From the NCBI GenBank assembly GCA_001443495.1, contig LDXR01000003.1:77781-141780 (forward strand): 64,000 bases of DNA, read 5' to 3'. Source of the stretch: a candidate division NC10 bacterium CSP1-5 (lineage in GTDB: Bacteria > Methylomirabilota > Methylomirabilia > Methylomirabilales > CSP1-5). Of this stretch, positions 1 to 64,000 are shown piece by piece. The position numbers were made by a program, and so were the translations under genes. Within the stretch, counting starts at the first letter, position 1. Every line of letters begins with the position of its first letter. The notes beneath the pieces were generated by a model. It searched no databases. It was given only the letters and a program-made list of their open reading frames with translations, and had not been told where the DNA came from.

Positions 1-3000
1 CCGATCACCCCCTCCTCGGCGATGGGCGAGTGGGCAGACCAGTGGGCCGCCGAGGGCAGGACGAACATCTGGGGTACGGTCCCGCGCGTGGTGGAAATGC
101 AGAGCGAGGGGGGTGCCGCTGGCGCCGTCCACGGGGCACTTCAGGCAGGCTCCCCGACCACCACCTTCACCGCCTCGCAGGGCCTGCTCCTCATGATTCC
201 CAACATGTACAAGATCGCCGGGGAGCTCACCGCGACCGTGTTTCACGTCGCCGCCCGCTCGGTGGCCGCCCAGGCCCTCTCTATCTTCGGCGATCAGAGC
301 GACGTCATGGCCACGCGGGCCACCGGCTTCGCCCTGCTGGCCTCCAACTCGGTCCAGGAGGCGATGGATTTTGCCCTGATCGCGCAGGCCGCCGCCCTGG
401 AAGCCCGGATCCCGTTCCTCCATTTCTTCGACGGCTTCCGTACCTCCCACGAGGTGATGAAGGTCGAGCCCCTCGCCCCTGAAGAGATCCGAGCAATGAT
501 AGACGAGGACCTGGTGCGGGCCCACCGGCGCCGCGCCCTCTCTCCGGACCGCCCCTTCATCCGCGGCACGGCCCAGAACCCTGACGTCTACTTCCAGGCC
601 CGCGAGGCAGTCAATTCCTACTACCTGGCCTGCCCGACCATCGTCCAGAACGCCATGGACAAGTTTGCCCGCCTCGTTGGCCGGTCATACCATCTCTGCG
701 ATTACGTCGGCGCCCCGGATGCGGATCGCGTGCTGGTTCTCATGGGCTCCGGCGCCGAGGCGGCGCAGGAAACGGTCGAGTATCTGGCGGATCGCGGGGA
801 GAAGGTGGGCCTGCTGAAGGTGCGTCTCTACCGCCCCTTCTCGGTCGAGCACTTCGTGGCCGCCTTGCCCCCCACCGTCAAGACCCTCGCCGTCCTCGAC
901 CGCACCAAGGAGCCGGGGAGCGTCGGTGAGCCGCTCTACCTCGATGTGATTACGGCCGTCATCGAAGCGATGGCCGCCGGCCGGGCTCCGTTGCGCGCCG
1001 CCCCCCGCATCATCGGGGGCCGCTACGGGCTCTCCTCAAAGGAGTTCAGCCCGGCCATGATCAAGGGGATCTTCGATGAAATGACCAAGGCGCAGCCCAA
1101 GAACCATTTCACGATCGGCATCCACGACGACGTGACGCAGACGAGTCTCGAGTACGACCCCGCCTTCTCCACCGAGCGCCCCGAGACCATCCGGGCGGTC
1201 TTCTACGGCCTCGGGGCCGACGGGACGGTAGGCGCCAACAAGAACTCCATCAAGATCATCGGTGAGGAGACCGACAACTACGCCCAGGGCTACTTCGTCT
1301 ACGACTCCAAGAAGTCTGGGTCGGTCACCATCTCACACCTGCGCTTCGGCCCCCAGCCGATTCGCTCGACCTATCTCATCGATCGGGCCAATTTCGTCGC
1401 GTGCCACCAGTTTCCGCTCCTGGAGCGCCTCCACGTCTTGAAGACCGCCGAGCCCGGTGCCGCCTTCCTCCTCAACAGCCCCTACGGGCCCGCAGAGGTG
1501 TGGAGCTGCTTGCCCCGCGCGGTCCAGGAGCAGATCATCGGCAAGAAGCTGCGCTTCTTCGTGATTGACGGACACAAGGTCGCCCGCGAGGCCGGAATGG
1601 GGGGCCGCATCAACACGGTTATGCAGCCCTGCTTTTTCGTCCTGAGCGGCGTCCTGCCCCGGGACGAGGCCATCGCAGCCATTAAGGCCGCGATCGTCAA
1701 GACCTACGGGAAGCTCGGCGAGGCGGTGGTCCAGAAGAACATCGAGGCAGTGGATCGTGCGCTGGACCACCTGCACGAGGTCCGGGTCCCGGCAGAGGTC
1801 ACCAGCGCCTTCGATCTTCGGCCGCCGGTCCCGGCGGAGGCCCCCGACTTCGTCCGGAACGTCACCGCCAAGATGATCGCCCGGCAGGGGGACGACCTGC
1901 CGGTCAGCGCGCTGCCCATCGACGGCACCTACCCGAGCGGGACGACGAAATGGGAGAAGGCCAACATCGCGCTCGAGATCCCGGTCTGGGACCCCGACAT
2001 CTGCATCCAGTGCGGCAAGTGCGTGCTCGTCTGCCCCCACTCGGTGATTCGGGCCAAGGTGTACGAGCCAGCGGTCCTGGACAACGCACCCGCCACCTTC
2101 AAGTCCACGGCGGCCCGCTGGCGCGAATTTGCCAATCTCCACTACACGCTGCAGGTCTCGCCGGAGGACTGCACCGGGTGTACGCTGTGCGTCGAGGTCT
2201 GCCCGGTCAAGAACAAGAGCGAGGTGCGCCTCAAGGCCATCAACATGATGCCGCAACCCCCGATCCGCGACCAGGAGGCGCAGAACTGGGACTTCTTCCT
2301 CGGACTCCCCGAGACGGACCGCCGGGTGCTGAACGTCGGGCAGGTGAAGGACGCCCAGTTGCTCGAGCCGCTGTTCGAATTCTCCGGCGCCTGCGCCGGA
2401 TGCGGTGAGACCCCCTACCTCAAGCTGATGAGCCAGCTCTTCGGTGACCGCACCATCATCGCCAACGCGACCGGCTGCTCGTCGATCTACGGCGGCAACC
2501 TGCCGACCACCCCCTGGACCGTCAACCGCGAGGGCCGCGGCCCCGCGTGGTCCAACTCCCTGTTCGAAGACAACGCCGAGTTCGGGCTGGGCATCCGTCT
2601 GGCTCTGGACAAGCAGGGAGAATATGCGCGCGAGCTGCTCACGCGCTTGGCACCGACCGTCGGGGACGAACTGGTCCGGGATCTCCTCAACGCCCGCCAG
2701 TCGACCGAGGCGGGGATCCGGGAACAGCGCGAGCGCGTCCGGATTCTGAAAGCGCGGCTCGAGGGCGTCGACACGGCGGACGCCCGTGACCTTCTCGCGG
2801 TCGCCGACGCGTTGGTCAAGAAGAGCGTCTGGATCGTCGGTGGAGACGGTTGGGCCTACGACATCGGATACGGCGGCCTGGATCACGTCCTGGCGTCCGG
2901 CCACAACGTGAACCTCCTCGTGCTCGACACCGAGGTCTACTCCAACACCGGCGGGCAGGCCTCCAAGGCCACGCCCCGCGGCGCGGTGGCCAAGTTCGCC

Positions 3001-3498
3001 GCCGCGGGCAAGGCGACGCCCAAGAAGGACCTGGCGATGATGGCCATGACCTACGGCTACGTCTACGTCGCCCGGATAGCCATGGGGGGGAGCGACACCC
3101 AGACGATAAAAGCCTTCCTGGAGGCGGAGGCCTACGAGGGGCCCTCCCTCATCATCGCCTACAGCCACTGCATCGCCCATGGCTACGACCTCGCCCACGG
3201 GATGGAGCAGCAGAAGGCCGCCGTCCTCTCGGGGTACTGGCCCCTGTTCCGGTACAACCCGGACCTGGTCAAGGAGGGGAAGAACCCGCTCCAGCTCGAC
3301 TCCAAGCCACCGACCCTCCCCCTGGAGAAGTACATCTACAACGAGACCCGCTACACCATGCTGGCCCAGAGCAAACCGGACCAGGCGCGGTGGCTGCTGC
3401 AACTGGCCCAGGAGGACGTCCGGGCCCGCTGGAAGCTGTACGAGCATTGGGCCGCCATGCCGGTGGATGGCACGTCCAAGGAGGGCCACCATGGTTGA
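1..3498 (+). CDS. nifJ: Pyruvate:ferredoxin (flavodoxin) oxidoreductase, 5' truncated by window edge
   Basis: Catalyses pyruvate + CoA + oxidised ferredoxin to acetyl-CoA + CO2 + reduced ferredoxin in the cytoplasm. The frame is open to base 1, where it reads PITPSSA before the first ATG at 22, matching the N-terminal TPP-side motif of the family, so the true start lies outside the window. About 1165 residues are visible, close to full length for the single-chain enzyme. In order: pyrimidine-binding domain, C-terminal-like transferase domain, gamma domain, an 8Fe ferredoxin insert (CIQCGKC near residue 668, CTGCTLC near 724), a third cluster motif CAGCGE near 798, and the TPP-binding [12 protein letters not shown] near 949 with [11 protein letters not shown]. 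It overlaps the next gene by 8 bases. The reaction is reversible, so the direction cannot be read from sequence. Confidence 0.97.
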
Positions 3499-4549
3499 TC
3501 TCACGACGCGCTACCTGGGGCTTACCTTGAAGAATCCCCTGGTGGCCTCAGCCTCGCCCCTGTGCGAGGACATCGGCAACATCCGCCGGATGGAGGACGC
3601 GGGCGCCGCGGCGGTCGTGCTGCACTCCCTGTTCGAAGAGCAGATCACCCTGGAGAGCCACGACCTCGACCGCTATCTCACCCATGGCGCCGAATCCTTC
3701 GCGGAGGCGCTCACCTATTTCCCCGACATGACCGAGTACAACCTGGGCCCGGAGGGGTACCTGGACCACTTGCGCCGCGCGAAGGCCGCCGTGGATATCC
3801 CCATCATCGGCAGCCTGAACGGGGTCTCGACCGGTGGCTGGATTCGTTACGCCCGCAAGATCGAGGAGGCGGGCGCCGATGCCCTGGAGCTCAACGTCTA
3901 CTTCATCCCGACCGACGCGGAGATGACTGGCGCCGAGGTGGAGCAGATGTACGTGGATCTCATCCGCGACGTCAAGGCCAGCATCCGCATCCCCGTCGCC
4001 GTCAAACTCGGCCACGCCTTTAGCGCGATCGCCAATATGGGTCGGCGCCTGGATGAGGCCGGGGCGGACGCCCTGGTCCTCTTCAACCGCTTCTACCAAC
4101 CCGACTTCGACTTGGAGCACCTCGAGGTAACCCCAACCTTGACCTTGAGCAGTTCGTACGAGCTCCTCCTCCGGATCCACTGGGTGGCAATCCTTTTCGG
4201 CCACATCCGGCCGGATTTGGCGGTCACCGGCGGGATCCATACGGCCCAGGACGTCCTCAAGGCGATGATGGCCGGGGCGCGGGTGGCGATGATGACCTCC
4301 GCCCTGCTGAAACATGGGATCGACCATCTGGCCGCCGTACAGAAGGAGCTCGTGACCTGGATGGAAGAGCACGAGTATGAATCCATCCGCCAGATGCAGG
4401 GGAGCATGAGCTACCGGTCGGTGGCCGAGCCCGCAGCGTTCGAGCGGGCCAACTACATGCGCGTGCTCCGCTCCTACGCCCTGCGGACATCCCCTAAGGA
4501 TCCCCGAAGGGAGGCAAACCGCAGCGCCACGCGCGCAGAACCCTGTTGA
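3491..4549 (+). CDS. Dihydroorotate dehydrogenase-like FMN protein
   Basis: A 352-residue TIM-barrel flavoprotein of the dihydroorotate dehydrogenase family. Visible family features are the N-terminal [18 protein letters not shown], the PVAVKLGH strand and the FMN-phosphate motif [19 protein letters not shown]. The ATG at 3491 lies inside the end of the pyruvate oxidoreductase gene (ATGGTTGA overlap), implying translational coupling. Proteins of this type are commonly found beside nifJ-type genes and are annotated as DHOD-like. A true pyrimidine-biosynthetic role is doubtful because no other pyr gene is nearby. A role in ferredoxin-linked redox chemistry is inferred from position only. Confidence 0.88.
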
Positions 4550-4567
4550 TCCCCTGAGGAGGTCGCG

Positions 4568-5113
4568 ATGCAACTGCCCCTGAAGATTACGCTCCGGGAC
4601 ATTACCCGCTCCGAGGCCCTGGAGGGCCTTATTCGGGAAAAGGCCTCCTGGTTGGAACTCTTCTACGACCAGATCATCGGCTGCCGGGTCGTTGTCGAGG
4701 GGCCGGTGCGCCACCACCGCAAGGGGGGGCCCTATACCGTGCGGATCGACCTCGGCGTCCCCGGCGAGGACATTGTGGTGAATCGCCAGGCGGCCGAGGA
4801 CCCCTATGTGGCGGTCCACGACGCCTTCGACGCCGCCCGGCGGCAGCTGCAGGATCACGTGCGCCGGCGGCGGGGTGTCGTGAAGGTCCATGAAGAGATC
4901 CCCCACGGACGCGTGAGCAAGCTCTTTCTGGACGAAGGCTATGGCTTCCTCGAGACGCCCGATGGGCGTGAGGTCTATTTCCATCGCAACAGTGTCCTCG
5001 GTGCCGACTTCGATCGCCTTTCTATCGGGACGGAGGTGCGGTTTGCGGAAGAGGAGGGCGAGAAGGGGCTTCAGGCCAGCACGGTGACCGTCGTCGGCAA
5101 ACACCACCCGTGA
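4568..5113 (+). CDS. HPF/RaiA-family ribosome-associated protein fused to a cold-shock-like domain
   Basis: The 181-residue product has two parts. Residues 1-110 resemble the ribosome hibernation factor HPF/RaiA (N-terminal MQLPLKITLRDI, RKGGPYTVRIDL, YVAVHDAFDAARRQLQDH). Residues 114-181 resemble a cold-shock OB fold, with GRVSKLFLDEGYGFLETPDG and EVYFHRNSV corresponding to the RNP1/RNP2 region. HPF proteins bind idle 30S subunits; the CSD could add RNA binding. A GAGG-type ribosome site precedes the ATG by 7 bases. It lies 18 bases after the DHOD-like gene and may share its transcript. The fusion is short compared with long-form HPF and carries the CSD where that form has a dimerisation domain. 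Confidence 0.85.
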   Translation: MQLPLKITLRDITRSEALEGLIREKASWLELFYDQIIGCRVVVEGPVRHHRKGGPYTVRIDLGVPGEDIVVNRQAAEDPYVAVHDAFDAARRQLQDHVRRRRGVVKVHEEIPHGRVSKLFLDEGYGFLETPDGREVYFHRNSVLGADFDRLSIGTEVRFAEEEGEKGLQASTVTVVGKHHP

Positions 5114-5128
5114 GCCTCACTGAGGCTC
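5112..5128 (+). terminator. Hairpin over the stop codon of the HPF/CSD gene
   Basis: A 7-bp perfect stem with a 3-base loop (GAGCCTC-ACT-GAGGCTC) begins in the stop codon. No U-tract follows, so it is either a weak terminator or an mRNA-stability hairpin. Confidence 0.3.
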
Positions 5129-5233
5129 GCCGCATCCAGTCCCCATCAGGGAGGGTGCCCGGCACTAGTCGGGCCGTCGCAACGGGGGACCATCGACTGT
5201 GGTCAGGTTGGGCCTCAACCGGAGGTGGGAAGA

Positions 5234-5917
5234 ATGGAACTTCGATACCCCAAGATGGAGGACGGGCAAAGAATAGAGATCTTTCAGGATCGTACGGAGG
5301 CGGGACGGGCACTGGCGGTGGAGCTGGGACCCCTCATTTCGCGTCCGGCGGTAGTGGCCGCCATTCCCCGAGGCGGTGTCGCCGTCGCTCTGCCGATCGC
5401 CACGGCGCTCGAGCTCCCCCTTACCGTCGTCTACGCCCGCAAGCTGATCTCTCCGGTGGCGCCAGAGCTCGCCTTCGGCGCCCTCGACGAGGACGGGGAG
5501 ATGCTCGTGGAGGAGGGCATCGTCCGCCTACTCGGGCTCCGCCCCCAGGATGTCGAGGAGGCGAGGACGAAGACAGCCGCTGAAATTCGCCGCCGGATGG
5601 CACGGTACGGGGTCCCGCCTCTGGCCCACTATCTCCCCGCGTGCGAGGTCGTCCTCGTCGATGATGGCCTGGCCACCGGCCTGACGATGCGCGCCGCGCT
5701 CGCCTACGCGCGCCGGCACGGTGCCCGCACGATCGTCGTGGCCACGCCGTGCGCCTCGGCCACGGCCGCCCAGCGCTTCCGGCGCGAAGCCGATCATTTT
5801 GTGAGCCTGATCGTGGACGAGTCCTTTGCCGCCGTGGGCGAATACTACGTGGACTTCTCCCCGGTCTCAGACGAGGAGGTCCTCGGCATGCTGGCAGTGG
5901 CTCGGCCGAAAGACTGA
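5234..5917 (+). CDS. Phosphoribosyltransferase-family protein
   Basis: A 227-residue type I phosphoribosyltransferase fold. The PRPP-binding signature VVLVDDGLATGLT is at about residue 140, and the early AAIPRGGVAVALPIA and YARKLISPVAPELAFGAL segments match the stand-alone PRTase family often annotated as putative phosphoribosyltransferase. ATG 5234 is preferred over GTG 5225 because GGAGG lies 8 bases upstream. The substrate base is unknown; such proteins are often found with stress or dormancy genes, which fits the HPF-like neighbour upstream. It converges on the next gene with only 10 bases between, and no terminator is evident. Confidence 0.85.
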   Translation: MELRYPKMEDGQRIEIFQDRTEAGRALAVELGPLISRPAVVAAIPRGGVAVALPIATALELPLTVVYARKLISPVAPELAFGALDEDGEMLVEEGIVRLLGLRPQDVEEARTKTAAEIRRRMARYGVPPLAHYLPACEVVLVDDGLATGLTMRAALAYARRHGARTIVVATPCASATAAQRFRREADHFVSLIVDESFAAVGEYYVDFSPVSDEEVLGMLAVARPKD

Positions 5918-5927
5918 CGCCACACCC

Positions 5928-6131
5928 CTACCGCCCTCTCAATGAGACCTTGAGGCCCTTCTTGTCCTGGACGACGTCCACCTTCTCTTCCCTGGCCAAC
6001 CAGCCGAGCCCCATGAGCAGGAGCTGCTCCGAAAGCTTCGTCGCCTGCTTCAGCTCGCTGAGCGTCGACTCGGTATGCTGATCAAGGTACTTCCAGGTAA
6101 TGCCCGCTGCGTCCCCAATCTGCTTTTGCAT
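5928..6131 (-). CDS. Small winged-helix protein (DUF2582-like)
   Basis: The 67-residue product starts MQKQIGDAAGITWKYL and continues with LSELKQATKLSEQLLLMGLGWLAREEKVDVV, an all-helical N-terminus followed by a wing, as in small winged-helix DUF2582 proteins. The start at 6131 has GGGAGG 5 bases upstream; the longer frame to 6155 has no ribosome site. Probably a DNA-binding regulator, but no target can be named. It is separated from the next minus-strand gene by 183 bases. Confidence 0.7.
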   Translation of the reverse strand: MQKQIGDAAGITWKYLDQHTESTLSELKQATKLSEQLLLMGLGWLAREEKVDVVQDKKGLKVSLRGR

Positions 6132-6314
6132 GGTACCCTCCCCATCCGGTTCCATTCGGACCCGGCATGACGTCAGGGTTTCTCACCCCGCCGAATCCCA
6201 CTGCTGGGTTGTCACGAAAACCACGGCGGGCAGGGGTCGTTCCCTTTTCTCGTCCCGTCTGAATCCGCACGTGCACGTGTTCGGGCACACGAGCCGCGGC
6301 CCCCGCGGAACGGC

Positions 6315-6656
6315 TCATCTCGCCGCCCGCTCGACCACGACGATTCGGTGCGCGACGTCCCCGTGCTCGCCTCGACTCCACTCGATACGCACCCGATCCC
6401 CGACTCGGATATCGGACAGCTGAATGGTTTGGTCTCCCGCTTTGATGACCGCGTTCGGCAACACCTCGGCTCCAACGGTCAAGCTATCCTTTCCCCTGGG
6501 GATTTGGACCACAACGGTTCGGCTCGCCAGGGTGACCGCCGCCACCTTCCCGGTATCCGCCCACTTCTGACCCCCTGCCCACGCCGGTCCGAGGTGAATG
6601 ATGCCGGCCAGGAGCAGGGCAAGCCCAGTGGAAACCACGCCTGATCTATTCCTCAT
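6315..6656 (-). CDS. Exported DUF5666-like beta-rich protein
   Basis: A 113-residue protein starting MRNRSGVVSTGLALLLAGI, with a cleavable signal peptide ending near AWAGG. The mature part is beta-strand rich (GKVAAVTLASRTVVVQI, IQLSDIRVGDRVRIEWSRG) and resembles DUF5666-type domains. ATG 6656 is chosen because AGGAGG lies 8 bases upstream. No cysteines or heme motifs. Function unknown; periplasmic. Confidence 0.6.
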   Translation of the reverse strand: MRNRSGVVSTGLALLLAGIIHLGPAWAGGQKWADTGKVAAVTLASRTVVVQIPRGKDSLTVGAEVLPNAVIKAGDQTIQLSDIRVGDRVRIEWSRGEHGDVAHRIVVVERAAR

Positions 6657-6719
6657 TGTCGTTCCTCCTCTGTGTTCGAAATCTGAATCGCGGACGACCA
6701 CGAGACTGGACGTCCCTTT

Positions 6720-6938
6720 TCAGACCGCCTCTCGCGCCCGCGAATAGATCGCCGCAAGGCACGCCGCCGCCTCCTCGGCAGTGAAGATCCCGAGCTCCTC
6801 GGCGGCGCGGACGATCTCTTCCCAGGATGGCCTGGGCGCGTCCCCCGCTCGCCGCGCCCGATCGCTGATGCAAATGGCGGCGAACAGGTCGGGCGGGGCG
6901 CGGACAATGAGCTTGCGCAGGAGCTGCTCAGGGTTCAT
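6720..6938 (-). CDS. Hypothetical small protein
   Basis: A 72-residue, mostly helical, alanine-rich product (MNPEQLLRKLIVRAPPDLF). Its ATG overlaps the stop of the upstream nucleotidyltransferase gene (ATGA), so it is probably translated from the same mRNA. I do not recognise a family. Support comes from the coupled start and the plausible codon pattern, not homology. Confidence 0.5.
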   Translation of the reverse strand: MNPEQLLRKLIVRAPPDLFAAICISDRARRAGDAPRPSWEEIVRAAEELGIFTAEEAAACLAAIYSRAREAV

Positions 6939-7975
6939 GCCGCTTCCTCCTCGGGACAGGCCCCGGACCGCCCAAGCCGACCCCGGAACTCGTCCGCCTT
7001 ACCGATCCGCGCCAGCGTCTCTACGATCCGGGCCTCGTCCCCCCAGTCGGACCAGTGGACCCCCATCACCGGCATAACCCCGAGGCGATGAGGGATCCTT
7101 TCTAGCAGGTCCCGGGAGAGGTTCACGGCCGGCAGGCTGTGGTACACGTCTTCCAGGGCTGCCGCCTCGCCGGACGCCCCCAGGGCCCCCCCGACGGATT
7201 GAAAGCGCGCCCAGAGCATGGGCAGTCCTTGCCGGAAACATTCAAGGAAGGTCGCGAGGCGACCCACCAGGACCAGGGAGTTCCACAGACATCCCTGTTC
7301 AAAGAGTTGCTCAGCGACGGAAGTCGCCGGTTTCTCCCAGAACTGCCGCACACCGAAGAAACCGTATCCCGCGTGCTGTGCAAGCTTGGCCCCCGGCTCA
7401 ATCCAGCCATACGCGGGCTCCGGGCGATCGGGCCCAATGCCCAGAAGGAGCAAGCGATCACCATGATCCCTGAGAAAGTGGACGGCTTGTCGGATGTATC
7501 CCATGAAGACTGCTTCCTCAAGGATGAAGTGATCCGATGGAAAAATGGCCACCGTGGCCGCCGGATCGCGGGCACGAATGTAGAGGAGCGGTAGAAGGAG
7601 ACCCGGAGCCGTGTCCCGGTTGCAGGGCTGGATCAGAAGCTGCTCAGGGGCGAGAGTCCGGAGTTGCTTTAGCGCCAGCTCCGTGTGGCCCCGAGTGATC
7701 ACGGTGAGAATCCGATCCCTGGGGATCAGTGTCGCCACCCGGTCCAGCGTATGTTGGAGCATGCTCCGTCGGCCGATCACTGCGCAGTACTGCTTCGGCA
7801 GGTCGGCCCCCATCAGGCGGCGCACCAGTCCGCGAAGCCGACGGCCTTCGCCTCCCGCGAGGATGATGGCCCACGGGTGGCCTGGGGTGGGCCCAAGCCC
7901 CTCGGCCTCGACTGCTGAAGCGGGCTCGCTCCGACCCTGCACCAGGGATGGCGTCGCGGTCGATTCAGAGTGCAT
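6935..7975 (-). CDS. Sugar-nucleotide transferase (mannose-1-phosphate guanylyltransferase-like)
   Basis: About 346 residues. The nucleotidyltransferase signature AIILAGGEGRRLRGL lies near residue 36, followed by LPKQYCAVIGRRSMLQHTLDR, VAIFPSDHFI and the FWEKP motif typical of ManC/Mpg-type GDP-mannose pyrophosphorylases. It lacks the C-terminal isomerase domain, so it is the monofunctional type. Two starts are possible: GTG 8020 (overlapping the upstream stop) and ATG 7975 with AGAGGG 6 bases ahead; the latter is preferred. No glycan operon surrounds it, so the physiological sugar is inferred only from the family. Confidence 0.82.
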   Translation of the reverse strand: MHSESTATPSLVQGRSEPASAVEAEGLGPTPGHPWAIILAGGEGRRLRGLVRRLMGADLPKQYCAVIGRRSMLQHTLDRVATLIPRDRILTVITRGHTELALKQLRTLAPEQLLIQPCNRDTAPGLLLPLLYIRARDPAATVAIFPSDHFILEEAVFMGYIRQAVHFLRDHGDRLLLLGIGPDRPEPAYGWIEPGAKLAQHAGYGFFGVRQFWEKPATSVAEQLFEQGCLWNSLVLVGRLATFLECFRQGLPMLWARFQSVGGALGASGEAAALEDVYHSLPAVNLSRDLLERIPHRLGVMPVMGVHWSDWGDEARIVETLARIGKADEFRGRLGRSGACPEEEAA

Positions 7976-8016
7976 GACGCCCTCTGGGATCGAACAGGAG
8001 AGTGTAAGGAGAATGC

Positions 8017-8583
8017 TCACTCGCGGTAGATCAAGTCCAGGTGCAATACCACCAGATCGTGATACTTCCCCTTCCGATCGAGGATGTAATCCCCGAACCG
8101 CGCGACTTCCTTGAAACCCCTGGCCCGGAACAGCTCGATGGCTGGCTTGTCGTCGGCCGGCAGCTCGACGTAGAGCCGCATCAGGCCCTCTCTTGTCGCC
8201 ACGTCTGCCAGCTCGGCAAGGAGCCGCGACGCGAGTCCTCTGTGCCGGAACTCAGGGTCCACGACCACGCGCACGCCCCCAAGATGCCGCCGCCAGCCCT
8301 GCCTGCGGCGGTGGAGCGTCGCATCGGCGATGATGCGACCACCGATCTCCACGACGAGAGGCAAGACGCGGTCGTAGTCGAGGCTCTGGGCCCACTGATC
8401 GATGACCGTGCCACCGGTCACGTCATCCTTGAGGACGCGCAGCTCCTGGTCGGGAATCCGCTTGAAGAACTCCGCTAGTTTGTCCCGGTCCTCCTTGACC
8501 ATGGGCCGCACGGTGACCTCGGTCCCGTCCTCCAGCTCCCAGAGCTGGGGATAGTCGATCAACAACCGCTCCGGCACCGCCAT
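8017..8583 (-). CDS. GNAT-family N-acetyltransferase
   Basis: A 188-residue protein with a complete GNAT domain: TVRPMVKEDRDKLAEFF at the start, the acetyl-CoA-binding segment VDPEFRHRGLASRLL, and AIELFRARGFKEVARF near the end. The ATG at 8583 follows GGAGGTGCGGCCG; the ATG at 8598 has a poorer site. Substrate unknown. It shares a transcript with the nucleotidyltransferase downstream (overlapping stop/start if GTG 8020 is used). Confidence 0.85.
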   Translation of the reverse strand: MAVPERLLIDYPQLWELEDGTEVTVRPMVKEDRDKLAEFFKRIPDQELRVLKDDVTGGTVIDQWAQSLDYDRVLPLVVEIGGRIIADATLHRRRQGWRRHLGGVRVVVDPEFRHRGLASRLLAELADVATREGLMRLYVELPADDKPAIELFRARGFKEVARFGDYILDRKGKYHDLVVLHLDLIYRE

Positions 8584-8697
8584 CGGCCGCACCTCCATTC
8601 ACCTCTCGCCCGTATCCGTCTCGCAGACCCCACCCCCGGAACTGCACACTTCCCGTGCGGTCATCACACATCCTCGCGGGCTGAGGGCCCCCGTCGC

Positions 8698-8946
8698 CTA
8701 GGTCTCGATCTGCGCAGGCTCCACGATGAACGCGACCTTCAGGTTCACGTGGTACTCGATGATCCTCCCGTCGCGCACGACCGCCCGGCTGTGCAGGACA
8801 TCGACGCCCGTAATATGGCGCAGCGTCTTCGCCGCCCGAGCGATCGCTTGCTGCGCAGCATCGCTCCAGCTCTTGTCAGACACGCCAACGAGTTCGATAA
8901 CCCGGATCACTCCAGGGGCCTTCGCGTGCTCCGCCTTCGGACTCAT
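8698..8946 (-). CDS. Dodecin-family flavin-binding protein
   Basis: An 82-residue dodecin. Family features are VIRVIELVGVSDKSWSDAA, the helix AIARAAKTLRHITGVDV and the closing strands GRIIEYHVNLKVAFIVE. Dodecins form dodecameric shells that store or buffer flavins in the cytoplasm. GGAGGGAGG precedes the ATG closely. A sigma-54-like element and two dyads lie upstream (9004-9188), placing flavin buffering under the same predicted control as several respiratory operons here. Confidence 0.92.
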   Translation of the reverse strand: MSPKAEHAKAPGVIRVIELVGVSDKSWSDAAQQAIARAAKTLRHITGVDVLHSRAVVRDGRIIEYHVNLKVAFIVEPAQIET

Positions 8947-9003
8947 ATCTGCCTCCCTCCTCTTTCAGGCTCCGCTCTCCGAGGCCGATCATATGCTGAG
9001 GTG

Positions 9004-9019
9004 AGCAACGGCCATTCCA
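9004..9019 (-). promoter_or_regulatory. Weak sigma-54 (-24/-12) element upstream of dodecin
   Basis: Minus strand reads TGGAAT-GGCCG-TTGCT. The GG and GC are exactly 10 bases apart and the -12 box is perfect; the -24 box has two mismatches. It lies about 60 bases from the dodecin start. Support comes mainly from the paired dyads upstream that recur at the other sigma-54 elements. Confidence 0.45.
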
Positions 9020-9084
9020 AAGTCCCAAACGAAGGTAAATTCTGGTTTCTAAAGGAACTCCGCTGCGATCCGGAAGCAGGAGGA

Positions 9085-9100
9085 GGGACACCGTTGTCCT
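9085..9100. promoter_or_regulatory. Proximal enhancer-like dyad (dodecin)
   Basis: GGGACA-CCGT-TGTCCT, a near-perfect inverted repeat with its centre about 75 bp upstream of the predicted -24 element. Same form as nine other sites in this window. Confidence 0.5.
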
Positions 9101-9172
9101 GCTGGAACACTCTCTTGCCTCTAACTATCTGTTTTCCCCGTAGCGAGACCTCTGGGGCTTTTCTTCCCCATT

Positions 9173-9188
9173 GGGACAGGATAGCCTC
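9173..9188. promoter_or_regulatory. Distal enhancer-like dyad (dodecin)
   Basis: GGGACA-GGAT-AGCCTC, a degenerate copy of the dyad, 88 bp from the proximal copy. The 313-base gap 8947-9259 otherwise contains nothing I can recognise. Confidence 0.35.
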
Positions 9189-9259
9189 AACTCCTCAGAC
9201 ACCGCTCGGTGGTCTGCCGGTCGTTTCCGAAATTTTGTTCTCCGCGTTCTCGGTCGCCC

Positions 9260-10471
9260 TCAGCAAATCGGATAGCGCCCCTGCGCCAGCTCTTGGCAGA
9301 AGACCGGCAGCCGCCCGAGCTCCTCCTTCACCAGCATGCGGATCGGCGTATCCACATCGGCGAGGGTAATCCCCGGAGTCAGATGCACCTGCAGCGAAAC
9401 GAGCTGCGGCCGATCGACCGGCTCGCCAATCCTATTGCAGAGCCAGACCACCACCTCGCGCAATCCAGGGATCTCCGCGTGGATCCGGGCTGCCAGTAGG
9501 TGGGTGAGGACGTTATAAATCTTGCCGATGTGGCCGACCGGATTCTTTCCGGCCGCCGCCTCCGAGGCCCGGGGACGGTTCAGCGCAATCAGCCCGTTGA
9601 CCTGATTGCCTCGCCCTACCTCCCCGGAGTCTGCATCTTCCGCCGAGGTGCCGAGCACGGAGAGGTACATCCCGGCCATGCCCGCGCCGGGATGGTCCAG
9701 ATGGTTCAAGGTCAACTCTCCGAGATCCAGGCGGTCCAGATTGCCGCGGATATGGCCCACCAGCGCTTCCTGTATCGCCTTCTTGCGGCGGAAGTACTCG
9801 GCCTCGCTCGCCACATAGGCATCGAGCAGGGGCATGGCCACGGTCAGATCGATCCGCCGGCCCATACGGACACCCATCGCTTTGACATCCTCTCCGGTTT
9901 CGGGGAAGCGCTGCTTGAAGACCGGCGAGTTGAGATACCGTTCAGTTTCCAGCACCAGCCGCTCCGTCTCGGTGAGCGGGGCAAAGCCCACCGCCGCCGA
10001 GGTGTCATTGGCCCCGAGGACTCCCTTGCGTTCTAAAAAAGACCTCGCCAGCTCCTCTGATCCGGGCTTCAGCTCCACCTGGTACCTGACATGCCGGTCT
10101 GGATCCACATGGCGAAGATGCTGCCGCAACCAAGTCTTCGCCGCCTCCACGGCGATTTCAGTGACGTTGAGCCGTTCTTCGCCCACGGCGACCGTCGCCC
10201 GATCCCCTATGACCAGCCGCATCGCTTCAAGCACATGACCGCCGCCGAATCGTCGCTCGACCTGTCCCGCAACCAGCAGTCCCTTGTCGCAGTTGTGGTG
10301 CAGGATGGCGCCGAACCGCTTCAGGTATTCCCGCGAAAGGGCGTGCGATATGCGCTCCATGACCGCGTCGCAGATGCTATCCGGGTGGCCCAGTCCCTTC
10401 CGCTCAACGATCTCGACGTCAAGCTCCGCAACAGTCGGACCGCTCAATGCCTGGACATGGATGGCGTCCAT
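9260..10471 (-). CDS. mat: Archaeal-type S-adenosylmethionine synthetase
   Basis: The 403-residue product makes S-adenosylmethionine from ATP and methionine but belongs to the archaeal-type family, not bacterial MetK. Typical segments are VEIVERKGLGHPDSICDAV, HHNCDKGLLVAGQVERRFGGG, the GAGMAGMYLSVLGTSAEDADSGEVGRGN region split across residues 270-300, and KNPVGHIGKIYNVLTHLLA. Length matches the archaeal family (about 400). It is followed 5 bases upstream by the APS kinase gene, suggesting one transcript. Whether it is the only SAM synthetase of the genome cannot be seen here. Confidence 0.93.
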   Translation of the reverse strand: MDAIHVQALSGPTVAELDVEIVERKGLGHPDSICDAVMERISHALSREYLKRFGAILHHNCDKGLLVAGQVERRFGGGHVLEAMRLVIGDRATVAVGEERLNVTEIAVEAAKTWLRQHLRHVDPDRHVRYQVELKPGSEELARSFLERKGVLGANDTSAAVGFAPLTETERLVLETERYLNSPVFKQRFPETGEDVKAMGVRMGRRIDLTVAMPLLDAYVASEAEYFRRKKAIQEALVGHIRGNLDRLDLGELTLNHLDHPGAGMAGMYLSVLGTSAEDADSGEVGRGNQVNGLIALNRPRASEAAAGKNPVGHIGKIYNVLTHLLAARIHAEIPGLREVVVWLCNRIGEPVDRPQLVSLQVHLTPGITLADVDTPIRMLVKEELGRLPVFCQELAQGRYPIC

Positions 10472-10476
10472 CGGTT

Positions 10477-11007
10477 CTACCCAGGCAGGTAGCCTTTCTC
10501 TACGAGAACGGCCGCCACCCGGCGGGCGGCCACCTCCGGTGCCTCCTCGTCCCCCCGGACGACGATCTCCGGGTTTTCGGGGGGCTCATACATCGCCTGA
10601 AATCCGGGGACGGTCGCCGCCGCCCCCTCTCGGGCTCTGCGATAGATCCCCTTGGGGTCGCGGGCCACGCACACGTCCAGGGGGCAATCCACGTAGACCT
10701 CGACGAATCGTGGGATCTGCTGCCGGGCGCGCTCCCGATACTTTCGCCGATTGCCGGTGGCATCGAAGATCACCGGAACCTCGTGCTCGGTCAGGAGTCG
10801 TCCCACGTAGACCATGGCCCCGTAAAAGACGTCGCGCTCTTCCTCGGTGTAGAGAGGATGAGGCGTGAAGACTTGCCGCAGGGAATCGGACTCCAAGATC
10901 GCGACCGTCACACCCCGGGCTTCAATCTCCCGCTTGAGCGCCGCAGCCACCGTGGACTTGCCGGAAGCCGGCAGTCCCGTGATCCATACGGCAAAGCCGG
11001 ATGGCAC
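10477..11007 (-). CDS. cysC: Adenylylsulfate kinase (APS kinase)-like
   Basis: A 176-residue P-loop kinase: Walker A GLPASGKST at residues 10-18, ESDSLRQVF after the second strand, IFDATGNRRKYRERAR and VDCPLDVCVARDPKGIYRRA, all typical of CysC, which phosphorylates APS to PAPS. The start is GTG at 11007, one base after the stop of the upstream phosphotransferase gene (TGAGGTG), so translation is probably coupled. No sulfate adenylyltransferase is in the window. A CysC-like kinase acting on another substrate with the adjacent phosphotransferase is possible. Confidence 0.82.
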   Translation of the reverse strand: MPSGFAVWITGLPASGKSTVAAALKREIEARGVTVAILESDSLRQVFTPHPLYTEEERDVFYGAMVYVGRLLTEHEVPVIFDATGNRRKYRERARQQIPRFVEVYVDCPLDVCVARDPKGIYRRAREGAAATVPGFQAMYEPPENPEIVVRGDEEAPEVAARRVAAVLVEKGYLPG

Positions 11008-11008
11008 C

Positions 11009-12097
11009 TCAAACCCCGCAGTAGTCGTTCACCCGATTCGGATCAAAGGCCTTTGCGTCTAGGACCCTCAACATGAAGCTAAAGAGCGTGCGGCGGACTG
11101 CCTCGGGCAGGGTCGGGTACCAGAGGGGACTGGCCATGACCAGGCCCCGGAAGGCAAAGAAGGGGGCCACGACCTCGAGCATCTCTTCGTCTTTGGTCTT
11201 CTCCAAGTACCGCGTCCAGAAGCGGCGAAACAGGGTCTCGAAAGGCTTCTCCAACCGCTCGCTTCGCTGCAGCGAGAAGAACAGGTAGTTCATGGTGAGG
11301 CACGCCACATCGTCCGCCGGGTCTCCCCATTCCCCCCGGGCACGGTCGAGCACCCGAAACTGTGTCCCCTCCTGGAACAGGATGTTCCACGGGTGAAAAT
11401 CGCCATGGACCTGTCGAAGTCGGTGAGACCATCCCTTGAGACGCCACCGCCACGCAATGCAGCGGTGTTCGATCTCCTCCAAGACTTGCGGCGTGATGAA
11501 CCCCGATTGGGAAGGGTAGCTGTCCGTCAGCCCCATGATGCACTCGCCATGGCCCACCAGCTCACGCAGGCGGCGGACGTGAAGGCCGGGATCGGTTCCC
11601 GGGACCTTGTGGATCTCCACGAGGTAATCACAGAGGGCGTCCGCTCGGGCGACATCCAGATCGGTCAGCGTACCGTCGTTCCGGAGGCGGGTGAGGTCCT
11701 CGAAGTATCCACGCCCCTCGACGAATTCCATGAGGACCAAGAGCTCCTCCACCTTGCCCAGGGAGAGGATCCCACCACCTTGAAGAAACCCCGCCACGTC
11801 CATCGACCGCGCGTGACGCGGGAGGCGATTGAAGGCTTGGTGGTCCCACAGGAGAGCCTGGGCGCGATCCGCCATGTGCTCGTGCCCGAACGGGCCAGGA
11901 CTTATGGTCTCGACGACCGCTCGATGGCGCTCCCCGGAGGCCTCATATTCAACCTGGATCGGCACTCCATACCCGTAGCCTTTGATGGCGCCGGCTTGCA
12001 GGGGTTCCCCCAGGAGACTGAGACCATGGACCTTTACGGGTCCCCACAGGAGGGACGCGAGGTACGCCTCAAGGACTGTGACATTGAGTTCGGTCAT
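11009..12097 (-). CDS. Aminoglycoside-phosphotransferase-family (APH/choline kinase-like) protein
   Basis: The 362-residue product has the kinase catalytic loop VHGDFHPWNILF near residue 233 and the metal-binding LDRARGEWGDPADDVACL near 252. This aspartate occurs in an LDR context instead of the usual IDW/IDF. The N-terminal region is divergent. Such proteins phosphorylate small hydroxylated molecules; no resistance role should be inferred. It sits directly before cysC, a pairing that suggests a shared sugar- or nucleotide-kinase function. Confidence 0.78.
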   Translation of the reverse strand: MTELNVTVLEAYLASLLWGPVKVHGLSLLGEPLQAGAIKGYGYGVPIQVEYEASGERHRAVVETISPGPFGHEHMADRAQALLWDHQAFNRLPRHARSMDVAGFLQGGGILSLGKVEELLVLMEFVEGRGYFEDLTRLRNDGTLTDLDVARADALCDYLVEIHKVPGTDPGLHVRRLRELVGHGECIMGLTDSYPSQSGFITPQVLEEIEHRCIAWRWRLKGWSHRLRQVHGDFHPWNILFQEGTQFRVLDRARGEWGDPADDVACLTMNYLFFSLQRSERLEKPFETLFRRFWTRYLEKTKDEEMLEVVAPFFAFRGLVMASPLWYPTLPEAVRRTLFSFMLRVLDAKAFDPNRVNDYCGV

Positions 12098-12180
12098 ACC
12101 GATTGCTTCCGCGCAGGCAACGAGAACGATGGCACGCCCCCTCGCTTTCCAGCGCCCTATCGCTTTGGCGTTGTCGCCTG

Positions 12181-13296
12181 CTACAGACCGAAGCGTCCGG
12201 GGCTGAAGGCATCGAGAGGGAACGAGACGGGCTCGCCCACGATCATCTCCGCGACCAGCCGGCCGGTGAGAGGACCAAGGAGAATGCCGTTCCGAAAATG
12301 ACCCGTGGCGATGTAGAGGCGGTCCAGCCCCTGAAGCGGACCGATGAGGGGGAGTCCGTCCTTGGCGTGGGGCCGAAGACCGGCCCAGGCCCGCGTGAAC
12401 GGCTGCTCCGCCAGTCCGGGGAGCAGGGCCAATGTGAGCTCGCTCAGACGGCGGATCCCGTCAAGGGTCACGGACTTGTCGAAACCCACGTACTCCACCG
12501 TGCTGCCGACGATCAGTCCCCCGTTCAGCCGGGGCACCACGTATCCCCCCTTGCCCCAGACGGGATGCCGCACCGGCAGCTCCGGCAGTTCGGCGTAGAG
12601 AATCTGGCCCCGCGCAGGCTCCACCGGGATCCGCCGTCCGAGCAGGACTCCGAGTTGCCAAGACCATGCGCCGGTGCAGAGGACGATATAGCCTGCCGTG
12701 AAGATCTCGTCGGGCGTCCGAATGCCGGCAACCTTGTCCCCATCGTAAATAAAGCCCGAAACGGTGCAGCCCTCCACGATCCGGACTCCGTGGGAGCGGG
12801 CCGCCTGGGCGAGGGCACAGATGAGTTCGGCGTTGTTCACATGATGATCATCCGGAAAGAAGAGGGCCCCTCCGACCTCCTTGGTCAGCCCTGGCTCCAG
12901 TTTAAAGACCTCCTCCGGTGTCAGCCGCTCCACGGTGAGGCCCAGCTCTCTCTGCCAGCGGTATCGTCCCTCCGCCGCCTCGTCCCCCTCCTCGTCGAGG
13001 AGGTGGAGGATTCCCCAATCGAGATACTCGATATCGGTCCGGGCGATCTCCTTGAGTTCCGGCGCCAGCCGCTCGTAGTACCGGCGCGCGGCCAGGCAGA
13101 AATCGAGGAAGGGGCCAGGTCCGGGTGCCTCGCACTGCGGGGCGAGCATCCCGGCCGCCGCTGTCGAGGCCTCACCGCCGATCTGACCCCGATCCAGGAC
13201 GAGGATTCCCTTCACGCCCATCCGGGCCAAATGGTACGCCACGGAGCAGCCCACAACTCCCGCACCGACAATGATGATGTCGGCGGTCTTGGCCAT
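12181..13296 (-). CDS. thiO: Glycine oxidase ThiO-like FAD-dependent amine oxidase
   Basis: A 371-residue DAO-family flavoenzyme. The FAD dinucleotide-binding motif IIIVGAGVVGCSVAYHLA is at residues 8-25, GGEASTAAAGMLAPQ follows, and the C-terminal HFRNGILLGPLTGRLVAE matches ThiO. ThiO oxidises glycine to the imine used in thiazole synthesis for thiamine. No other thi gene is nearby, so the pathway assignment rests on sequence alone. Another D-amino-acid or sarcosine oxidase activity is the alternative. Confidence 0.85.
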   Translation of the reverse strand: MAKTADIIIVGAGVVGCSVAYHLARMGVKGILVLDRGQIGGEASTAAAGMLAPQCEAPGPGPFLDFCLAARRYYERLAPELKEIARTDIEYLDWGILHLLDEEGDEAAEGRYRWQRELGLTVERLTPEEVFKLEPGLTKEVGGALFFPDDHHVNNAELICALAQAARSHGVRIVEGCTVSGFIYDGDKVAGIRTPDEIFTAGYIVLCTGAWSWQLGVLLGRRIPVEPARGQILYAELPELPVRHPVWGKGGYVVPRLNGGLIVGSTVEYVGFDKSVTLDGIRRLSELTLALLPGLAEQPFTRAWAGLRPHAKDGLPLIGPLQGLDRLYIATGHFRNGILLGPLTGRLVAEMIVGEPVSFPLDAFSPGRFGL

Positions 13297-13378
13297 GCCT
13301 CAACTCCCCCGAGCTCGGCCCGTGCCGCCTAGCTCCCAGCCTGCCACCACGATCCGCCTCCAGATATTGCCCACCTCT

Positions 13379-13765
13379 TCATCGTTGGTCGAGAATCGCC
13401 TGGATCAGCCGCAAGAGGGAGTTGGCTCGAAAGGGCTTCGTGACGAAACCGGCGGCCCCGAGATCCATAGCCTTCGCAAAGGCGGCCTGCTTGCCAAAGG
13501 CGCTAAGAAACACCACCGGCAGGCTCGGTCCAAGCCGCCGGATCTCGCCCAACAGCTCCAGGCCTCCCATTCGCGGCATGAGCAAGTCGGTGAGGACCAG
13601 GTGGAACGGTTGAGTTTGAAGGACGGTGATGGCCTCGGCGCCGTCTCGGGCCAAGTGGACCTGGTATCCGGCCAGCGTGAGGATCCGCTGGAGATTCTCG
13701 CCCATATCCTCGTCATCCTCGACCACCAGGATCCGGAGCTTGGCTAGACCGTCTGTGGAAATCAT
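13379..13765 (-). CDS. Single-domain response regulator (receiver)
   Basis: 128 residues, receiver domain only. Acidic pocket EDDED near residue 16, phospho-acceptor Asp in LVLTDLLMPRMGG, switch Ser/Thr in VVFLSAF and the closing KPF. No output domain, so it acts through protein contacts or in a phosphorelay. No histidine kinase is adjacent. Confidence 0.9.
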   Translation of the reverse strand: MISTDGLAKLRILVVEDDEDMGENLQRILTLAGYQVHLARDGAEAITVLQTQPFHLVLTDLLMPRMGGLELLGEIRRLGPSLPVVFLSAFGKQAAFAKAMDLGAAGFVTKPFRANSLLRLIQAILDQR

Positions 13766-13856
13766 GCGAGCCCCTGACTAGTAGAATTCGTGCTCCGCCC
13801 CGGGCACGGCAATGGAGAATTCGTTCTATCGTCGCTTCGGGACGCTCCCTGTCGCC

Positions 13857-14396
13857 TCATTGGGATGAGGCACCAGCGAGCTCGAAGCCTGCCGCAAGCG
13901 CCATCAGATTCAGTTCCTCGGTCCCTGTGGGGACCCGGGCCAGGACCGCCTTCTCGATGGCCTCTCGAGAGACGGCGCTCGAGAGCGCGGCGATCGTCCC
14001 CAGGGCGACGATGTTCGCCACGACCCCTTTGCCGAGCTTCTCCTTCGCCGTCTCGATGATAGGGAGAGCAAAGAGCGTGAAGCCCCCTGGAGGAAGAGCG
14101 GTAACCTGCGAGGAGTCCACGATCATTGCTCCCCGGTCTTTCAAGTCTCCCGAGTACTTGTCACACGCCTCCTGGGTCAGGGCGAGGAGGAGGTCGATCC
14201 GGCCGGCCTTGGGATAATCGATCTCTTCGTCGCTGATGATGACCTCTGCCTTGGTCGCCCCCCCGCGAGACTCGGGCCCGTACACCTGGGTCTGGACCAC
14301 GTTTCTGCCATCCCGGATGGCCGCCTCGGCCAGGATGATCCCGGCCAGGATGACCCCCTGGCCCCCTTCGCCGCTTATCCGCACCTCGTACCTCAT
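13857..14396 (-). CDS. korC: 2-oxoacid:ferredoxin oxidoreductase, gamma subunit
   Basis: A 179-residue gamma subunit of the OFOR family: MRYEVRISGEGGQGVILAG at the N-terminus, YGPESRGGATKAEVIISDEEI and NIVALGTIAAL. ATG 14396 is favoured over 14423 because homologues begin at this strand. It is the last gene of the korD-korA-korB-korC block, about 80 bases after korB. Those bases contain a degenerate repeat (14445-14475). Confidence 0.9.
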   Translation of the reverse strand: MRYEVRISGEGGQGVILAGIILAEAAIRDGRNVVQTQVYGPESRGGATKAEVIISDEEIDYPKAGRIDLLLALTQEACDKYSGDLKDRGAMIVDSSQVTALPPGGFTLFALPIIETAKEKLGKGVVANIVALGTIAALSSAVSREAIEKAVLARVPTGTEELNLMALAAGFELAGASSQ

Positions 14397-14478
14397 TGGC
14401 GTCTCCGACGCGCTAGCAAGCACATTCCCTTCCCGGCCTTCTCGCGTCCCAGCATCCCAGCGTCCTAGCTTTCAAGCG

Positions 14479-15243
14479 CTACGTCCGTCCCTGCGCTTTC
14501 GCAATGATCCCATCATAGGCTTCGGTGTACTCTGGGCCCGACGCCTGGTGGATCACCCCGGTCGGCAGCGTCGTCTTTGCCAACGCCTGGAGCATTTCGG
14601 CCGGCGTCCCCAGCTTGTTCCGCCGACCGTGAATCTCCGGACAGGTGGTCAGGACCTCGATGAACGAGAACCCCTTGTGCTGGATCCCCTCGGCGATGAG
14701 CTTCTCCAGGGGAATCGCCCGGTACACCGTCCCCCGGGCGACAAAGGTTCCGCCCGCGGCCTGCACCAGGCGGCAGGCATCGAAGTTCGGCTCGATGTTG
14801 CCGTACGGCGTCGTGGTGGAAAAGAGGGCCTCCGGCGTGGTCGGGGCCAGTTGCCCCCCCGTCATCCCGTAGATCTGGTTGTTGAAGAGGAGGCAGGTGA
14901 GATCGATATTCCGCCGCGCCGTATGGATCAGGTGGTTGCCGCCGATTGCGAGGCCGTCTCCATCCCCGGTGATGACGATGACGGTCAGCTCCGGCCGGGC
15001 CAGCTTCAAGCCGGTGGCAAAGGCCAGGGGCCGCCCGTGGGTCGTGTGGAGCGTGTTGCAGTCCACATACCCCGTGAGCCGGCTGGAACAGCCGATCCCG
15101 GAGACCATCGCGATCCGGTCCTTGGAAAGGCCCAGCCGATGGATGGCGCGAAGGAGCGCCTTCAGGACGATGCCGTTCCCGCACCCCTTGCACCACATGT
15201 GGGGCATCATTTCGCTTCGAAAATACTCGTGGTAATCAAACAT
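14479..15243 (-). CDS. korB: 2-oxoacid:ferredoxin oxidoreductase, beta (TPP) subunit
   Basis: The 254-residue TPP-binding subunit. Cluster and TPP cysteines appear as MWCKGCGNGIVLKALL and GIGCSSRLTGYVDCNTLHTTHGR; the TPP/Mg motif is GDGDGLAIGGNHLIHTARRN, followed by NNQIYGMTGGQ. Its ATG overlaps the korA stop codon (TGATG). With KorA it converts a 2-oxoacid, most likely 2-oxoglutarate given the four-subunit layout and the citrate synthase and isocitrate dehydrogenase genes upstream, to the acyl-CoA with ferredoxin reduction, or the reverse. Confidence 0.93.
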   Translation of the reverse strand: MFDYHEYFRSEMMPHMWCKGCGNGIVLKALLRAIHRLGLSKDRIAMVSGIGCSSRLTGYVDCNTLHTTHGRPLAFATGLKLARPELTVIVITGDGDGLAIGGNHLIHTARRNIDLTCLLFNNQIYGMTGGQLAPTTPEALFSTTTPYGNIEPNFDACRLVQAAGGTFVARGTVYRAIPLEKLIAEGIQHKGFSFIEVLTTCPEIHGRRNKLGTPAEMLQALAKTTLPTGVIHQASGPEYTEAYDGIIAKAQGRT

Positions 15244-16376
15244 CAGCGTACCTCCTGCAAGGCGGCGAGGATCTCTTCGGGGTGAATCGGCTCCCCGCTC
15301 GCCTTCTGATACGCCGCGACCCTCGCCCGGCCCTGGGCCGCCCGCTCCACCTCGTAGATCATCTGTCCAAGATTCATCTCGGCGACGACGATGGCCTTCA
15401 CCTGCTGGGCCAGCTTCCCTACCTCGAGATCCAGGAAGGGCCAGAGCGAGATGGGACGGAGGAGGCCCGCCCGAAGGCCCTCGCTCCGCGCGGTGCGGAC
15501 CGCCGCCCTGGCCGAGCGGGCCGTGATGCCGTAGGCAAAGACCGCCACCTCCGCATCCTCCAGCATGAAGGTCTCGTACGCCGCGATCTCATCCCGATGC
15601 CGCTCCACCTTTCGATGGAGGCGCCGCTGATGCGCCTCGACGACCCGGGGGTTCTGGGTGGGGAATCCCCGCTCGTCGTGGGCCAGCCCGGTGACGTGGT
15701 AGCGATACCCCTCGCCGAAGCGGACGAAGGGGGGGACGTCGTCCTCGCCGGCCTTGTACGGGAGGTACACTTCGGGGGGGCACGTGGGTTTCGGACGCTC
15801 GACAATGGCGACCTGCGACGGGTCCGTCAGCTCGACCTTCTCCCGCATGTGCCCGATGACCTCATCGTAGAGGAGGATGACCGGGGTGCGGAGGCGCTCT
15901 GCCAGGTTGAAGGCCCGAATCGTGCAATCGTGGACCTCTCGCACGGAGGCGGGGGCCAGGGCGATCATCGGGTGATCGCCGTGGGTCCCCCACCGGGCCT
16001 GCATGACATCGCTCTGGGCGGGGGACGTCGGCAGCCCGGTGCTCGGCCCTCCCCGCATGACGTTGACCACCACGCACGGGACTTCGGTATAGATGGCGTA
16101 ACCCAGATTCTCCTGCTTGAGGGAGAACCCTGGCCCGCTCGTCGCGGTCATCGACTTTACCCCGCCGAGGGAGGCCCCGATACACGCGCCCATGGCGCCG
16201 ATCTCGTCCTCCATCTGGATGAACTTGCCGCCAACCTGCGGCAGCAGCCTCGCCAACTCCTCGGCGATCTCGGAGGACGGAGTGATCGGGTAGCCGGCGT
16301 AGAATCGACACCCCGCGACGATGGCGCCACGGGCGCACGCCTCATTGCCTTGCATCAAGCCCACAGATGCTCGCAC
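15243..16376 (-). CDS. korA: 2-oxoacid:ferredoxin oxidoreductase, alpha subunit
   Basis: A 377-residue alpha subunit starting at GTG 16376 (GAGG 7 bases upstream). Motifs: LMQGNEACARGAIVAGCRFYAGYPITPSSEI is spread over residues 7-37, then QMEDEIGAMGACIGASLGG, TSGPGFSLKQENLGYA and the C-terminal VVAEMNLGQM. Family features favour 2-oxoglutarate over pyruvate, consistent with a separate pyruvate enzyme at 1-3498. It lies 15 bases after the ferredoxin subunit gene. Confidence 0.92.
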   Translation of the reverse strand: MRASVGLMQGNEACARGAIVAGCRFYAGYPITPSSEIAEELARLLPQVGGKFIQMEDEIGAMGACIGASLGGVKSMTATSGPGFSLKQENLGYAIYTEVPCVVVNVMRGGPSTGLPTSPAQSDVMQARWGTHGDHPMIALAPASVREVHDCTIRAFNLAERLRTPVILLYDEVIGHMREKVELTDPSQVAIVERPKPTCPPEVYLPYKAGEDDVPPFVRFGEGYRYHVTGLAHDERGFPTQNPRVVEAHQRRLHRKVERHRDEIAAYETFMLEDAEVAVFAYGITARSARAAVRTARSEGLRAGLLRPISLWPFLDLEVGKLAQQVKAIVVAEMNLGQMIYEVERAAQGRARVAAYQKASGEPIHPEEILAALQEVR

Positions 16377-16391
16377 GCGCTTCCCTCGACG

Positions 16392-16619
16392 TTATTCGAT
16401 GGCGATCGCAAAATCGGGGCAGAGGACGTCGCACAAGAGGCACTTGTTACACGCTTCCACGTTCACGACCTTCACCTTCCCCAAGATGTCCATGGCCAGG
16501 CAGTGCTTCTTACAGACGTCGACACAGATCTCGCAGCCCTTGCACCACTCCTCCAGGATCCTGATGGTCACCTTCTCGGTGGTGTAGACCCTGCACCTCT
16601 GGTGCACTAAACTGTTCAT
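16392..16619 (-). CDS. korD: 2-oxoacid:ferredoxin oxidoreductase, ferredoxin (delta) subunit
   Basis: A 75-residue 2x[4Fe-4S] ferredoxin with CKGCEICVDVC and CNKCLLCDVLCPDFA. The first cluster motif is followed by KKHC, with no proline after its last cysteine. ATG 16619 is chosen; a GTG ten codons upstream also lies in frame. It carries electrons out of the KorAB active site. Confidence 0.92.
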   Translation of the reverse strand: MNSLVHQRCRVYTTEKVTIRILEEWCKGCEICVDVCKKHCLAMDILGKVKVVNVEACNKCLLCDVLCPDFAIAIE

Positions 16620-16677
16620 GTCGTCGCCTTTTCCTCCTCGCGCCCCCACCGGACACCGCCGCTGCCCGACGACGGCG

Positions 16678-17988
16678 CTAGCGTCTCAGCTCGATCGGGA
16701 CATAGTCGCGATGGTCCGAGCCGGTGTAGACCTGCCGCGGCCGGGCGATCTTCTGGTCGGGATCCGTCAGCATCTCCTGCCACTGGGCGAGCCACCCCGG
16801 GGTCCGGCCGATGGCGAAGAGGACCGGGTAGATGTCCACGGGGAAACCCATGGCCTCGTAGATGATCCCCGAGTAGAAATCGACGTTCGGGTAGAGCCGG
16901 CGCGTCACAAAGAACTCGTCCTCCAGGGCGATGCGCTCGAGCTCGATGGCGATGTCCAGGAGCGGATTCGGCCCGGTGACCGTGAAGACCTGCCTGGCGA
17001 TCTCCCGGATGATCCGCGCCCGGGGATCGTAGTTCTTGTAGATCCGATGACCGAAGCCCATGAGGAGCGCCTCGCGCGTCTTGACCTTCTTGATGAACTC
17101 GGGGATCTTCTCCTTGGACCCGATCTCGCGGAGCATGCGCAGCACCGCCTCGTTTGCCCCGCCGTGGAGGGGCCCATAGAGGGCCGCGGTGGCCGCCGCC
17201 ACGGCCGAGTAGGGATCGACATGGGAGCTGCCGACGCTGCGCATGGCATTGGCACTGCAGTTCTGCTCGTGGTCCACGTGGAGGACGAACAGGACATCGA
17301 GGGCCTTCTCCAACACGGGATCGGGCTTGTACTTCAATTCGGTCTTCTTGAAGAGCATGTTGAGGAAATTGCCGGCATACGACAAGTCGTTGTCGGGGTA
17401 CGCATAGGGCATCCCCAGGCTGTGCCGGTAGGCGAAGGCGGCCAAGGTCGGCATCTTGGCGATGAGGCGGAAGATCTGCTGCTTCCGGTCCGCCGGGTCC
17501 CGGATGTCCTTGGCATCGGGGTAAAAAGTAGAGAGGGCCCCCACCGTCCCGACCAAGATCCCCATCGGATGCGCGTCGTAGTGGAAGCCATCCATGAACT
17601 TCTTGATGTTCTCGTGGATCATCGTGTGGTGGGTGATGTGGTACGTCCACTCGTCGAGCTGCTTCCGGGTGGGGAGTTCGCCGTGGAGGATGAGATAGGC
17701 GGTCTCCAGAAACGTGCTCCGCTCGGCTAACTGCTCGATGGGGTAGCCCCGGTAGCGGAGGATCCCCCGTTCCCCGTCGATGAAGGTGATCGTGCTCTTG
17801 CAGGACGCCGTGTTCATGAAGGCGGGGTCATAACCCATCAGGCCGAAGTCCCCCTCTGACACCTTGATCTGCCGGAGGTCCGCCGTCCGGATGGATGCCC
17901 CGTAGGTTGGATACGTCCCGTACTGGATCGGGATCTCGTAGGTCTTGCCGGTCCGATTATCGGTAATCGTCAATGTGTCCTTTCCCAT
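16678..17988 (-). CDS. gltA: Citrate synthase (type II, hexameric class)
   Basis: A 436-residue citrate synthase. Catalytic-site segments are DHEQNCSANAMRSVGSSHVDPYSAVAAA (His near residue 236), GPLHGGANEAVLRML and the Asp-bearing region near residue 370, with MGFGHRIYKNYDPRA. Length and the N-terminal beta-rich domain fit type II enzymes, which are often NADH-regulated. It lies between the kor genes and icd. With kor and the pyruvate oxidoreductase it would allow either an oxidative or a reversed (citrate-cleaving) cycle. Confidence 0.95.
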   Translation of the reverse strand: MGKDTLTITDNRTGKTYEIPIQYGTYPTYGASIRTADLRQIKVSEGDFGLMGYDPAFMNTASCKSTITFIDGERGILRYRGYPIEQLAERSTFLETAYLILHGELPTRKQLDEWTYHITHHTMIHENIKKFMDGFHYDAHPMGILVGTVGALSTFYPDAKDIRDPADRKQQIFRLIAKMPTLAAFAYRHSLGMPYAYPDNDLSYAGNFLNMLFKKTELKYKPDPVLEKALDVLFVLHVDHEQNCSANAMRSVGSSHVDPYSAVAAATAALYGPLHGGANEAVLRMLREIGSKEKIPEFIKKVKTREALLMGFGHRIYKNYDPRARIIREIARQVFTVTGPNPLLDIAIELERIALEDEFFVTRRLYPNVDFYSGIIYEAMGFPVDIYPVLFAIGRTPGWLAQWQEMLTDPDQKIARPRQVYTGSDHRDYVPIELRR

Positions 17989-18000
17989 GGTCCGTCCCCC

Positions 18001-18120
18001 CCATTCGTGGTTCAGGGTTCATCGTTCATAGTTCAGGGCAGTGCAAAGTTCGCACTGCGTAGTCAATAGTCAATCGTCAATGGTCAATAGCTCACTATCG
18101 ACTAATAACAAATGACTATT
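18001..18120. repeat. Degenerate short tandem repeats in the icd-gltA spacer
   Basis: The spacer contains GTTCAGGGTTCATCGTTCAT-like units followed by runs of GTCAATAGTCAATCGTCAAT-like units. These are imperfect 6-9 base direct repeats with base composition unlike the flanking genes. Similar spacers occur at 14445-14475 and 47055-47100. Confidence 0.7.
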
Positions 18121-18153
18121 GACTGGATCTGCCGTCATCGGTCATCGCCCCGG

Positions 18154-19380
18154 TTAGCTCATGTTCCCGATAATAGCGTCCCCGAACTGGGAGCACTTCA
18201 GCTCGGTGGCACCCTCCATCAGCCGAGCAAAATCATAGGTCACCCGTTTCTGTTCGATGGACTTTTCGAGCCCATGGTAGATGCGGTCGGCCGCCGGCTG
18301 CCAGCCCAGGTGCTCGAGCATCATGGCCCCGGCGAGGATGACCGCGCCGGGGTTCACCTTGTCCTGGCCCGCGTATTTCGGGGCGGTGCCGTGGGTCGCC
18401 TCAAACAGCGCCGTCGGGATCCCGATGTTGGCCCCCGGCGCGATCCCGAGCCCCCCCACCTGCGCCGCGGTGGCGTCCGAGAGGTAATCCCCGTTCAGGT
18501 TGGGGGTCGCGAGGATGTCGTACTCGTCGGTCCGGGTGAGGATCTGCTGGAACATGCTGTCCGCGATCCGATCCTTGATCACCACCACCCCCTCGGGGGC
18601 CTGGCCCTTGTATTTGGCCCAGAGGTCGTCTTCCGAGACCGTAACGTGGGGGAATTCCTCGCGCGCCAGCTCATAGCCCCAGTCCCGAAACGCCCCCTCC
18701 GTGTACTTCATGATGTTGCCCTTGTGCACAAGCGTCACGCTCTTCCGCTTCCGGGCCAGGGCATACTGCATCGCCATCCGGACGAGCCGCTTGGTGCCGG
18801 TCACACTGATCGGCTTGATGCCGATGCCCGAATCGGGGCGAATCGTGGCCCCCATCTCCTGGGTCAGGAAGGCAATGAGCTTCTTCGCCTCCGGCGTCCC
18901 CTGTTGCCACTCGATCCCGGCGTAGACATCCTCGGTATTCTCCCGGAAAATCACCACGTCCATCTTCTCCGGGTGCTTCACCGGGCTCGGCGTCCCTTTG
19001 AAGTAGCGGACCGGCCGGACACAGGCGAACAGATCCAGGATCTGCCGGAGCGCCACGTTGAGGCTCCGGATGCCGCCCCCCACCGGCGTGGTCAGCGGCC
19101 CCTTGATGGCGACCACGTGCTCCCGAATGGCGTCCACGGTGGCCTGCGGGAGCCACTCCCCCGTCGCCTTGTGGGCCTTCTCGCCGGCCAAAATCTCCTT
19201 CCACACGATCCGTTTACGGCCGCCGAAGGCTTTCTCAACGGCGGCGTCGATCACCCGCACGCTCGCCCGCCAGATGTCGGGGCCGGTCCCGTCCCCCTCG
19301 ATGAAGGGGATGGTGGGATCGTCGGGCACGACGAGTTGGCCGTTTTTGAACTGAATTTTGGTGCCAGTCCCTTTTGCCAT
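18154..19380 (-). CDS. icd: Isocitrate dehydrogenase, NADP-type
   Basis: A 408-residue decarboxylating isocitrate dehydrogenase of the E. coli Icd type. Markers: [14 protein letters not shown], the substrate-binding [33 protein letters not shown], and [19 protein letters not shown] containing the metal aspartates. The cofactor region [15 protein letters not shown] contains the usual KY of NADP enzymes. ATG 19380 has GGAGG 8 bases upstream; the 13-residue N-terminal extension in the longer frame is not favoured. Confidence 0.95.
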
Positions 19381-19454
19381 ATTGAAGTCCTCCGTATCCG
19401 AGTGCGGGTTAAACCTCACCTAGGATCGAGGTCAGTGCCTTCATTGCGCGACCT

Positions 19455-20816
19455 TCACGGCCTCCTGACTATGCTTTCCTCGATGCGCTGGAGCATCTCG
19501 TCGTTGGTGCCGTACTTGAACTCTTCGAGGCCCCGCTTGCTCGCCTCCTCCCGTTCGACCCGCTCCAAGATCCGCCAGAGTCCCTTATGGACGACCGGGA
19601 CTGTCCGCTTCCGGAGATGATGATAGATGGTGCCGATCCGCCGATAGATCTCCCGACGGCTGAATCCAGGACGCTGGGCGAGGTAGCGGTTCACCACAGC
19701 CGCCCCCTTCTCCCCATCAAGCCGCGCAATGCCGACCACCCCCTCGCTGGCGTTCCGCGACCAGCCGATGACAAAGACGCCATCGAGAAGCTGCTCGGCC
19801 TTGGGATCATAGGCTTGATACGCGGCCGTTTCAGGATCGCCAGGATCCGGTTTTGGATTGGTCGAGTAGCCCCAGGCGCCTTTTGCCGGGGCAAGACCGA
19901 GGTCGAGGTCCACGACGTCCCCGATGGCAAAGATCACCGTGTCCACGGGGAGAATCGTGGTCTCCCCTAACCCCTTGGCGGAGAGCTGGCCCCTGCGTTC
20001 CTCCAACGTGTTCTCCTCGACCTCCATGCCGACCATCCGCCCGGTCTCGTCCCGGATGATCGCTTTCGGTGAGGCCAGAAAGCGGAACTTGATCCGGGTG
20101 GGACCTCTGCCTGCCTTCGGCTCGACGTGACAGTCCTTGGTTAGCTCCTTGAACTGGACATCCATGTCCTGGCCGAGCGGCCCCAGCCGGGGTCGAATCC
20201 GCTCGAGCTCTTGCTTGAGCGCCTCTTTGTCGATATGCCACGCGATGGGTCGCATCTCGCGATCATCGTATTTCCGCTCCACAGGCCCCCGCCGCGCCAC
20301 GGCGATGACCTCAGGAACTTTGCGAATCGTCACCAGATAGTTGGCGATATCCGCCATGACGTTGCCGATGCCGATGATGGCCACGCGGTTACCCATGGGA
20401 AACTCTCTCTGGCTGAAGGGTGGAAGGAGGTTGTAGTGATAGACCAGGTCCTTGGCGTGATAGACATTCGGCCCGTCGTCCCCGGGAACACCCAACGACT
20501 TCGTCCCCTGTGCGCCCGCCCCGACCACGATCGCGTTCGGCTTGAGATCTTGTAGTTCGCTGAGGCGGATGGCCCCCGCATCTCCCACGGTGACACCGCC
20601 GAAGTAAATGATCCGGGGATCGGCCAGGATCTGCCGAAACTGCTTCCGCAAGCCCTCTTTCATTTTGTGCTTAGACAGGTAGATGCCGTACTCCGCCAGG
20701 CCACCGGGTTTGATGTCCCGGTTGAGGATCACGACGGTATGCCCTTTCGCGGCAATTTTGCCTGTGGCATACAGGGCTGCGGGCCCCGCGCCCACCACGA
20801 TGACAAGATGTCTCAT
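19455..20816 (-). CDS. Ferredoxin-NADP reductase/adrenodoxin reductase-like flavoprotein
   Basis: The 453-residue product has an N-terminal FAD motif VIVVGAGPAALYATGKIA, GGLAEYGIYLSKHKMK, and an NADP-binding half with VAIIGIGNVMADIANYL. RRGPVERKYDDREMRP resembles adrenodoxin-type reductases. It ends with a family-specific tail. Likely exchange of electrons between ferredoxin and NADP(H), linking PFOR/KOR with icd. ATG 20816 has AAGGAG just upstream. It is the first gene of the TCA block, and a sigma-54-like element lies about 70 bases before the start, so the block may be co-regulated. Confidence 0.8.
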   Translation of the reverse strand: MRHLVIVVGAGPAALYATGKIAAKGHTVVILNRDIKPGGLAEYGIYLSKHKMKEGLRKQFRQILADPRIIYFGGVTVGDAGAIRLSELQDLKPNAIVVGAGAQGTKSLGVPGDDGPNVYHAKDLVYHYNLLPPFSQREFPMGNRVAIIGIGNVMADIANYLVTIRKVPEVIAVARRGPVERKYDDREMRPIAWHIDKEALKQELERIRPRLGPLGQDMDVQFKELTKDCHVEPKAGRGPTRIKFRFLASPKAIIRDETGRMVGMEVEENTLEERRGQLSAKGLGETTILPVDTVIFAIGDVVDLDLGLAPAKGAWGYSTNPKPDPGDPETAAYQAYDPKAEQLLDGVFVIGWSRNASEGVVGIARLDGEKGAAVVNRYLAQRPGFSRREIYRRIGTIYHHLRKRTVPVVHKGLWRILERVEREEASKRGLEEFKYGTNDEMLQRIEESIVRRP

Positions 20817-20895
20817 ATGGTCTCCTTGCGATACCATCATCTGCCATCCCCTGCTTATCGATCGCCGGGCCCATGGCAATACGACGTGCTTTTCT

Positions 20896-20912
20896 GGCAA
20901 GGTGCATGCCAG
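20896..20912 (-). promoter_or_regulatory. Sigma-54 (-24/-12) element upstream of the flavoprotein-icd-gltA-kor block
   Basis: Minus strand CTGGCAT-GCACC-TTGCC, with GG and GC 10 bases apart and one mismatch in each box. The same bases form the inverted repeat CTGGCA-N7-TGCCAG, so an operator is an alternative reading. Confidence 0.5.
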
Positions 20913-21025
20913 ACCCGCCCAAAGCGCGGTGGATCACTATGGGCGAAGATTTTCATTGAATTCAAGAGGTTAGAATGGACGGGCTAGACGAGGTTTGGAT
21001 TGGGCACCCGAGCGGAGGGGAGACT

Positions 21026-21041
21026 AGGACATCGCTGCCCC
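21026..21041. promoter_or_regulatory. Proximal enhancer-like dyad (TCA block)
   Basis: AGGACA-TCGC-TGCCCC, centre about 124 bp upstream of the -24 box. Confidence 0.5.
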
Positions 21042-21094
21042 AGCCTGCGCGCCGCCAACTTCTTAACGCCTTGGATTATAAGGAGGAGATACAT

Positions 21095-21110
21095 AGGACA
21101 TCTGTGTCCC
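21095..21110. promoter_or_regulatory. Distal enhancer-like dyad (TCA block)
   Basis: AGGACA-TCTG-TGTCCC, containing the perfect dyad GGACA-N4-TGTCC, 69 bp from the proximal copy. Confidence 0.55.
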
Positions 21111-21159
21111 AGGCTAACGAGGATGCCCGGTTCCATTTGCCCTTTCTCATCGGACGCCT

Positions 21160-21498
21160 TCAACCTTTCCGCTTCCGAGCCTTCCGCCGTTTCGCCAGGG
21201 TGTCCTCGATCGCGGTGAGGGCCGCCATGCCCGTGGGGAAGCCTGACGTGGTGATCGCCAGCAGGGCGACCTGGCGGATCTCGGCTGGTGAGGCCCCTTT
21301 TTCCAGACCGAGACGCACATGGGCCCGTATCGCTCCATCCAACCGGCCACCGATCGCAATCCCCAGCTTGATCAACTCGCGGGTCTTGGGGTCGAGGGGG
21401 CCTTCCTGATGAACGGCACTCCCCAGGCTATCGTACGCCTTCCACACTCGGCGGAAGGTCCGCTGAAAGCGCTCATAGGGTACTGGTAGCTTCCCCAT
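21160..21498 (-). CDS. Carboxymuconolactone decarboxylase (AhpD-like) family protein, copy 1
   Basis: A 112-residue all-helical protein beginning MGKLPVPYERFQRTFRRVW with the family core KTRELIKLGIAIGGRLDGAI and EIRQVALLAITTSGFPTG. The typical CxxC/His active site of AhpD is absent (the core has no cysteine), so peroxidase activity is unlikely. ATG 21498 has GGAGGAG directly upstream and matches the start of the second copy at 29923-30258, to which it is about 90% identical. It closes the ACIII-like operon. Confidence 0.85.
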   Translation of the reverse strand: MGKLPVPYERFQRTFRRVWKAYDSLGSAVHQEGPLDPKTRELIKLGIAIGGRLDGAIRAHVRLGLEKGASPAEIRQVALLAITTSGFPTGMAALTAIEDTLAKRRKARKRKG

Positions 21499-21652
21499 CG
21501 CTCCTCCGTTGTTAGCGCCTGTTTGAAAGTCCATCATCAATACGCGTGGCCCGTGCGATCTCTGGTCGTAGGGGGTGGACCGCATGACAGAGAGACTCCC
21601 CCGGTTCAATCACCCGCCGATGGAGAACGGAATAGTGCCGGTAGCGCGCCGG
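21499..21652 (-). pseudogene. Remnant of the membrane gene found upstream of CMD copy 2
   Basis: This stretch, read on the minus strand, encodes PARYRHYSVLHRRVIEPGES, nearly the same as the C-terminal PARYRHYSLFHRGVIEPGQS of the membrane protein at 30132-30773. A 24-base block (21629-21652) is identical to 30390-30413. Only the 3' end of that gene is present here, directly abutting the cytochrome gene stop, so the CMD gene was duplicated together with a piece of its upstream neighbour. Confidence 0.65.
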
Positions 21653-21660
21653 CTGGCCCA

Positions 21661-22905
21661 TCATCGCCGGTCGCCCTGGGGCGCCGAGCTCCTCGGCCCG
21701 GCCGATCGGCCCGGGCCTGCCCGGGCAGAGAGAAGATAGGCAATCAGGTCGGCCATTTCTCCCCCTTTGAGGATCGGCCAGGCAATGTCCTGCTCCAGCA
21801 TCACGGCTTCCATCTTGGACGCGTGATTCCACATCGCGGTGATCACCTCCACGGGGGTGCCAAGTTCCTCCACCTTCGCGAGATCCGGCCCGACCGTTTG
21901 GCCAATTCCCGGGGCGGCGTGGCACGTGCCACACCGTTTTTCCGTGTATACCGCCCTCCCCCTGGCCGCGTCGGCCGGCGGGTCGATGAACTGAAAGAAA
22001 TAGAGGTAGCTAATGAGATCCGACATCTGCCCTGCGTTGAGAGAGGGGACCTCGATCCCGCGCTGGGCCATCTCCGCCCACATCTTGGGCCCGTGGTTCC
22101 ACATTGCGCCAGCGATTCGCATCAGGCTTCCCTTGACCGTGATGCCGAGGTCGGGTCCAACCTTCCCCCCGTGACCCCGGATTGAGTGGCAATCGACGCA
22201 ATACTTCGTTCTGTACAGCTTCTCACCGCGCCCAGGGTTTCCCACCGGGGCGTAGACCCGTTCGAGTCCCCCCCTCCCGGCAGCCCGAATATAGGCCAAG
22301 AGGTCAGGAACGTCGTTCCCCTCGACGGTGGGGCGCGGCACGGCCATCTCCCGCATCTTCTCCGCCATCGCCTTCCCGTTTTCCCACAGGGCAGTCGTCA
22401 GGAAGAGGGGAGAGGCATACCGGCTGTACTCGTCCAGCGCGGGGCCGATCCTGCCACCTTTCCCTCCCAGGGAGTGGCAGGTCTGGCAACCTTTTTGGCG
22501 GTACAGGCGCGCTCCGGTCGCCGCGTCTCCGGGAGGGTCCAGGGAGCTCAGGTAGTAGAGGAAGGCGATGAGGCTCGCCATCTCTGAGGGTTTGAATGTG
22601 GGTCGGACGACTCGTTTTTCTTGGAAGACGTGTTCCATGCCGGGGAGATGGTTCCACATGACCCCGGCGATCTCCAACAGGGGACGGTTCAGGATCCCCC
22701 GACCTAGGTCGGGGCCCGTGACTCCTCCCACTTCTTGGACCGCGTGACAGCGGAGGCATCCTTTCTCGATAAAGAACCGGCTGCCCTCGAGGGGATTGCC
22801 GGGAAGGAGGGCCGAGAGGGCCTCATGGCCACCAAGGGCTGGCGGGACCTTGAGTCCCACTCCCGAGAGGAGTACCAGGCCGACCACCAGGAATCGGGCA
22901 TTCAT
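21661..22905 (-). CDS. Periplasmic tetraheme c-type cytochrome (four WNHxPxM-type repeats), paralogue A
   Basis: 414 residues: a signal peptide (MNARFLVVGLVLLSGVGL) and four tandem monoheme units, each with CXXCH (CLRCH, CQTCH, CVDCH, CGTCH), a GPDL turn and a MWNH-type helix with a downstream Met that could be the distal heme ligand. ATG 22905 overlaps the upstream stop (ATGA). Last catalytic gene of the ACIII-like operon, where it probably accepts electrons in the position of the ActE or cytochrome c subunit. Divergent from the two closely similar tetraheme paralogues at 28242 and 48418. Confidence 0.85.
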   Translation of the reverse strand: MNARFLVVGLVLLSGVGLKVPPALGGHEALSALLPGNPLEGSRFFIEKGCLRCHAVQEVGGVTGPDLGRGILNRPLLEIAGVMWNHLPGMEHVFQEKRVVRPTFKPSEMASLIAFLYYLSSLDPPGDAATGARLYRQKGCQTCHSLGGKGGRIGPALDEYSRYASPLFLTTALWENGKAMAEKMREMAVPRPTVEGNDVPDLLAYIRAAGRGGLERVYAPVGNPGRGEKLYRTKYCVDCHSIRGHGGKVGPDLGITVKGSLMRIAGAMWNHGPKMWAEMAQRGIEVPSLNAGQMSDLISYLYFFQFIDPPADAARGRAVYTEKRCGTCHAAPGIGQTVGPDLAKVEELGTPVEVITAMWNHASKMEAVMLEQDIAWPILKGGEMADLIAYLLSARAGPGRSAGPRSSAPQGDRR

Positions 22906-23153
22906 CGTTCGCTCCGATCGGTGAGGAGCCCCCAGAAGACGTAGAGGACCACGCCGAGGAGGACGAGAAAGACCGGGATCGCCACCAGGGAGATGCCGAT
23001 AGAGGCAGAAGGGACGTCCCTGAGCCACCAAGCGGTCCGGATCAGGTGGATGATCCAGGTCACGATGGCTCCCACGAAGAGAATGAAGCCTCCCGCCATG
23101 GCCCACTGCAAGATTTTCACCGTTCGATCCGGCAATGGATGCGGGCGATCCAT
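22902..23153 (-). CDS. Small membrane subunit of the ACIII-like complex
   Basis: 83 residues with two transmembrane helices (VKILQWAMAGGFILFVGAIV and ISLVAIPVFLVLLGVVLYVF). Start chosen at 23153, one base after the NrfD-like stop (TGAGATG). No recognised family. Position between the NrfD-like and cytochrome genes suggests a small accessory subunit analogous to ActD/ActF-type membrane proteins. Confidence 0.75.
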   Translation of the reverse strand: MDRPHPLPDRTVKILQWAMAGGFILFVGAIVTWIIHLIRTAWWLRDVPSASIGISLVAIPVFLVLLGVVLYVFWGLLTDRSER

Positions 23154-23154
23154 C

Positions 23155-24510
23155 TCATCCTCCTCTGTCGACCGGCGTGAATTCCGGCTCAACCGTATCC
23201 GGGAGATAGGTCAAGAGCCGTTCCTCCACCTCCTTGAGGCCCACCTCCCGCCCCTCCTGGATCTCCCAGATAGAAATGATGGGGAAAACCTTGGTGAAGA
23301 GAAGGTAGAAGAGGGCAAACAACGCAAAGCTCGCCGCGGTCTCCCCCCACTCGACCCAGGTCGGCCAATAGATCCCCTCGGGGAATGGGAGCCGGGGGTA
23401 CGACAGGGTGGGAACGACGATGATGAAACGTTCAAGCCACATCCCAACGATGACCGACAGAGAAGCGGTCAGGACCTTGCCGATCGTGCGACGTTCGAGT
23501 CTCACCAGGCAGAAAAGCGGGATAACGAAGTTGGCGAGGACCATACCCCAGAAGAACAGCGAGAAAGGCCCCCAGAACTTCCCCCAGAAGACCTTCATCT
23601 CCTCCACCTCACCGCCGTAATAGCCCGTGAGGTACTCGGTGAAGGTGAAGTAAAACCAAAGAAGCGCCATGACTAGGAGGAGCTGTCCCAGGTAGCGGAA
23701 GTGAATCGGCCTGAGGTAGCCCTGAAGCCCGTATGCCTTCCGAAAGATGAGCATGGCCACAATGAGGGCGGCGATGCCGGAGAAGATGGCCCCCACCACG
23801 AAGTACGGCCCGAAAATCGTCGAGTGCCACATCGGCTGGAGTGTCATGGAGAAGACGAAGGAGACCACGGTGTGGACCGAAACGGCGATGGGGATCACCA
23901 GGACCGCCATGACGGCGATGGCGCGGTTGAGCACCTTGTGTTGCCGCTCCGTCCCCTGCCATCCCAGGGCTAACACGGTATAGAAGAACTTCCGCTTGCC
24001 GAGGCGGTCTCTGAGAATGGCGATGTCCGGGATCATGGGGAGCCAGAGGTAGACGAGGCTGGCCGTCAGGTAGGCGCTGATGCTGGTGGCATCCCAGAGG
24101 AGGGGGGACTGGTAGCGGCCGTGACGGATGACGTTCATGACCCGGTCCGGCCGGCCTAAGTCCACCAGGATTTGGCCAGCGCCGATGAAGAGGACCATCA
24201 CGGTGATCACCTCGGCCATCCGGGTAATGGGGCGCCGCCACTCGGCCCGGGAGAGGCGGAGGATGGCCGAGATGAGGGTCCCCGCGTGACTGATTCCAAT
24301 AAAGAAGACAAAATTGGTGACGTAGAAGCCCCAGGAAACCGGCTGGTGGAGCCCGGTGACCCCGAGGCCTCCGTCGAGCTGGACCGCGTAGGCGACGGCA
24401 CCCCAGAGGACCCCGAGAGAGAGGATGGCCACAGCCCAGTAGAATCCCCGCCCCGTCCGCTCGATCGGGGCGAGGAGGATGGCGTCGCGCGTGTCGGCCG
24501 GGTCAGCCAC
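23155..24510 (-). CDS. NrfD/PsrC-like quinol-binding membrane subunit (ActC/QrcD-like)
   Basis: About 451 residues with some ten transmembrane helices. The family segment VSWGFYVTNFVFFIGISHAG and LVDLGRPDRVMNVIRHGR are typical of the ActC branch of NrfD proteins, which oxidise or reduce quinol near the periplasmic face without their own cofactor. The start is ambiguous: GTG 24510 has GAGG at a good distance, GTG 24519 overlaps that site. It overlaps the Fe-S gene by 8 bases. Forms the membrane anchor of the complex encoded at 21661-28168. Confidence 0.9.
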   Translation of the reverse strand: MADPADTRDAILLAPIERTGRGFYWAVAILSLGVLWGAVAYAVQLDGGLGVTGLHQPVSWGFYVTNFVFFIGISHAGTLISAILRLSRAEWRRPITRMAEVITVMVLFIGAGQILVDLGRPDRVMNVIRHGRYQSPLLWDATSISAYLTASLVYLWLPMIPDIAILRDRLGKRKFFYTVLALGWQGTERQHKVLNRAIAVMAVLVIPIAVSVHTVVSFVFSMTLQPMWHSTIFGPYFVVGAIFSGIAALIVAMLIFRKAYGLQGYLRPIHFRYLGQLLLVMALLWFYFTFTEYLTGYYGGEVEEMKVFWGKFWGPFSLFFWGMVLANFVIPLFCLVRLERRTIGKVLTASLSVIVGMWLERFIIVVPTLSYPRLPFPEGIYWPTWVEWGETAASFALFALFYLLFTKVFPIISIWEIQEGREVGLKEVEERLLTYLPDTVEPEFTPVDRGG

Positions 24511-25186
24511 GGGCTTCACCCTCTGTCAAATAGATCACCTTGGGCTTTGTTCCGAGCTCTTCCTGGAGTCTGAAGGCCCGCGGGCTCCGGGCGAGCTTGG
24601 ACACCTCGCTGCTGGGGTCGGAGAGATCGCCGAAGACGATGGCCCGGGCCGGGCACGCCTCCGCGCAGGCGGGGACGTATTCCCCTGGCTCGATCTCGCG
24701 ATGTTCAGCCAGGGCCCGTTCGCGCGCCTTTTGGAGGCGATGGTGGCAGAAGGTGCATTTCTCCACGATACCCTTTTGGCGCACCGAAACATCCGGGTTC
24801 TGACCCGGGCCCTCTTTTTGGTAGGTGTGCCAGTTAAAGTACTTGGCGTTATACGGGCAGGCGGCCATGCAGAACCGACAGCCGATACACCGGGCGTAAA
24901 TCTGGGCCACGATCCCCTCCGGGTCCCGATAGGTGGCGTAGACGGGGCAGACCTTGGTGCAGGGCGGATCGTCGCAGTGGAGGCATGGCCTGGGCAGGAA
25001 TCGGAGCTTCCCGTCGGGGTGCTCTTTGTCCTCTTCGGTGAGGACCTGCATCCAGCTGATGATCCGCTCCCTGCTGGCCTCCTTGGGTCCAACGGCCGGG
25101 ACGTTGTTTTCCGCCTTGCAGGCCATGACGCAGGCCTGGCACCCGGTGCAGCGGTCCAGATCGATCACCATCCCCCAAAGCGCCAT
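24503..25186 (-). CDS. Four-cluster ferredoxin-like subunit (ActB2/QrcC-like)
   Basis: 227 residues with four cysteine groups for [4Fe-4S] or [3Fe-4S] clusters: CTGCQACVMAC, CLHCDDPPCTKVCP, CIGCRFCMAACP and CTFCHHRLQ with a later CAEACP. No signal peptide, so it would travel with the Tat-tagged molybdopterin-family subunit encoded just upstream (TGATATG junction). It links that subunit to the NrfD-like protein and the hemes. Confidence 0.9.
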   Translation of the reverse strand: MALWGMVIDLDRCTGCQACVMACKAENNVPAVGPKEASRERIISWMQVLTEEDKEHPDGKLRFLPRPCLHCDDPPCTKVCPVYATYRDPEGIVAQIYARCIGCRFCMAACPYNAKYFNWHTYQKEGPGQNPDVSVRQKGIVEKCTFCHHRLQKARERALAEHREIEPGEYVPACAEACPARAIVFGDLSDPSSEVSKLARSPRAFRLQEELGTKPKVIYLTEGEARG

Positions 25187-25187
25187 A

Positions 25188-27602
25188 TCAGGCTTTCCCT
25201 ATGCGCACCCTCGTGGTGTTGAGGAGCCCGAATCCTCGGAAGAGATCGGCCTCGTTAGCGATGAGGTCGTTCGGGTTGGGTCCCTTCCCCCCAAAGAGGG
25301 GGATCTGCACCACATCGCGACGGGTACCGGAATAGAGTTTGGCCCTCAGGCGGATCCGCCCCTTGGCGGATTCCACCCAGACCCAGTCGCCGTCGCTGAT
25401 CCCCAACTTGGCCCCCGTCTCCGGATGAACCTCGACCCAGTTCTCCCAAGATGTCTTGACATGGACGGCCGGCTGCTCCAGAAGCCAGGGCTGGTTTTTT
25501 CCGCCTCCGAGTGGCCGGGTTACGAGGCGGTACGTAATGAGGCGAAGGGGGAACGCTTCCGCCTCCTGGGCAGGAGAGATTGCGACGGCGGGAAGGAAGA
25601 GCAGATCCCCACGGTCCTGCCCCCCAAGGGCGGTTACGAACGGACCCGTCTTTCCCTCGCGTTTTGTGGCCTCGTCCACCCACCGCTTGAGGCTGGTGGA
25701 GTAGAACTCGAACTTCCCGGAGGGGGTCCGAAGAAGGGCATTCCGCCCCACCGGAAGGCTTGTGGGGTCCCACCACGCCCCGCGCTTGAGCAGGGCCTGC
25801 CAGAATTCATCGTAAGTCTTGAACTCGGGCGCCCAGTACCCTTGGCGCTCGAGGATTTTTCTGAGCGACTCTTCGGCATGCACGGAAACCACGTATCCCC
25901 GGCCCGCCTCGTAGAGTCCTTGGGCTCCTTCGTGCAGGAGCGCCTCGAAGGTCTTCCATGGAAGGCTCTTGGCAATGGATCCGCCCAGCGTCTTTGCAAT
26001 CTGGAGCACGACGTCAGCCGTGTTCCGGGTGTCGTGGCGAGGCGTCGCAGCCGCCTGGGCCAGGCTGAAGCAGGTGAAGCCGGCCAGGTGCGTGACCTGG
26101 TCGTCCTGCCACCGCTCCAGATAGGTATGATCTGGCAGGATGAGATCGGCCAAGGCGCTGGATTCATCCAGGAATGGGGAGAAGCTGACGACGAGCGGGA
26201 CCTGTTCCATCGCCTTGGCAAAGGCTTCTTTTGCCGGATGGTTGGCCAGGGGATTCGAGGCGAAGAGGAAGAGGGCGTTGACCGGATACGGATCCCTGCT
26301 CAGCATTCTTTCAGGCAGAGCCTGGGGGGCATCCGAGACGAGGAGATATTCCCCTAGGCCCGCTCCATCGATTCTCGGGCGGGCTCCCCCTCGCTTTGCC
26401 GCGAGATCCTGCGCCACCGGAGGGAGCGGGGTGAGTGGGAGATCGCCCTGGATCATCAGGCCACCGGGGACGCCAATATTTCCGACCAAGGCATTGAGGC
26501 TGTGGATTGCCATCCGGGTGTGAAGATCGTCGGGGCCGTAGGACGGTCCCCGCTCGCCGATCACGACGGCGGGCTTTATCGTGGCCAGATCCCGGGCGAC
26601 TTCCAGGATGGTTTTTACCGGGACGCCGGTGGCCCGTGAAACGGTAATCAGCCCGTACTCCCTGAGGACCAGATTCTTGAACCCCGTGTGTCGCTGGCCG
26701 GTTTCGTCCACCCAGTCTTCAAAGCCGAACGTGTGCGTCTCCACGAACTCGTGATCATAGAGCCGTTCCCTGATGAGTGCATTGGCAAGCCCTAGGGCCA
26801 GGATCCCGTCCGTGCCGGGGATGATCGGGACCCACCGGTCCGCTTTCGCTGCCGTCTGCGAGCGTCTGGGATCGACGTGAATCAGCCTCCCCCTCGGGCG
26901 GTCCCCCGCGCTCCGCAGGTTCGCAAACGCCAGGGAGCCATGGACCGGACCGAGCCAGGATTCCAGGAGACCGGCTCCGAATGAAAGGATCAAGCGGGCC
27001 TGAGCGAGGTCATACCCTAAGGGGGCCTCGACGCCCTGCATGAGTCGATGGGTGAGGGCAGGGTGCTCCGGGGCCAGGCAGCGTACCCGGATGTAATTCG
27101 GAGTTCCGTAAGCTTCAGCGAAGCGCTTCCAGAGTGTGTCCCGATAGCCGCGGTATTGTCCCCCGAGAATCGCCACCGTGTGAGAAAGCCCCTGCTGGCG
27201 GAGCTCGGCAAGACGCTGTGTTGCCAACCGCAGCGCCTCCTCCCACGCGATCGGACGCAAAGCTCCGTGCTTTCCGTCTCGTGCCATCGGACCCTTCAGA
27301 CGGTGGGGGTCATACAGGAGCTGGAGCCCCCCGAAGGCCTTGGGGCACAATGCGCCGCGATTGATGGGATGCAGGGCATTTCCGGAGATCCCTGCGACTT
27401 CTCCGTCCAGCGTCCGGACGAGGATCCCGCAGCCCCCCGGACACTGCTGACACAGAGAGGGAACCCCGACCTCCTCCGGGGTGGCCCATCGTTCCAGGTT
27501 CTGGCCTGCCTGTTCGGTCGTGGTCAGTTGGCCTCTGGCCAGCGCAGCCGCCCCGGCCGTTCCGCCGAGTACCTGCAAGAATGTTCGTCGCGTGACTCGC
27601 AT
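25188..27602 (-). CDS. Molybdopterin-oxidoreductase-family subunit (ActB1/QrcB-like), Tat-exported
   Basis: An 804-residue DMSO-reductase-superfamily protein. Tat signal MRVTRRTFLQVLGG at the N-terminus, [4Fe-4S] motif LCQQCPGGCGI with the fourth Cys in GALCPKA, and C-terminal molybdopterin-dinucleotide-binding fold. In alternative complex III and Qrc this subunit has lost the Mo cofactor. Whether that holds here cannot be told from sequence, but gene order (pentaheme, MopB, Fe-S, NrfD) matches those complexes better than a catalytic reductase. ATG 27602 is chosen so that the Tat motif is N-terminal. Confidence 0.87.
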   Translation of the reverse strand: MRVTRRTFLQVLGGTAGAAALARGQLTTTEQAGQNLERWATPEEVGVPSLCQQCPGGCGILVRTLDGEVAGISGNALHPINRGALCPKAFGGLQLLYDPHRLKGPMARDGKHGALRPIAWEEALRLATQRLAELRQQGLSHTVAILGGQYRGYRDTLWKRFAEAYGTPNYIRVRCLAPEHPALTHRLMQGVEAPLGYDLAQARLILSFGAGLLESWLGPVHGSLAFANLRSAGDRPRGRLIHVDPRRSQTAAKADRWVPIIPGTDGILALGLANALIRERLYDHEFVETHTFGFEDWVDETGQRHTGFKNLVLREYGLITVSRATGVPVKTILEVARDLATIKPAVVIGERGPSYGPDDLHTRMAIHSLNALVGNIGVPGGLMIQGDLPLTPLPPVAQDLAAKRGGARPRIDGAGLGEYLLVSDAPQALPERMLSRDPYPVNALFLFASNPLANHPAKEAFAKAMEQVPLVVSFSPFLDESSALADLILPDHTYLERWQDDQVTHLAGFTCFSLAQAAATPRHDTRNTADVVLQIAKTLGGSIAKSLPWKTFEALLHEGAQGLYEAGRGYVVSVHAEESLRKILERQGYWAPEFKTYDEFWQALLKRGAWWDPTSLPVGRNALLRTPSGKFEFYSTSLKRWVDEATKREGKTGPFVTALGGQDRGDLLFLPAVAISPAQEAEAFPLRLITYRLVTRPLGGGKNQPWLLEQPAVHVKTSWENWVEVHPETGAKLGISDGDWVWVESAKGRIRLRAKLYSGTRRDVVQIPLFGGKGPNPNDLIANEADLFRGFGLLNTTRVRIGKA

Positions 27603-27610
27603 GGCTTCAC

Positions 27611-28168
27611 TCACCGATGGCAAACGTTGCAATCAGTAGAGATCCGGCGCCTGGCCACCGCCTCCACCGGCTTTGCTCCCTTTTGCTCATCTTCTTCGCT
27701 GGGCCCCACACCCTTCTCGTGACAGGCGATGCAGTCATTCATCGAGAGCGTCTTCAGCGGGCGTGCGGGGGGGCGGTCGAGGGTCTCCATCGGTCCGTGG
27801 CAGGATTGGCACTTTACCTTTGCCACCACCACGTGCGTCCGGTGAGAGAAGAAGACGTGGGAGGGAAGCCGCCAGACCCGTTTCCAAGGGACTTCCAGTC
27901 CTCGCTCGGCGAAGGCCAGGAGTTTTTTCTCCTCCACGCTGTTCCCCTCCCCACTGGAGTGGCAGGAGAGGCACGTCTCCATCGAAGGGCGACCCGCCAC
28001 CGGGCCTTTCGTCGCACGTGTATGGCAATCGGTGCACTCCAGGAGCTCCACATGCTTTTTGTGGGGGAACTGGATCGGCTGGCTTATAGCCGGCTCCGCC
28101 AACAGATACCATGCTCCCCAGGCAAGGAGGCCGAGCGCGATGAGGGCCACGACACCTGGCCCCCTCAT
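27611..28168 (-). CDS. Membrane-anchored pentaheme cytochrome c (ActA/QrcA-like)
   Basis: A 185-residue protein with an uncleaved N-terminal anchor (VVALIALGLLAWGAWYLL) and five CXXCH sites: CTDCH, CLSCH, CQSCH, CIACH and a terminal CNVCH. QFPHKKHVELLECTDCH resembles class III/c7 cytochromes. It precedes the molybdopterin-family gene by 8 bases, as ActA and QrcA do in their operons. It would collect electrons at the periplasmic face of the complex. Confidence 0.9.
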   Translation of the reverse strand: MRGPGVVALIALGLLAWGAWYLLAEPAISQPIQFPHKKHVELLECTDCHTRATKGPVAGRPSMETCLSCHSSGEGNSVEEKKLLAFAERGLEVPWKRVWRLPSHVFFSHRTHVVVAKVKCQSCHGPMETLDRPPARPLKTLSMNDCIACHEKGVGPSEEDEQKGAKPVEAVARRRISTDCNVCHR

Positions 28169-28241
28169 GATGCTCCCCTCAGGACGCCCCCTTCAAGAAA
28201 ATGGGCGATCCGCTCATAGCCCCAAGGTCCCCCCCGGCCCT

Positions 28242-29477
28242 TCACCGGCGATCCCCCAGTGCCTGGAGATAGGCGACGAGGTCGGCCATCTCTTGTGGGC
28301 GGAACTGAGGCCAGGCGATCCCTCGGGCCTTGGCCAACTTTTCCATGAACAAGGCGTGGTTCCACAATGCCGAGATCACTGCGGCAGGCGAGCCAAGGTC
28401 CTGGACCCGGGCGAGGTCCGGCGCGGCCTTTCCCCCCTTTCCGGCAACCGAATGGCAATTCAGACACCCCTTACCTGCCACCACCTTCTCCCCCTGGCGG
28501 GAATCGCCCGGCTCGGCGAAGTAGCCCACGGAGTAGAGGTAGGCGACAATATCGGCCATCTCCTCCGGGCGGAGTTGGGGGACAGAGATTCCTCTGGCCT
28601 CCATGGCCTGAATCATCGCTGGCGTCTTATTCCACATTGCCGCCGCAAATTCCGTCAAGCTCCGGCGAAGTCCTCGCTCGGCCAGGTCCGGCCCCACCGT
28701 ACCCCCCTTTCCTCCGACGCTGTGACACACACGGCAACGCTTCACTTCGAAGAGTCGGCGTCCCTCCTCGGCTTGGCCAGGTAGCAGGTGGAGAGGCTCG
28801 TCCGCTGGGTGCGGTGAGGCTGATTTGAGGTAGGCGATCAGGTCGATGAGCTCCGAGCCCTTGAAGGTCGGGCGTGTGATCCCTCTGACCCGCATGGCCT
28901 CGGCCATGGCAGGCCCGTGGTTCCACATGGCCGCGGCGACGAAGATCGGCGAACCATATTGCTTGAGAAAATCCAGGTTCGGGCCCATCACCCCTCCCGT
29001 CCCGCCGAGCTGGTGACAGACGATACACTTCTTCTTAGCGAAGAGCCGTTGTCCGATCTCGAGGTTGCCAGGAGGATCGAAGTAGTTGAGGGTGTGGAGA
29101 AAGGCGATCAGGTCGCCGGTTTCTCGCGGATTGAGGTACGGGTGGAAGATTCCAAGTTCACTCATCTTCGCAGCCATGCGGGGAAAGTGGTTCCACATGG
29201 CTGCGGCGAGCGCATAAAACGACCGCGGACCCGGGATGCGGCCAAGATCGGGCCCCACCTGGCCGCCCACCCCGTTCACTGCGTGACACCTGGTGCATCC
29301 CTTCAACCCGAAGACGCGCGAACCGGCGACCGGGTTCTGTGTCGGGCTGAAAACCGACTGTGCGAAGGCCGATTCGAGGGGCCAGAGGAGCAGGAGAGTA
29401 AGGGATATGCAGAGGAAAACCACAGGTGAGGCCAAAGTGAGAGTGGTGACGCCAAGCTTACCGAGGAAGGAGTCCAT
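28242..29477 (-). CDS. Periplasmic tetraheme c-type cytochrome (WNHxPxM repeats), paralogue B
   Basis: 411 residues with signal sequence and four monoheme repeats (CTRCH, CIVCH, CRVCH, CLNCH). Each unit carries AAAMWNHxPxM or a close variant and ends in a DLIAYL helix. It is collinear and very similar along its whole length to paralogue C at 48418-49608, and less like paralogue A. It is the first gene of the ACIII-like operon, with a sigma-54-like element about 57 bases ahead of the start. Probably the soluble electron carrier or an extra electron-wire subunit for the complex. Confidence 0.88.
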   Translation of the reverse strand: MDSFLGKLGVTTLTLASPVVFLCISLTLLLLWPLESAFAQSVFSPTQNPVAGSRVFGLKGCTRCHAVNGVGGQVGPDLGRIPGPRSFYALAAAMWNHFPRMAAKMSELGIFHPYLNPRETGDLIAFLHTLNYFDPPGNLEIGQRLFAKKKCIVCHQLGGTGGVMGPNLDFLKQYGSPIFVAAAMWNHGPAMAEAMRVRGITRPTFKGSELIDLIAYLKSASPHPADEPLHLLPGQAEEGRRLFEVKRCRVCHSVGGKGGTVGPDLAERGLRRSLTEFAAAMWNKTPAMIQAMEARGISVPQLRPEEMADIVAYLYSVGYFAEPGDSRQGEKVVAGKGCLNCHSVAGKGGKAAPDLARVQDLGSPAAVISALWNHALFMEKLAKARGIAWPQFRPQEMADLVAYLQALGDRR

Positions 29478-29533
29478 CTCCCCCGTCTCCCCTTCGGCTG
29501 CAATGAGCTGGCGAGGGGTGTGACAGCGCGGGG

Positions 29534-29550
29534 TGCGAGAAAAGTGCCAA
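29534..29550 (-). promoter_or_regulatory. Sigma-54 (-24/-12) element upstream of the ACIII-like operon
   Basis: Minus strand TTGGCAC-TTTTC-TCGCA. The -24 box is perfect, the -12 box has one mismatch (TCGCA for TTGCA) and GG/GC spacing is exactly 10. It lies about 57 bases before the cytochrome start. The standard dyads are not evident; a reversed arrangement TGTCCC-N6-GGGACA lies at 29615-29632. Confidence 0.55.
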
Positions 29551-29609
29551 GCCCGGTTTTGAGGTTAAGTATTGGAATTTGCATGGAAAGATCCGCTAGG
29601 CCTTGGTCG

Positions 29610-29653
29610 GTGACTGTCCCTGCCGTGGGACAAGCTCCACCTGGCACAGTCAC
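29610..29653. repeat. Nested inverted repeats upstream of the ACIII-like operon
   Basis: Outer arms GTGACTGT (29610-29617) and ACAGTCAC (29646-29653). An alternative inner hairpin is TGTCCC-TGCCGT-GGGACA (29615-29632). It may be an operator or a terminator of the upstream small gene; no U-tract. Confidence 0.4.
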
Positions 29654-29871
29654 GAATCTCTTGTAAGTACAGTCTTTTTTCGGTGTGGCATCAATGTCTC
29701 AGCGGGGACGTATTGCCCCGCGCGGAGGACTTCAGAAAAGAGCCCAAATGCGGAGGAGGCGAAAACCGGAGGCTCAAGCGGAGGCAGCGCCTGCGGGGTC
29801 TGCGCCCACGCCGCTGGGACTGCGCCGAGGAGCATCGAGATTGTAATGCAACTCATGAACAGTGGTCGCAT
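29650..29871 (-). CDS. Small exported hypothetical protein
   Basis: A 73-residue frame starting MRPLFMSCITISMLLGAVPA with a signal peptide ending near AWAQ. The proline-rich mature part PQALPPLEPPVFASS has no motif I recognise. A longer frame to 29922 exists. It follows CMD copy 2 on the same strand. Existence as a real gene is only moderately supported. Confidence 0.4.
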   Translation of the reverse strand: MRPLFMSCITISMLLGAVPAAWAQTPQALPPLEPPVFASSAFGLFSEVLRAGQYVPAETLMPHRKKTVLTRDS

Positions 29872-29922
29872 GGATCTCTCCTCGCTCATCCGGTCCCTTG
29901 TTTGCACCAAGGCCTTGCGCAA

Positions 29923-30258
29923 TCAACTTCTTTTCCGAGTCTTCCGCCGATCCTTGAGGGTGTCCTCGATCGCGGTCAGGGCCGCCATGCCCGTGGGGAA
30001 GCCCGACGTGGTGATGGCCAGCAGGGCGACCTGGCGGATCTCGACTGGTGAGGCCCCTTTGTCCAGCCCGAGACGCACATGGGCCCGTATCGCCCCATCC
30101 AAGCGCCCCCCGATGGCGATCCCCAGCTTGATCAACTCGCGGGTCTTGGGGTCGAGGGGGCCTTCCTGATGAACGGCACTCCCCAGGCTATCGTACGCCT
30201 TCCACACTCGGCGGAAGATCCGTTGAAACCGTTCGTAGGGTGGTGGTAGCTTCCCCAT
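29923..30258 (-). CDS. Carboxymuconolactone decarboxylase family protein, copy 2
   Basis: 111 residues, starting MGKLPPPYERFQRIFRRVW and matching copy 1 (21160-21498) almost throughout, including KTRELIKLGIAIGGRLDGAI. It differs mainly in the lysine/arginine-rich tail. As in copy 1 the redox CxxC of AhpD is missing. GGAGG lies closely before the ATG. It is placed after the molybdoenzyme and membrane genes, so both copies close respiratory operons, suggesting a shared accessory role. Confidence 0.85.
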   Translation of the reverse strand: MGKLPPPYERFQRIFRRVWKAYDSLGSAVHQEGPLDPKTRELIKLGIAIGGRLDGAIRAHVRLGLDKGASPVEIRQVALLAITTSGFPTGMAALTAIEDTLKDRRKTRKRS

Positions 30259-30773
30259 AGATCCTCCTTGCTTACGTTACCCTTTGCGGCCATCATCAAT
30301 AATAACTGCAACTGCAACGCCCTGAGGTGGCGAGGAGAGGACCGAGTAGCCAAGGACTGCCCTGGCTCGATCACACCACGATGAAAGAGGGAATAGTGCC
30401 GGTAGCGCGCCGGCATGTGGGAACCGACCGAGGCGATCCCAACGACTAGCAGGAGGAGGGCGACCCGCGCCTCCCAGAAGAAGGGGATCAGGAGCAGGAG
30501 GCCGAGCTTGACCAGCACCATGATCCCCTTCCCCAGGACCAGCCAGTACAGCCCGACGGCATAGACCTCCAGCGCGATCAGCCCCACGCCGCTCAGGATG
30601 GTAAGCCACAAGTACAGCAGGAGTCTGTCCGTGTGCAGTTCGAACGCATGTCCGCCGATCAGAATCCCGAACGCCGCCAGGTGCAGGGTGCGGAAGGCGA
30701 TGGACATCGCCCGTGTCCCAGGCAGAAATCGCATCCGCTCGGGAAAAAACCAGCAACGTAGCGTTTCAACCAT
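30132..30773 (-). CDS. Multi-pass membrane protein of the molybdoenzyme operon (C-terminus uncertain)
   Basis: The frame encodes about 213 residues. The first 130 contain four hydrophobic helices (LHLAAFGILIGGHAF, LYLWLTILSGVGLIALEVYA, GIMVLVKLGLLLLIPFF, VALLLLVVGIASVGS), ending with PARYRHYSLFHRGVIEPGQS. The rest runs 127 bases into the CMD gene in another frame and has no conserved look, so the biological stop may lie earlier or a frameshift may be present. The start overlaps the molybdoenzyme stop region. It could anchor the enzyme or bind quinone, but it is not NrfD-like. Confidence 0.6.
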   Translation of the reverse strand: MVETLRCWFFPERMRFLPGTRAMSIAFRTLHLAAFGILIGGHAFELHTDRLLLYLWLTILSGVGLIALEVYAVGLYWLVLGKGIMVLVKLGLLLLIPFFWEARVALLLLVVGIASVGSHMPARYRHYSLFHRGVIEPGQSLATRSSPRHLRALQLQLLLMMAAKGNVSKEDLWGSYHHPTNGFNGSSAECGRRTIAWGVPFIRKAPSTPRPAS

Positions 30774-30776
30774 CAC

Positions 30777-33700
30777 CTAAGCCTTGACCAGCTTCACCTG
30801 CGTGTCGTAGAAGACGGCGCTCCCACCCGTGAGGTCCGACAGACACGTGTTCTTGAGTACCGGATCCACCCGCATGGCGGCGTTGGCATGAATCCCCTTG
30901 CTCCGGCGGGGATCCCCCTTGATGACCTTTCCGTCCACGACGACGTCAGAAGCCCCGTACGCCCAGTGGCCGTGGCCGAGGGAGAAGGCCACCACCCCCG
31001 GCCGGATCCCCTGGATTACCCGGAGCTTGCCGACCATGGGGCGCTTCCGGCCATTACCGAGGTCCCAGAGTCCCTCGGGGTTCGTGGCCGAAACAACCTT
31101 TACGGCTTCGCCGTCCTTGAGTCCCAGCCGCTTGGCGTCGCTCTCGTTGATGATCACCGAGTTCTCCGGGAGCAGGTGCAAGAGCCAGTAGTCGGCGACG
31201 GTCCGGGACTTGGTGTGGCTGATCTCCCGGAAGGTGATGAGGCGAAGGTCGTAGCCCGAATCTTCGATCGGCCGCCCCAGGCTGTCGAGCGGCGCCGGGA
31301 TATACCTGGCGAGGCCCGGAAACGGCTTACCGGTCATCGCGTTCTTGGTCTTAGCGGTCTTCTCCTGGTAGAGATTGATGAGGGTGCCGTACTTGTTGGC
31401 GACTTTCTCGCTGTCGTAGGACTTCTCGTGATCCTGAAAGCGCCCGCCGCGATTCAGGACATAGATCGCCTTGCGCCACAGGGCGCTGCCGACGGTCCGC
31501 TCCCACCGGCCAGCATCGAAGACCGTCTTCGGGAGATGCCGCCGAGAGTTGAGGAAGAGCTTCACCTCCTCGTCGCTGGCATCCGGGACCTCGTCGCCGG
31601 ACTTATCACCGAAGGCCACGTTCGCCACCATCCTGAGGTAGAGGTCCTCGGGACGCGTGAAGGGCTGACCTGGGCCAAAGCCGTCCGGCCCAAAGCCGGG
31701 CAGGCCGAGGCGCTCGGCGACGGCCAGCAGCAAGGCCTCGAGGGAGATCGGCATCTTCTCGCCGAAGACCGTGACGGTCTCGGGGATGGGCGCGATGACG
31801 GGCTGCCGGACCGGCTGGATCTTCGGCGCCACCGAGGGGTGGCTGCCGTGAAACTCCCAACGCTCGAGGTAGGAAAGGTCCGGGAAGATGTAGTCGGCGT
31901 ACATGGAGGTCTCGCCGATCAGGATGTCGTTGGCGACGACCAGCGGGATCTTTTCGACGTCGGCGAGGATCGGGATATTGGTGTGCCCCGCTGGCAGGGC
32001 GTACACCGGCGAGCCCATGTAAAGAAAGAGGGCCTTGACCGGGTACGGGTAGGCATCGCCGATGGACGGGACGATCTCCTGATAGATGTCCGACGACAGC
32101 GGGAACCACGGGCGCTTCGCGGGATAACCGGCGAACAGCGTCGTCTCCTCATACTTCATGTCGTGACGGATTACGCTGATCCCGAAGGGGGCCATCTTTC
32201 CCGGCATCAGCGTGCCGATGGGGAAAGGCTGGCCTTCCCTGGCGCCGGCTGCGTTGTATGTAGTAGCCTTGATCATCCCCCCCTTCCAGTCATAGTTCCC
32301 GATGAGGAGGTTCAGCGAATACCAGGAGACAACATTGTAGTATCCGTTGGTGTGCTGGGAGACACCGCGGTGGATGTCGGCCGCGGCTTTCTTGCCGTGG
32401 CTCGTGAACTCCTGGGCCAGGTCTACCACGTCCCGCGGGCTGACCCCGGCGATCTCGGCCCATCCCTCGATCGTGTGGGCGTTGGCCGATTCGCGGAGGA
32501 GTTGCAGCCCGCTCTTCACCTTGATCCCCGCGAGCTCGGTGGTGACGAACAGGTCCCCCTCGACGGCGCTCGCCTCGTCGTACGGATCCACGGCGAGCGG
32601 CTTCCCGTCTTTCAGGACGACGAAGAGGTCTTTTTCGGAGAGCCCGAGGTCTTTGGCGCGCAGAAAGGCCCCCGGTGTACCATCCTTCTCCAGCTTGACG
32701 AGCCAGGTGGCGTTGGTCCAGGTCGGTTCCCCGTCCGCCTTGGCGGCCGCCTTGTTGGCATTGGCAAGGAACCTGGCGTCATAGCGCTGCTGGTCGAGCA
32801 CCCAGCGGATCAGGCCGAGGGCCAGGGCGCCCTCGGTGCCAGGCTTATTGGGCAGCCAGCGCCAGGCTTTAGAGGCCGTCTTGGAAAAGCGGGGATCCAC
32901 CACCGCAATCCGGAGGCGCCCGGAGGTCAGACCTTCCGTGATCTTCGGGATCCTGAGCGGCGGGCCGTAGTTGCCCTCGAGGGGCGAGGCCCCCACGAAG
33001 ATGATGAACTCGGAATTGCCGGTGTCGGCCTGCCAGTAGAACTTGGCCCCGCCCGTCCACTTCCCCTCCTTGTACTGCTCGCTCATGGCCTTGCCGGAGA
33101 AGTAGAGGGAGCCCTGACAAACGGTAGTATGGCCATGGGCATTCACCGAGCCGAAGGCCTCCCGGGTGAAGCGGCTGATGAGGTCTCCGCGCCCCGCCTT
33201 GAGCCGCCCCCAGGCAAAGACGAACTGGTTGTTCCTCGGTCCCAGGTCGGGGTGCTCGGGATCGATAAGGAGGCCGAGGTGCTCGGCGTGCTTGGCCTTG
33301 AACTCGGCCACGGTCACCTTCTTCGACTGGACCGCCTTGGCATCCTCGGCGAGCGCCTTGGCGAGCTTGGGGTCGCGGAGGGCCCAGAGGTCCTTCAGGC
33401 CCTCGACCTTGCGCGTTTCCTCTCCAGGGACGTTCTTGAAGAGAACTCCGCCCTCCACGATCTCCTTGACTGCCTGGTCGAACGGGATCGACACCCACTT
33501 GTTCTCGCCCCGCTTGCCGGCCCGCTTCAGCACCTTGACGATTCGGTAGGGGTCATACGCGGTCTGGAGGCCCGCCTGGCCCTTCGGGCAGAGGATAGCA
33601 TCGTAGGTGGCGGTGTCGAAGGGCGAGGTCTTGTACGGAAGATGCGGGGTCAGGTTCATCGGGTCGAAGGGATTGCCGTCGATCTTGACGACCACCCCGT

Positions 33701-33959
33701 CAACGATCTTGGCCTTGATGCCACATCCCGTGTTGCACTGGAGGCAGACGGAGTACAGGATGTTTTCCGGCCTGGCCAGGGGGTAGGCAAAGTCGGCGGC
33801 GAGGGCCTGGCTCTCGGCCGTACCCATCATTTCCATCACCCGCTGGAGCTGACCGGCGAAGAGGGCTGATCCTCCCAGGAACGCCCCGGTCTTCAGAAAG
33901 CTCCGGCGGTCCAGCCACCAGGCCTGGCCGCCGTTTGAGGTCTCGCGCTCGCTCTTCAT
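30777..33959 (-). CDS. Tat-exported molybdoenzyme catalytic subunit (TtrA/PsrA-like branch)
   Basis: A 1060-residue DMSO-reductase-family protein. Twin-arginine signal [14 protein letters not shown] near residue 17; [4Fe-4S] motif [13 protein letters not shown] near 71 with the last Cys in ILCPKG; a candidate Mo ligand Cys in [11 protein letters not shown]. Length and insertions are closest to the tetrathionate-reductase-type (TtrA) group, but substrate cannot be assigned: tetrathionate, polysulfide, arsenate and selenate enzymes share this architecture. It is preceded by its Fe-S subunit gene, and a sigma-54-like element with two dyads lies upstream (35098-35301). Confidence 0.85.
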
Positions 33960-33974
33960 TGCTGCATCCTCCCC

Positions 33975-34763
33975 TTATCGGTGGCAGGCCAGACAGGCCT
34001 TGAGACTGTCCGCCGCCTGGGTGTCGTCCACGAGATAGTAGACGCGCGGGCCGGTCTTGAGCGCGGCCTGCATCGTTATGCTCTGGTGCGTGCGCAGCAG
34101 CTTCGAGACCAGGCTCTCGGGATCGTTGAGGTCGCCGAAGAACATGACGCCCCCGTCGCACGTCGTGACGCAGGCCGGGAGCATTCCCGCGTTGAGGCGG
34201 TGCAGGCAGAAGTGACACTTGCGTGCTGTTCCGATGGGCAGAGCGCCCGTTGTCCTTACCCAGGCCTTCTCGTACTCGAACGTCGGCGCCTTTTCGTAGA
34301 GCTGGGGCGCCGGCGTCCCCTGGCTGTAGAAGCGGCCGTCGTCGAAGGAAAAGGCGTTGTACGGACACGCCTTCGAGACCCGTTCGAAGATCTCCTTTCC
34401 CTTGAGCTTGCCGTAATGCAGGGCCACGATGCCGTCGGGGCGCCTCGTGATGGCCCCCAACGGCGCAGCCTTCATGCACGGGGGGTTCTCACAGTGCATG
34501 CAGTTGGTCGGCATAAAGGTACGCGCCACCTGGGGGTATTCCCCCGATTCCACCTCGCCCACCCGCCGGTAGGCGACGCCAGGCGGCGAGCCGTTCTCGG
34601 CCATACAGGCCACGACGCAGGCATAACAGCCTGTGCACCGCTTGGTGTTGATGACCATGACCCAGCGGCGTTGCTCCACCGGTTTCTTAAGCGCCCGGCG
34701 GAGATCCTCGCGCATGCGGGTCAGCTCCTCTCCTCGCGTGGACATCGGGGTCGGCACAATCAT
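33975..34763 (-). CDS. Fe-S electron-transfer subunit of the molybdoenzyme, with C-terminal heme-c motif
   Basis: 262 residues. Four cysteine clusters: CTGCYACVVAC, CMHCENPPCMKAAP, a divergent third group around ACPYNAF, and CHFCLHRLNAG/CVTTCD. The protein ends in LKACLACHR, a CXXCH heme-binding motif in the last six residues followed by a normal TAA. It has no signal peptide, so export with the Tat-bearing partner (33959-30777) is expected, which would place the motif in the periplasm where heme attachment occurs. ATG 34763 has GGAGGGAGG upstream. Confidence 0.85.
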   Translation of the reverse strand: MIVPTPMSTRGEELTRMREDLRRALKKPVEQRRWVMVINTKRCTGCYACVVACMAENGSPPGVAYRRVGEVESGEYPQVARTFMPTNCMHCENPPCMKAAPLGAITRRPDGIVALHYGKLKGKEIFERVSKACPYNAFSFDDGRFYSQGTPAPQLYEKAPTFEYEKAWVRTTGALPIGTARKCHFCLHRLNAGMLPACVTTCDGGVMFFGDLNDPESLVSKLLRTHQSITMQAALKTGPRVYYLVDDTQAADSLKACLACHR

Positions 34764-35097
34764 CGTCCTCCCTCCACTCGGCTGGGCGTTTCCTGCTCCC
34801 ACCACACGGCATTCCCGAACATGGAGCTGGCCCGGTTCCCTGGGGCGCCCGAGCCATCGGGCTGGCTAGAGGATCACTCCCCTAACCGTCGCGTCCATCC
34901 CGCCCACAGGGGATCGGGATGGCTCGGAGATTTCCCTTTGCTGTCAACCCCAGTGCTGCTCTTCCCGCGCGAGTCCTCACCCCAGAGATCAGAGCCTATC
35001 TCGATCCCGATCCCTTACCACGAGCGAAGCAATATGATCCCTGTCATATTTCTTCCTGTTGTGGTCCTGATTTTCATCACAACCTGCTGGATTTCGA

Positions 35098-35113
35098 AGC
35101 AAGGCAAATACCA
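35098..35113 (-). promoter_or_regulatory. Sigma-54 (-24/-12) element upstream of the molybdoenzyme operon
   Basis: Minus strand TGGTAT-TTGCC-TTGCT. The -12 box is perfect, the -24 box has two mismatches and spacing is correct. Position relative to the two dyads matches the other loci. Confidence 0.45.
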
Positions 35114-35202
35114 CACGGAGGCCACCGGACTCTTGATCCGCTAATTGACCAATTCTTCAGACAAATCGGACCATGGGGGTACAGGATCCGGGAAAGGCTC
35201 GT

Positions 35203-35218
35203 GAGACAGCGATGCCTC
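35203..35218. promoter_or_regulatory. Proximal enhancer-like dyad (molybdoenzyme)
   Basis: GAGACA-GCGA-TGCCTC, centre about 99 bp upstream of the -24 box. Confidence 0.5.
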
Positions 35219-35285
35219 ACCGGGGTCGGGAACGCCTACGTCGCAAGGTGAAGAAAGCCGCACTAGAAGAGCACACGAGCGGGAT

Positions 35286-35301
35286 GGGGCAACTCTGCCC
35301 C
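35286..35301. promoter_or_regulatory. Distal enhancer-like dyad (molybdoenzyme)
   Basis: GGGGCA-ACTC-TGCCCC, a perfect dyad extended to 8-bp arms at 35284-35303 and 83 bp from the proximal copy. It could also act as a hairpin downstream of the MtrB-like gene, but no U-tract follows. Confidence 0.5.
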
Positions 35302-35436
35302 ATATGGCGAGGATGTCTCAAGCGTGGGGAAGAGTGTTGGGCAGAAGCTCGGGGGAGTGATCAGCCTAGAGCGAAAATCATCCCGCCGGCGAGAGGCAAG
35401 CGTCAACCAAGCCAGGGGACGCGGAGGATCCCGGGA

Positions 35437-37710
35437 CTAGAACCGGTAAATGAGGCTCAGGGCAAAGATGTGCGCATGAAAATCCTGCTGCCGATCTCCC
35501 AGGAAAACGTCGTTGGATGGAGAAATCACCCCAGAGCCGTTGATGTTCGAGAAGGGCATGAAGGGGTCCAGCCCGTCCGTCTTGAAATTGTCCTGCAGGA
35601 AGACCTCGAACCGATACTCGAACTTGGCGGTAAGGTTTTTCAGGACGTGGTATCGGAGGGCCGCGGCGACGGTATGCAGGGTGTCTTTGATGTCCGGGTA
35701 GTCCACCGCGTTGCCGCCGTCACTGGCTGGGCTCGTCGCCCCGGGGCTGCCGCTCGCACTGGTCTGCCCCCTGGCCGCCTGCACGACGTAGGAGAGGCTC
35801 AGGTCCAAGAGATTCTTGATGAGGGCGATGTCCGCCCCGGCCCCCGCAGTATGGATCAAATCCTGGGAGGTGCTCACCCAGTCGTTCACCGGATCGTCCA
35901 CGGCGACGCCACCGACCACGGACCGAAAGCGCTGGCTCTGGTTGAACTCGATCAACTCGAAGGTGTACCAGGTCGAGAGGGTGAGCCATTCCAGAGGAGT
36001 GTAGCTCACATCGAAGCCCGCACTCCACCGCTCGTCGTCGGTCAGTCCCAGGGTGGTATCGTGGTAATCACTCCGACCGTAGCCAGCGTTAAACGCCAGC
36101 GTAAGATCCTCGCGGGGGGTGAGCTGGGCAAGGAGGCTCACCTGGTGGCGGATGCGGTTCGCCTGATCGTACTTCCGGAGGAGGATGGATTGGGACGTCA
36201 ACTCCGCAGCCGCGAGTTCCTCCTCTAGGACGGCGTGCGCCAGATGGGCAAAGGTGTTGTAGGAGCTGCCCTGCTTGAAGCCAACATTATAGCCCGCCCG
36301 CAACAGCGCCCAGTTGGCCGGACGATAATCCACCCCGAATTTTGCGATGTGCTCATTCGTGTGCTCCACCTCACGGTGGCTGCTCCGGTCCCAGCGCTCA
36401 AATTCGTAGCCGGCTTTCACCGTGGTCGGTCGAGCCACCCGGTACGAGACGTCCACTCCCGCGTTGTGAACTGTGTGATCGCTCGGGGTCGTAAAGCGCG
36501 TATCCACGACGAGCGACTGGTCGTTGAGGACGTGGGCCGGGAAGGCGACGATACCAGTCTTGTCGGTATAGTCGTACATCCGGTAGCGGGTCGTCACGTT
36601 CCAGTCGGGGTGCGGCCGACCCGTAAGGAGCAGATTCGCCAAGATGGTATGCACCTCGCCGTCGAGGTCGTTCTGGGGAAGAGCCAAAAGGGGGCTGACG
36701 ATGGCCGAATTGATGGTATGAGGCAGGAACCCGTCGTCCTGGAACCGCAAGCCGTACGAGAACGTCCCCGCGAAGCGGGCCGGGAAACCAACCGGAAGCG
36801 TCGTCGCGCCGGAGAGCCGGAAGGTGTGGGCCGAGCTATCCGGGGCCGTGGATGTCCGACCGCGACTCGTAGCGGTGGCAATATCCGTCGCCCGCAAGGG
36901 GTTGTCGACCGTGATTGACTCGAGCTCATCGTTATAGAAAGACCCGATGTAGTCCAGTCGGATATTCCAGGTGTCTCGGGCCAGCTCGACCCCCGCCGTG
37001 ACCTCGTGCGTCTGGTCATCAATCGGCGCAGCTACGTTGACGAACGTGCCTCCGGGACTGCCAAAAACCATGCCGAACGGTCGCGTCCCGTCCTTGTCCT
37101 GGATCCGGTAGCCGGCGTTCAACTCGACGTCGGCGAGCGGCCGGTAAAAGAATTCCGCCCGGCCCGACTTCTGCTCGAACTCAAGGGGGACCGTCTGCGC
37201 CCCGGAGAGCGCCCCCCCGAGGATAGCAGCTCGGGCCGCCGCAGTCGCGGCCCCTTGAAGCGCCGCCTGTGTGGCGTCGGGGAAATCCAGGACGCTTCCT
37301 GTCCGCGTGTAGAGCGACCTCGCCGTGTTGCTGAACTGGTGAGGCATTTCGTCGTACTCCAGCTCCAGACGATACCGGCCGTAGCGACCGATCCGAGCCT
37401 CGTAGTGCTGGTCTCCCTCGGCGATGTCGGTCGCCGAACCCGAGAAGAAGTACTTCCCCTCCTTCCCCTCGATGAGGAAGTTGACGCTTCCGAAGAACCC
37501 CGTGTCGAGGTCCCGGTACGTTTCGAATTTTGAGGAACTGGTGTCCCCGGTGACCAGCCGCCCCCCGAATTCAGCCTCCCCGCTCAGCGTCGCAGTGCCC
37601 AGGTCCATCTCTGCCTGCGCCACGAGGGGGCCTGCGAGCAGCAGGCCCGAAACCGCAGCCAAGTGAAGGCCCGCAAGAAATCCTCTCAGCACCCTCTGAG
37701 ATGCTTTCAT
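35437..37710 (-). CDS. mtrB: MtrB/PioB-family outer-membrane beta-barrel
   Basis: 757 residues with signal peptide (MKASQRVLRGFLAGLHLAAV...AQA). The mature protein is an alternating beta-strand barrel (for example YRLELEYDEMPHQFSNTARS, YGRYRLELEYD) ending with the C-terminal phenylalanine FALSLIYRF expected for outer-membrane insertion. It matches decaheme-associated porins that sheath an MtrA-type cytochrome across the outer membrane. The N-terminal CxxC of Shewanella MtrB is not present. ATG 37710 has GGAGG upstream and lies 10 bases after the decaheme gene. Confidence 0.9.
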   Translation of the reverse strand: MKASQRVLRGFLAGLHLAAVSGLLLAGPLVAQAEMDLGTATLSGEAEFGGRLVTGDTSSSKFETYRDLDTGFFGSVNFLIEGKEGKYFFSGSATDIAEGDQHYEARIGRYGRYRLELEYDEMPHQFSNTARSLYTRTGSVLDFPDATQAALQGAATAAARAAILGGALSGAQTVPLEFEQKSGRAEFFYRPLADVELNAGYRIQDKDGTRPFGMVFGSPGGTFVNVAAPIDDQTHEVTAGVELARDTWNIRLDYIGSFYNDELESITVDNPLRATDIATATSRGRTSTAPDSSAHTFRLSGATTLPVGFPARFAGTFSYGLRFQDDGFLPHTINSAIVSPLLALPQNDLDGEVHTILANLLLTGRPHPDWNVTTRYRMYDYTDKTGIVAFPAHVLNDQSLVVDTRFTTPSDHTVHNAGVDVSYRVARPTTVKAGYEFERWDRSSHREVEHTNEHIAKFGVDYRPANWALLRAGYNVGFKQGSSYNTFAHLAHAVLEEELAAAELTSQSILLRKYDQANRIRHQVSLLAQLTPREDLTLAFNAGYGRSDYHDTTLGLTDDERWSAGFDVSYTPLEWLTLSTWYTFELIEFNQSQRFRSVVGGVAVDDPVNDWVSTSQDLIHTAGAGADIALIKNLLDLSLSYVVQAARGQTSASGSPGATSPASDGGNAVDYPDIKDTLHTVAAALRYHVLKNLTAKFEYRFEVFLQDNFKTDGLDPFMPFSNINGSGVISPSNDVFLGDRQQDFHAHIFALSLIYRF

Positions 37711-37720
37711 GGCAGCCTCC

Positions 37721-38680
37721 TTACCGGGTGAAGGCGAATCCGGACGGGTGGTTGGAGCCGTGGATGTTCGCGTGACACTGGACACAGGCCCGGCCGATGA
37801 CAAGCTTGTTGGTCGGCAGCCGGGCCTCGGTCGGGTGGCGACTTTCGATGTGGCACTGCTGGCAGAGGCGCGGCAGCGAGAGCTTCAGCATCTTTTCCCG
37901 GACTCCGCCGTGCGGGTCATGGCAGTTCGCGCAGCTCTCGAGGACCGGCGGGTGCTCCCACAAGAATGGGCCCCGCTTGTCGGCGTGGCACTTATAACAG
38001 TTGTCGTTGATGGAATTCTCCGGCAGGAGCGATTTCGTGATAGTCCCGTGTGGGTTGTGGCACGAGGTGCAGGTCATCTTCCCCTCGCGCAGAGGCATAT
38101 GGGCGTTACGGTAGATCTGCGAGCGCCGGACCAAGTGACACTGGGCACACACCTCTACCACTTCGGCCTTGGCCAGCTGGAAGCGGTCCGAGACCTTTTC
38201 CATCACCTTGTGGCAGTTCGTGCAGGCCACGTCCCGGCCTTCGTGGGGACTGCCCTGCCAGTAGGTACGCTTGCCCTTCTCATGACAGGTGAGGCAGACG
38301 GCGTTCTCCCTTTCAATGGCCTCGGGGGTCTCCCGCCGGAAGGCGACCAGATCGCCGACCCCCTTCCCCCCGCCGGCATCGGCGTGGACCTTGCCCGGAC
38401 CATGGCAGGCCTCGCAGCCACGTAACATCAGGGGGGTCCGGGCGTTCGCCTCGGTGAAGACTTTCGCGTGAATGGTCTTATTGAATTTGTCCTTGACGTC
38501 GTGGCACTGCAGGCAGGTCTCGGAGCCGACGTAGGCGTTGCCGGTCTCGGGCGGCGACGCCTTGGCGGGGGGTTCGGCGGCGATGGAAACGGAAGGAGGG
38601 AGAGCAAGAGACGAAGGCCAGACTAAGAGAGCCAACGCAATCAGGGGACCTGCGGCGATCACCACGCGCGTCACTCTCAC
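37721..38680 (-). CDS. mtrA: Decaheme c-type cytochrome (MtrA/DmsE/PioA family)
   Basis: 319 residues with an N-terminal signal and ten CXXCH motifs: CLQCH, CEACH, CLTCH, CTNCH, CAQCH, CTSCH, CYKCH, CANCH, CQQCH, CVQCH. Spacing and sequence such as MTCTSCHNPHGTI and ESCANCHDPHGG are typical of MtrA. It forms the heme wire inside the barrel encoded next. No MtrC/OmcA-type surface cytochrome follows, so the terminal reductase or oxidant donor must be elsewhere. Confidence 0.95.
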   Translation of the reverse strand: MRVTRVVIAAGPLIALALLVWPSSLALPPSVSIAAEPPAKASPPETGNAYVGSETCLQCHDVKDKFNKTIHAKVFTEANARTPLMLRGCEACHGPGKVHADAGGGKGVGDLVAFRRETPEAIERENAVCLTCHEKGKRTYWQGSPHEGRDVACTNCHKVMEKVSDRFQLAKAEVVEVCAQCHLVRRSQIYRNAHMPLREGKMTCTSCHNPHGTITKSLLPENSINDNCYKCHADKRGPFLWEHPPVLESCANCHDPHGGVREKMLKLSLPRLCQQCHIESRHPTEARLPTNKLVIGRACVQCHANIHGSNHPSGFAFTR

Positions 38681-38986
38681 GGCGCCCCCGTTCGACGATG
38701 GGAGGTCATTTTAGTCTGGGCGACAATCCCCCCAGATGGGAGCGAACACAGCTCTGGCCTGATCTTGCACAGCAACCTATTCACGGATCGATGCGCGGTC
38801 AATGACGGCGATCATAGTAATTGCATGATCTTCGTCGCCTTCCTAGGCCGGTTGTCGGAAATAAGCCGTAAAATCAATAGATAACATGGGGTTCATGATG
38901 ACTAACACAGTTCTATTTTTCGTGTCAAGCAATAGTATTCCGGCTACCCCGGCGGTTTTCCCATTAATTGCTATCGGAAGCTACGC
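38681..38986. other. AT-rich intergenic region upstream of the MtrA-like gene
   Basis: 306 bases, conspicuously AT-rich compared with the flanks. Contains the sigma-70-like element listed separately. I see no gene and none of the GRGACA dyads. Confidence 0.6.
38900..38928 (-). promoter_or_regulatory. Possible sigma-70 promoter of the mtrAB-like operon
   Basis: Minus strand TTGACA (38928-38923), 17-base AT-rich spacer, then TTAGTC as a weak -10. About 220 bases lie between it and the decaheme start. Confidence 0.35.
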
Positions 38987-39823
38987 TTAGAAGTCTTGCG
39001 GAAACTCCGACAGTTCGCCAATCCGCTTCAAGGAAAGGACCCCTTCGTAGCGCGCCCCTTTGATGAACCAGGTGGGGTAGACCTTGATGGCGAGTTGTTG
39101 GCAGCGGGCGGGGTCCGCACCCGGGATCTTGGGATCGCACTCGACATAGGGGATGAGATCCGCCGCGGGCCCGAACCGGGCCTTCTGTTCGCCGCAGGCG
39201 GGTCACCAATAGGCGCCGTACATGACGGCACCGCTTTTGGCCAGATGGCGAGCCAGCGCTTCCTGATACGCGGCGCTCCCCCCCGGGCCAGCGGCATAGT
39301 ACCCGGCCCCCACGAGGACGGTGGCCACGGCCGCCACGGTCCCGAGCGTGGCGACCCGGGACGGACGGACGGCGGACCTCCGCCCCGGCACCGACCGTCG
39401 CCGGGAGAGGAGGACCGCGAGGAGGACCAAGATGATCAGCGCGGACATGACGCAGTACCCGCAGATGGCGCGGATCTCGAACAGCTCGAGATACGTGAGA
39501 TAGGCGGAGAAGGACACCCCCACGACCGACAGGAGGAAGGCGGCCAGCCATCGCCCCGTATCAAGTCCCAAGAGGGCCAGCGCGCCGATGCCTGCATACA
39601 CGAGGGCGCCCCAGAGAGCTGTCGGCACCCCGAAGAAGACGCCATACCGGCTGGCCTGGACGATGTCGCAGCCGCTTCCGGCCTCACAGAAGAGGGGACT
39701 CTCGGCGCCGAGCTTTGTCACCGTGAGATAGCCGGCGAGGAGGAATCCGAGAGCGGCCAGCCCCGCGACCACCCAGTCGCGCTGCACCGCCTCGGATGTC
39801 TTTTGTCGTTGAGACCGCGCCAC
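38987..39823 (-). CDS. VKOR-thioredoxin fusion with in-frame UGA at the active-site cysteine (predicted selenoprotein)
   Basis: 278 codons from GTG 39823 (GGAGG upstream) to TAA 38989-38987, with an internal TGA at 39205-39203 (codon 207). Before it is a complete vitamin-K-epoxide-reductase domain: four to five helices, C46/C52 loop pair, CGYC at 121-124. After it the frame continues as the fused thioredoxin domain: GAYW-U-PACGEQKARFG, then IPYVECDPK, KVYPTWFIKGARYEGV. In ordinary fusions of this family the position is Cys (WCPHC). A hairpin with apical GGUUC lies 20 bases after the UGA. Bacterial VKOR fusions reoxidise DsbA-like disulfide catalysts; here it closes a multiheme operon, where it may serve thiol chemistry for heme attachment. 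The alternative is a truncated pseudogene. Confidence 0.85.
39160..39201 (-). promoter_or_regulatory. Candidate bacterial SECIS element (VKOR-thioredoxin)
   Basis: In the mRNA, 20 bases after the UGA, GGCCC-GGUUC-GGGCC forms five G-C pairs (39182-39168). The apical loop starts with G 25 bases after the UGA, inside the 16-37 base range and loop rule known for bacterial SECIS. Outer pairing CCGCC with GGCGG, plus GCGG with CCGC, extends the stem to 39160-39201 with an internal loop. Confidence 0.6.
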
Positions 39824-39841
39824 GTCCTCCGCTCCTTTCCT

Positions 39842-41302
39842 TCAAGGCGCCGCAGCCCGGGCCATGGCCTCCTCGGCCTTCCGGCGAGCGACCTCGAGGA
39901 GCGCCTCCGCCGCGGTCGGGTTGTGGGCGCCCCGTGCGCCTTTGACCAGGTCGAGCGCGGCACGCGCCTCTTTCACCAGGCCTTCTGCCGCCGGCTTCTT
40001 GGCTCCGGCACCACGGGCTTTCCCCAGGGCGGCCTCGGCCCGCTGAAGCACCTTGGCCGCCTCAGCGACGGCTGCATCAAGCCCGCTGGTCCACTCGTCC
40101 ATGAACGCCAGGTAACCCGGGTCGTGGCACGCCAGGCACTTCTGGCCAACCACCTTCCGAGAGTGCTTCTTGGTGAAATCGTGACAGCCCGTGCAACTGA
40201 CCGCCGCGGCCATGACGTTCGGCTCGACGGCCACGAGGTCCGTTTTCGTCTCGCCCCGATAGAAGGCCGCCTGGGCCCGGTGACAGGACTCGCACCGTTC
40301 GTTCTGCGGGCTGTGATGGCAGGACGTACACGTCGCCGGCGTCGCCGTGACCGCTTTGTGAACCTCGGCCGAGTGACAGTTCGTGCACACCGCACCGAAC
40401 TCGGCCACATGCCGGCCGTGCGGGACTTTCTGTTTGGCGAAGCTGACCGTCTCCGGCAGCTTCACCCCAGCCTGCTCGTGGCACAGGACACCGCAGTAGC
40501 CTCCGCGGACGAGCGTATCATCGCCCGTGACCGGCGCCCCGCCGAGGAGGCGGACGGCGTCATCGAGCCAACCGTTTGCCACCTTGAGGAGGTCCGCCGC
40601 GTAGAAGACATTGTGCACGCCTTTCGCGAGGGCGACAAACTGGAGATTGTGCTCGGCGTCGTCGACGAGCTGTTGCGCCCGCGCCAACTGCGGGTGCTTC
40701 GGGTCGGCCTTCACCAGCGCCGCCCGCGCCCCTGCCAGTTTTGGGGCAAGGAGGTCCCGCATCTTGCTCAGGGTCTCCACCCATCGCGTGAGCATCCCGC
40801 GGTACTTCTCGCCGTGGCAGTTGAGGCACGCCTGCTCGGTCGGCCGGAACGTCTGACCCACGATCCCTGCCGCCGGTTCGGCTTCCTTCGGCACGATGTG
40901 GCAGGCGACGCACTCCACGCGGACCTGGAACATGTGGCTTGGGATCATCGGAGTCCCACGCCCCCCCGTGCCGAGATACATCTGGAGGACCCCGTGGTGT
41001 TTCCCCACGTGGCAGTTGCTGCAGTCCAGTTCCCCAGGGCGGTGTCGCTTCTCCGGCGGGGTCACCTCGCCTCGATCCGCCGGGGTGATGGGCTTGAGCC
41101 CAGGATGCTGGGATGCAAGCACGGGCCGTCCGAGGACTGGGGACGGCTCGACTGAGGCCTCGACGGTGAGCTCGGCCGAACCGCCCGCCGAAGCCTGAGG
41201 ACTAAGGATGGATGAAATGGGGCGTGATTCCTCCGCGTAAACGGCTGGAACGGTAGCGCCGAACAGAAGCCCCAGCGCGGCGATGCGGATCCCCAGGGTC
41301 AT
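39842..41302 (-). CDS. Periplasmic multiheme cytochrome, eight CXXCH plus one CX3CH
   Basis: 486 residues with a signal peptide (MTLGIRIAALGLLFGATVPAV). Hemes: CSNCH, CVACH, CLNCH, then CGVLCH (CX3CH), CTNCH, CTSCH, CESCH, CTGCH and CLACH. A helical middle segment separates hemes 3 and 4, and an Ala/Lys-rich coiled-coil-like tail (residues 390-486) follows the last heme. Start 41302 overlaps the upstream NapC-like stop (ATGA). It resembles cytochrome c3-type/MHC proteins of unknown role. Probably accepts electrons from the NapC-like protein. Confidence 0.87.
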   Translation of the reverse strand: MTLGIRIAALGLLFGATVPAVYAEESRPISSILSPQASAGGSAELTVEASVEPSPVLGRPVLASQHPGLKPITPADRGEVTPPEKRHRPGELDCSNCHVGKHHGVLQMYLGTGGRGTPMIPSHMFQVRVECVACHIVPKEAEPAAGIVGQTFRPTEQACLNCHGEKYRGMLTRWVETLSKMRDLLAPKLAGARAALVKADPKHPQLARAQQLVDDAEHNLQFVALAKGVHNVFYAADLLKVANGWLDDAVRLLGGAPVTGDDTLVRGGYCGVLCHEQAGVKLPETVSFAKQKVPHGRHVAEFGAVCTNCHSAEVHKAVTATPATCTSCHHSPQNERCESCHRAQAAFYRGETKTDLVAVEPNVMAAAVSCTGCHDFTKKHSRKVVGQKCLACHDPGYLAFMDEWTSGLDAAVAEAAKVLQRAEAALGKARGAGAKKPAAEGLVKEARAALDLVKGARGAHNPTAAEALLEVARRKAEEAMARAAAP

Positions 41303-42225
41303 CGGGCACCCTCCGTGGCCCGCACGACCAGGGAAGGCCGGTCCACGTCGCGGACCGCCCTCGGGATGCCGATCAGCGGCGGCAGCCGGTGCTTGATCTC
41401 GCTGTGGCAGCGGGCACACTCAATATTGTGCCCGGCGACGTGAAAGTCGTGGATGAATTCCGTGTCCCCGTAGCGCTCGAGCTTCTCCGGTTGATTATGG
41501 CACGTGAAGCAGCGGTCGCGCGGCGCCTCGCCGTCGCCCTCGATGACGTTCAGGTGGCACTTCGTACAGGCGACGCCTCGGCGCACCATCTCCTCATGGT
41601 TGAACCGTATCGAGCCGACCACGATGTCGCCCTGCGGCGCCCCATGACACCCGGTGCAGCCGGCGATGGGCTTCAGCTCCCGTCCGATCTTCATCCCCTT
41701 GAAGTGGCAGAGGAAGCAGGTGGATTCCGTCACCTCGATGTGGGTCCCCACGACGATCTGGGAGTGACAGCTCGTGCACCGGAGCTGCCGCCCGCGGCGG
41801 ATCTCCTCGAGGTGGGGGCGGTGATCAAAGATGATCCCCCGTTTGAACACCACCTTGCCCTCTAAGAGTCGCCGCTCATGACAACCCGAGCGCAGGCAAC
41901 TCGCATCCTCGATCTCGGCGAACGGCTTGGAGCTATACGTCTGCGTGGCCCACTTCGCCACCTGGGCCAGTGCCTGGTACTTGACCCAGAGCGAGTCCCG
42001 GAAACCCGGCGGGTAATGACACTCAACACACGACACCATGTTGTGCTTGGAGGTCCTCCACGCCTCCACGTACGGCGTCATGATGTGACAGGAGCTACAG
42101 AGCAGCGGGCTCGAGCTCACCTTGTAGAGGCCGACGAGGACGGCAAAGCCGACCACGAACAAGGTGGTGAGGCCGATCAGGAGGGCGCGCCGCCGCCCGG
42201 GACGCTTCGCTGGTTGTTCATTCAC
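41299..42225 (-). CDS. NapC/NirT-like membrane-anchored multiheme cytochrome
   Basis: 308 residues. One N-terminal transmembrane helix (ALLIGLTTLFVVGFAVLVGLY) followed by SSPLLCSSCHIMTPYVEAW and SKHNMVSCVECHYPPGF, the NapC/NrfH hallmark, then six more CXXCH sites (CTSCH, CFLCH, CTGCH, CTKCH, CFTCH, CARCH) and an unusual CLRSGCH (CX4CH). NapC-type proteins oxidise quinol and hand electrons to periplasmic partners. Here the C-terminal extension doubles the usual heme number, making a longer wire. Confidence 0.88.
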   Translation of the reverse strand: MNEQPAKRPGRRRALLIGLTTLFVVGFAVLVGLYKVSSSPLLCSSCHIMTPYVEAWRTSKHNMVSCVECHYPPGFRDSLWVKYQALAQVAKWATQTYSSKPFAEIEDASCLRSGCHERRLLEGKVVFKRGIIFDHRPHLEEIRRGRQLRCTSCHSQIVVGTHIEVTESTCFLCHFKGMKIGRELKPIAGCTGCHGAPQGDIVVGSIRFNHEEMVRRGVACTKCHLNVIEGDGEAPRDRCFTCHNQPEKLERYGDTEFIHDFHVAGHNIECARCHSEIKHRLPPLIGIPRAVRDVDRPSLVVRATEGAR

Positions 42226-42246
42226 GTCGTCTCCTCCGCCCGTGCG

Positions 42247-43074
42247 TCACTCGCTCAAGAAGGCGAGAAGGGTCAGGCCGAGCAACAGGAAGCCGATCCC
42301 AATGGCGCTGAACCCGAGGATCCGCCCGAAGTTCCGGAGCCAGAGGGGCGGGGGATCGGCCCGGACCGCGTCGAGGCGCCCGGCTCCCGCGAGACGCTCG
42401 TACTCCGCCGGGCGCGATTCCTTGAGCTCGTCCAGACTCTCTCGCCCGGTAAAGATGACGAGGTCAATGGGAAATCGATCAGGCCGCAGATGGCTGTTGA
42501 AGAAATGGATGGCAAAGATGAACCAAACGGCCAGCAGCGCTTCGTCGGCGTGGATCAGGAGGGCGAAGTTGAAGAGCCACCCGGGCAGGATCTGTCCGAA
42601 GAAGCCCGAGAACCACATCACGTATCCCGTGGTCCCGATGATCGCCATCCCCCAGAAGACGGCCCAGTAGTCGAACTTCTCCCAGTAGCTGAAGCGTCCG
42701 AAGCGAGGCTTGGCGCCAGTGCCGAAGAACCATTTGAAGTGCTGGGTGAGGTCCAGGAAGTCCTTAGGCTGCGGCACCATCGAGGTCGGCCCCCAGAAGA
42801 CCCCGATCTCTCCCCTGACAAAGGCCAGGTGAAAGACATGCCCGAGATGAACCAGGAAGCAGAGAGTCAGCAGAATGGCGAAGGTTTTGTGGAAAAAGAG
42901 GATCGCCCCAAACCCCCCGATGGCGTGCGCAAAGCCGATGGCCCAGGCCGCCTGGTTGAACCGGAGCGGCATCCCCGTGGCCGCGAGCCCCAAAAAGCTC
43001 GTCATCAGGACGCCGTGCAGAATCCGGTGGAAGAGGTGCAGGCGAAAATAGTACTGCCGAGATTGATCAATCAT
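42247..43074 (-). CDS. Cytochrome b (formate-dehydrogenase-gamma/b561-like) membrane subunit
   Basis: 275 residues with about five transmembrane helices and several histidines suited to b-heme ligation (HLFHRILHG, FHKTFAILLTLCFLVHLGHVFHL, LLIHADEALLAVWFIFAIHFF). Resembles the gamma subunit of respiratory formate dehydrogenases/Ni-Fe hydrogenases. It overlaps the preceding 13-heme gene by 8 bases, so the two probably form a quinol dehydrogenase, analogous in arrangement to cytochrome b-multiheme (Cbc-type) complexes of metal reducers. Confidence 0.85.
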   Translation of the reverse strand: MIDQSRQYYFRLHLFHRILHGVLMTSFLGLAATGMPLRFNQAAWAIGFAHAIGGFGAILFFHKTFAILLTLCFLVHLGHVFHLAFVRGEIGVFWGPTSMVPQPKDFLDLTQHFKWFFGTGAKPRFGRFSYWEKFDYWAVFWGMAIIGTTGYVMWFSGFFGQILPGWLFNFALLIHADEALLAVWFIFAIHFFNSHLRPDRFPIDLVIFTGRESLDELKESRPAEYERLAGAGRLDAVRADPPPLWLRNFGRILGFSAIGIGFLLLGLTLLAFLSE

Positions 43075-44500
43075 CGCGCGGTCCCTCGGGCGGCCTCCTC
43101 GCCTTGCCCATCTCGATCACCGAACGGGTCAGCCACAGGGATGTGTGCAGGCCGAAAAAGGTAAAGACCCCGATCATGAGGAAATTCATGAAGCGAGCGG
43201 TGTAGTAGAGGCCCGGATTCCGGCTCCTGTCCTTCGGGTCGGCATGAGGGGAGTATTGGACGAAATTCTCGTTCGCCTTGGGATGACACTTTTGGCACGT
43301 GGTGACGCGGTTCCCCGGTGCGATGGAGGACTTGGGATCCGAGGCGGGGAGAATCTGGTGCGAGCCATGGCAATCCGAGCAACGGGCCACCCGCGCGAAC
43401 CCCAATCCCGACACCTGCCCGTGGAAGGTATCGCGGTAGGTCCGGAGCGATTCGCCATGACAGGTGCCACACTCCTGGATGATTTCCAATTTCCACGCTA
43501 CCGTCTCGACGCGGGTGATCTGATGGGCCGTGTGACAGTCGACGCAGACAGGGGCCGCCCCCTTCCCTGCCCGGACCGCCTTCCCGTGGACGCTTTCGGC
43601 GTAGTCCTTCAGCGCCCCCGCGTGACAGGCCCCGCAGGTGGATGGGACGTTCGTCCGGTGCACCCTCGAGGCGGGATCTTCCTTGGACCTGACACCATGA
43701 AAGCCGTGACAGCTCGAGCAGTTGGCCGCCACCAAGAGCCCGCTCCGAGCGAGGGCCCGGCCGTGGATCGAGTCCATGTAGAGCTGATAGGCGTTCGCCA
43801 CCGGAATCCCGTGCCGTTTGGCCAGTTCGGGATCGCCGTGACAGGCCCCACAGGTCCGCGGGAGGTTCAGGGGATACACCGGTGATCCCGGATCGCGGAC
43901 CTTTTTCAACTCGTGGGCCGAGCCGTGACAGGTGTGGCACTGGGCCACCTCCCGTTCTCCCCTGGCCAGGGCCCGGCCGTGGACGCTCTGGTCGTATTCA
44001 TGAACGACGGCCCGGTGGCAGGCCTTGCAGATCGCGGTCTCCGTCTCCTTCGCCCGGTGGATCGCATGCGAGCCGTGACAGGTGGCGCATGCCAGCCCCT
44101 TTTTCCGGTCGAGGGTATGAGCCCCAGAGACGGCGACGTCGTGGCAACTCTGGCATCGGACCTTTTTCAGGCTCTCGGGGTGGGGGACTTCGGTGGCATC
44201 GGCGTGACACTGAACACACTCCAGGGCACCGTGCGCCGATCCCTGGAGGAGGGCCTGATCGACGAAGAGAGCAATCGACCGTCCTGCCGGCCCCTCCTTG
44301 GTCAGCGTTCGATCGCTGTGGCAGGCGAGGCAGTCCTCGGAGGAAGGCAGGGACTGCGCCGCAACGGCCGGCAGGATCCCCGCCAGGACGACCAGGGCAA
44401 ATACAAGGACGCCGCCGAGGGGATTCCCTCCTCGTGATACGGCCGCAGGGCTGAAGCCGGAAGGGACGTTGGGCTGCTCCTGAAGACGGCTACCCCTCAC
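43067..44500 (-). CDS. Thirteen-heme c-type cytochrome with C-terminal membrane helix
   Basis: 477 residues from GTG 44500 (GTGA overlap with the upstream stop). After a signal or anchor segment there are 13 CXXCH motifs spread evenly (first CLACH, last CQKCH), with repeated SVHGRA-type heme-ligating histidines such as SVHGRALARGE and SIHGRALARSG. A hydrophobic helix (FLMIGVFTFFGLHTSLWL) near the C-terminus anchors it next to the cytochrome b encoded downstream. Probably a quinol-linked electron wire to the periplasm. Confidence 0.88.
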   Translation of the reverse strand: MRGSRLQEQPNVPSGFSPAAVSRGGNPLGGVLVFALVVLAGILPAVAAQSLPSSEDCLACHSDRTLTKEGPAGRSIALFVDQALLQGSAHGALECVQCHADATEVPHPESLKKVRCQSCHDVAVSGAHTLDRKKGLACATCHGSHAIHRAKETETAICKACHRAVVHEYDQSVHGRALARGEREVAQCHTCHGSAHELKKVRDPGSPVYPLNLPRTCGACHGDPELAKRHGIPVANAYQLYMDSIHGRALARSGLLVAANCSSCHGFHGVRSKEDPASRVHRTNVPSTCGACHAGALKDYAESVHGKAVRAGKGAAPVCVDCHTAHQITRVETVAWKLEIIQECGTCHGESLRTYRDTFHGQVSGLGFARVARCSDCHGSHQILPASDPKSSIAPGNRVTTCQKCHPKANENFVQYSPHADPKDRSRNPGLYYTARFMNFLMIGVFTFFGLHTSLWLTRSVIEMGKARRPPEGPRDD

Positions 44501-44844
44501 TTCTTGACATGGCACTTGCTGCAATTCGCCTGGTCTTTCACGGTGAAGGCCGTCTTGCCGTCATGACAGGCGCCGCACAACTTCCCCTCGCCCATGGCCG
44601 CCATGGTGAATGGTCCGGTCTTCCCTTTCTTCATCTGGAAGACCTTGGTGTGGCAGACGGTGCATTTCTCCGCCTTTTCCTTGTGCTTCTCGTGGCTGAA
44701 GGTGACCGGTCCAGGACTGTCCTTGCCCTGCTCAAAGGTGAAGTCCGCGGGAGGCTTGACCTGCGCAGCCGCAGGGACCATGACGGCCAGCGCGATCCCG
44801 AGCCCGATGGCCAACGCGACACTCCCAACGCCGGCGCTTCGCAT
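44497..44844 (-). CDS. Triheme cytochrome c7-like protein
   Basis: A 115-residue exported protein (MRSAGVGSVALAIGLGIALA signal) with three hemes CTVCH, CGACH and CSKCH and the class III start FSHEKHKEKAEKCTVCH. ATG 44844 has GGAGG upstream. Small c7-type cytochromes shuttle electrons in the periplasm of metal reducers; this one is between the bc-type genes and the 13-heme gene. Confidence 0.88.
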   Translation of the reverse strand: MRSAGVGSVALAIGLGIALAVMVPAAAQVKPPADFTFEQGKDSPGPVTFSHEKHKEKAEKCTVCHTKVFQMKKGKTGPFTMAAMGEGKLCGACHDGKTAFTVKDQANCSKCHVKK

Positions 44845-44868
44845 CGTTCCCTCCTCCAACGTCCGTGG

Positions 44869-45492
44869 TTACGGGGATGGTGCAGCAACGCTCTTCAGAA
44901 AACCGAACAGGTTCGCCATCTCCTCGCCCGTGAAGCGAGGGTAGAGTACACCGATCTGGGCCGCCTGTCTAGCCATCCGCGGGGAATGATTCCAGATGCC
45001 GGTCGCCCAAACCACAGGAGAATCGTAGCCGCCGGTGTACGTCGTCAGCTCGATTCCATGCGTCCCCCCTTCCCCCCGAAGCCGGTGGCACTTGAGACAC
45101 CCTTTCCGGACCAGGGTCGCCTGCCCCGCAGAGAGATTTGGGGCAGGATCTCTGGTCGGATCGGCCTGAAGATACACCATCAGATCGTCCATCTCGGGTG
45201 CGCTGATCGCCGGCCACTCAAGCTTCTGCCATTCGAGGACCCCGAGCATCGCCGGGGCGTGGTTCCACAGGCGGCCGGCCAGCTCGAGCATCCCCTGGCG
45301 ACGACGCAGCTCCTCCAGCGGCGGCCCAAGAGCACGCTCTCCCCGGGGCTTGTGGCAGCGCGCGCACTCCTTGCTCGTAAACAGCACCCGTCCCCGCTCG
45401 TCATCGCCCCGGCGTTCGGCAGCCGTCGGTCCCGCAACGGCCAGGGCACCACCCACGAGGAGAATCGCGGCGAGAAGCTGCCTCGCGCTCAT
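44869..45492 (-). CDS. Diheme c-type cytochrome (two WNHxPxM-type repeats)
   Basis: 207 residues, signal peptide, two heme units CARCH and CLKCH, each with a WNHxPxM helix (LWNHAPAML and IWNHSPRMA). It is the two-unit relative of the tetraheme proteins at 21661, 28242 and 48418. It overlaps the cytochrome b gene, where cytochrome c1 or cytochrome f would normally be encoded, so it is the likely c-type subunit of this bc-like complex. Confidence 0.87.
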
Positions 45493-46586
45493 TGCGTCGC
45501 CACCTCGGTGTAGCCAAGGTAGGTTAGCACGATCATGTAGACAATGACCATGATCCCGATCATGGTGAAGAGGTGGCTCGGCTCACCCCGGGCCGTCCGC
45601 CGATCGAGGAACGGGACGAGGAGCAGGAAGAGGCCACCGAGGCCGAAGCCGATGACGCCGACGATCTCACCCTCGATGCCAAGGATCGAGGCCGGGAGGT
45701 ATTTGAGCGTCTTGAACATGAACATGAAGTACCACTCTGGCTTGATGCCGACCGGCGCCGACGCGAACGGATCGGCTTTCTGGCCGAGCTCCGCCGGGTA
45801 GTAGGCGGCCAGGGCGGCCAGGATCGCCAACGCGGAGAGCCACCCCACCAGATCGCGCAGCAGGAAATTCGGCACGAACGGCATGACGCGCCTCGCGGCC
45901 TGGTGCCCCTCGACATTCGGGGGGACGCTCATGCCGTGCCGCTGCACCAGAAAGAGGTGCAGACCCAGGAGGAAGACGGTCAGGGCCGGCAGGATGGCGA
46001 CGTGAATCCCGTAGAATCGCGTGAGAGTCGCCCCCGTCACCTCGTCGCCACCCCGGAGGAGGCGGCCAAGAAACGAGCCGACCACGGGAACGGCCCCCGT
46101 AATTTCGGTCCCGACTTTCGTGGCGAAGTATGCCAGCTCATTCCACGGCAAGAGATACCCGGTAAAGCCGAAGCCCAGGGCTAGCCCCAGCAGCCCCATG
46201 CCAGACAGCCAGGTGAGTTCTCGCGGCGGGCGGTACGCCTTGAGGAGCCACACGCTGAAGAGGTGGACGAAGAGGGTGAAGATCATCAGGTTCGCCGCCC
46301 AGGAGTGGATCGAGCGGATGAGCCAGCCGAACTGGACCTCGGCCATCAGGAACTGGACCGATTCGTAGGCCTCCTCGGCGCTGGGGCGGTAGTAGAGGAG
46401 CAGGAGAATGCCCGTGGTCACCTGGACCATCAAGAGGAAAAGGGTCATCCCGCCCAGGTAGTACCAGATCGAATGCCGGTGGACCGGGACCTCCTTCTTC
46501 CGGGCGAGCTTCGCCAGGTCGGCGAGGCCAATCCGCTCATCGAGCCACTGCCACACTCCCCACTGTCGTCGGTCAGGCGTTGCCAT
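45489..46586 (-). CDS. Cytochrome b of a Rieske/cytochrome b complex
   Basis: 365 residues. The N-terminal b6-like half has paired heme-ligand histidines ([19 protein letters not shown], and [22 protein letters not shown]), followed by a subunit-IV-like half with the quinol-site PEWY motif ([18 protein letters not shown]). The length fits a b6-subunit IV fusion. It follows the Rieske gene by two bases. Oxidises quinol and feeds the diheme cytochrome. Confidence 0.93.
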
Positions 46587-46588
46587 GT

Positions 46589-47047
46589 TCAGGCACCTTT
46601 GCTAATCACAATCTGCTCCCCCCGCACGTTAACGACGTACTGGTCCAGCGGCCTCGGGGGCGGGCCGGCGATGTTCTGGCCATTGAGGTCGAAGTGCCCG
46701 TTATGGCAGGCGCACCAGATATGGGTCAGGTCGGAGCGGTACTGCACCGTGCAATTGAGGTGGGTGCAGACCGCCGAGAAAGCCCGCAGTTCCCCCGCCG
46801 GCGTCCGAATCAGGATGGCCGGACGATTGCCAAACTTGAAGATCTGCCCCGAGTTCGGTTTCACGTCGGCCAACTTGATCGGGAGTGTGACCGATGCCGC
46901 CGTGGACTCTCCGGCCTGCGGGGGGATCAGGTACCGCGCGATCGGGTACAGGACCGAGAGGAAAAAGGCGCCTGCACTCGTTGCGAGGAACCAGTTGATG
47001 AACTTCCGGCGGCTCGCGTCTCGGGCCAACACCTGTTCAGTCATCAT
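46589..47047 (-). CDS. Rieske iron-sulfur protein
   Basis: 152 residues with an N-terminal membrane/Tat-type anchor ([20 protein letters not shown]) and the [2Fe-2S] ligands in CTHLNC and [12 protein letters not shown]. Partner of the cytochrome b encoded next. The N-terminal RRKF with following hydrophobic segment fits Tat insertion, usual for Rieske proteins. Confidence 0.93.
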
Positions 47048-47158
47048 TCCCTCCGGTTCAGGGTTCAGAGTTCGTAGTTCACAGTTCGTAGATGTCCGAA
47101 GTCCAGCTTATGGGTATTGGGTGACACCCAAGACCTAATACGCGACAGCGGTCGTCGG
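47048..47158. repeat. Degenerate repeat spacer
   Basis: Contains GGTTCAGGGTTCAGAGTTCG and GTAGTTCACAGTTCGTAG-like units, similar in style to the icd-gltA spacer. No promoter can be named. Confidence 0.6.
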
Positions 47159-48418
47159 TCATCGGCGCTCGAGCTGGCGGATCTTGAATACGAGGCCGCC
47201 GATCAAGGCCAGGATAATCACCACCGAGACCGCCAGACCCTTTCGACGGAACTGCAGTTCCTCCAAGGCCCGCACCCCGCGCTCGTACGCCTTGGCGCTG
47301 ATCTGGAGCCCCGGCTCGATCTCCCGCTTGACCGCCTCGATGGTGAAGGCGTGCATCGTCGCCCGGGCCTTCACCAGCGCGTTCTTGGCCTCGTTCAGCT
47401 CGAACTGCGCCTGGCTCACCTCCATCCCGGCGTGCTCCGCCTTCTGGAGGATCGTGTGCGCCTTGTCGTATTCGGCTCGAAGGGTGTCGATCTGCTCACG
47501 CATCGCCGCGGCCGTCTTCCCCCCTCGGTCCTCCGAAGAGTGACAACGGGTGCAGACCGCCGCCGCCCCAAGCCCCAGCATCTCGTCGCCCGCCTCGGTG
47601 ACCTCGTGGTTCTCGTGGCATGTCGCGCACCCGGGGCTGCCCATCTGGGCAAAGACCTTGGCATGCCTACTCTTGGCAAAGGACTCGGCCATCACAGTGT
47701 GACACTGGCCACAGACGTTCCCCACCCAGGAGACGCCGGGCGGCGCCGCCCCGTGATTGCCGTGACAGTCGTTACACGTGGGGGCCGAGAGGTCACCCTT
47801 CACCGACATCATCTTCCAGTGGACGCTCCGCCGGTACTTCTCGAGCTGGTCGGTCGGGACGGGATATCCCTTCATATACTTCGCGTCGCCGTGACAGGCA
47901 CCACACGTCTCCGCCACCTTGAGAGGGTGGACGCTCGATCGGGGATCCGACGGCGGCCTGATCGTGTGGGCCCGATGGCAACTGGTGCAGGTCGCCACCT
48001 TGGTGTCCCCCGCCTCCAGGAGGCGCCGCCCGTGCCCCGACGTGCGATACTCGACCACCTGGTCGACCCGCAACGCCGGATTGTACTGTCTCATGAAGCG
48101 CGCGTCGGAGTGACAGCGGCCGCAGACCTGCACTACCTGCTGGCGGCCCGGCTTGCCGATGTATCCCTTGGCAGGATCCATCGCCTCCATCCCGGCTGCC
48201 TTCGGGTCTCCTCCGTGGCACGCCGTGCAGCCGAATCCCTTGGCGGCGTGTATGTCCTCCTGGAACTCCTTGGCCGGCGTCACCAGTCGATCGTCGCCGA
48301 TTTCCAGGTGACAGGCAACGCAGCCCTCGGGCGGCGCCTGAGCCTCGGCAGGCATCGGCCAGGCCACCACCGCCAGGAAGCCGAGCGTGAGCAGCGAGCC
48401 CGTACCCCCCACCCCCAT
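47159..48418 (-). CDS. Nine-heme cytochrome with coiled coil and C-terminal membrane anchor
   Basis: 419 residues. Signal peptide, then nine CXXCH sites (CVACH, CTACH, CGRCH, CTSCH, CGACH, CNDCH, CGQCH, CATCH, CTRCH), a long helical segment after the last heme (residues 290-390) and a final transmembrane helix (LAVSVVIILALIGGLVF). Start ATG overlaps the upstream stop (TGATG). The arrangement resembles membrane-tethered octaheme-type cytochromes; the enzymatic role is unknown. It sits directly before the Rieske-cytochrome b pair. Confidence 0.86.
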   Translation of the reverse strand: MGVGGTGSLLTLGFLAVVAWPMPAEAQAPPEGCVACHLEIGDDRLVTPAKEFQEDIHAAKGFGCTACHGGDPKAAGMEAMDPAKGYIGKPGRQQVVQVCGRCHSDARFMRQYNPALRVDQVVEYRTSGHGRRLLEAGDTKVATCTSCHRAHTIRPPSDPRSSVHPLKVAETCGACHGDAKYMKGYPVPTDQLEKYRRSVHWKMMSVKGDLSAPTCNDCHGNHGAAPPGVSWVGNVCGQCHTVMAESFAKSRHAKVFAQMGSPGCATCHENHEVTEAGDEMLGLGAAAVCTRCHSSEDRGGKTAAAMREQIDTLRAEYDKAHTILQKAEHAGMEVSQAQFELNEAKNALVKARATMHAFTIEAVKREIEPGLQISAKAYERGVRALEELQFRRKGLAVSVVIILALIGGLVFKIRQLERR

Positions 48419-49608
48419 CAGCGGCTCCTTCTCAGCTCTTGCAGATAGGCGACCAGGTCGGCCATCTCGTCAGGGCGGAACTGGGGCCAGGCCATCTTCT
48501 GGGGCTGGGCCACCTCTTCCATGATCAAGGCGTGGTTCCACATCGCCGCGATGGCGGCAGCCGGCGACGGAAAACGCGCGGCTCGGGCCAGGTCCCCCGC
48601 CCCTTTTCCCCCCTTCCCACGGACCGGATGACAACCGAGACATCCCTTGGCGGTTACCAACTGCTCTCCCCGTCGGGCATCACCCGGTTCCGCGAAATAC
48701 TGGACGGAGTAGAGATACGCCACAATGTCCGCCATCTCCTGGGGCTGAAGCTGCGGCACCGCGATCCCCTTGGCCTTCATCGTCGCAATCATCGCCGGGA
48801 TCTTGTTCCACATCGCCGCGGCAAACTCGGTCAAGCTCTTGTGCAAACCCCGCTCGGCCAGGTCCGGTCCTACCGTACCGCCCTCCGCACGGACGGTGTG
48901 GCATCCCTGACACCCCCTCTCCACGAAAAGCCTGTGCCCCTCACTCGCGCGGCCCGGCAGGACGTAGAGCGGCTCCTCGACGGGTGCCGGTGAGGCCGCC
49001 TTAAGATAGGCGATGAGGTCGATCAGCTCCGTCGCGGTGAAGGTGGGGCGGGTGATCCCCCGGGCGCGCATCGCCTCGGCCATGGCCGGCCCGTGGTTCC
49101 ACATCGCCGCCGCGACGAAGATCGGCGAGCCGTACTGTTTGAGGAAATCGAGGTTCGGGCCGACGACGCCCCCGGCCCCACCCACCTGGTGGCAGACGAC
49201 GCACCGCTTTTCAGTGAAGAGCTTCTCACCGGCCTGAGGATTGCCCGGCGGATCGAAGTAGTTGAGGGTATACAGGAATGCGATGAGGTGGCCGGTGTCG
49301 CGCGTATCGAGGTGCGGGCGGGTGACCCCGAGTTTCTTCATCCGCGCCGCCATGCGGGGAAAGTGATTCCACATGGCCGCAGCCAGATCGTAGAACGACC
49401 GGGGGCGCGGGATGCGGCCGAGGTCCGGCCCGATCTTGCCCCCCACCCCGTTGATCGCGTGACACCTTACGCAACCCTTCGCGCCGAAAATTTGCGAGCC
49501 GGCGACGGGGTCCTGCGTCGGGCTAAAGAGCGCGTCGTTTGCGGCGAGCACAGGAGAGGAAAAGAGCAAGAACAAAGCGGCGACAACCCAGTGCACGGGC
49601 CGGGACAT
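48418..49608 (-). CDS. Periplasmic tetraheme c-type cytochrome (WNHxPxM repeats), paralogue C
   Basis: 396 residues, signal peptide, four heme units (CVRCH, CVVCH, CQGCH, CLGCH), each with AAAMWNHxPxM or a variant. Full-length collinear with paralogue B (28242-29477), including identical stretches such as VGPNLDFLKQYGSPIFVAAA split by few changes. ATG 49608 has GGAGGAG upstream. First gene of the bc/multiheme operon, in the same leading position that paralogue B has in the ACIII-like operon. Confidence 0.88.
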   Translation of the reverse strand: MSRPVHWVVAALFLLFSSPVLAANDALFSPTQDPVAGSQIFGAKGCVRCHAINGVGGKIGPDLGRIPRPRSFYDLAAAMWNHFPRMAARMKKLGVTRPHLDTRDTGHLIAFLYTLNYFDPPGNPQAGEKLFTEKRCVVCHQVGGAGGVVGPNLDFLKQYGSPIFVAAAMWNHGPAMAEAMRARGITRPTFTATELIDLIAYLKAASPAPVEEPLYVLPGRASEGHRLFVERGCQGCHTVRAEGGTVGPDLAERGLHKSLTEFAAAMWNKIPAMIATMKAKGIAVPQLQPQEMADIVAYLYSVQYFAEPGDARRGEQLVTAKGCLGCHPVRGKGGKGAGDLARAARFPSPAAAIAAMWNHALIMEEVAQPQKMAWPQFRPDEMADLVAYLQELRRSR

Positions 49609-49675
49609 CAACTCCTCCCACAGAAAGTGGAGGACCGCCGGTATCTGAGCGGCGCGCCTGATCCGACAGGGACGT

Positions 49676-49704
49676 ATCGTAGCGCGATAGAATTGATTTC
49701 GCAA
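49676..49704 (-). promoter_or_regulatory. Possible sigma-70 promoter of the bc/multiheme operon
   Basis: Minus strand TTGCGA, 17-base spacer, TACGAT, about 70 bases before the tetraheme start. Four of six matches in each box. Confidence 0.4.
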
Positions 49705-49755
49705 CCGCCGAGAGGGGGCATCCGCCTCCCAGCGGTCGCCGCTGCGAACCGAGGA

Positions 49756-50787
49756 CTATTCGAACTTCAGCTTGTACACGCCGGGGCTGTAGGCGTGGCG
49801 CACCTGGGCGTTGTCGAAGACCGCCACACCAAAGGCGTACTCCTTCTTCAGATCGCCGAACTGCACGTCGAACTCGCTCCCCGTCTGCAGCTTCCGCGCG
49901 ATCTCGAGGGTCCAGATGCCGTCCTTCCAGACCGCTTGTGTCGGTACCTCGCCGCGATCTCCCGTGAACGGGGCCACGATGATCCCGGGCACCTCGTCAC
50001 CGGCCTTATACTTGGCGCTGTCAAATGGCTCCTTTTCGCCCTCCAGGAGCCAGTACGGCGGAGCTGGCTTGTTCCCTTTCAGCGCAAACTGGGGTCCTTT
50101 CTTGTCTACCGCCACGTTGTCCGCGTACCCGCCGCCGGTCTTCGGATCGCTCTTGCGGCCGGCTTCCTTGGCCTTCTCGGCATCGTACCGCGTGTTGTCC
50201 ACGTACTGGTCATCAGTCTGGCCGACGGAGCCGGTGCGCACGCCCTTCCAGTGCCACATGTCGAGCCGCTCTCCGGCCTTGGCCGTGTACTTGTTCCCGT
50301 ACGGTTTCCCCTCGCCGGTGTGGCATGCGGCGAGGCATCCCTTCTTCTCGAAATCTGGGAAACTGATGTTCCAGATCCAACCGAACTTGTCCTCGTAGTA
50401 GAGATTATTGTCGCCTCCCTTGTCGTCCGGATCCTTCAGCTTCGTCCAAGACCCATCGGCCTGTTTCTGCCACGGTGAGCGCCGAAAGCTCTGCGTCGGG
50501 TCGGCATACTGGACGAGGAAGTACGCCGTGTCGGCGGTGTAGAGCGCCCGAAGGGTGACCTCGGTAGTTCCCTTCGGCAGGTTCCGACCGCCGACCACCT
50601 TGACCGCGAGCGGCGCCGCCTGCTTCCAGAAATCCTCCATCACGCCGTCGAGGGTCGGCGCCGTGGTAACCTTCTTGGCGATGAGGACGTTCTTCTCCTG
50701 GGCCTGTGGCCGGCTGATGAACTGCCCAACACCCACACCGAGGGCCAGCAGGAGCACCGGAAGGGTCCGCTTCCGCCAACGTTTCAT
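49756..50787 (-). CDS. Ethylbenzene-dehydrogenase-related heme-binding protein with CX3CH motif
   Basis: 343 residues with signal peptide (MKRWRKRTLPVLLLALGVGVGQ). The body matches the EB_dh/DMSO-reductase gamma heme-binding fold (PTLDGVMEDFWKQAAPLAVKV, VTLRALYTADTAYFLVQYAD, DGIWTLEIARKLQTG). It carries CLAACHTGEG, a CX3CH motif that could attach heme c. Related proteins bind heme b through Met/Lys. Last gene of the operon that begins with the PCYCGC selenoprotein, 51 bases after the NosR/NapH-like gene. Confidence 0.83.
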   Translation of the reverse strand: MKRWRKRTLPVLLLALGVGVGQFISRPQAQEKNVLIAKKVTTAPTLDGVMEDFWKQAAPLAVKVVGGRNLPKGTTEVTLRALYTADTAYFLVQYADPTQSFRRSPWQKQADGSWTKLKDPDDKGGDNNLYYEDKFGWIWNISFPDFEKKGCLAACHTGEGKPYGNKYTAKAGERLDMWHWKGVRTGSVGQTDDQYVDNTRYDAEKAKEAGRKSDPKTGGGYADNVAVDKKGPQFALKGNKPAPPYWLLEGEKEPFDSAKYKAGDEVPGIIVAPFTGDRGEVPTQAVWKDGIWTLEIARKLQTGSEFDVQFGDLKKEYAFGVAVFDNAQVRHAYSPGVYKLKFE

Positions 50788-50838
50788 GGGTGCCTCCTTT
50801 CCCCGCTCCCCTGTCCAGGGGAAGGCCTTTGTGAAGCC

Positions 50839-52779
50839 CTACATGCCGTGACGCATTCCCATCGGCTGGTTCAAGAGGACGATGCCGACCACGGTGAAGA
50901 GCAGGGCGAGCGCCGCCAGCGGCAACAGCGCGCGGCTGGCCGTTCGCGGGTCCGGGTACACGCGGAGCGCTAGCAGGTGCCCGGCGACCAGAGACACGAC
51001 GAAAAACCCGACGAGCAAGCCCATCTGAAGTACCCCAACGACTGCCTCCGAGGCCAAGGGAAGGATTTGCCAGTCGGGCGTGCCGAGCGAGAAGGGCGTA
51101 TAGATCGCCACCGCCCGCTGCACGACGGGGACAATTCCGCCTCCCTCGATGAGCAGATGGCCCACGTTGTGGGCGAGATGCATAGCGAGCCCGATCGGCA
51201 CGAACATGTAGCCGAAGACGACGAAGGTTCGCCGTGTGCCCAGCCCCTTGTCTCCCGCCATCCGGTCCGACAGGGCGGCCCCGCCGAGGACCATGAGAGG
51301 CACCGCCGCGAGGGCGCCGCCGAGGAGGATCACCGACTCGACGATACTCAGGTAGGTGACCGGCTTAACGGTGCTGCGGACGAAGGACGGGAGCAACCGG
51401 GACAGCGCCTCGATCCAGCCTGGCCAGGTGCTGAGCATACCGGCGGTCACCAGGAGCGTGAGCCCTACCAGCATCACCGCCAGATATGACTCGTCCAGCG
51501 CCCGGCGCCCCGACGCCCAGAGGTCCTTGCCGAAGGCGCGGAGCCGAAGTAACAGATTATCATGCCCGCAGCCCTTGACGCACTCCACACAGAAGGTACA
51601 GTACGTGTTCCGGTCCATGGTGGCGGGAAACTCGAACATCGGGCAGCCGCGGGCCTGGGCGCTCCCCCGGTAACAGCTCTTTTCCCGGTCCGCGGCGCAA
51701 ACCGACCGGTCCCTGGTGCGAAGCTCGACGGGCGCCGTCATGGAGTAAATCCCGATGAGTCCGCCGATGGGACAGAGATAACGGCAGAAGCTCCGCCGCT
51801 CGTAAAAGATCCCGATGGCGACCGCCAGGCCCGCGAAGAAGATGACGATCCAGGCCGTCACCGACGGCGACCGGACCACTCCGAGCTGCTCGTCCGCCCA
51901 CGTCAGGAGGACGAACATCCCCGTCGCCCACCAGATGTTCCGGAACGGCTTGGGGAGGCGGCGGACCGGCGCCGCGATCCGCGACGCCCACTCGTTGAGC
52001 GCGCCAAATGGACAAGCGAGACACCACGCACGCCCCACCAGGAAGAAGGTGAAGATGATCCCCGCCCACCAGATGGTCCACGTGAGCTTGGTCGCGACGT
52101 TCACGCCGCCCTCCTGGACGTCGGAGAGCCCGAGGAAGATCACGATCACCATCAAGAGGAGGAGCGGAATCTGCATCGACGGCTGAAGGGCGGGCGCGGT
52201 GAGCAGGCGTCGAAGCCACGGAATCGCCAGGAGGTTCAGGGGCTCCGCCACCCGTCCGACCCTGGCCTTCAGGATGACGAGGTACAGTCCGAGAACGGTC
52301 ATACCCGCCAGGACCGCCACGAACGCCCAGCCGACCCCGCCCATGCCCGGCGCCCGCCCCACGGCCACCTGGAAGTCGACGAGGAGGGGTGGATCGAATT
52401 GTTCGCCGTCAAGCTCGGCGATCGCCACGCGAACCTGGTGCACGCCCCTCTTCGAGGGCGTGAACGGCACGGCATAGCTGCCGGCCCAGGTCACCTCAGG
52501 CGCCAACCGGAAATCGTCATGATTCCCTGACGGAGCCACACTGATCAGGACCCGCCCACCCGAAACCGGCTTGAGCGGAGAATTCTGAATGATCTTGGCC
52601 ACGACCTGGCTCTCTTGACCGGGGGCGAGGGGGCTCGGCTGACTCAAGAGCTCGACCTGGTAACCCTGGATCGAGACCAGGCGTACCGCTCCGATCGGCT
52701 GGGCCCCCCCATGCTCGCCATGGGCGAAGACCGTGGTGGGGAGCAAGAGAAAGAATGCCGCCGCGAGGCGAGTGATCAC
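50839..52779 (-). CDS. NosR/NapH-like polyferredoxin membrane protein with N-terminal periplasmic domain
   Basis: 646 residues from GTG 52779. Signal and an Ig-like periplasmic domain (residues 25-140), then transmembrane helices with paired cytoplasmic cysteine motifs CLACPFGALNEW and CRYLCPIGGLIG characteristic of NapH/NosR/CcoG-type proteins, a ferredoxin motif CTFCVECVKGCGHDN, and six further helices with histidines (LAMHLAHNVGHLL). It probably moves electrons from quinol or cytoplasmic donors to the periplasm. Its start overlaps the stop of the PCYCGC gene by four bases (GTGA) only if the UGA at 52880 is read through. Confidence 0.85.
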   Translation of the reverse strand: MITRLAAAFFLLLPTTVFAHGEHGGAQPIGAVRLVSIQGYQVELLSQPSPLAPGQESQVVAKIIQNSPLKPVSGGRVLISVAPSGNHDDFRLAPEVTWAGSYAVPFTPSKRGVHQVRVAIAELDGEQFDPPLLVDFQVAVGRAPGMGGVGWAFVAVLAGMTVLGLYLVILKARVGRVAEPLNLLAIPWLRRLLTAPALQPSMQIPLLLLMVIVIFLGLSDVQEGGVNVATKLTWTIWWAGIIFTFFLVGRAWCLACPFGALNEWASRIAAPVRRLPKPFRNIWWATGMFVLLTWADEQLGVVRSPSVTAWIVIFFAGLAVAIGIFYERRSFCRYLCPIGGLIGIYSMTAPVELRTRDRSVCAADREKSCYRGSAQARGCPMFEFPATMDRNTYCTFCVECVKGCGHDNLLLRLRAFGKDLWASGRRALDESYLAVMLVGLTLLVTAGMLSTWPGWIEALSRLLPSFVRSTVKPVTYLSIVESVILLGGALAAVPLMVLGGAALSDRMAGDKGLGTRRTFVVFGYMFVPIGLAMHLAHNVGHLLIEGGGIVPVVQRAVAIYTPFSLGTPDWQILPLASEAVVGVLQMGLLVGFFVVSLVAGHLLALRVYPDPRTASRALLPLAALALLFTVVGIVLLNQPMGMRHGM

Positions 52780-53258
52780 CGGCCGAACCTCCGGTCGATC
52801 GCGCGGCGGATTTCAGAAACCTCGTATCCCGCCTTTACCATCCGAGACGCATCCAGCGCCTCATCTAAACAGATGTCTCACGTCGCCGCGTGGCCGTCCG
52901 TGTAGCAGGAGAGGAGACTCTTGTGCCCCAGGTGCTTGTCGCAGTAGCAGTAACAGTACAGCTGATCCAAGACATCGGGGATTTCCCGGGCCACCTGGTG
53001 GGCCAGGGTGGCCTTGCCGACGAACCGCGCCGGATCGAGGGTCGGCCGCGTCTCTCGCCTCGCGACCGCCGGAACTGCCGGGGCCGAGGACAGCCCCGAC
53101 GATACCGCGGGAGGGTCGGGTGTGCCCACCGGTGCCGGGCTTTGCCCGAGCCAGGCCACCACAAAGACTGTCCCCACAATCCCGATGAGAGCACCGATCA
53201 GCCATGTCCCGTATCCTTTGTGCTTCGATGGCGCGACCCGATTTCGATGCTTCCCCAT
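52776..53258 (-). CDS. PCYCGC-motif protein with in-frame UGA at conserved cysteine (predicted selenoprotein)
   Basis: 160 residues including the UGA codon at 52880-52878 (position 127). N-terminal membrane anchor (residues 17-38), linker, then the family core LYCYCYCDKHLGHKSLLSCY (the PCYCGC region) and DGHAAT-U-DICLDEALDASR, ending EIRRAIDRRFGR. In PCYCGC proteins this position is the first Cys of a conserved CxxC (HGTKCGVC in Firmicutes members). Reading through restores the usual C-terminus and brings the stop into a GTGA overlap with the next gene. A 7-bp hairpin with loop UGGAU follows at SECIS spacing. AAGGAGG precedes ATG 53258. Likely a periplasmic metal-binding or thiol-redox protein; function of the family is poorly known. 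Confidence 0.87.
52844..52862 (-). promoter_or_regulatory. Candidate bacterial SECIS element (PCYCGC protein)
   Basis: mRNA GAGGCGC-UGGAU-GCGUCUC: seven pairs (one G-U) and a 5-base loop with G at its second position, apical loop 22 bases after the UGA. Meets the bacterial SECIS rules for stem, loop and distance. Confidence 0.65.
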
Positions 53259-53324
53259 ACCCTTTCCTCCTTCCTTTATCGAATTCCAGGAGACGCTTCG
53301 AGGCTTCCTCGGTCCCGGTGAAAG

Positions 53325-53341
53325 TGCAACGGGGGTGCCAC
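53325..53341 (-). promoter_or_regulatory. Sigma-54 (-24/-12) promoter of the PCYCGC operon
   Basis: Minus strand TGTGGCAC-CCCCG-TTGCA, a perfect match to TGGCAC-N5-TTGCA. About 70 bases before the ATG. Confidence 0.75.
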
Positions 53342-53426
53342 ACATGGGGTCGCCGGCGTCCGTGTGCAACCCTTTGATTTACCTATGAATTACTCGGCAG
53401 TCATGACCAGAGTCGTGGGAGGATTT

Positions 53427-53442
53427 GAGACAAAGATGTCCC
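53427..53442. promoter_or_regulatory. Proximal enhancer-like dyad (PCYCGC operon)
   Basis: GAGACA-AAGA-TGTCCC, centre about 96 bp upstream of the -24 box. Confidence 0.6.
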
Positions 53443-53509
53443 ACCCGGTCGGGTCGTTCCGGAAGGGAAAAGGGAAGGAAGCCACAAGAGACGGGGGGTT
53501 ACCTTTCGT

Positions 53510-53525
53510 GAGACAGGGGTGTCGC
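53510..53525. promoter_or_regulatory. Distal enhancer-like dyad (PCYCGC operon)
   Basis: GAGACA-GGGG-TGTCGC, 83 bp from the proximal copy. Confidence 0.5.
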
Positions 53526-53541
53526 GCCTGCCTCTTGTGCC

Positions 53542-54021
53542 CTACCGGTATTCGAAGGTGAACAGGGCCTGCGCCGGGGTGTTCCAGACATCCGCCAGAT
53601 GCTTATAACGGGCGATGTCCGGCGGCTGGACATCGACCAGAATGGAATAGGTTCCCGGGTGCGGCAGGGTGATGTTGGCCCCGTAGTGGAGCCACTCTCC
53701 GATCAACGGGGCGAGGCCTACGCTAAACTCCCGCTTTGTGGTCTGGTCAGAGATGGTCGCCTTGACGTTGAGGTACGGGATGTAGATCGCCTTTCGCACG
53801 TCATAAACCCGCACGTCGAGGTGATGGGTGGCCGACGCCGCCGGCTTGTGATGGGGGTCCAGCTTCGGATCAATAAGCTCTTGAGGCCCCCAGATATACA
53901 GGGTGATCTCAAGATTCCCCACAGTCCTCATCCCGATGCGCGCCCGCTCACCCTGCGCCCACACAGGCCGGGGGAGCAGGAGCAGAAGGACAAAGGTTGT
54001 ACTCAGCATCCACCGCTGCAT
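53542..54021 (-). CDS. P19/Tp34-like periplasmic metal-binding protein
   Basis: 159 residues, signal peptide MQRWMLSTTFVLLLLLPRPVWAQ. The mature domain has THHLDVRVYDVRKAIYIPYLNVKATI and a HYGANITLPHPGTYSILVDV strand pair resembling the P19/Tp34 family, which binds Cu/Fe in periplasmic iron uptake. No FTR1-type permease is adjacent, so a role in copper or iron supply to the neighbouring respiratory proteins is inference. GGAGG 9 bases upstream supports ATG 54021. A perfect sigma-54 element lies 50-65 bases ahead. Confidence 0.72.
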   Translation of the reverse strand: MQRWMLSTTFVLLLLLPRPVWAQGERARIGMRTVGNLEITLYIWGPQELIDPKLDPHHKPAASATHHLDVRVYDVRKAIYIPYLNVKATISDQTTKREFSVGLAPLIGEWLHYGANITLPHPGTYSILVDVQPPDIARYKHLADVWNTPAQALFTFEYR

Positions 54022-54070
54022 CACAAGAGACCTCCGAAGCTCACGAACCCCTGTTTCACCGTATGCGTTG

Positions 54071-54086
54071 AGCAAGGCGGGTGCCA
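54071..54086 (-). promoter_or_regulatory. Sigma-54 (-24/-12) promoter of the P19-like gene
   Basis: Minus strand TGGCAC-CCGCC-TTGCT, a perfect match to the consensus. Confidence 0.75.
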
Positions 54087-54184
54087 CCAACCAAGCGACA
54101 CCACTCCCTGAAGGTAAGTGATGAATTTGCTGGCCAAAGGCCGACAGGGAGGTGGAACGCTGTGTGGAGACCCTTCTGAGAACC

Positions 54185-54200
54185 GAGACAGGCGTGCCCC
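54185..54200. promoter_or_regulatory. Proximal enhancer-like dyad (P19-like)
   Basis: GAGACA-GGCG-TGCCCC, centre about 108 bp upstream of the -24 box. Confidence 0.55.
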
Positions 54201-54269
54201 AGAAGAGCCGGGTGACAGATGCGCACATAGTGCATGAAAAGTACTAACAGAAGAGAGAATCTGGGGGGT

Positions 54270-54285
54270 GGGACAGCCCCGCCCC
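54270..54285. promoter_or_regulatory. Distal enhancer-like dyad (P19-like)
   Basis: GGGACA-GCCC-CGCCCC, one mismatch in the second half, 85 bp from the proximal copy. Confidence 0.4.
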
Positions 54286-54367
54286 ACGTCAAGCAAGTGC
54301 CCCACGCCTTTGCCCTATGCGTGGCCAGCGCATGCCGATCGCCCCCTCTGGACAAAGAAGATTGCCG

Positions 54368-55018
54368 TCAGCCGGCGGTCAGGCGGACTGTAACCGAGTG
54401 GAGCCCGATGGTCAAGGACAGACTGAAAAAAGTGAGCCAGATCAGGACCAGCGTGACGACCTGGGCGACCGGATTGCGCAACAGGCCGTCGCCACACCCC
54501 CAAAGCATTGCCAACGCGGCAACGGCGAACACGATGTGCATGGCGTCGTTGTAACCGTGAAAGGTGTAGAGGGCATAGTGCAGAGCCGGGTTCTGGGAGA
54601 GCACCAGGGCCTCCAACTCAGGCCTGGGGGCAGCGTAGATGTGGAGGAACGTCGCGACGAGGAACCAAACGATCAGTAGGCTGAGCCCGCTGAAAAGCCG
54701 GACCGAGGCGAAGGTGGTCTTCTTGCCTAGGACCTCCCACAGCGCAAGGAAGCTGATATTTGCCGCCGACCAGGCCACCGTCAATCCCCCGGTGGTGATG
54801 AGCAGCATCACGAAGGCCGTCACCGGCATCAAGAATCCCGGCAGGAACGGCCGCCCGATTCCCAGGACATACCAGGCCGGCATCGTGACGAGCAGTGCAC
54901 TCAGCGCCACCACGAGGAAGACAACGGCGCTGATCGAGAGCGGCATCCACGCCTCGCCCGTGAGACCCAACTCCTTCAGAGTGATTGTTCTTGGCACTTG
55001 CTGTCCCTGTCCTCCCAT
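54368..55018 (-). CDS. Integral membrane protein of unknown function
   Basis: 216 residues with about five transmembrane helices (for example SISAVVFLVVALSALLVTM, FLMPVTAFVMLLITTGGLTV, LLIVWFLVATFLHIYA, AMHIVFAVAALAML). Histidines in FLHIYA, YTFHGYNDAMHIVF and GLHSVTV could bind heme b, but no family is recognised. ATG 55018 is favoured; the longer frame lacks a ribosome site. It lies between the P19-like gene and the formate dehydrogenase. Confidence 0.7.
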   Translation of the reverse strand: MGGQGQQVPRTITLKELGLTGEAWMPLSISAVVFLVVALSALLVTMPAWYVLGIGRPFLPGFLMPVTAFVMLLITTGGLTVAWSAANISFLALWEVLGKKTTFASVRLFSGLSLLIVWFLVATFLHIYAAPRPELEALVLSQNPALHYALYTFHGYNDAMHIVFAVAALAMLWGCGDGLLRNPVAQVVTLVLIWLTFFSLSLTIGLHSVTVRLTAG

Positions 55019-55117
55019 GACACGCACTCCTCTGCAGATTGTTGACTGATCCGCAGGACGAACGTCAGCAACCATGGCGGGATGGTGACATATTCTGCCT
55101 CGCGAAAATCGATCACC

Positions 55118-55166
55118 CCCCTGTCGTGATGGTCTCAACCCGACTGTCACTCATCCGCAGGAGGAT
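55118..55166 (-). pseudogene. Fragment homologous to the 3' end of birA
   Basis: The minus strand here encodes ILLRMSDSRVETITTG, matching LLLRTDKGRVETITTG at the C-terminus of BirA (59895-60692). At DNA level 55118-55166 matches 59915-59963 at about 37 of 49 positions, including a 16-base identical block. It lies just downstream of the formate dehydrogenase genes, with full-length birA just upstream of them, both in the same orientation. Confidence 0.55.
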
Positions 55167-55197
55167 GCAGATCTGCAAGAGAGGGGGAATGTCCAAA

Positions 55198-55226
55198 CCG
55201 TTAGCACCGTCCCCGATCCTTGTCAA
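55198..55226 (-). promoter_or_regulatory. Possible sigma-70 promoter for the membrane-protein gene
   Basis: Minus strand TTGACA, 17-base spacer, TAACGG (weak -10), directly after the formate dehydrogenase stop and about 180 bases before ATG 55018. Confidence 0.35.
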
Positions 55227-55232
55227 GCATCC

Positions 55233-57959
55233 TCAGTCCGCCGGGGTCACCCGGACGGCGCAGACCTTATACTCCGGGATGCGAGACGAGGGGTCCAACG
55301 CGGCGTTCGTCAAGACGTTGGCCGCCGCCTCGGCGTAGTGAAACGAGAGGAAGACCGATCCCGGGGGCGTGCGTTCTGTCACGGCCGCCCGCGCCACGAC
55401 GGTCCCGCGACGGGAGGAGACCGCAACCCGTCTTCCCGTTTCGATGCCCAGGGCCGAGGCATCCCCGGGATGAATCTCGAGGAGCGCTTCGGGGGCCAAC
55501 AGATTGACACCGGGGATCCGGCCGGTCATGGAGCGGGTATGCCACTGCTCGAGCACCCGTCCCGTATTCAAAAGCAGTGGATACTCGGAGTCGGGGAGTT
55601 CGGCCGCCTGCCTGAACGAGACAGGATGGAACTTCCCAAGCCCCCGAGTGAACCGAGTCCGATGGAGGAGTGGGGTTCCGGGATGATCGGGAGTCCAAGA
55701 GGGCCACTGGATTCCGGCTGGCCCCAGCCGCTCAGGGAGGATTCCGCGGTAGATCGGGGTCTCCTCGGCGATGACCCTGGTGATCGGCGCGGTCTCCGGA
55801 AACATCAGGGGATAGCCGAGGCGGGTCGAGAGATCACAGAGGATCGTCCAGTCGCGACGTGCCTGCCCTGGTGGCGGCAGGACGGGGGTCTGCCACTGGA
55901 CGCGCCGCTCGGTGTTGGTCGTGGTGCCGTCTTTCTCGAAGTGGCTGGTCGCGGGCAAGATCACGTCGGCCATGGCGGCCGTCTCGGTCAAGAAGATCTC
56001 TTGACTCACCATGAACTCGAGGCGCGAGAGGGCCTCCCGGACATGGTTCAGATCAGGATCGCTCACCATCGGATTCTCGCCCATGAGATACATCCCCTTG
56101 AGCGATCCGTGTGAGGCGGCATTAACCATCTCCACGACGGTAAGGCCCGGCGCCTGAGGCAGGCGGCGGCCCCATCGTTGCTCCAGCTCCGCCCTCACCG
56201 CGTCATCACTCACGGTGCGGTAACCGGAGAAGACATCCGGGAGGACCCCCACATCGGAGGCCCCCTGGACGTTATTTTGGCCTCGGAGCGGGTTCACCCC
56301 GGTCGCCGGCCGACCGATGTGCCCCGTGAGCAGAGCGAGGTTACAGATGGCGAGGACGTTCTCGGTCCCTGTCGTGTGCTGTGTCATTCCCATGCCGTGA
56401 AACATCATCGCCGACTTGGCAGGTGCATACAGGCGGGCTGCCCGCCGGAGGTCCGCGGCCGGAACGCCGCTCAGCTCCTCGACCCGGTCCGGGGTGTATG
56501 CGGCAAGCGAGGCTTTGAACGCCTCAAAACCCTCGGTCCGCCCGACGATGAACGCTTCATTATGCAGCCCCTCTTCGAGGATCACATGGGCGAGGCCGTT
56601 GAGGACCGCCACGTCGGTCCCCCCCCGCGGTCTCAGATGCACATCGGCCAAGAGCGACAGCTCCGTCCGCCTCGGATCCATCACGATGAGCCTCGCCGTT
56701 CCCGCCCTGACCGCCCGTTTGATCGCCCCCGCAATGACAGGGTGGTTCTCAGAGGTGTTGTGCCCAAGGACAAAGATGACGTCGGCCGCGGGGATTTCCT
56801 GCGGCGCATTGGTCATCGCGCCCTCCCCGAAGGCCATCTCCATCGCGGAGACGCTGGAGGAGTGGCAGAGGCGGGCGCAGTGGTCGATGTTGTTCGTCCC
56901 GAGGGCAGCGCGCGCGAACCGCTGCAGGACGTAATTGTCCTCGTTGGTGCACTTGGCGCTTCCCAGGATCCCTAACGCGTTGGAACCGTATCTTGCGATG
57001 AGGGTTCGAAGCCGTGATGCGACCAGATCCAGCGCCTCTTCCCACGAGGCCTCCCGGAAGAGTCCGCGCGGATCGACGCCTTCAGGCGGGACGCGTAACA
57101 GACCCTCACGACGGATGAGAGGAGTGGTGAGGCGATCCGGGTGCGTTGCATATTCGAAGCCGTAGCGTCCTTTGACGCAGAGGGAGCCCCGGTTGGCCGG
57201 ACCGTCCTCGGATCCCGTCACCCAGACGATCCGATCGCGCTGCGTGTACACATTCATGGCGCATCCGACGCCGCAGTACGGACAGATCGTGCGCGTCGCC
57301 TTCACCTCCGCCTCTGGGACGCGCAGGCTCGCGGCGTCGAAGAGGGCCCCGGTCGGGCAGACGGAGACGCACGCCCCGCAGGCGACGCAGCCAGCCTGCT
57401 TCATGTCCCGATCGAAGGCGGTCGCGACGTGGGCGACGGCACCGCGGCCGACCATGGCCAACACGTCGCAGATCGCGATCTCCCGGCAGGCTTGCTCGCA
57501 TCGCCCGCAGCCGATGCACTTGCCCACGTCGATCCCGATCAGCGGATGGCGATCGTCAATCCGGTTCGGTCTGAAGCCGCTCGGCATCCAGGCCTTCTCG
57601 ATCCGGTATTCCGCGATGTGCTCGGTCAACTCGCACCGGCCCAGGATATCGCCTGTGGCCGCCCGTTCCGGATACTCAGACCAGTGAAGCTCCAAGATCA
57701 CGCGACGCGACCGCTGCACTCGGTCGCTGTCGGTCCAGACGTGCATGCCCGCCTCCACCGGGGTGACGCAGGCGGGCAGGAGCCTTCCCCACCCATCCAC
57801 TTCCACCACGCAGAGCCGGCACTTCCCCGAGGGGGTGAGGCGGGGGTCGTAGCAGAGGGTCGGGACCTCGATTTCGCGGGAACGGGCCGCCTCAAGCAGA
57901 GTGGTCCCTTGGGAAACGGTCGAGGGTATCCCGTTCATGCTGAAGATGATCTCGGGCAT
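55233..57959 (-). CDS. fdhA: NAD-dependent formate dehydrogenase, alpha subunit (Cys type)
   Basis: 908 residues. N-terminal [2Fe-2S] ferredoxin domain (CYDPRLTPSGKCRLC), NuoG-like His/Cys cluster region, two [4Fe-4S] motifs (CIGCGRCEQAC and CVACGACVSVCP), then the molybdopterin domain beginning CPYCGVGCAMNVY with GSLCVKGRYG. The Mo/W ligand position DHCARLCHS has Cys, not selenocysteine. Start ATG directly abuts the stop of the NuoEF-like gene. With that partner it oxidises formate to CO2 with NAD+ in the cytoplasm, or reduces CO2. Confidence 0.92.
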   Translation of the reverse strand: MPEIIFSMNGIPSTVSQGTTLLEAARSREIEVPTLCYDPRLTPSGKCRLCVVEVDGWGRLLPACVTPVEAGMHVWTDSDRVQRSRRVILELHWSEYPERAATGDILGRCELTEHIAEYRIEKAWMPSGFRPNRIDDRHPLIGIDVGKCIGCGRCEQACREIAICDVLAMVGRGAVAHVATAFDRDMKQAGCVACGACVSVCPTGALFDAASLRVPEAEVKATRTICPYCGVGCAMNVYTQRDRIVWVTGSEDGPANRGSLCVKGRYGFEYATHPDRLTTPLIRREGLLRVPPEGVDPRGLFREASWEEALDLVASRLRTLIARYGSNALGILGSAKCTNEDNYVLQRFARAALGTNNIDHCARLCHSSSVSAMEMAFGEGAMTNAPQEIPAADVIFVLGHNTSENHPVIAGAIKRAVRAGTARLIVMDPRRTELSLLADVHLRPRGGTDVAVLNGLAHVILEEGLHNEAFIVGRTEGFEAFKASLAAYTPDRVEELSGVPAADLRRAARLYAPAKSAMMFHGMGMTQHTTGTENVLAICNLALLTGHIGRPATGVNPLRGQNNVQGASDVGVLPDVFSGYRTVSDDAVRAELEQRWGRRLPQAPGLTVVEMVNAASHGSLKGMYLMGENPMVSDPDLNHVREALSRLEFMVSQEIFLTETAAMADVILPATSHFEKDGTTTNTERRVQWQTPVLPPPGQARRDWTILCDLSTRLGYPLMFPETAPITRVIAEETPIYRGILPERLGPAGIQWPSWTPDHPGTPLLHRTRFTRGLGKFHPVSFRQAAELPDSEYPLLLNTGRVLEQWHTRSMTGRIPGVNLLAPEALLEIHPGDASALGIETGRRVAVSSRRGTVVARAAVTERTPPGSVFLSFHYAEAAANVLTNAALDPSSRIPEYKVCAVRVTPAD

Positions 57960-59888
57960 TCACGCCCTCCGTGGGCCCCGTCCGCAGACGCCGGCGGGGC
58001 AGCGGCCCGCCGTGTGGGCCGCAATCTCGTCCGGAAAGTGTCTCAGAACGGAGAGGAGGGGGTTTGCGGCCACTTGACCCAGGCCGCACCGGGACGAATC
58101 GGCTAACACGGCGCCGAGTTCCTGGATGCGGGCCTCCGCGCGAGCGCGAGTGCGCACGTCGAGGAGCCCCTCCAGCTCGCCTAATAGGACCGGCGTCCCG
58201 AGCCGGCAGGGGTCGCAGGCGCCACACGACTCTTTGGCAAAGAACCGGGTCTCTCGCCGCGCCAGGTAGAGCAGGCAACTCTGCGCCCCGACCACTACGA
58301 CGGCTCCCGAGCCGAGGTCAGCCCCTTTCGCTCGGAGGGAAGCAATCTCGAGCGGGATGTCGAGTTCCCCCGGGGGGAGAAATCCACCGGACGCCCCCCC
58401 GACGAGAAACGCCTTGAGGGGTGTCTTCCTCCGCGCGCTGCCGCCGTGAGTAAAGATGAGCTCGCGCGCCGTGAGTCCGCGAGGCAGCTCGTAGTTGCCG
58501 GGACGGGTGACGTCCCCGGAGAGGCAGTAGACCTTGACGCCGGCGGAACCGTTTCGCCCAAGCCCCCGGTACCAGGCGGGACCTCTCTCGAGAATCGCGG
58601 GCACCGCCGCCAAGGTCTCCACATTGTTGACCAGGGTGGGGCGGCCGAAGAGGCCGTGGTCACTCGGGTAAGGAGGCTTCACCCGTGGCAGCGCGGGACG
58701 CCCTTCGAGACTTTCGAGCATCGCTGTCTCATCCCCCGCGGCGTAGGACCCTGCCCCTAGCCGAAGATGGAGCTCTAGAGAGAACGGAGTCCCCGCGATC
58801 CTACCTCCCAGGAAGCCCGCTCCACGCGCCTCTGCCAATGCACAGTCCAGACGCTCGCGGGCGAGGCGGTACTCCCCTCGGAGATAGATGAAGCCTTGTG
58901 TCGTCCCGACGGCGTAGGCAGCGATGGCGGCCCCTTCGATCAGAAGGTGCGGGTCCCGTTCCAGGATCGGCCGGTCCTTGAAGGTCCCAGGCTCCCCTTC
59001 ATCCGCGTTGACCACGATGAACTTCTGGTCGCCCGGAGCCTTTCGGACCGCTCCCCACTTCCGTCCTGTGGGAAAACCTGCGCCCCCGGCGCCAAGCAGG
59101 CCGCTGTCCGTGATGGCAGCAATCACGTCCTCGGGGCTCGAGGTCCGCAGCACCCGTTCGAGGGTCGCGTATCCGCCATGGGCCCGAAAGACGTCGAGGC
59201 GATGCGCCTCGGGGCGGTGCAGGTTCCGATAGGCCACCCGGGTCGGGGTGAGCCTCACGCGGCCGCCCGTGGACGGACCAGAGACTGGAGACTTGAGACG
59301 GGAGAAGAGATCGGACTCGCCGCCTTCGATCGCTCGCGCGAAGCGGGACGCCGTTCGAGTCGTAAGCCGTACCGTCACGCTCCGGTCCCTCGTCTCCGGT
59401 CTCCGGTCTACCGGAAGGACAGCGACAGGGGCCAAGTCACAACAGCCCTGGCACGGTAGCTCCTCGAGGTGTAATCCGACGTCGGGATGCTTGGCAAGCG
59501 CCTCACTCAGCAGTTTGGCCACCCGTCCTCCGCCCCGCACGGCGCACGGAGTGTTGGTACAGAGGCCGATGCGGGCAGGCACTGGCGCACCGTGAAGGAG
59601 GTCATAGAATTCGCGAATGGCAAAGAGATCCACCAGGGGAACCTTGAGGGCGGAGGCCACGTACTCGAACGCCCGCTCTGGAAGGTAGCCCCAGATCTCC
59701 TGGATCTCGAGAATCATGGTGAGCAGGGCGGCAGGCTCGTTCTGCCACCGCTCCACCAACCGGAGAAGTCTCGCTTTTTCCTCCCCGGACAGGGCGGAGA
59801 GGTCGGGTGGGGTCACTGGAATATTGAATGAATGGATCTGGCTACACCGCACTGGTGAGGCCGAAAGACGCTTGGTGTGAAGTGACAA
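57960..59888 (-). CDS. fdhB: Formate dehydrogenase beta: fused NuoE-NuoF-type NADH/FMN subunit
   Basis: Up to 642 residues. NuoE-like [2Fe-2S] thioredoxin-fold domain (CTNTPCAVRGGG, ELPCQGCCDLAPV), a linker, then NuoF-like FMN/NADH domain (GAGGAGFPTGRKW, NADEGEPGTFKDR) and the [4Fe-4S] motif ESCGACDPCRLGT. The linker (codons near 59270-59430) contains low-complexity GTCTCCGGTCTCCGGTCT-like DNA. The start is uncertain: TTG 59888 opens the frame without a ribosome site; GTG 59816 is nearer the conserved part. Passes electrons from FdhA to NAD+. Confidence 0.9.
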   Translation of the reverse strand: MSLHTKRLSASPVRCSQIHSFNIPVTPPDLSALSGEEKARLLRLVERWQNEPAALLTMILEIQEIWGYLPERAFEYVASALKVPLVDLFAIREFYDLLHGAPVPARIGLCTNTPCAVRGGGRVAKLLSEALAKHPDVGLHLEELPCQGCCDLAPVAVLPVDRRPETRDRSVTVRLTTRTASRFARAIEGGESDLFSRLKSPVSGPSTGGRVRLTPTRVAYRNLHRPEAHRLDVFRAHGGYATLERVLRTSSPEDVIAAITDSGLLGAGGAGFPTGRKWGAVRKAPGDQKFIVVNADEGEPGTFKDRPILERDPHLLIEGAAIAAYAVGTTQGFIYLRGEYRLARERLDCALAEARGAGFLGGRIAGTPFSLELHLRLGAGSYAAGDETAMLESLEGRPALPRVKPPYPSDHGLFGRPTLVNNVETLAAVPAILERGPAWYRGLGRNGSAGVKVYCLSGDVTRPGNYELPRGLTARELIFTHGGSARRKTPLKAFLVGGASGGFLPPGELDIPLEIASLRAKGADLGSGAVVVVGAQSCLLYLARRETRFFAKESCGACDPCRLGTPVLLGELEGLLDVRTRARAEARIQELGAVLADSSRCGLGQVAANPLLSVLRHFPDEIAAHTAGRCPAGVCGRGPRRA

Positions 59889-59894
59889 AAGTGA

Positions 59895-60692
59895 TCAGTC
59901 CCGGAACCGGACCTCCCCTGTCGTGATGGTTTCGACGCGACCTTTGTCCGTCCGCAAGAGGAGGAGGCCGTAGTCGTCGAGTCCCCACACGATCCCCGTG
60001 AGGGTCCCTCCGTTGATCTTGACCTCGACCCGACGCCCCATCATCATGGACCGCTCGAGCCATGCCCTGAGGATCAGGTCCCTTCCTCCCTGGAGGTATC
60101 GTTGATACCACGCCTCCAGTTGCGAGAGGAGGGACGCCGCGAATCGGGCCCGATCGACCTCTTTGCCCATTGCTTCCTTGAGGGATGTGGCCCCTTCAGC
60201 AACCTTGCCCAGACCCTTCTTCAACACGGCCCGCGAGACGTTGAGATTGACGCCGATCCCTAAGGCGACGAAATCGATGTGCTCGCCCCGGAAGTCCGCC
60301 TCGGCCAGGATGCCGGCCACCTTCTGCCCTTCGATCAGGACATCGTTCGGCCACTTGATGAAGGCCAAGGCCCCCTCACGCCTCATCGCCTCCGTCGTGG
60401 CGACAGCGCCGACCAAGGAGAGCAGCGTCGCCTCGCGCGCCAGCACAGGCGGCCGGAGAAGCACGGACAGATAGAAGTTGACCCCTGGGGGCGAGAACCA
60501 TGACTTCCCGGCCCGGCCCAGCCCGGCCGTCTGGGCATCAGCCACCACCACCGTCCCCTCGCCCTCCCCCTTCCTTCCCAACTCCTGGGCAATCAGGCTG
60601 GTGGAGCCGACCTCCTTATAGAAGTGAAGCTCTCGACCGAAGCGGTCGGTCCGAAGCAGCGACGTGATCCCGGCTTTGTCGAAGCGTGTCAT
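59895..60692 (-). CDS. birA: Biotin--[acetyl-CoA-carboxylase] ligase, monofunctional
   Basis: 265 residues. Motifs: DAQTAGLGRAGKSWFSPPGVN is the biotinyl-AMP-binding GRGxxG-like region (with GLGRAGK), followed by IKWPNDVLIEGQKVAGILAEA and the SH3-like C-terminal domain ending VETITTGEVRFRD. It lacks the N-terminal helix-turn-helix of the bifunctional repressor. ATG 60692 has GGAGG upstream. Attaches biotin to carboxylases. Confidence 0.92.
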   Translation of the reverse strand: MTRFDKAGITSLLRTDRFGRELHFYKEVGSTSLIAQELGRKGEGEGTVVVADAQTAGLGRAGKSWFSPPGVNFYLSVLLRPPVLAREATLLSLVGAVATTEAMRREGALAFIKWPNDVLIEGQKVAGILAEADFRGEHIDFVALGIGVNLNVSRAVLKKGLGKVAEGATSLKEAMGKEVDRARFAASLLSQLEAWYQRYLQGGRDLILRAWLERSMMMGRRVEVKINGGTLTGIVWGLDDYGLLLLRTDKGRVETITTGEVRFRD

Positions 60693-60731
60693 GTGATCCT
60701 CCAGAGGACTCACACCCGATTTCGATTTTCC

Positions 60732-61898
60732 TTACGGTTCCAATTCGTGCGAGGAGCGGACGCCAGAGATGATCTCTTCTCCCTCCAGGCGTCGCCACTT
60801 CCCCTCGTCCCAACAGAAGATACTCAGGATCTTGATCGACAGGCGGGAGGTCCGGGGATCCCGCTGATGGAAGAGGGAAAGGTCAAGGAAGTAGAGACGG
60901 GTCTCACGACCGAAGCGGAGCCGGGAAACCGGCTCACCGTTAAAATCGTCGGTCCGGTATTGGGCCACCGACGTCAAGGGTAGCCTGTGGTCCTTGTGGA
61001 TGACGATGGCGCTGTGGCCGAAGGTACCAGCGTCGGACTTGAGGCCTTGAATGACCGATTCACCCGAGGAGTTGAGGAAGATGCTGATGGCGTTCTTGAC
61101 CCCGGGCGTGAAGATCAGTCGTTCGGCATAAAAGCCGGAGACCACGTCTTGGAAGACCTTATGCTCCGGTTTGGGATTAGACTGGATGACGAAGAGGAGG
61201 TCAAGGTGTTGCCGCTCTTTGAGGAACATCTGGTTGGCCCGCTGGATGATGGTGGTGATATTGGAGCTGTGGAGGTCCCGATAGATGTAGTCGAGGCAGA
61301 TGAGCACGATGAAGTTAAAGGGGATAAAGGTCGAGCGGAAGAGGTAGATGTGCCGGCCCCGGTAGAGGTCCCGGGGTTCATCCAAGAACTCCTCGCCGAA
61401 AAAGGGATGAGTCTTGGCCTCGAGGTAGCAGTGGAGCCTGCCGGTATCATCCTTGACGACGATCATGCACCAGTTGACGGGCCGGTCCTCCGCTTCAGCC
61501 GCCCGCTGGTTGAGGACCAGCTCGTAAGCTTCCTCATTGAAGGTCCGGTACTCGGTCAAAAGCTGCCAGTACTGCCTGAATGGGATGTGTTCAAACCCCA
61601 GGATGACAACGGAATTGAACGGGAAACGGCCATCGATGAGCTGTACGATCTCGTCCTTATAACGAAAGGGGATCGAGCCCTCTGGAAAGGCCAGAAACTT
61701 CGTCCGGTTGAAGTGGCCCTCGCGTGAGGCCACCATCTCGAGGATTGGTCTTACCATCACCCACTTCTGGTCGGGATCGGCGACCTGGTAGAGAAACCGC
61801 TGGTGTCTGAGCTGGTTGGGGAGCTGAGCCAGCAGGATCGGACAGTTCTCCTCCGGGGAGACCCGAAATGGGATGGATTTCTCGATGATCTCGACCAT
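60732..61898 (-). CDS. Divergent nitrilase-superfamily-like protein
   Basis: 388 residues, not recognised by name. Three segments match the Glu-Lys-Cys arrangement of carbon-nitrogen hydrolases in order: FLAFPEGSIPF (Glu), YLEAKTHPFFGEEF (Lys followed by the PFGE-like turn) and VLICLDYIYRDL (Cys-Leu-Asp). Surrounding strands fit the alpha-beta-beta-alpha sandwich. It is soluble, with no signal. GGGAAGGG precedes the ATG. If the assignment is right it hydrolyses an amide or nitrile; the substrate is unknown. Confidence 0.55.
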   Translation of the reverse strand: MVEIIEKSIPFRVSPEENCPILLAQLPNQLRHQRFLYQVADPDQKWVMVRPILEMVASREGHFNRTKFLAFPEGSIPFRYKDEIVQLIDGRFPFNSVVILGFEHIPFRQYWQLLTEYRTFNEEAYELVLNQRAAEAEDRPVNWCMIVVKDDTGRLHCYLEAKTHPFFGEEFLDEPRDLYRGRHIYLFRSTFIPFNFIVLICLDYIYRDLHSSNITTIIQRANQMFLKERQHLDLLFVIQSNPKPEHKVFQDVVSGFYAERLIFTPGVKNAISIFLNSSGESVIQGLKSDAGTFGHSAIVIHKDHRLPLTSVAQYRTDDFNGEPVSRLRFGRETRLYFLDLSLFHQRDPRTSRLSIKILSIFCWDEGKWRRLEGEEIISGVRSSHELEP

Positions 61899-62003
61899 TG
61901 CCCTTCCCGTCCGCGGTCCTCAGTGAAGTGGGAACATCGGACACCTGAAGTCCATGGCGATCTCCCTGTTTCCCATCGGGTGGGCAAAAATGGTAGGAAG
62001 CGC

Positions 62004-62032
62004 ATCTTACCACGCAGGCTCTTGAGCCACAA
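62004..62032 (-). promoter_or_regulatory. Possible sigma-70 promoter of the nitrilase-like gene
   Basis: Minus strand TTGTGG, 17-base spacer containing GGCTC-AA-GAGCC dyad, TAAGAT. About 105 bases before ATG 61898. Confidence 0.3.
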
Positions 62033-62154
62033 CAGGCAAGCGGATCTCTCCGTGTTCGTCTGTCAAACGCACGCCGAGCACCCACAAGCTTTGGTGACCC
62101 ACCCCTCATTCCTTTCCGGAACCTCCTTTCCGGCAGGATGTTTCTCAGGCGCGG

Positions 62155-62664
62155 TCAGCGTTGCCACTGCACCCGCACGAACTTGTTGTTGTGCGACCAA
62201 CCGTAGGTCACTGTCCCCCCACAGGCCTTGCGCAGTTCCCGTCCGATCCGCTGTGCAAGCTTCTCATCGGTGGTCGTGAGGACGAGTTGTCCGTTCTCCT
62301 CGCTGAGACTCATGATCCGCTCCAAGGGATTCTTCTCCCTGGCGCGTTTCTCCTCGTTCGCAATGAGGCGTAGGATCTCATCCCAATGCTCGGCGAGGAA
62401 TGGACCCGTAAGGGTCACCTGCCCGCTCGGGTAGCGGTCCCGAATCTTTTGGCACGCGGGACAGAATATTTGCCTTGCAGTCCCGGCCCGCAGGAGCTTG
62501 GCATACGCCGCCTCATCCAGGCGCCATCGCTTCCGCGTCAAGATGGCGTGGCACCCAGGGCAGATCAGCGTTTTCGCGGCCGCCCTCTTGGGCAAGTAGG
62601 TATCGGTCTCAACGTCCACCTTCTTCTTGAACGATGCCGGGTTGTAGCGTTTATATCCCTTCAT
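62155..62664 (-). CDS. BCAM0308-family zinc-ribbon protein
   Basis: A 169-residue protein with a zinc ribbon formed by CPGCHAILTRKRW and CPACQKIRDRYPSGQV, then NPLERIMSLSEENGQLVLTTTDEKLAQRIGREL and the conserved ending VRVQWQR, as in BCAM0308-type proteins of unknown function. No signal peptide. It precedes the nitrilase-like gene by about 256 bases and follows the nicotinate phosphoribosyltransferase gene by 14. Confidence 0.75.
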   Translation of the reverse strand: MKGYKRYNPASFKKKVDVETDTYLPKRAAAKTLICPGCHAILTRKRWRLDEAAYAKLLRAGTARQIFCPACQKIRDRYPSGQVTLTGPFLAEHWDEILRLIANEEKRAREKNPLERIMSLSEENGQLVLTTTDEKLAQRIGRELRKACGGTVTYGWSHNNKFVRVQWQR

Positions 62665-62678
62665 AGGTCTTCATCTCC

Positions 62679-63923
62679 TCAAGCCGCGACCGTGCCCGCA
62701 ACCGCGCCCGTCGCCCTCTCCTCTACTCCCTTTGGAGCTGGCTCGCGGGGGGACTGAGGTTCGTCAAGTCTCCCGATCCACCGGAGTTGGTCGAGCACCC
62801 GCTGCCGTATCCTCGCGGCAGAAGGGAGGGGGCCAACGAGGTTTCCACGCTCTATCCACCGATTCAGGAGTCTCTCCATCCGCCCCCCACATTCGCAGAC
62901 GGGAGAGCCGTGCGCTTGTGGCGTCACCCGATCCTGGTGACAGAGCTGGCAGCGATAGACCTGCTTGGCTCCCGACGGCTTCCCCCGTTTCGCGAGGGGG
63001 ACGTTGTCGATTTCCACGATGTCCATGGAGAAGTCCACGACGGGGGCGTCGCTGATGGCCGTGCCGACCCCGTACCCATCCACCACGGGATTCAGCTCAC
63101 GAATCTGGCGCTCACCGATCCCGCCGCTGACGAAGATCTTCACGTGGGTGAATCCCCGCAGGTCGAGTTCCCAGCGGACCTCCTGAGCGATCCGCTTGAA
63201 GTCGCCGCGGCGCGAGCCGGGGGTATCGAGACGCACGCCGTACAGCCGATCCCCCAACGCCGAGGCAACCCGGATCGCCTCGAATTTTTCGTCCTGAAAG
63301 GTGTCGATCAACGAGATCCTCTTCACGTCAGCAGGAACCACCCGGTCGAAGGCTTTCGTCGCCTCAACGGTGTCGCCGTACATCAGGACCAACGCGTGCG
63401 GCATCGTTCCCATCGGGGGTTGACCGATCAGCTCGGCCCCTTCGCCAACCGACACGCCGTCGCAGCCGCCGATAAAGGCGTTCCGCTCGATGAGCGGCGC
63501 CAAGATCGGGTGCATCCGCCGCGCGCCGAAGCTGATGAGGCTCCGTCCACCCGCCGCCAGCCGGCAGCGGGCGGCCATCGTGGCAATCCCGCTGGCCTGG
63601 CAGATGAGCCCGAGCATGGCCGTCTCGTAGACGCAGAAGTCGGTGTACATCCCTTCGATCTCCAAGACCGGCTCCCAGGGCCGGAAGACCGTCCCCTCAT
63701 CCATCGCCCGGATATTTACCTTCATCCCGTCCGCAAGGGCCGCAACCTCTTCCACCCCGGCCAGCACCGCCCAGGTCCAGTCCTCGGGAAGGTTCTTGGC
63801 GATGAACTCGGCCTTGACGGGCTTGTCCAGCCCTTCCGCCTTCAAGATTTCCAAGGTCCTGGCAAAATAGATGTCGGTCACCCTTCCAGCCTTGATGGCG
63901 TCATAGCTTGTACAGTGATACAC
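62679..63923 (-). CDS. pncB: Nicotinate phosphoribosyltransferase
   Basis: A 414-residue NAPRTase-family enzyme that converts nicotinate and PRPP to nicotinate mononucleotide. Motifs: SLISFGARRMHP, GGCDGVSVGEGAELIGQPPMGTMPHA spread over residues 150-178, SLIDTFQDEKFEAI, GVRLDTPGSRRGD and the phosphate-binding IFVSGGIGERQIREL. A C-terminal zinc-ribbon-like CQLCHQDR/CECGG segment is present. Start is GTG 63923 with GGGAGA upstream; a slightly upstream start outside the read context is possible. Confidence 0.9.
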   Translation of the reverse strand: MYHCTSYDAIKAGRVTDIYFARTLEILKAEGLDKPVKAEFIAKNLPEDWTWAVLAGVEEVAALADGMKVNIRAMDEGTVFRPWEPVLEIEGMYTDFCVYETAMLGLICQASGIATMAARCRLAAGGRSLISFGARRMHPILAPLIERNAFIGGCDGVSVGEGAELIGQPPMGTMPHALVLMYGDTVEATKAFDRVVPADVKRISLIDTFQDEKFEAIRVASALGDRLYGVRLDTPGSRRGDFKRIAQEVRWELDLRGFTHVKIFVSGGIGERQIRELNPVVDGYGVGTAISDAPVVDFSMDIVEIDNVPLAKRGKPSGAKQVYRCQLCHQDRVTPQAHGSPVCECGGRMERLLNRWIERGNLVGPLPSAARIRQRVLDQLRWIGRLDEPQSPREPAPKGVEERATGAVAGTVAA

Positions 63924-64000
63924 GACTTGTCTCCCGAAGCAGCACGAGGGATCAATTCTGTGAAACCAGGGGCTATGCCGATGGAGGGCTCCGGGGGGGG

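Follow-up and report, generated by a model that had tools for sequence, protein, structure and literature searches.

A CYCXC-family (OS_HP4) gene with an in-frame UGA that very probably encodes selenocysteine in a Methylomirabilota genome

The 64,000-nucleotide stretch of DNA analysed here (the window) comes from a candidate division NC10 bacterium of the Methylomirabilota, whose genome of 2.77 Mb is 99.7% complete. On its minus strand lies a small gene of the CYCXC family, followed by genes for a membrane protein, a haem-binding protein, and two cytochromes (Table 1). The gene begins with ATG at 53258, downstream of GGAAGGAGGAAAGGGT (AAGGAGG-like ribosome-binding site), and its frame meets a TGA directly after HAAT. 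Beyond this codon, 33 sense codons (DICLDEALDASR...RRAIDRRFGR) run to a second TGA at 52778–52776, which shares four bases (GTGA) with the GTG start codon (52779) of the next gene. A preliminary description of this DNA had taken the first TGA for selenocysteine (Sec) and the codons after it for the C terminus of the family, and had noted that read-through brings the stop into a four-base overlap with the next gene; what it reported of the frame and its end is there in the letters.

Read through, the product has an N-terminal hydrophobic helix (residues 18–36) predicted to be a membrane anchor, then a proline/alanine-rich linker, and then a conserved domain with YCYCYC (101–106), H112, C118, H123, U127, and C130. 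The invariant residues are six Cys/Sec and two His, and U127 opens a UxxC motif, UDIC (127–130). In an AlphaFold2 model built from 34 sequences, residues 71–160 come out well (block means of 75–98) and earlier residues poorly.

Table 1. Features of the CYCXC locus and the genes that follow it (window coordinates)
Feature	Position	Strand	Description
CYCXC-family selenoprotein CDS (predicted)	52776..53258	minus	160 aa with one in-frame UGA, plus TGA stop
Hydrophobic helix	53151..53207	minus	residues 18-36; helix in AlphaFold2 model, pLDDT there about 50-55
CYCYC motif	52941..52955	minus	residues 102-106, three invariant Cys
In-frame TGA	52880-52878	minus	residue 127 (predicted Sec), position 1 of UxxC; TGY (Cys) in homologues
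Bacterial SECIS-like hairpin	52843..52863	minus	8-bp stem UGAGGCGC/GCGUCUCG, apical loop UGGAU
Next gene, 4-base overlap	50839..52779	minus	NapH-like ferredoxin membrane protein, 646 aa (PF12801)
EB_dh-type haem-binding protein	49756..50787	minus	343 aa, PF09459, one CxxxCH
c-type cytochrome	48418..49704	minus	four CxxCH
Multihaem cytochrome c	47159..48418	minus	nine CxxCH

How is the in-frame UGA read? Against NCBIfam NF041379 ("CYCXC family (seleno)protein"; the model is named OS_HP4_CYCXC), the read-through protein scores 131.3 bits, the cut-off being 90; the match takes in profile positions 1–89 of 90 and lies on both sides of the UGA. With NF041379/OS_HP4 it shares, besides this full-length match, the UxxC, the CYCXC core, and the small size. 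A search of the translation with U for UGA against Pfam PF13798 (PCYCGC), proposed earlier as a check, gave 35.9 bits, above the gathering cut-off of 25; Cys-containing members of that family carry Cys at the Sec position of the window protein, which differs from them in having YCYCYC where they have PCYCGC. A lipobox has been reported in a Bacillales PCYCGC member (PMC13068155), whereas the window protein has a plain hydrophobic anchor. Two reviews name OS_HP4 among the known bacterial UxxC selenoproteins, with credit to Zhang and Gladyshev 2007 (PMC9312934; PMC13188914). Compared with OS_HP4 of the Olavius symbiont, the host is different, the window coming from a Methylomirabilota/Rokubacteria relative, and the gene neighborhood probably differs too.

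Within the phylum, NF041379 matches were found in 70 of 95 genomes, and a TGA lies inside every match among those listed (two in one match), bar one short fragment that covers profile positions 31–56 only and falls short of the Sec site. All 30 phylum loci read have TGA at the aligned site; they form two subfamilies, YCYCxCDK...HAATUDIC and PCYCGC...HADTUxMC. A scan of the genomes of 84,980 species placed the nearest relatives of the gene in Rokubacteria and Methylomirabilota and added members from Deltaproteobacteria, Desulfobacterales, an unclassified bacterium, Nitrospirae, and Acidobacteria. Outside the phylum, the Sec site is occupied by Cys codons at six loci (L062, L063, L076, L077, L080, and L081)—TGT in two from Desulfatiglandales and TGC in four from Acidobacteria—by NGA in the Nitrospirae record, and by TGA at the remaining readable loci. 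The UGA thus stands, as had been proposed, at the first Cys of the CxxC. Cys/Sec exchange at an aligned site is classical evidence for Sec, and at the level of sequence comparison we regard this exchange, along with the phylum-wide conservation, as the decisive support for a Sec codon.

Could the UGA simply be a stop? The standard code would have it so: the table 11 list of open reading frames ends the frame there, which would leave a protein of 126 residues followed by a pseudogene remnant or untranslated DNA. However, the 33 codons beyond match the family profile and are conserved at the protein level in the phylum and outside it, the Cys homologues continue straight past the site, and the read-through frame stops exactly four bases into the next gene. 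In 14 genes, pN/pS was 0.46 downstream of the UGA vs. 0.24 upstream; these values carry no correction for multiple hits, and the SECIS depresses the synonymous sites. The downstream segment is thus protein-coding and under purifying selection, yet less constrained than the segment before it. A true stop is therefore highly improbable, and the conservation past the UGA that the preliminary description called for is borne out. The contigs are draft and metagenome-derived, so a sequencing or assembly error might have turned a Cys codon into TGA, but an identical TGA in dozens of separately assembled genomes makes such an error vanishingly improbable.

Does the genome have the means to insert Sec? 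It encodes selA (contig C7:96783–97880; SelA score 502 bits), selB (C2:33776–35665; SelB, 379 bits), and selD (C13:29194–30120, within L132, G000:C13:29100–30300; SelD, 404 bits). A tRNA-Sec with anticodon UCA, called by two programs, lies about 5 kb from selB (C2:28880–28970). The absence of sel genes, which would have spoken against Sec, is thus not what we found; selD is itself a selenoprotein gene, with an in-frame TGA in HGAGUACKI. The mere presence of an in-frame UGA would also fit its reassignment throughout the genome or its suppression as Trp, but the ordinary stop of this same gene is UGA, most long genes in the window have no internal UGA, the homologous residue is Cys rather than Trp, and the sel genes are complete; we give reassignment next to no credence. 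Elsewhere in the window, the formate dehydrogenase alpha subunit (55233–57959, minus strand) has an open frame without TGA and reads CARLCHSSSV, and in this Sec-using genome it appears to be the Cys form.

The remaining element expected of a bacterial Sec codon is a SECIS hairpin. The one pointed out earlier, GAGGCGC-UGGAU-GCGUCUC, is indeed there. Its stem can be lengthened to 8 bp (−11.6 kcal/mol), and 22 nt separate the UGA from the apical loop. The published bSECIS model calls for a loop of 3–9 nt, a stem of 4–16 bp, and a G in the first two loop positions, 16–37 nt after the UGA (PMC13188914), and the window hairpin satisfies it (loop UGGAU with G second, 8 bp, 22 nt). When the 20 codons concerned were recoded synonymously 5,000 times, an equally good hairpin arose in 0.38% of cases. 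Of 62 open frames in the window that end in TGA, 4.8% are followed by a hairpin of −8 kcal/mol or better, and 5% of 1,500 random TGAs are followed by one of −9.0 kcal/mol or better. Because chance controls reach similar strength at several percent, one hairpin taken singly is modest evidence for Sec.

Comparison across homologues adds to this. Among 21 aligned relatives, standard pairs fill 83% of stem cells, vs. 73% when shuffled and 18–54% with slid partners, and both-sided changes occur in 12 stem cells against 6.0 expected, counts that include shared descent. One stem pair switches from GC to UA in 10 of the 21 relatives and another from AU to UA in 2; the two subfamilies differ in the former switch, and both keep the loop start UGGA. 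Synonymous choices do not vary: all 30 genes use GCG for the second Ala and CTG for Leu, and at one codon in the 3′ arm all 18 genes that have Ser encode it with the rare TCT, which makes up 8% of Ser codons elsewhere. In Cys homologues the best hairpin reaches −4.1 kcal/mol, the others being −1.4 or weaker or missing. This apparent contrast with TGA members is supportive only, because within the PCYCGC subfamily several members with TGA have stems of −4.5 to −5.2 kcal/mol, hardly above the best Cys homologue. No SECIS family of Rfam matched the region, a result that says little because, to our knowledge, its SECIS models leave out most bacterial elements.

From these sequence comparisons, the gene very probably encodes a CYCXC (OS_HP4, PF13798) selenoprotein in which the UGA is read as Sec127, and we infer that selenium is actually incorporated at this residue. 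SelA and SelD would make Sec-tRNA(Sec), which SelB would deliver; by recognizing the hairpin just after the UGA, SelB would cause that codon to be decoded as Sec127, and the frame would then run for 33 codons to the real stop. Such a protein is expected in this lineage, since its closest relatives lie in Rokubacteria and Methylomirabilota, a Methylomirabilota genome with 63 predicted selenoproteins has been reported (PMC13188914), and the family is already catalogued.

A second UGA-for-Cys case in the window had also been proposed, and it looks right. A VKOR-thioredoxin fusion gene (38987–39841, minus strand) has a TGA at 39205–39203, at the first Cys of its thioredoxin motif (GAYWUPAC), with a GGCCCGGUUCGGGCC hairpin 26 nt further on. 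The TGA is kept in a near full-length match in twenty genomes of the phylum, the window's included, and three genomes (L128, L129, and L130) have Cys there (GAYWCPHC and similar). This fusion may be a less documented selenoprotein, since "VKOR" is absent from the text of a 2026 selenoproteome review.

In what company is the CYCXC gene found? The window operon encodes 13 CxxCH motifs, and its order—CYCXC gene, NapH-like, EB_dh-type, four-CxxCH cytochrome, nine-CxxCH cytochrome—is mostly kept in Rokubacteria. Upstream lies a gene for a PF10634 "Fe2+ transport protein" (53542–54228, minus strand), which may point to metal handling. At the Methylomirabilis-type and deltaproteobacterial loci inspected, the Rokubacteria-type neighbors are absent beside the family, so the operon does not define the function of the family as a whole; the neighbors there include a P-type metal ATPase, a trypsin-like protease, an M16 peptidase, and a penicillin-binding protein, with no common theme among the neighborhoods inspected. 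In a Desulfatiglandales bin, the Cys-form gene stands near genes for a TlpA-like redoxin, NfeD, and a CcmF/cytochrome c assembly protein. The TlpA/ResA-like redoxin gene beside the Cys-form gene has a TGA at its own active site (ATWUAWCKK or ATWUTWCKK; L062 731–1500 and L063 1500–2072), and the predicted Sec of this locus sits in the redoxin, not in the CYCXC protein. Relatives of the window protein carry N-terminal anchors or signal-like sequences. PCYCGC-subfamily members at Methylomirabilis-type loci (L072, L078, and similar) have twin-arginine-like N termini (DRRLALRILAGG, SRRAILVGV) with no simple anchor, which suggests Tat export.

The product probably works as a thiol/selenol redox protein outside the cytoplasm, tethered to the membrane. 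Its single N-terminal helix would anchor it, with the redox domain outside the cytoplasm, and Sec127 and Cys130 of the UxxC might pair as a selenenylsulfide near the CYCXC cysteines, making it a thiol/selenol oxidoreductase. It could then serve the extracytoplasmic electron-transfer chain of the downstream genes, keeping thiols reduced or aiding haem or metal insertion during cytochrome assembly. Service to this chain or to cytochrome assembly, in this broad form, is a guess from the neighborhood that we offer tentatively.

A more specific proposal is that the protein is a CcmH-like apocytochrome c thiol reductase with Sec. Among natural proteins, the fold search of the PDB ranks two CcmH domains first (Foldseek E 1.7 and 1.9; VIA Z 5.4 over 67 residues with rmsd 3.4, and Z 5.2 over 68 with rmsd 3.6), the UxxC lands on the CcmH CxxC in a low-threshold hhalign alignment, and both the assembly genes of the Desulfatiglandales locus and the CxxCH motifs of the window operon would suit such a role. 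Like the N-terminal domain of CcmH (PDB 2kw0 and 2hl7), the window protein would be a small helical extracytoplasmic domain with a CxxC-type motif, but it has no significant sequence similarity to it and adds the CYCXC and the His/Cys cluster. The Foldseek, VIA, and hhalign scores are all nonsignificant, Z values near 5 being common for small helical domains, and an ordinary CcmH is encoded elsewhere in the genome. When the CYCXC profile was compared with CcmH sequences taken from 30 of the phylum's genomes, hhalign gave a probability of 5.8% and a score of 20.7 vs. up to 19.2 in 100 shuffles; being only slightly above all the shuffles, this is no ground for claiming CYCXC–CcmH homology. The window protein had no Pfam match to PF03918 (CcmH) at E up to 10, and a sequence search of solved structures with the family profile returned nothing relevant. 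We consider the CcmH-like role quite unlikely.

Alternatively, the Cys/His cluster may bind metal or haem outside the cytoplasm rather than exchange thiols. The invariance of six Cys/Sec and two His would agree with this, as would the upstream "Fe2+ transport protein" gene, the heavy-metal ATPase neighbor in L072, and the Bacillales PCYCGC lipoprotein gene, which adjoins a gene for an Fe3+ binding protein (PMC13068155). The exchange of Sec and Cys in a UxxC, however, is typical of redox sites, and metal or haem binding seems rather unlikely. Our best guess remains a thiol/selenol redox protein for extracytoplasmic cytochrome assembly, with metal handling as the main alternative.

The window gene adds one sound, expected member to an already catalogued selenoprotein family. 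A standard-code gene call drops the last 34 residues of its product, the active-site Sec included. It is a very doubtful idea that the CYCXC/PCYCGC selenoproteins are remote counterparts of CcmH, or of a comparable assembly factor, that use Sec and in Rokubacteria serve solely to mature the operon's multihaem cytochromes; if true, a family so far entered only as "hypothetical protein OS_HP4" would have its first assigned function. For this family we add phylum-wide SECIS evidence with covariation, and the conserved operon with multihaem cytochromes offers a concrete lead to its function.
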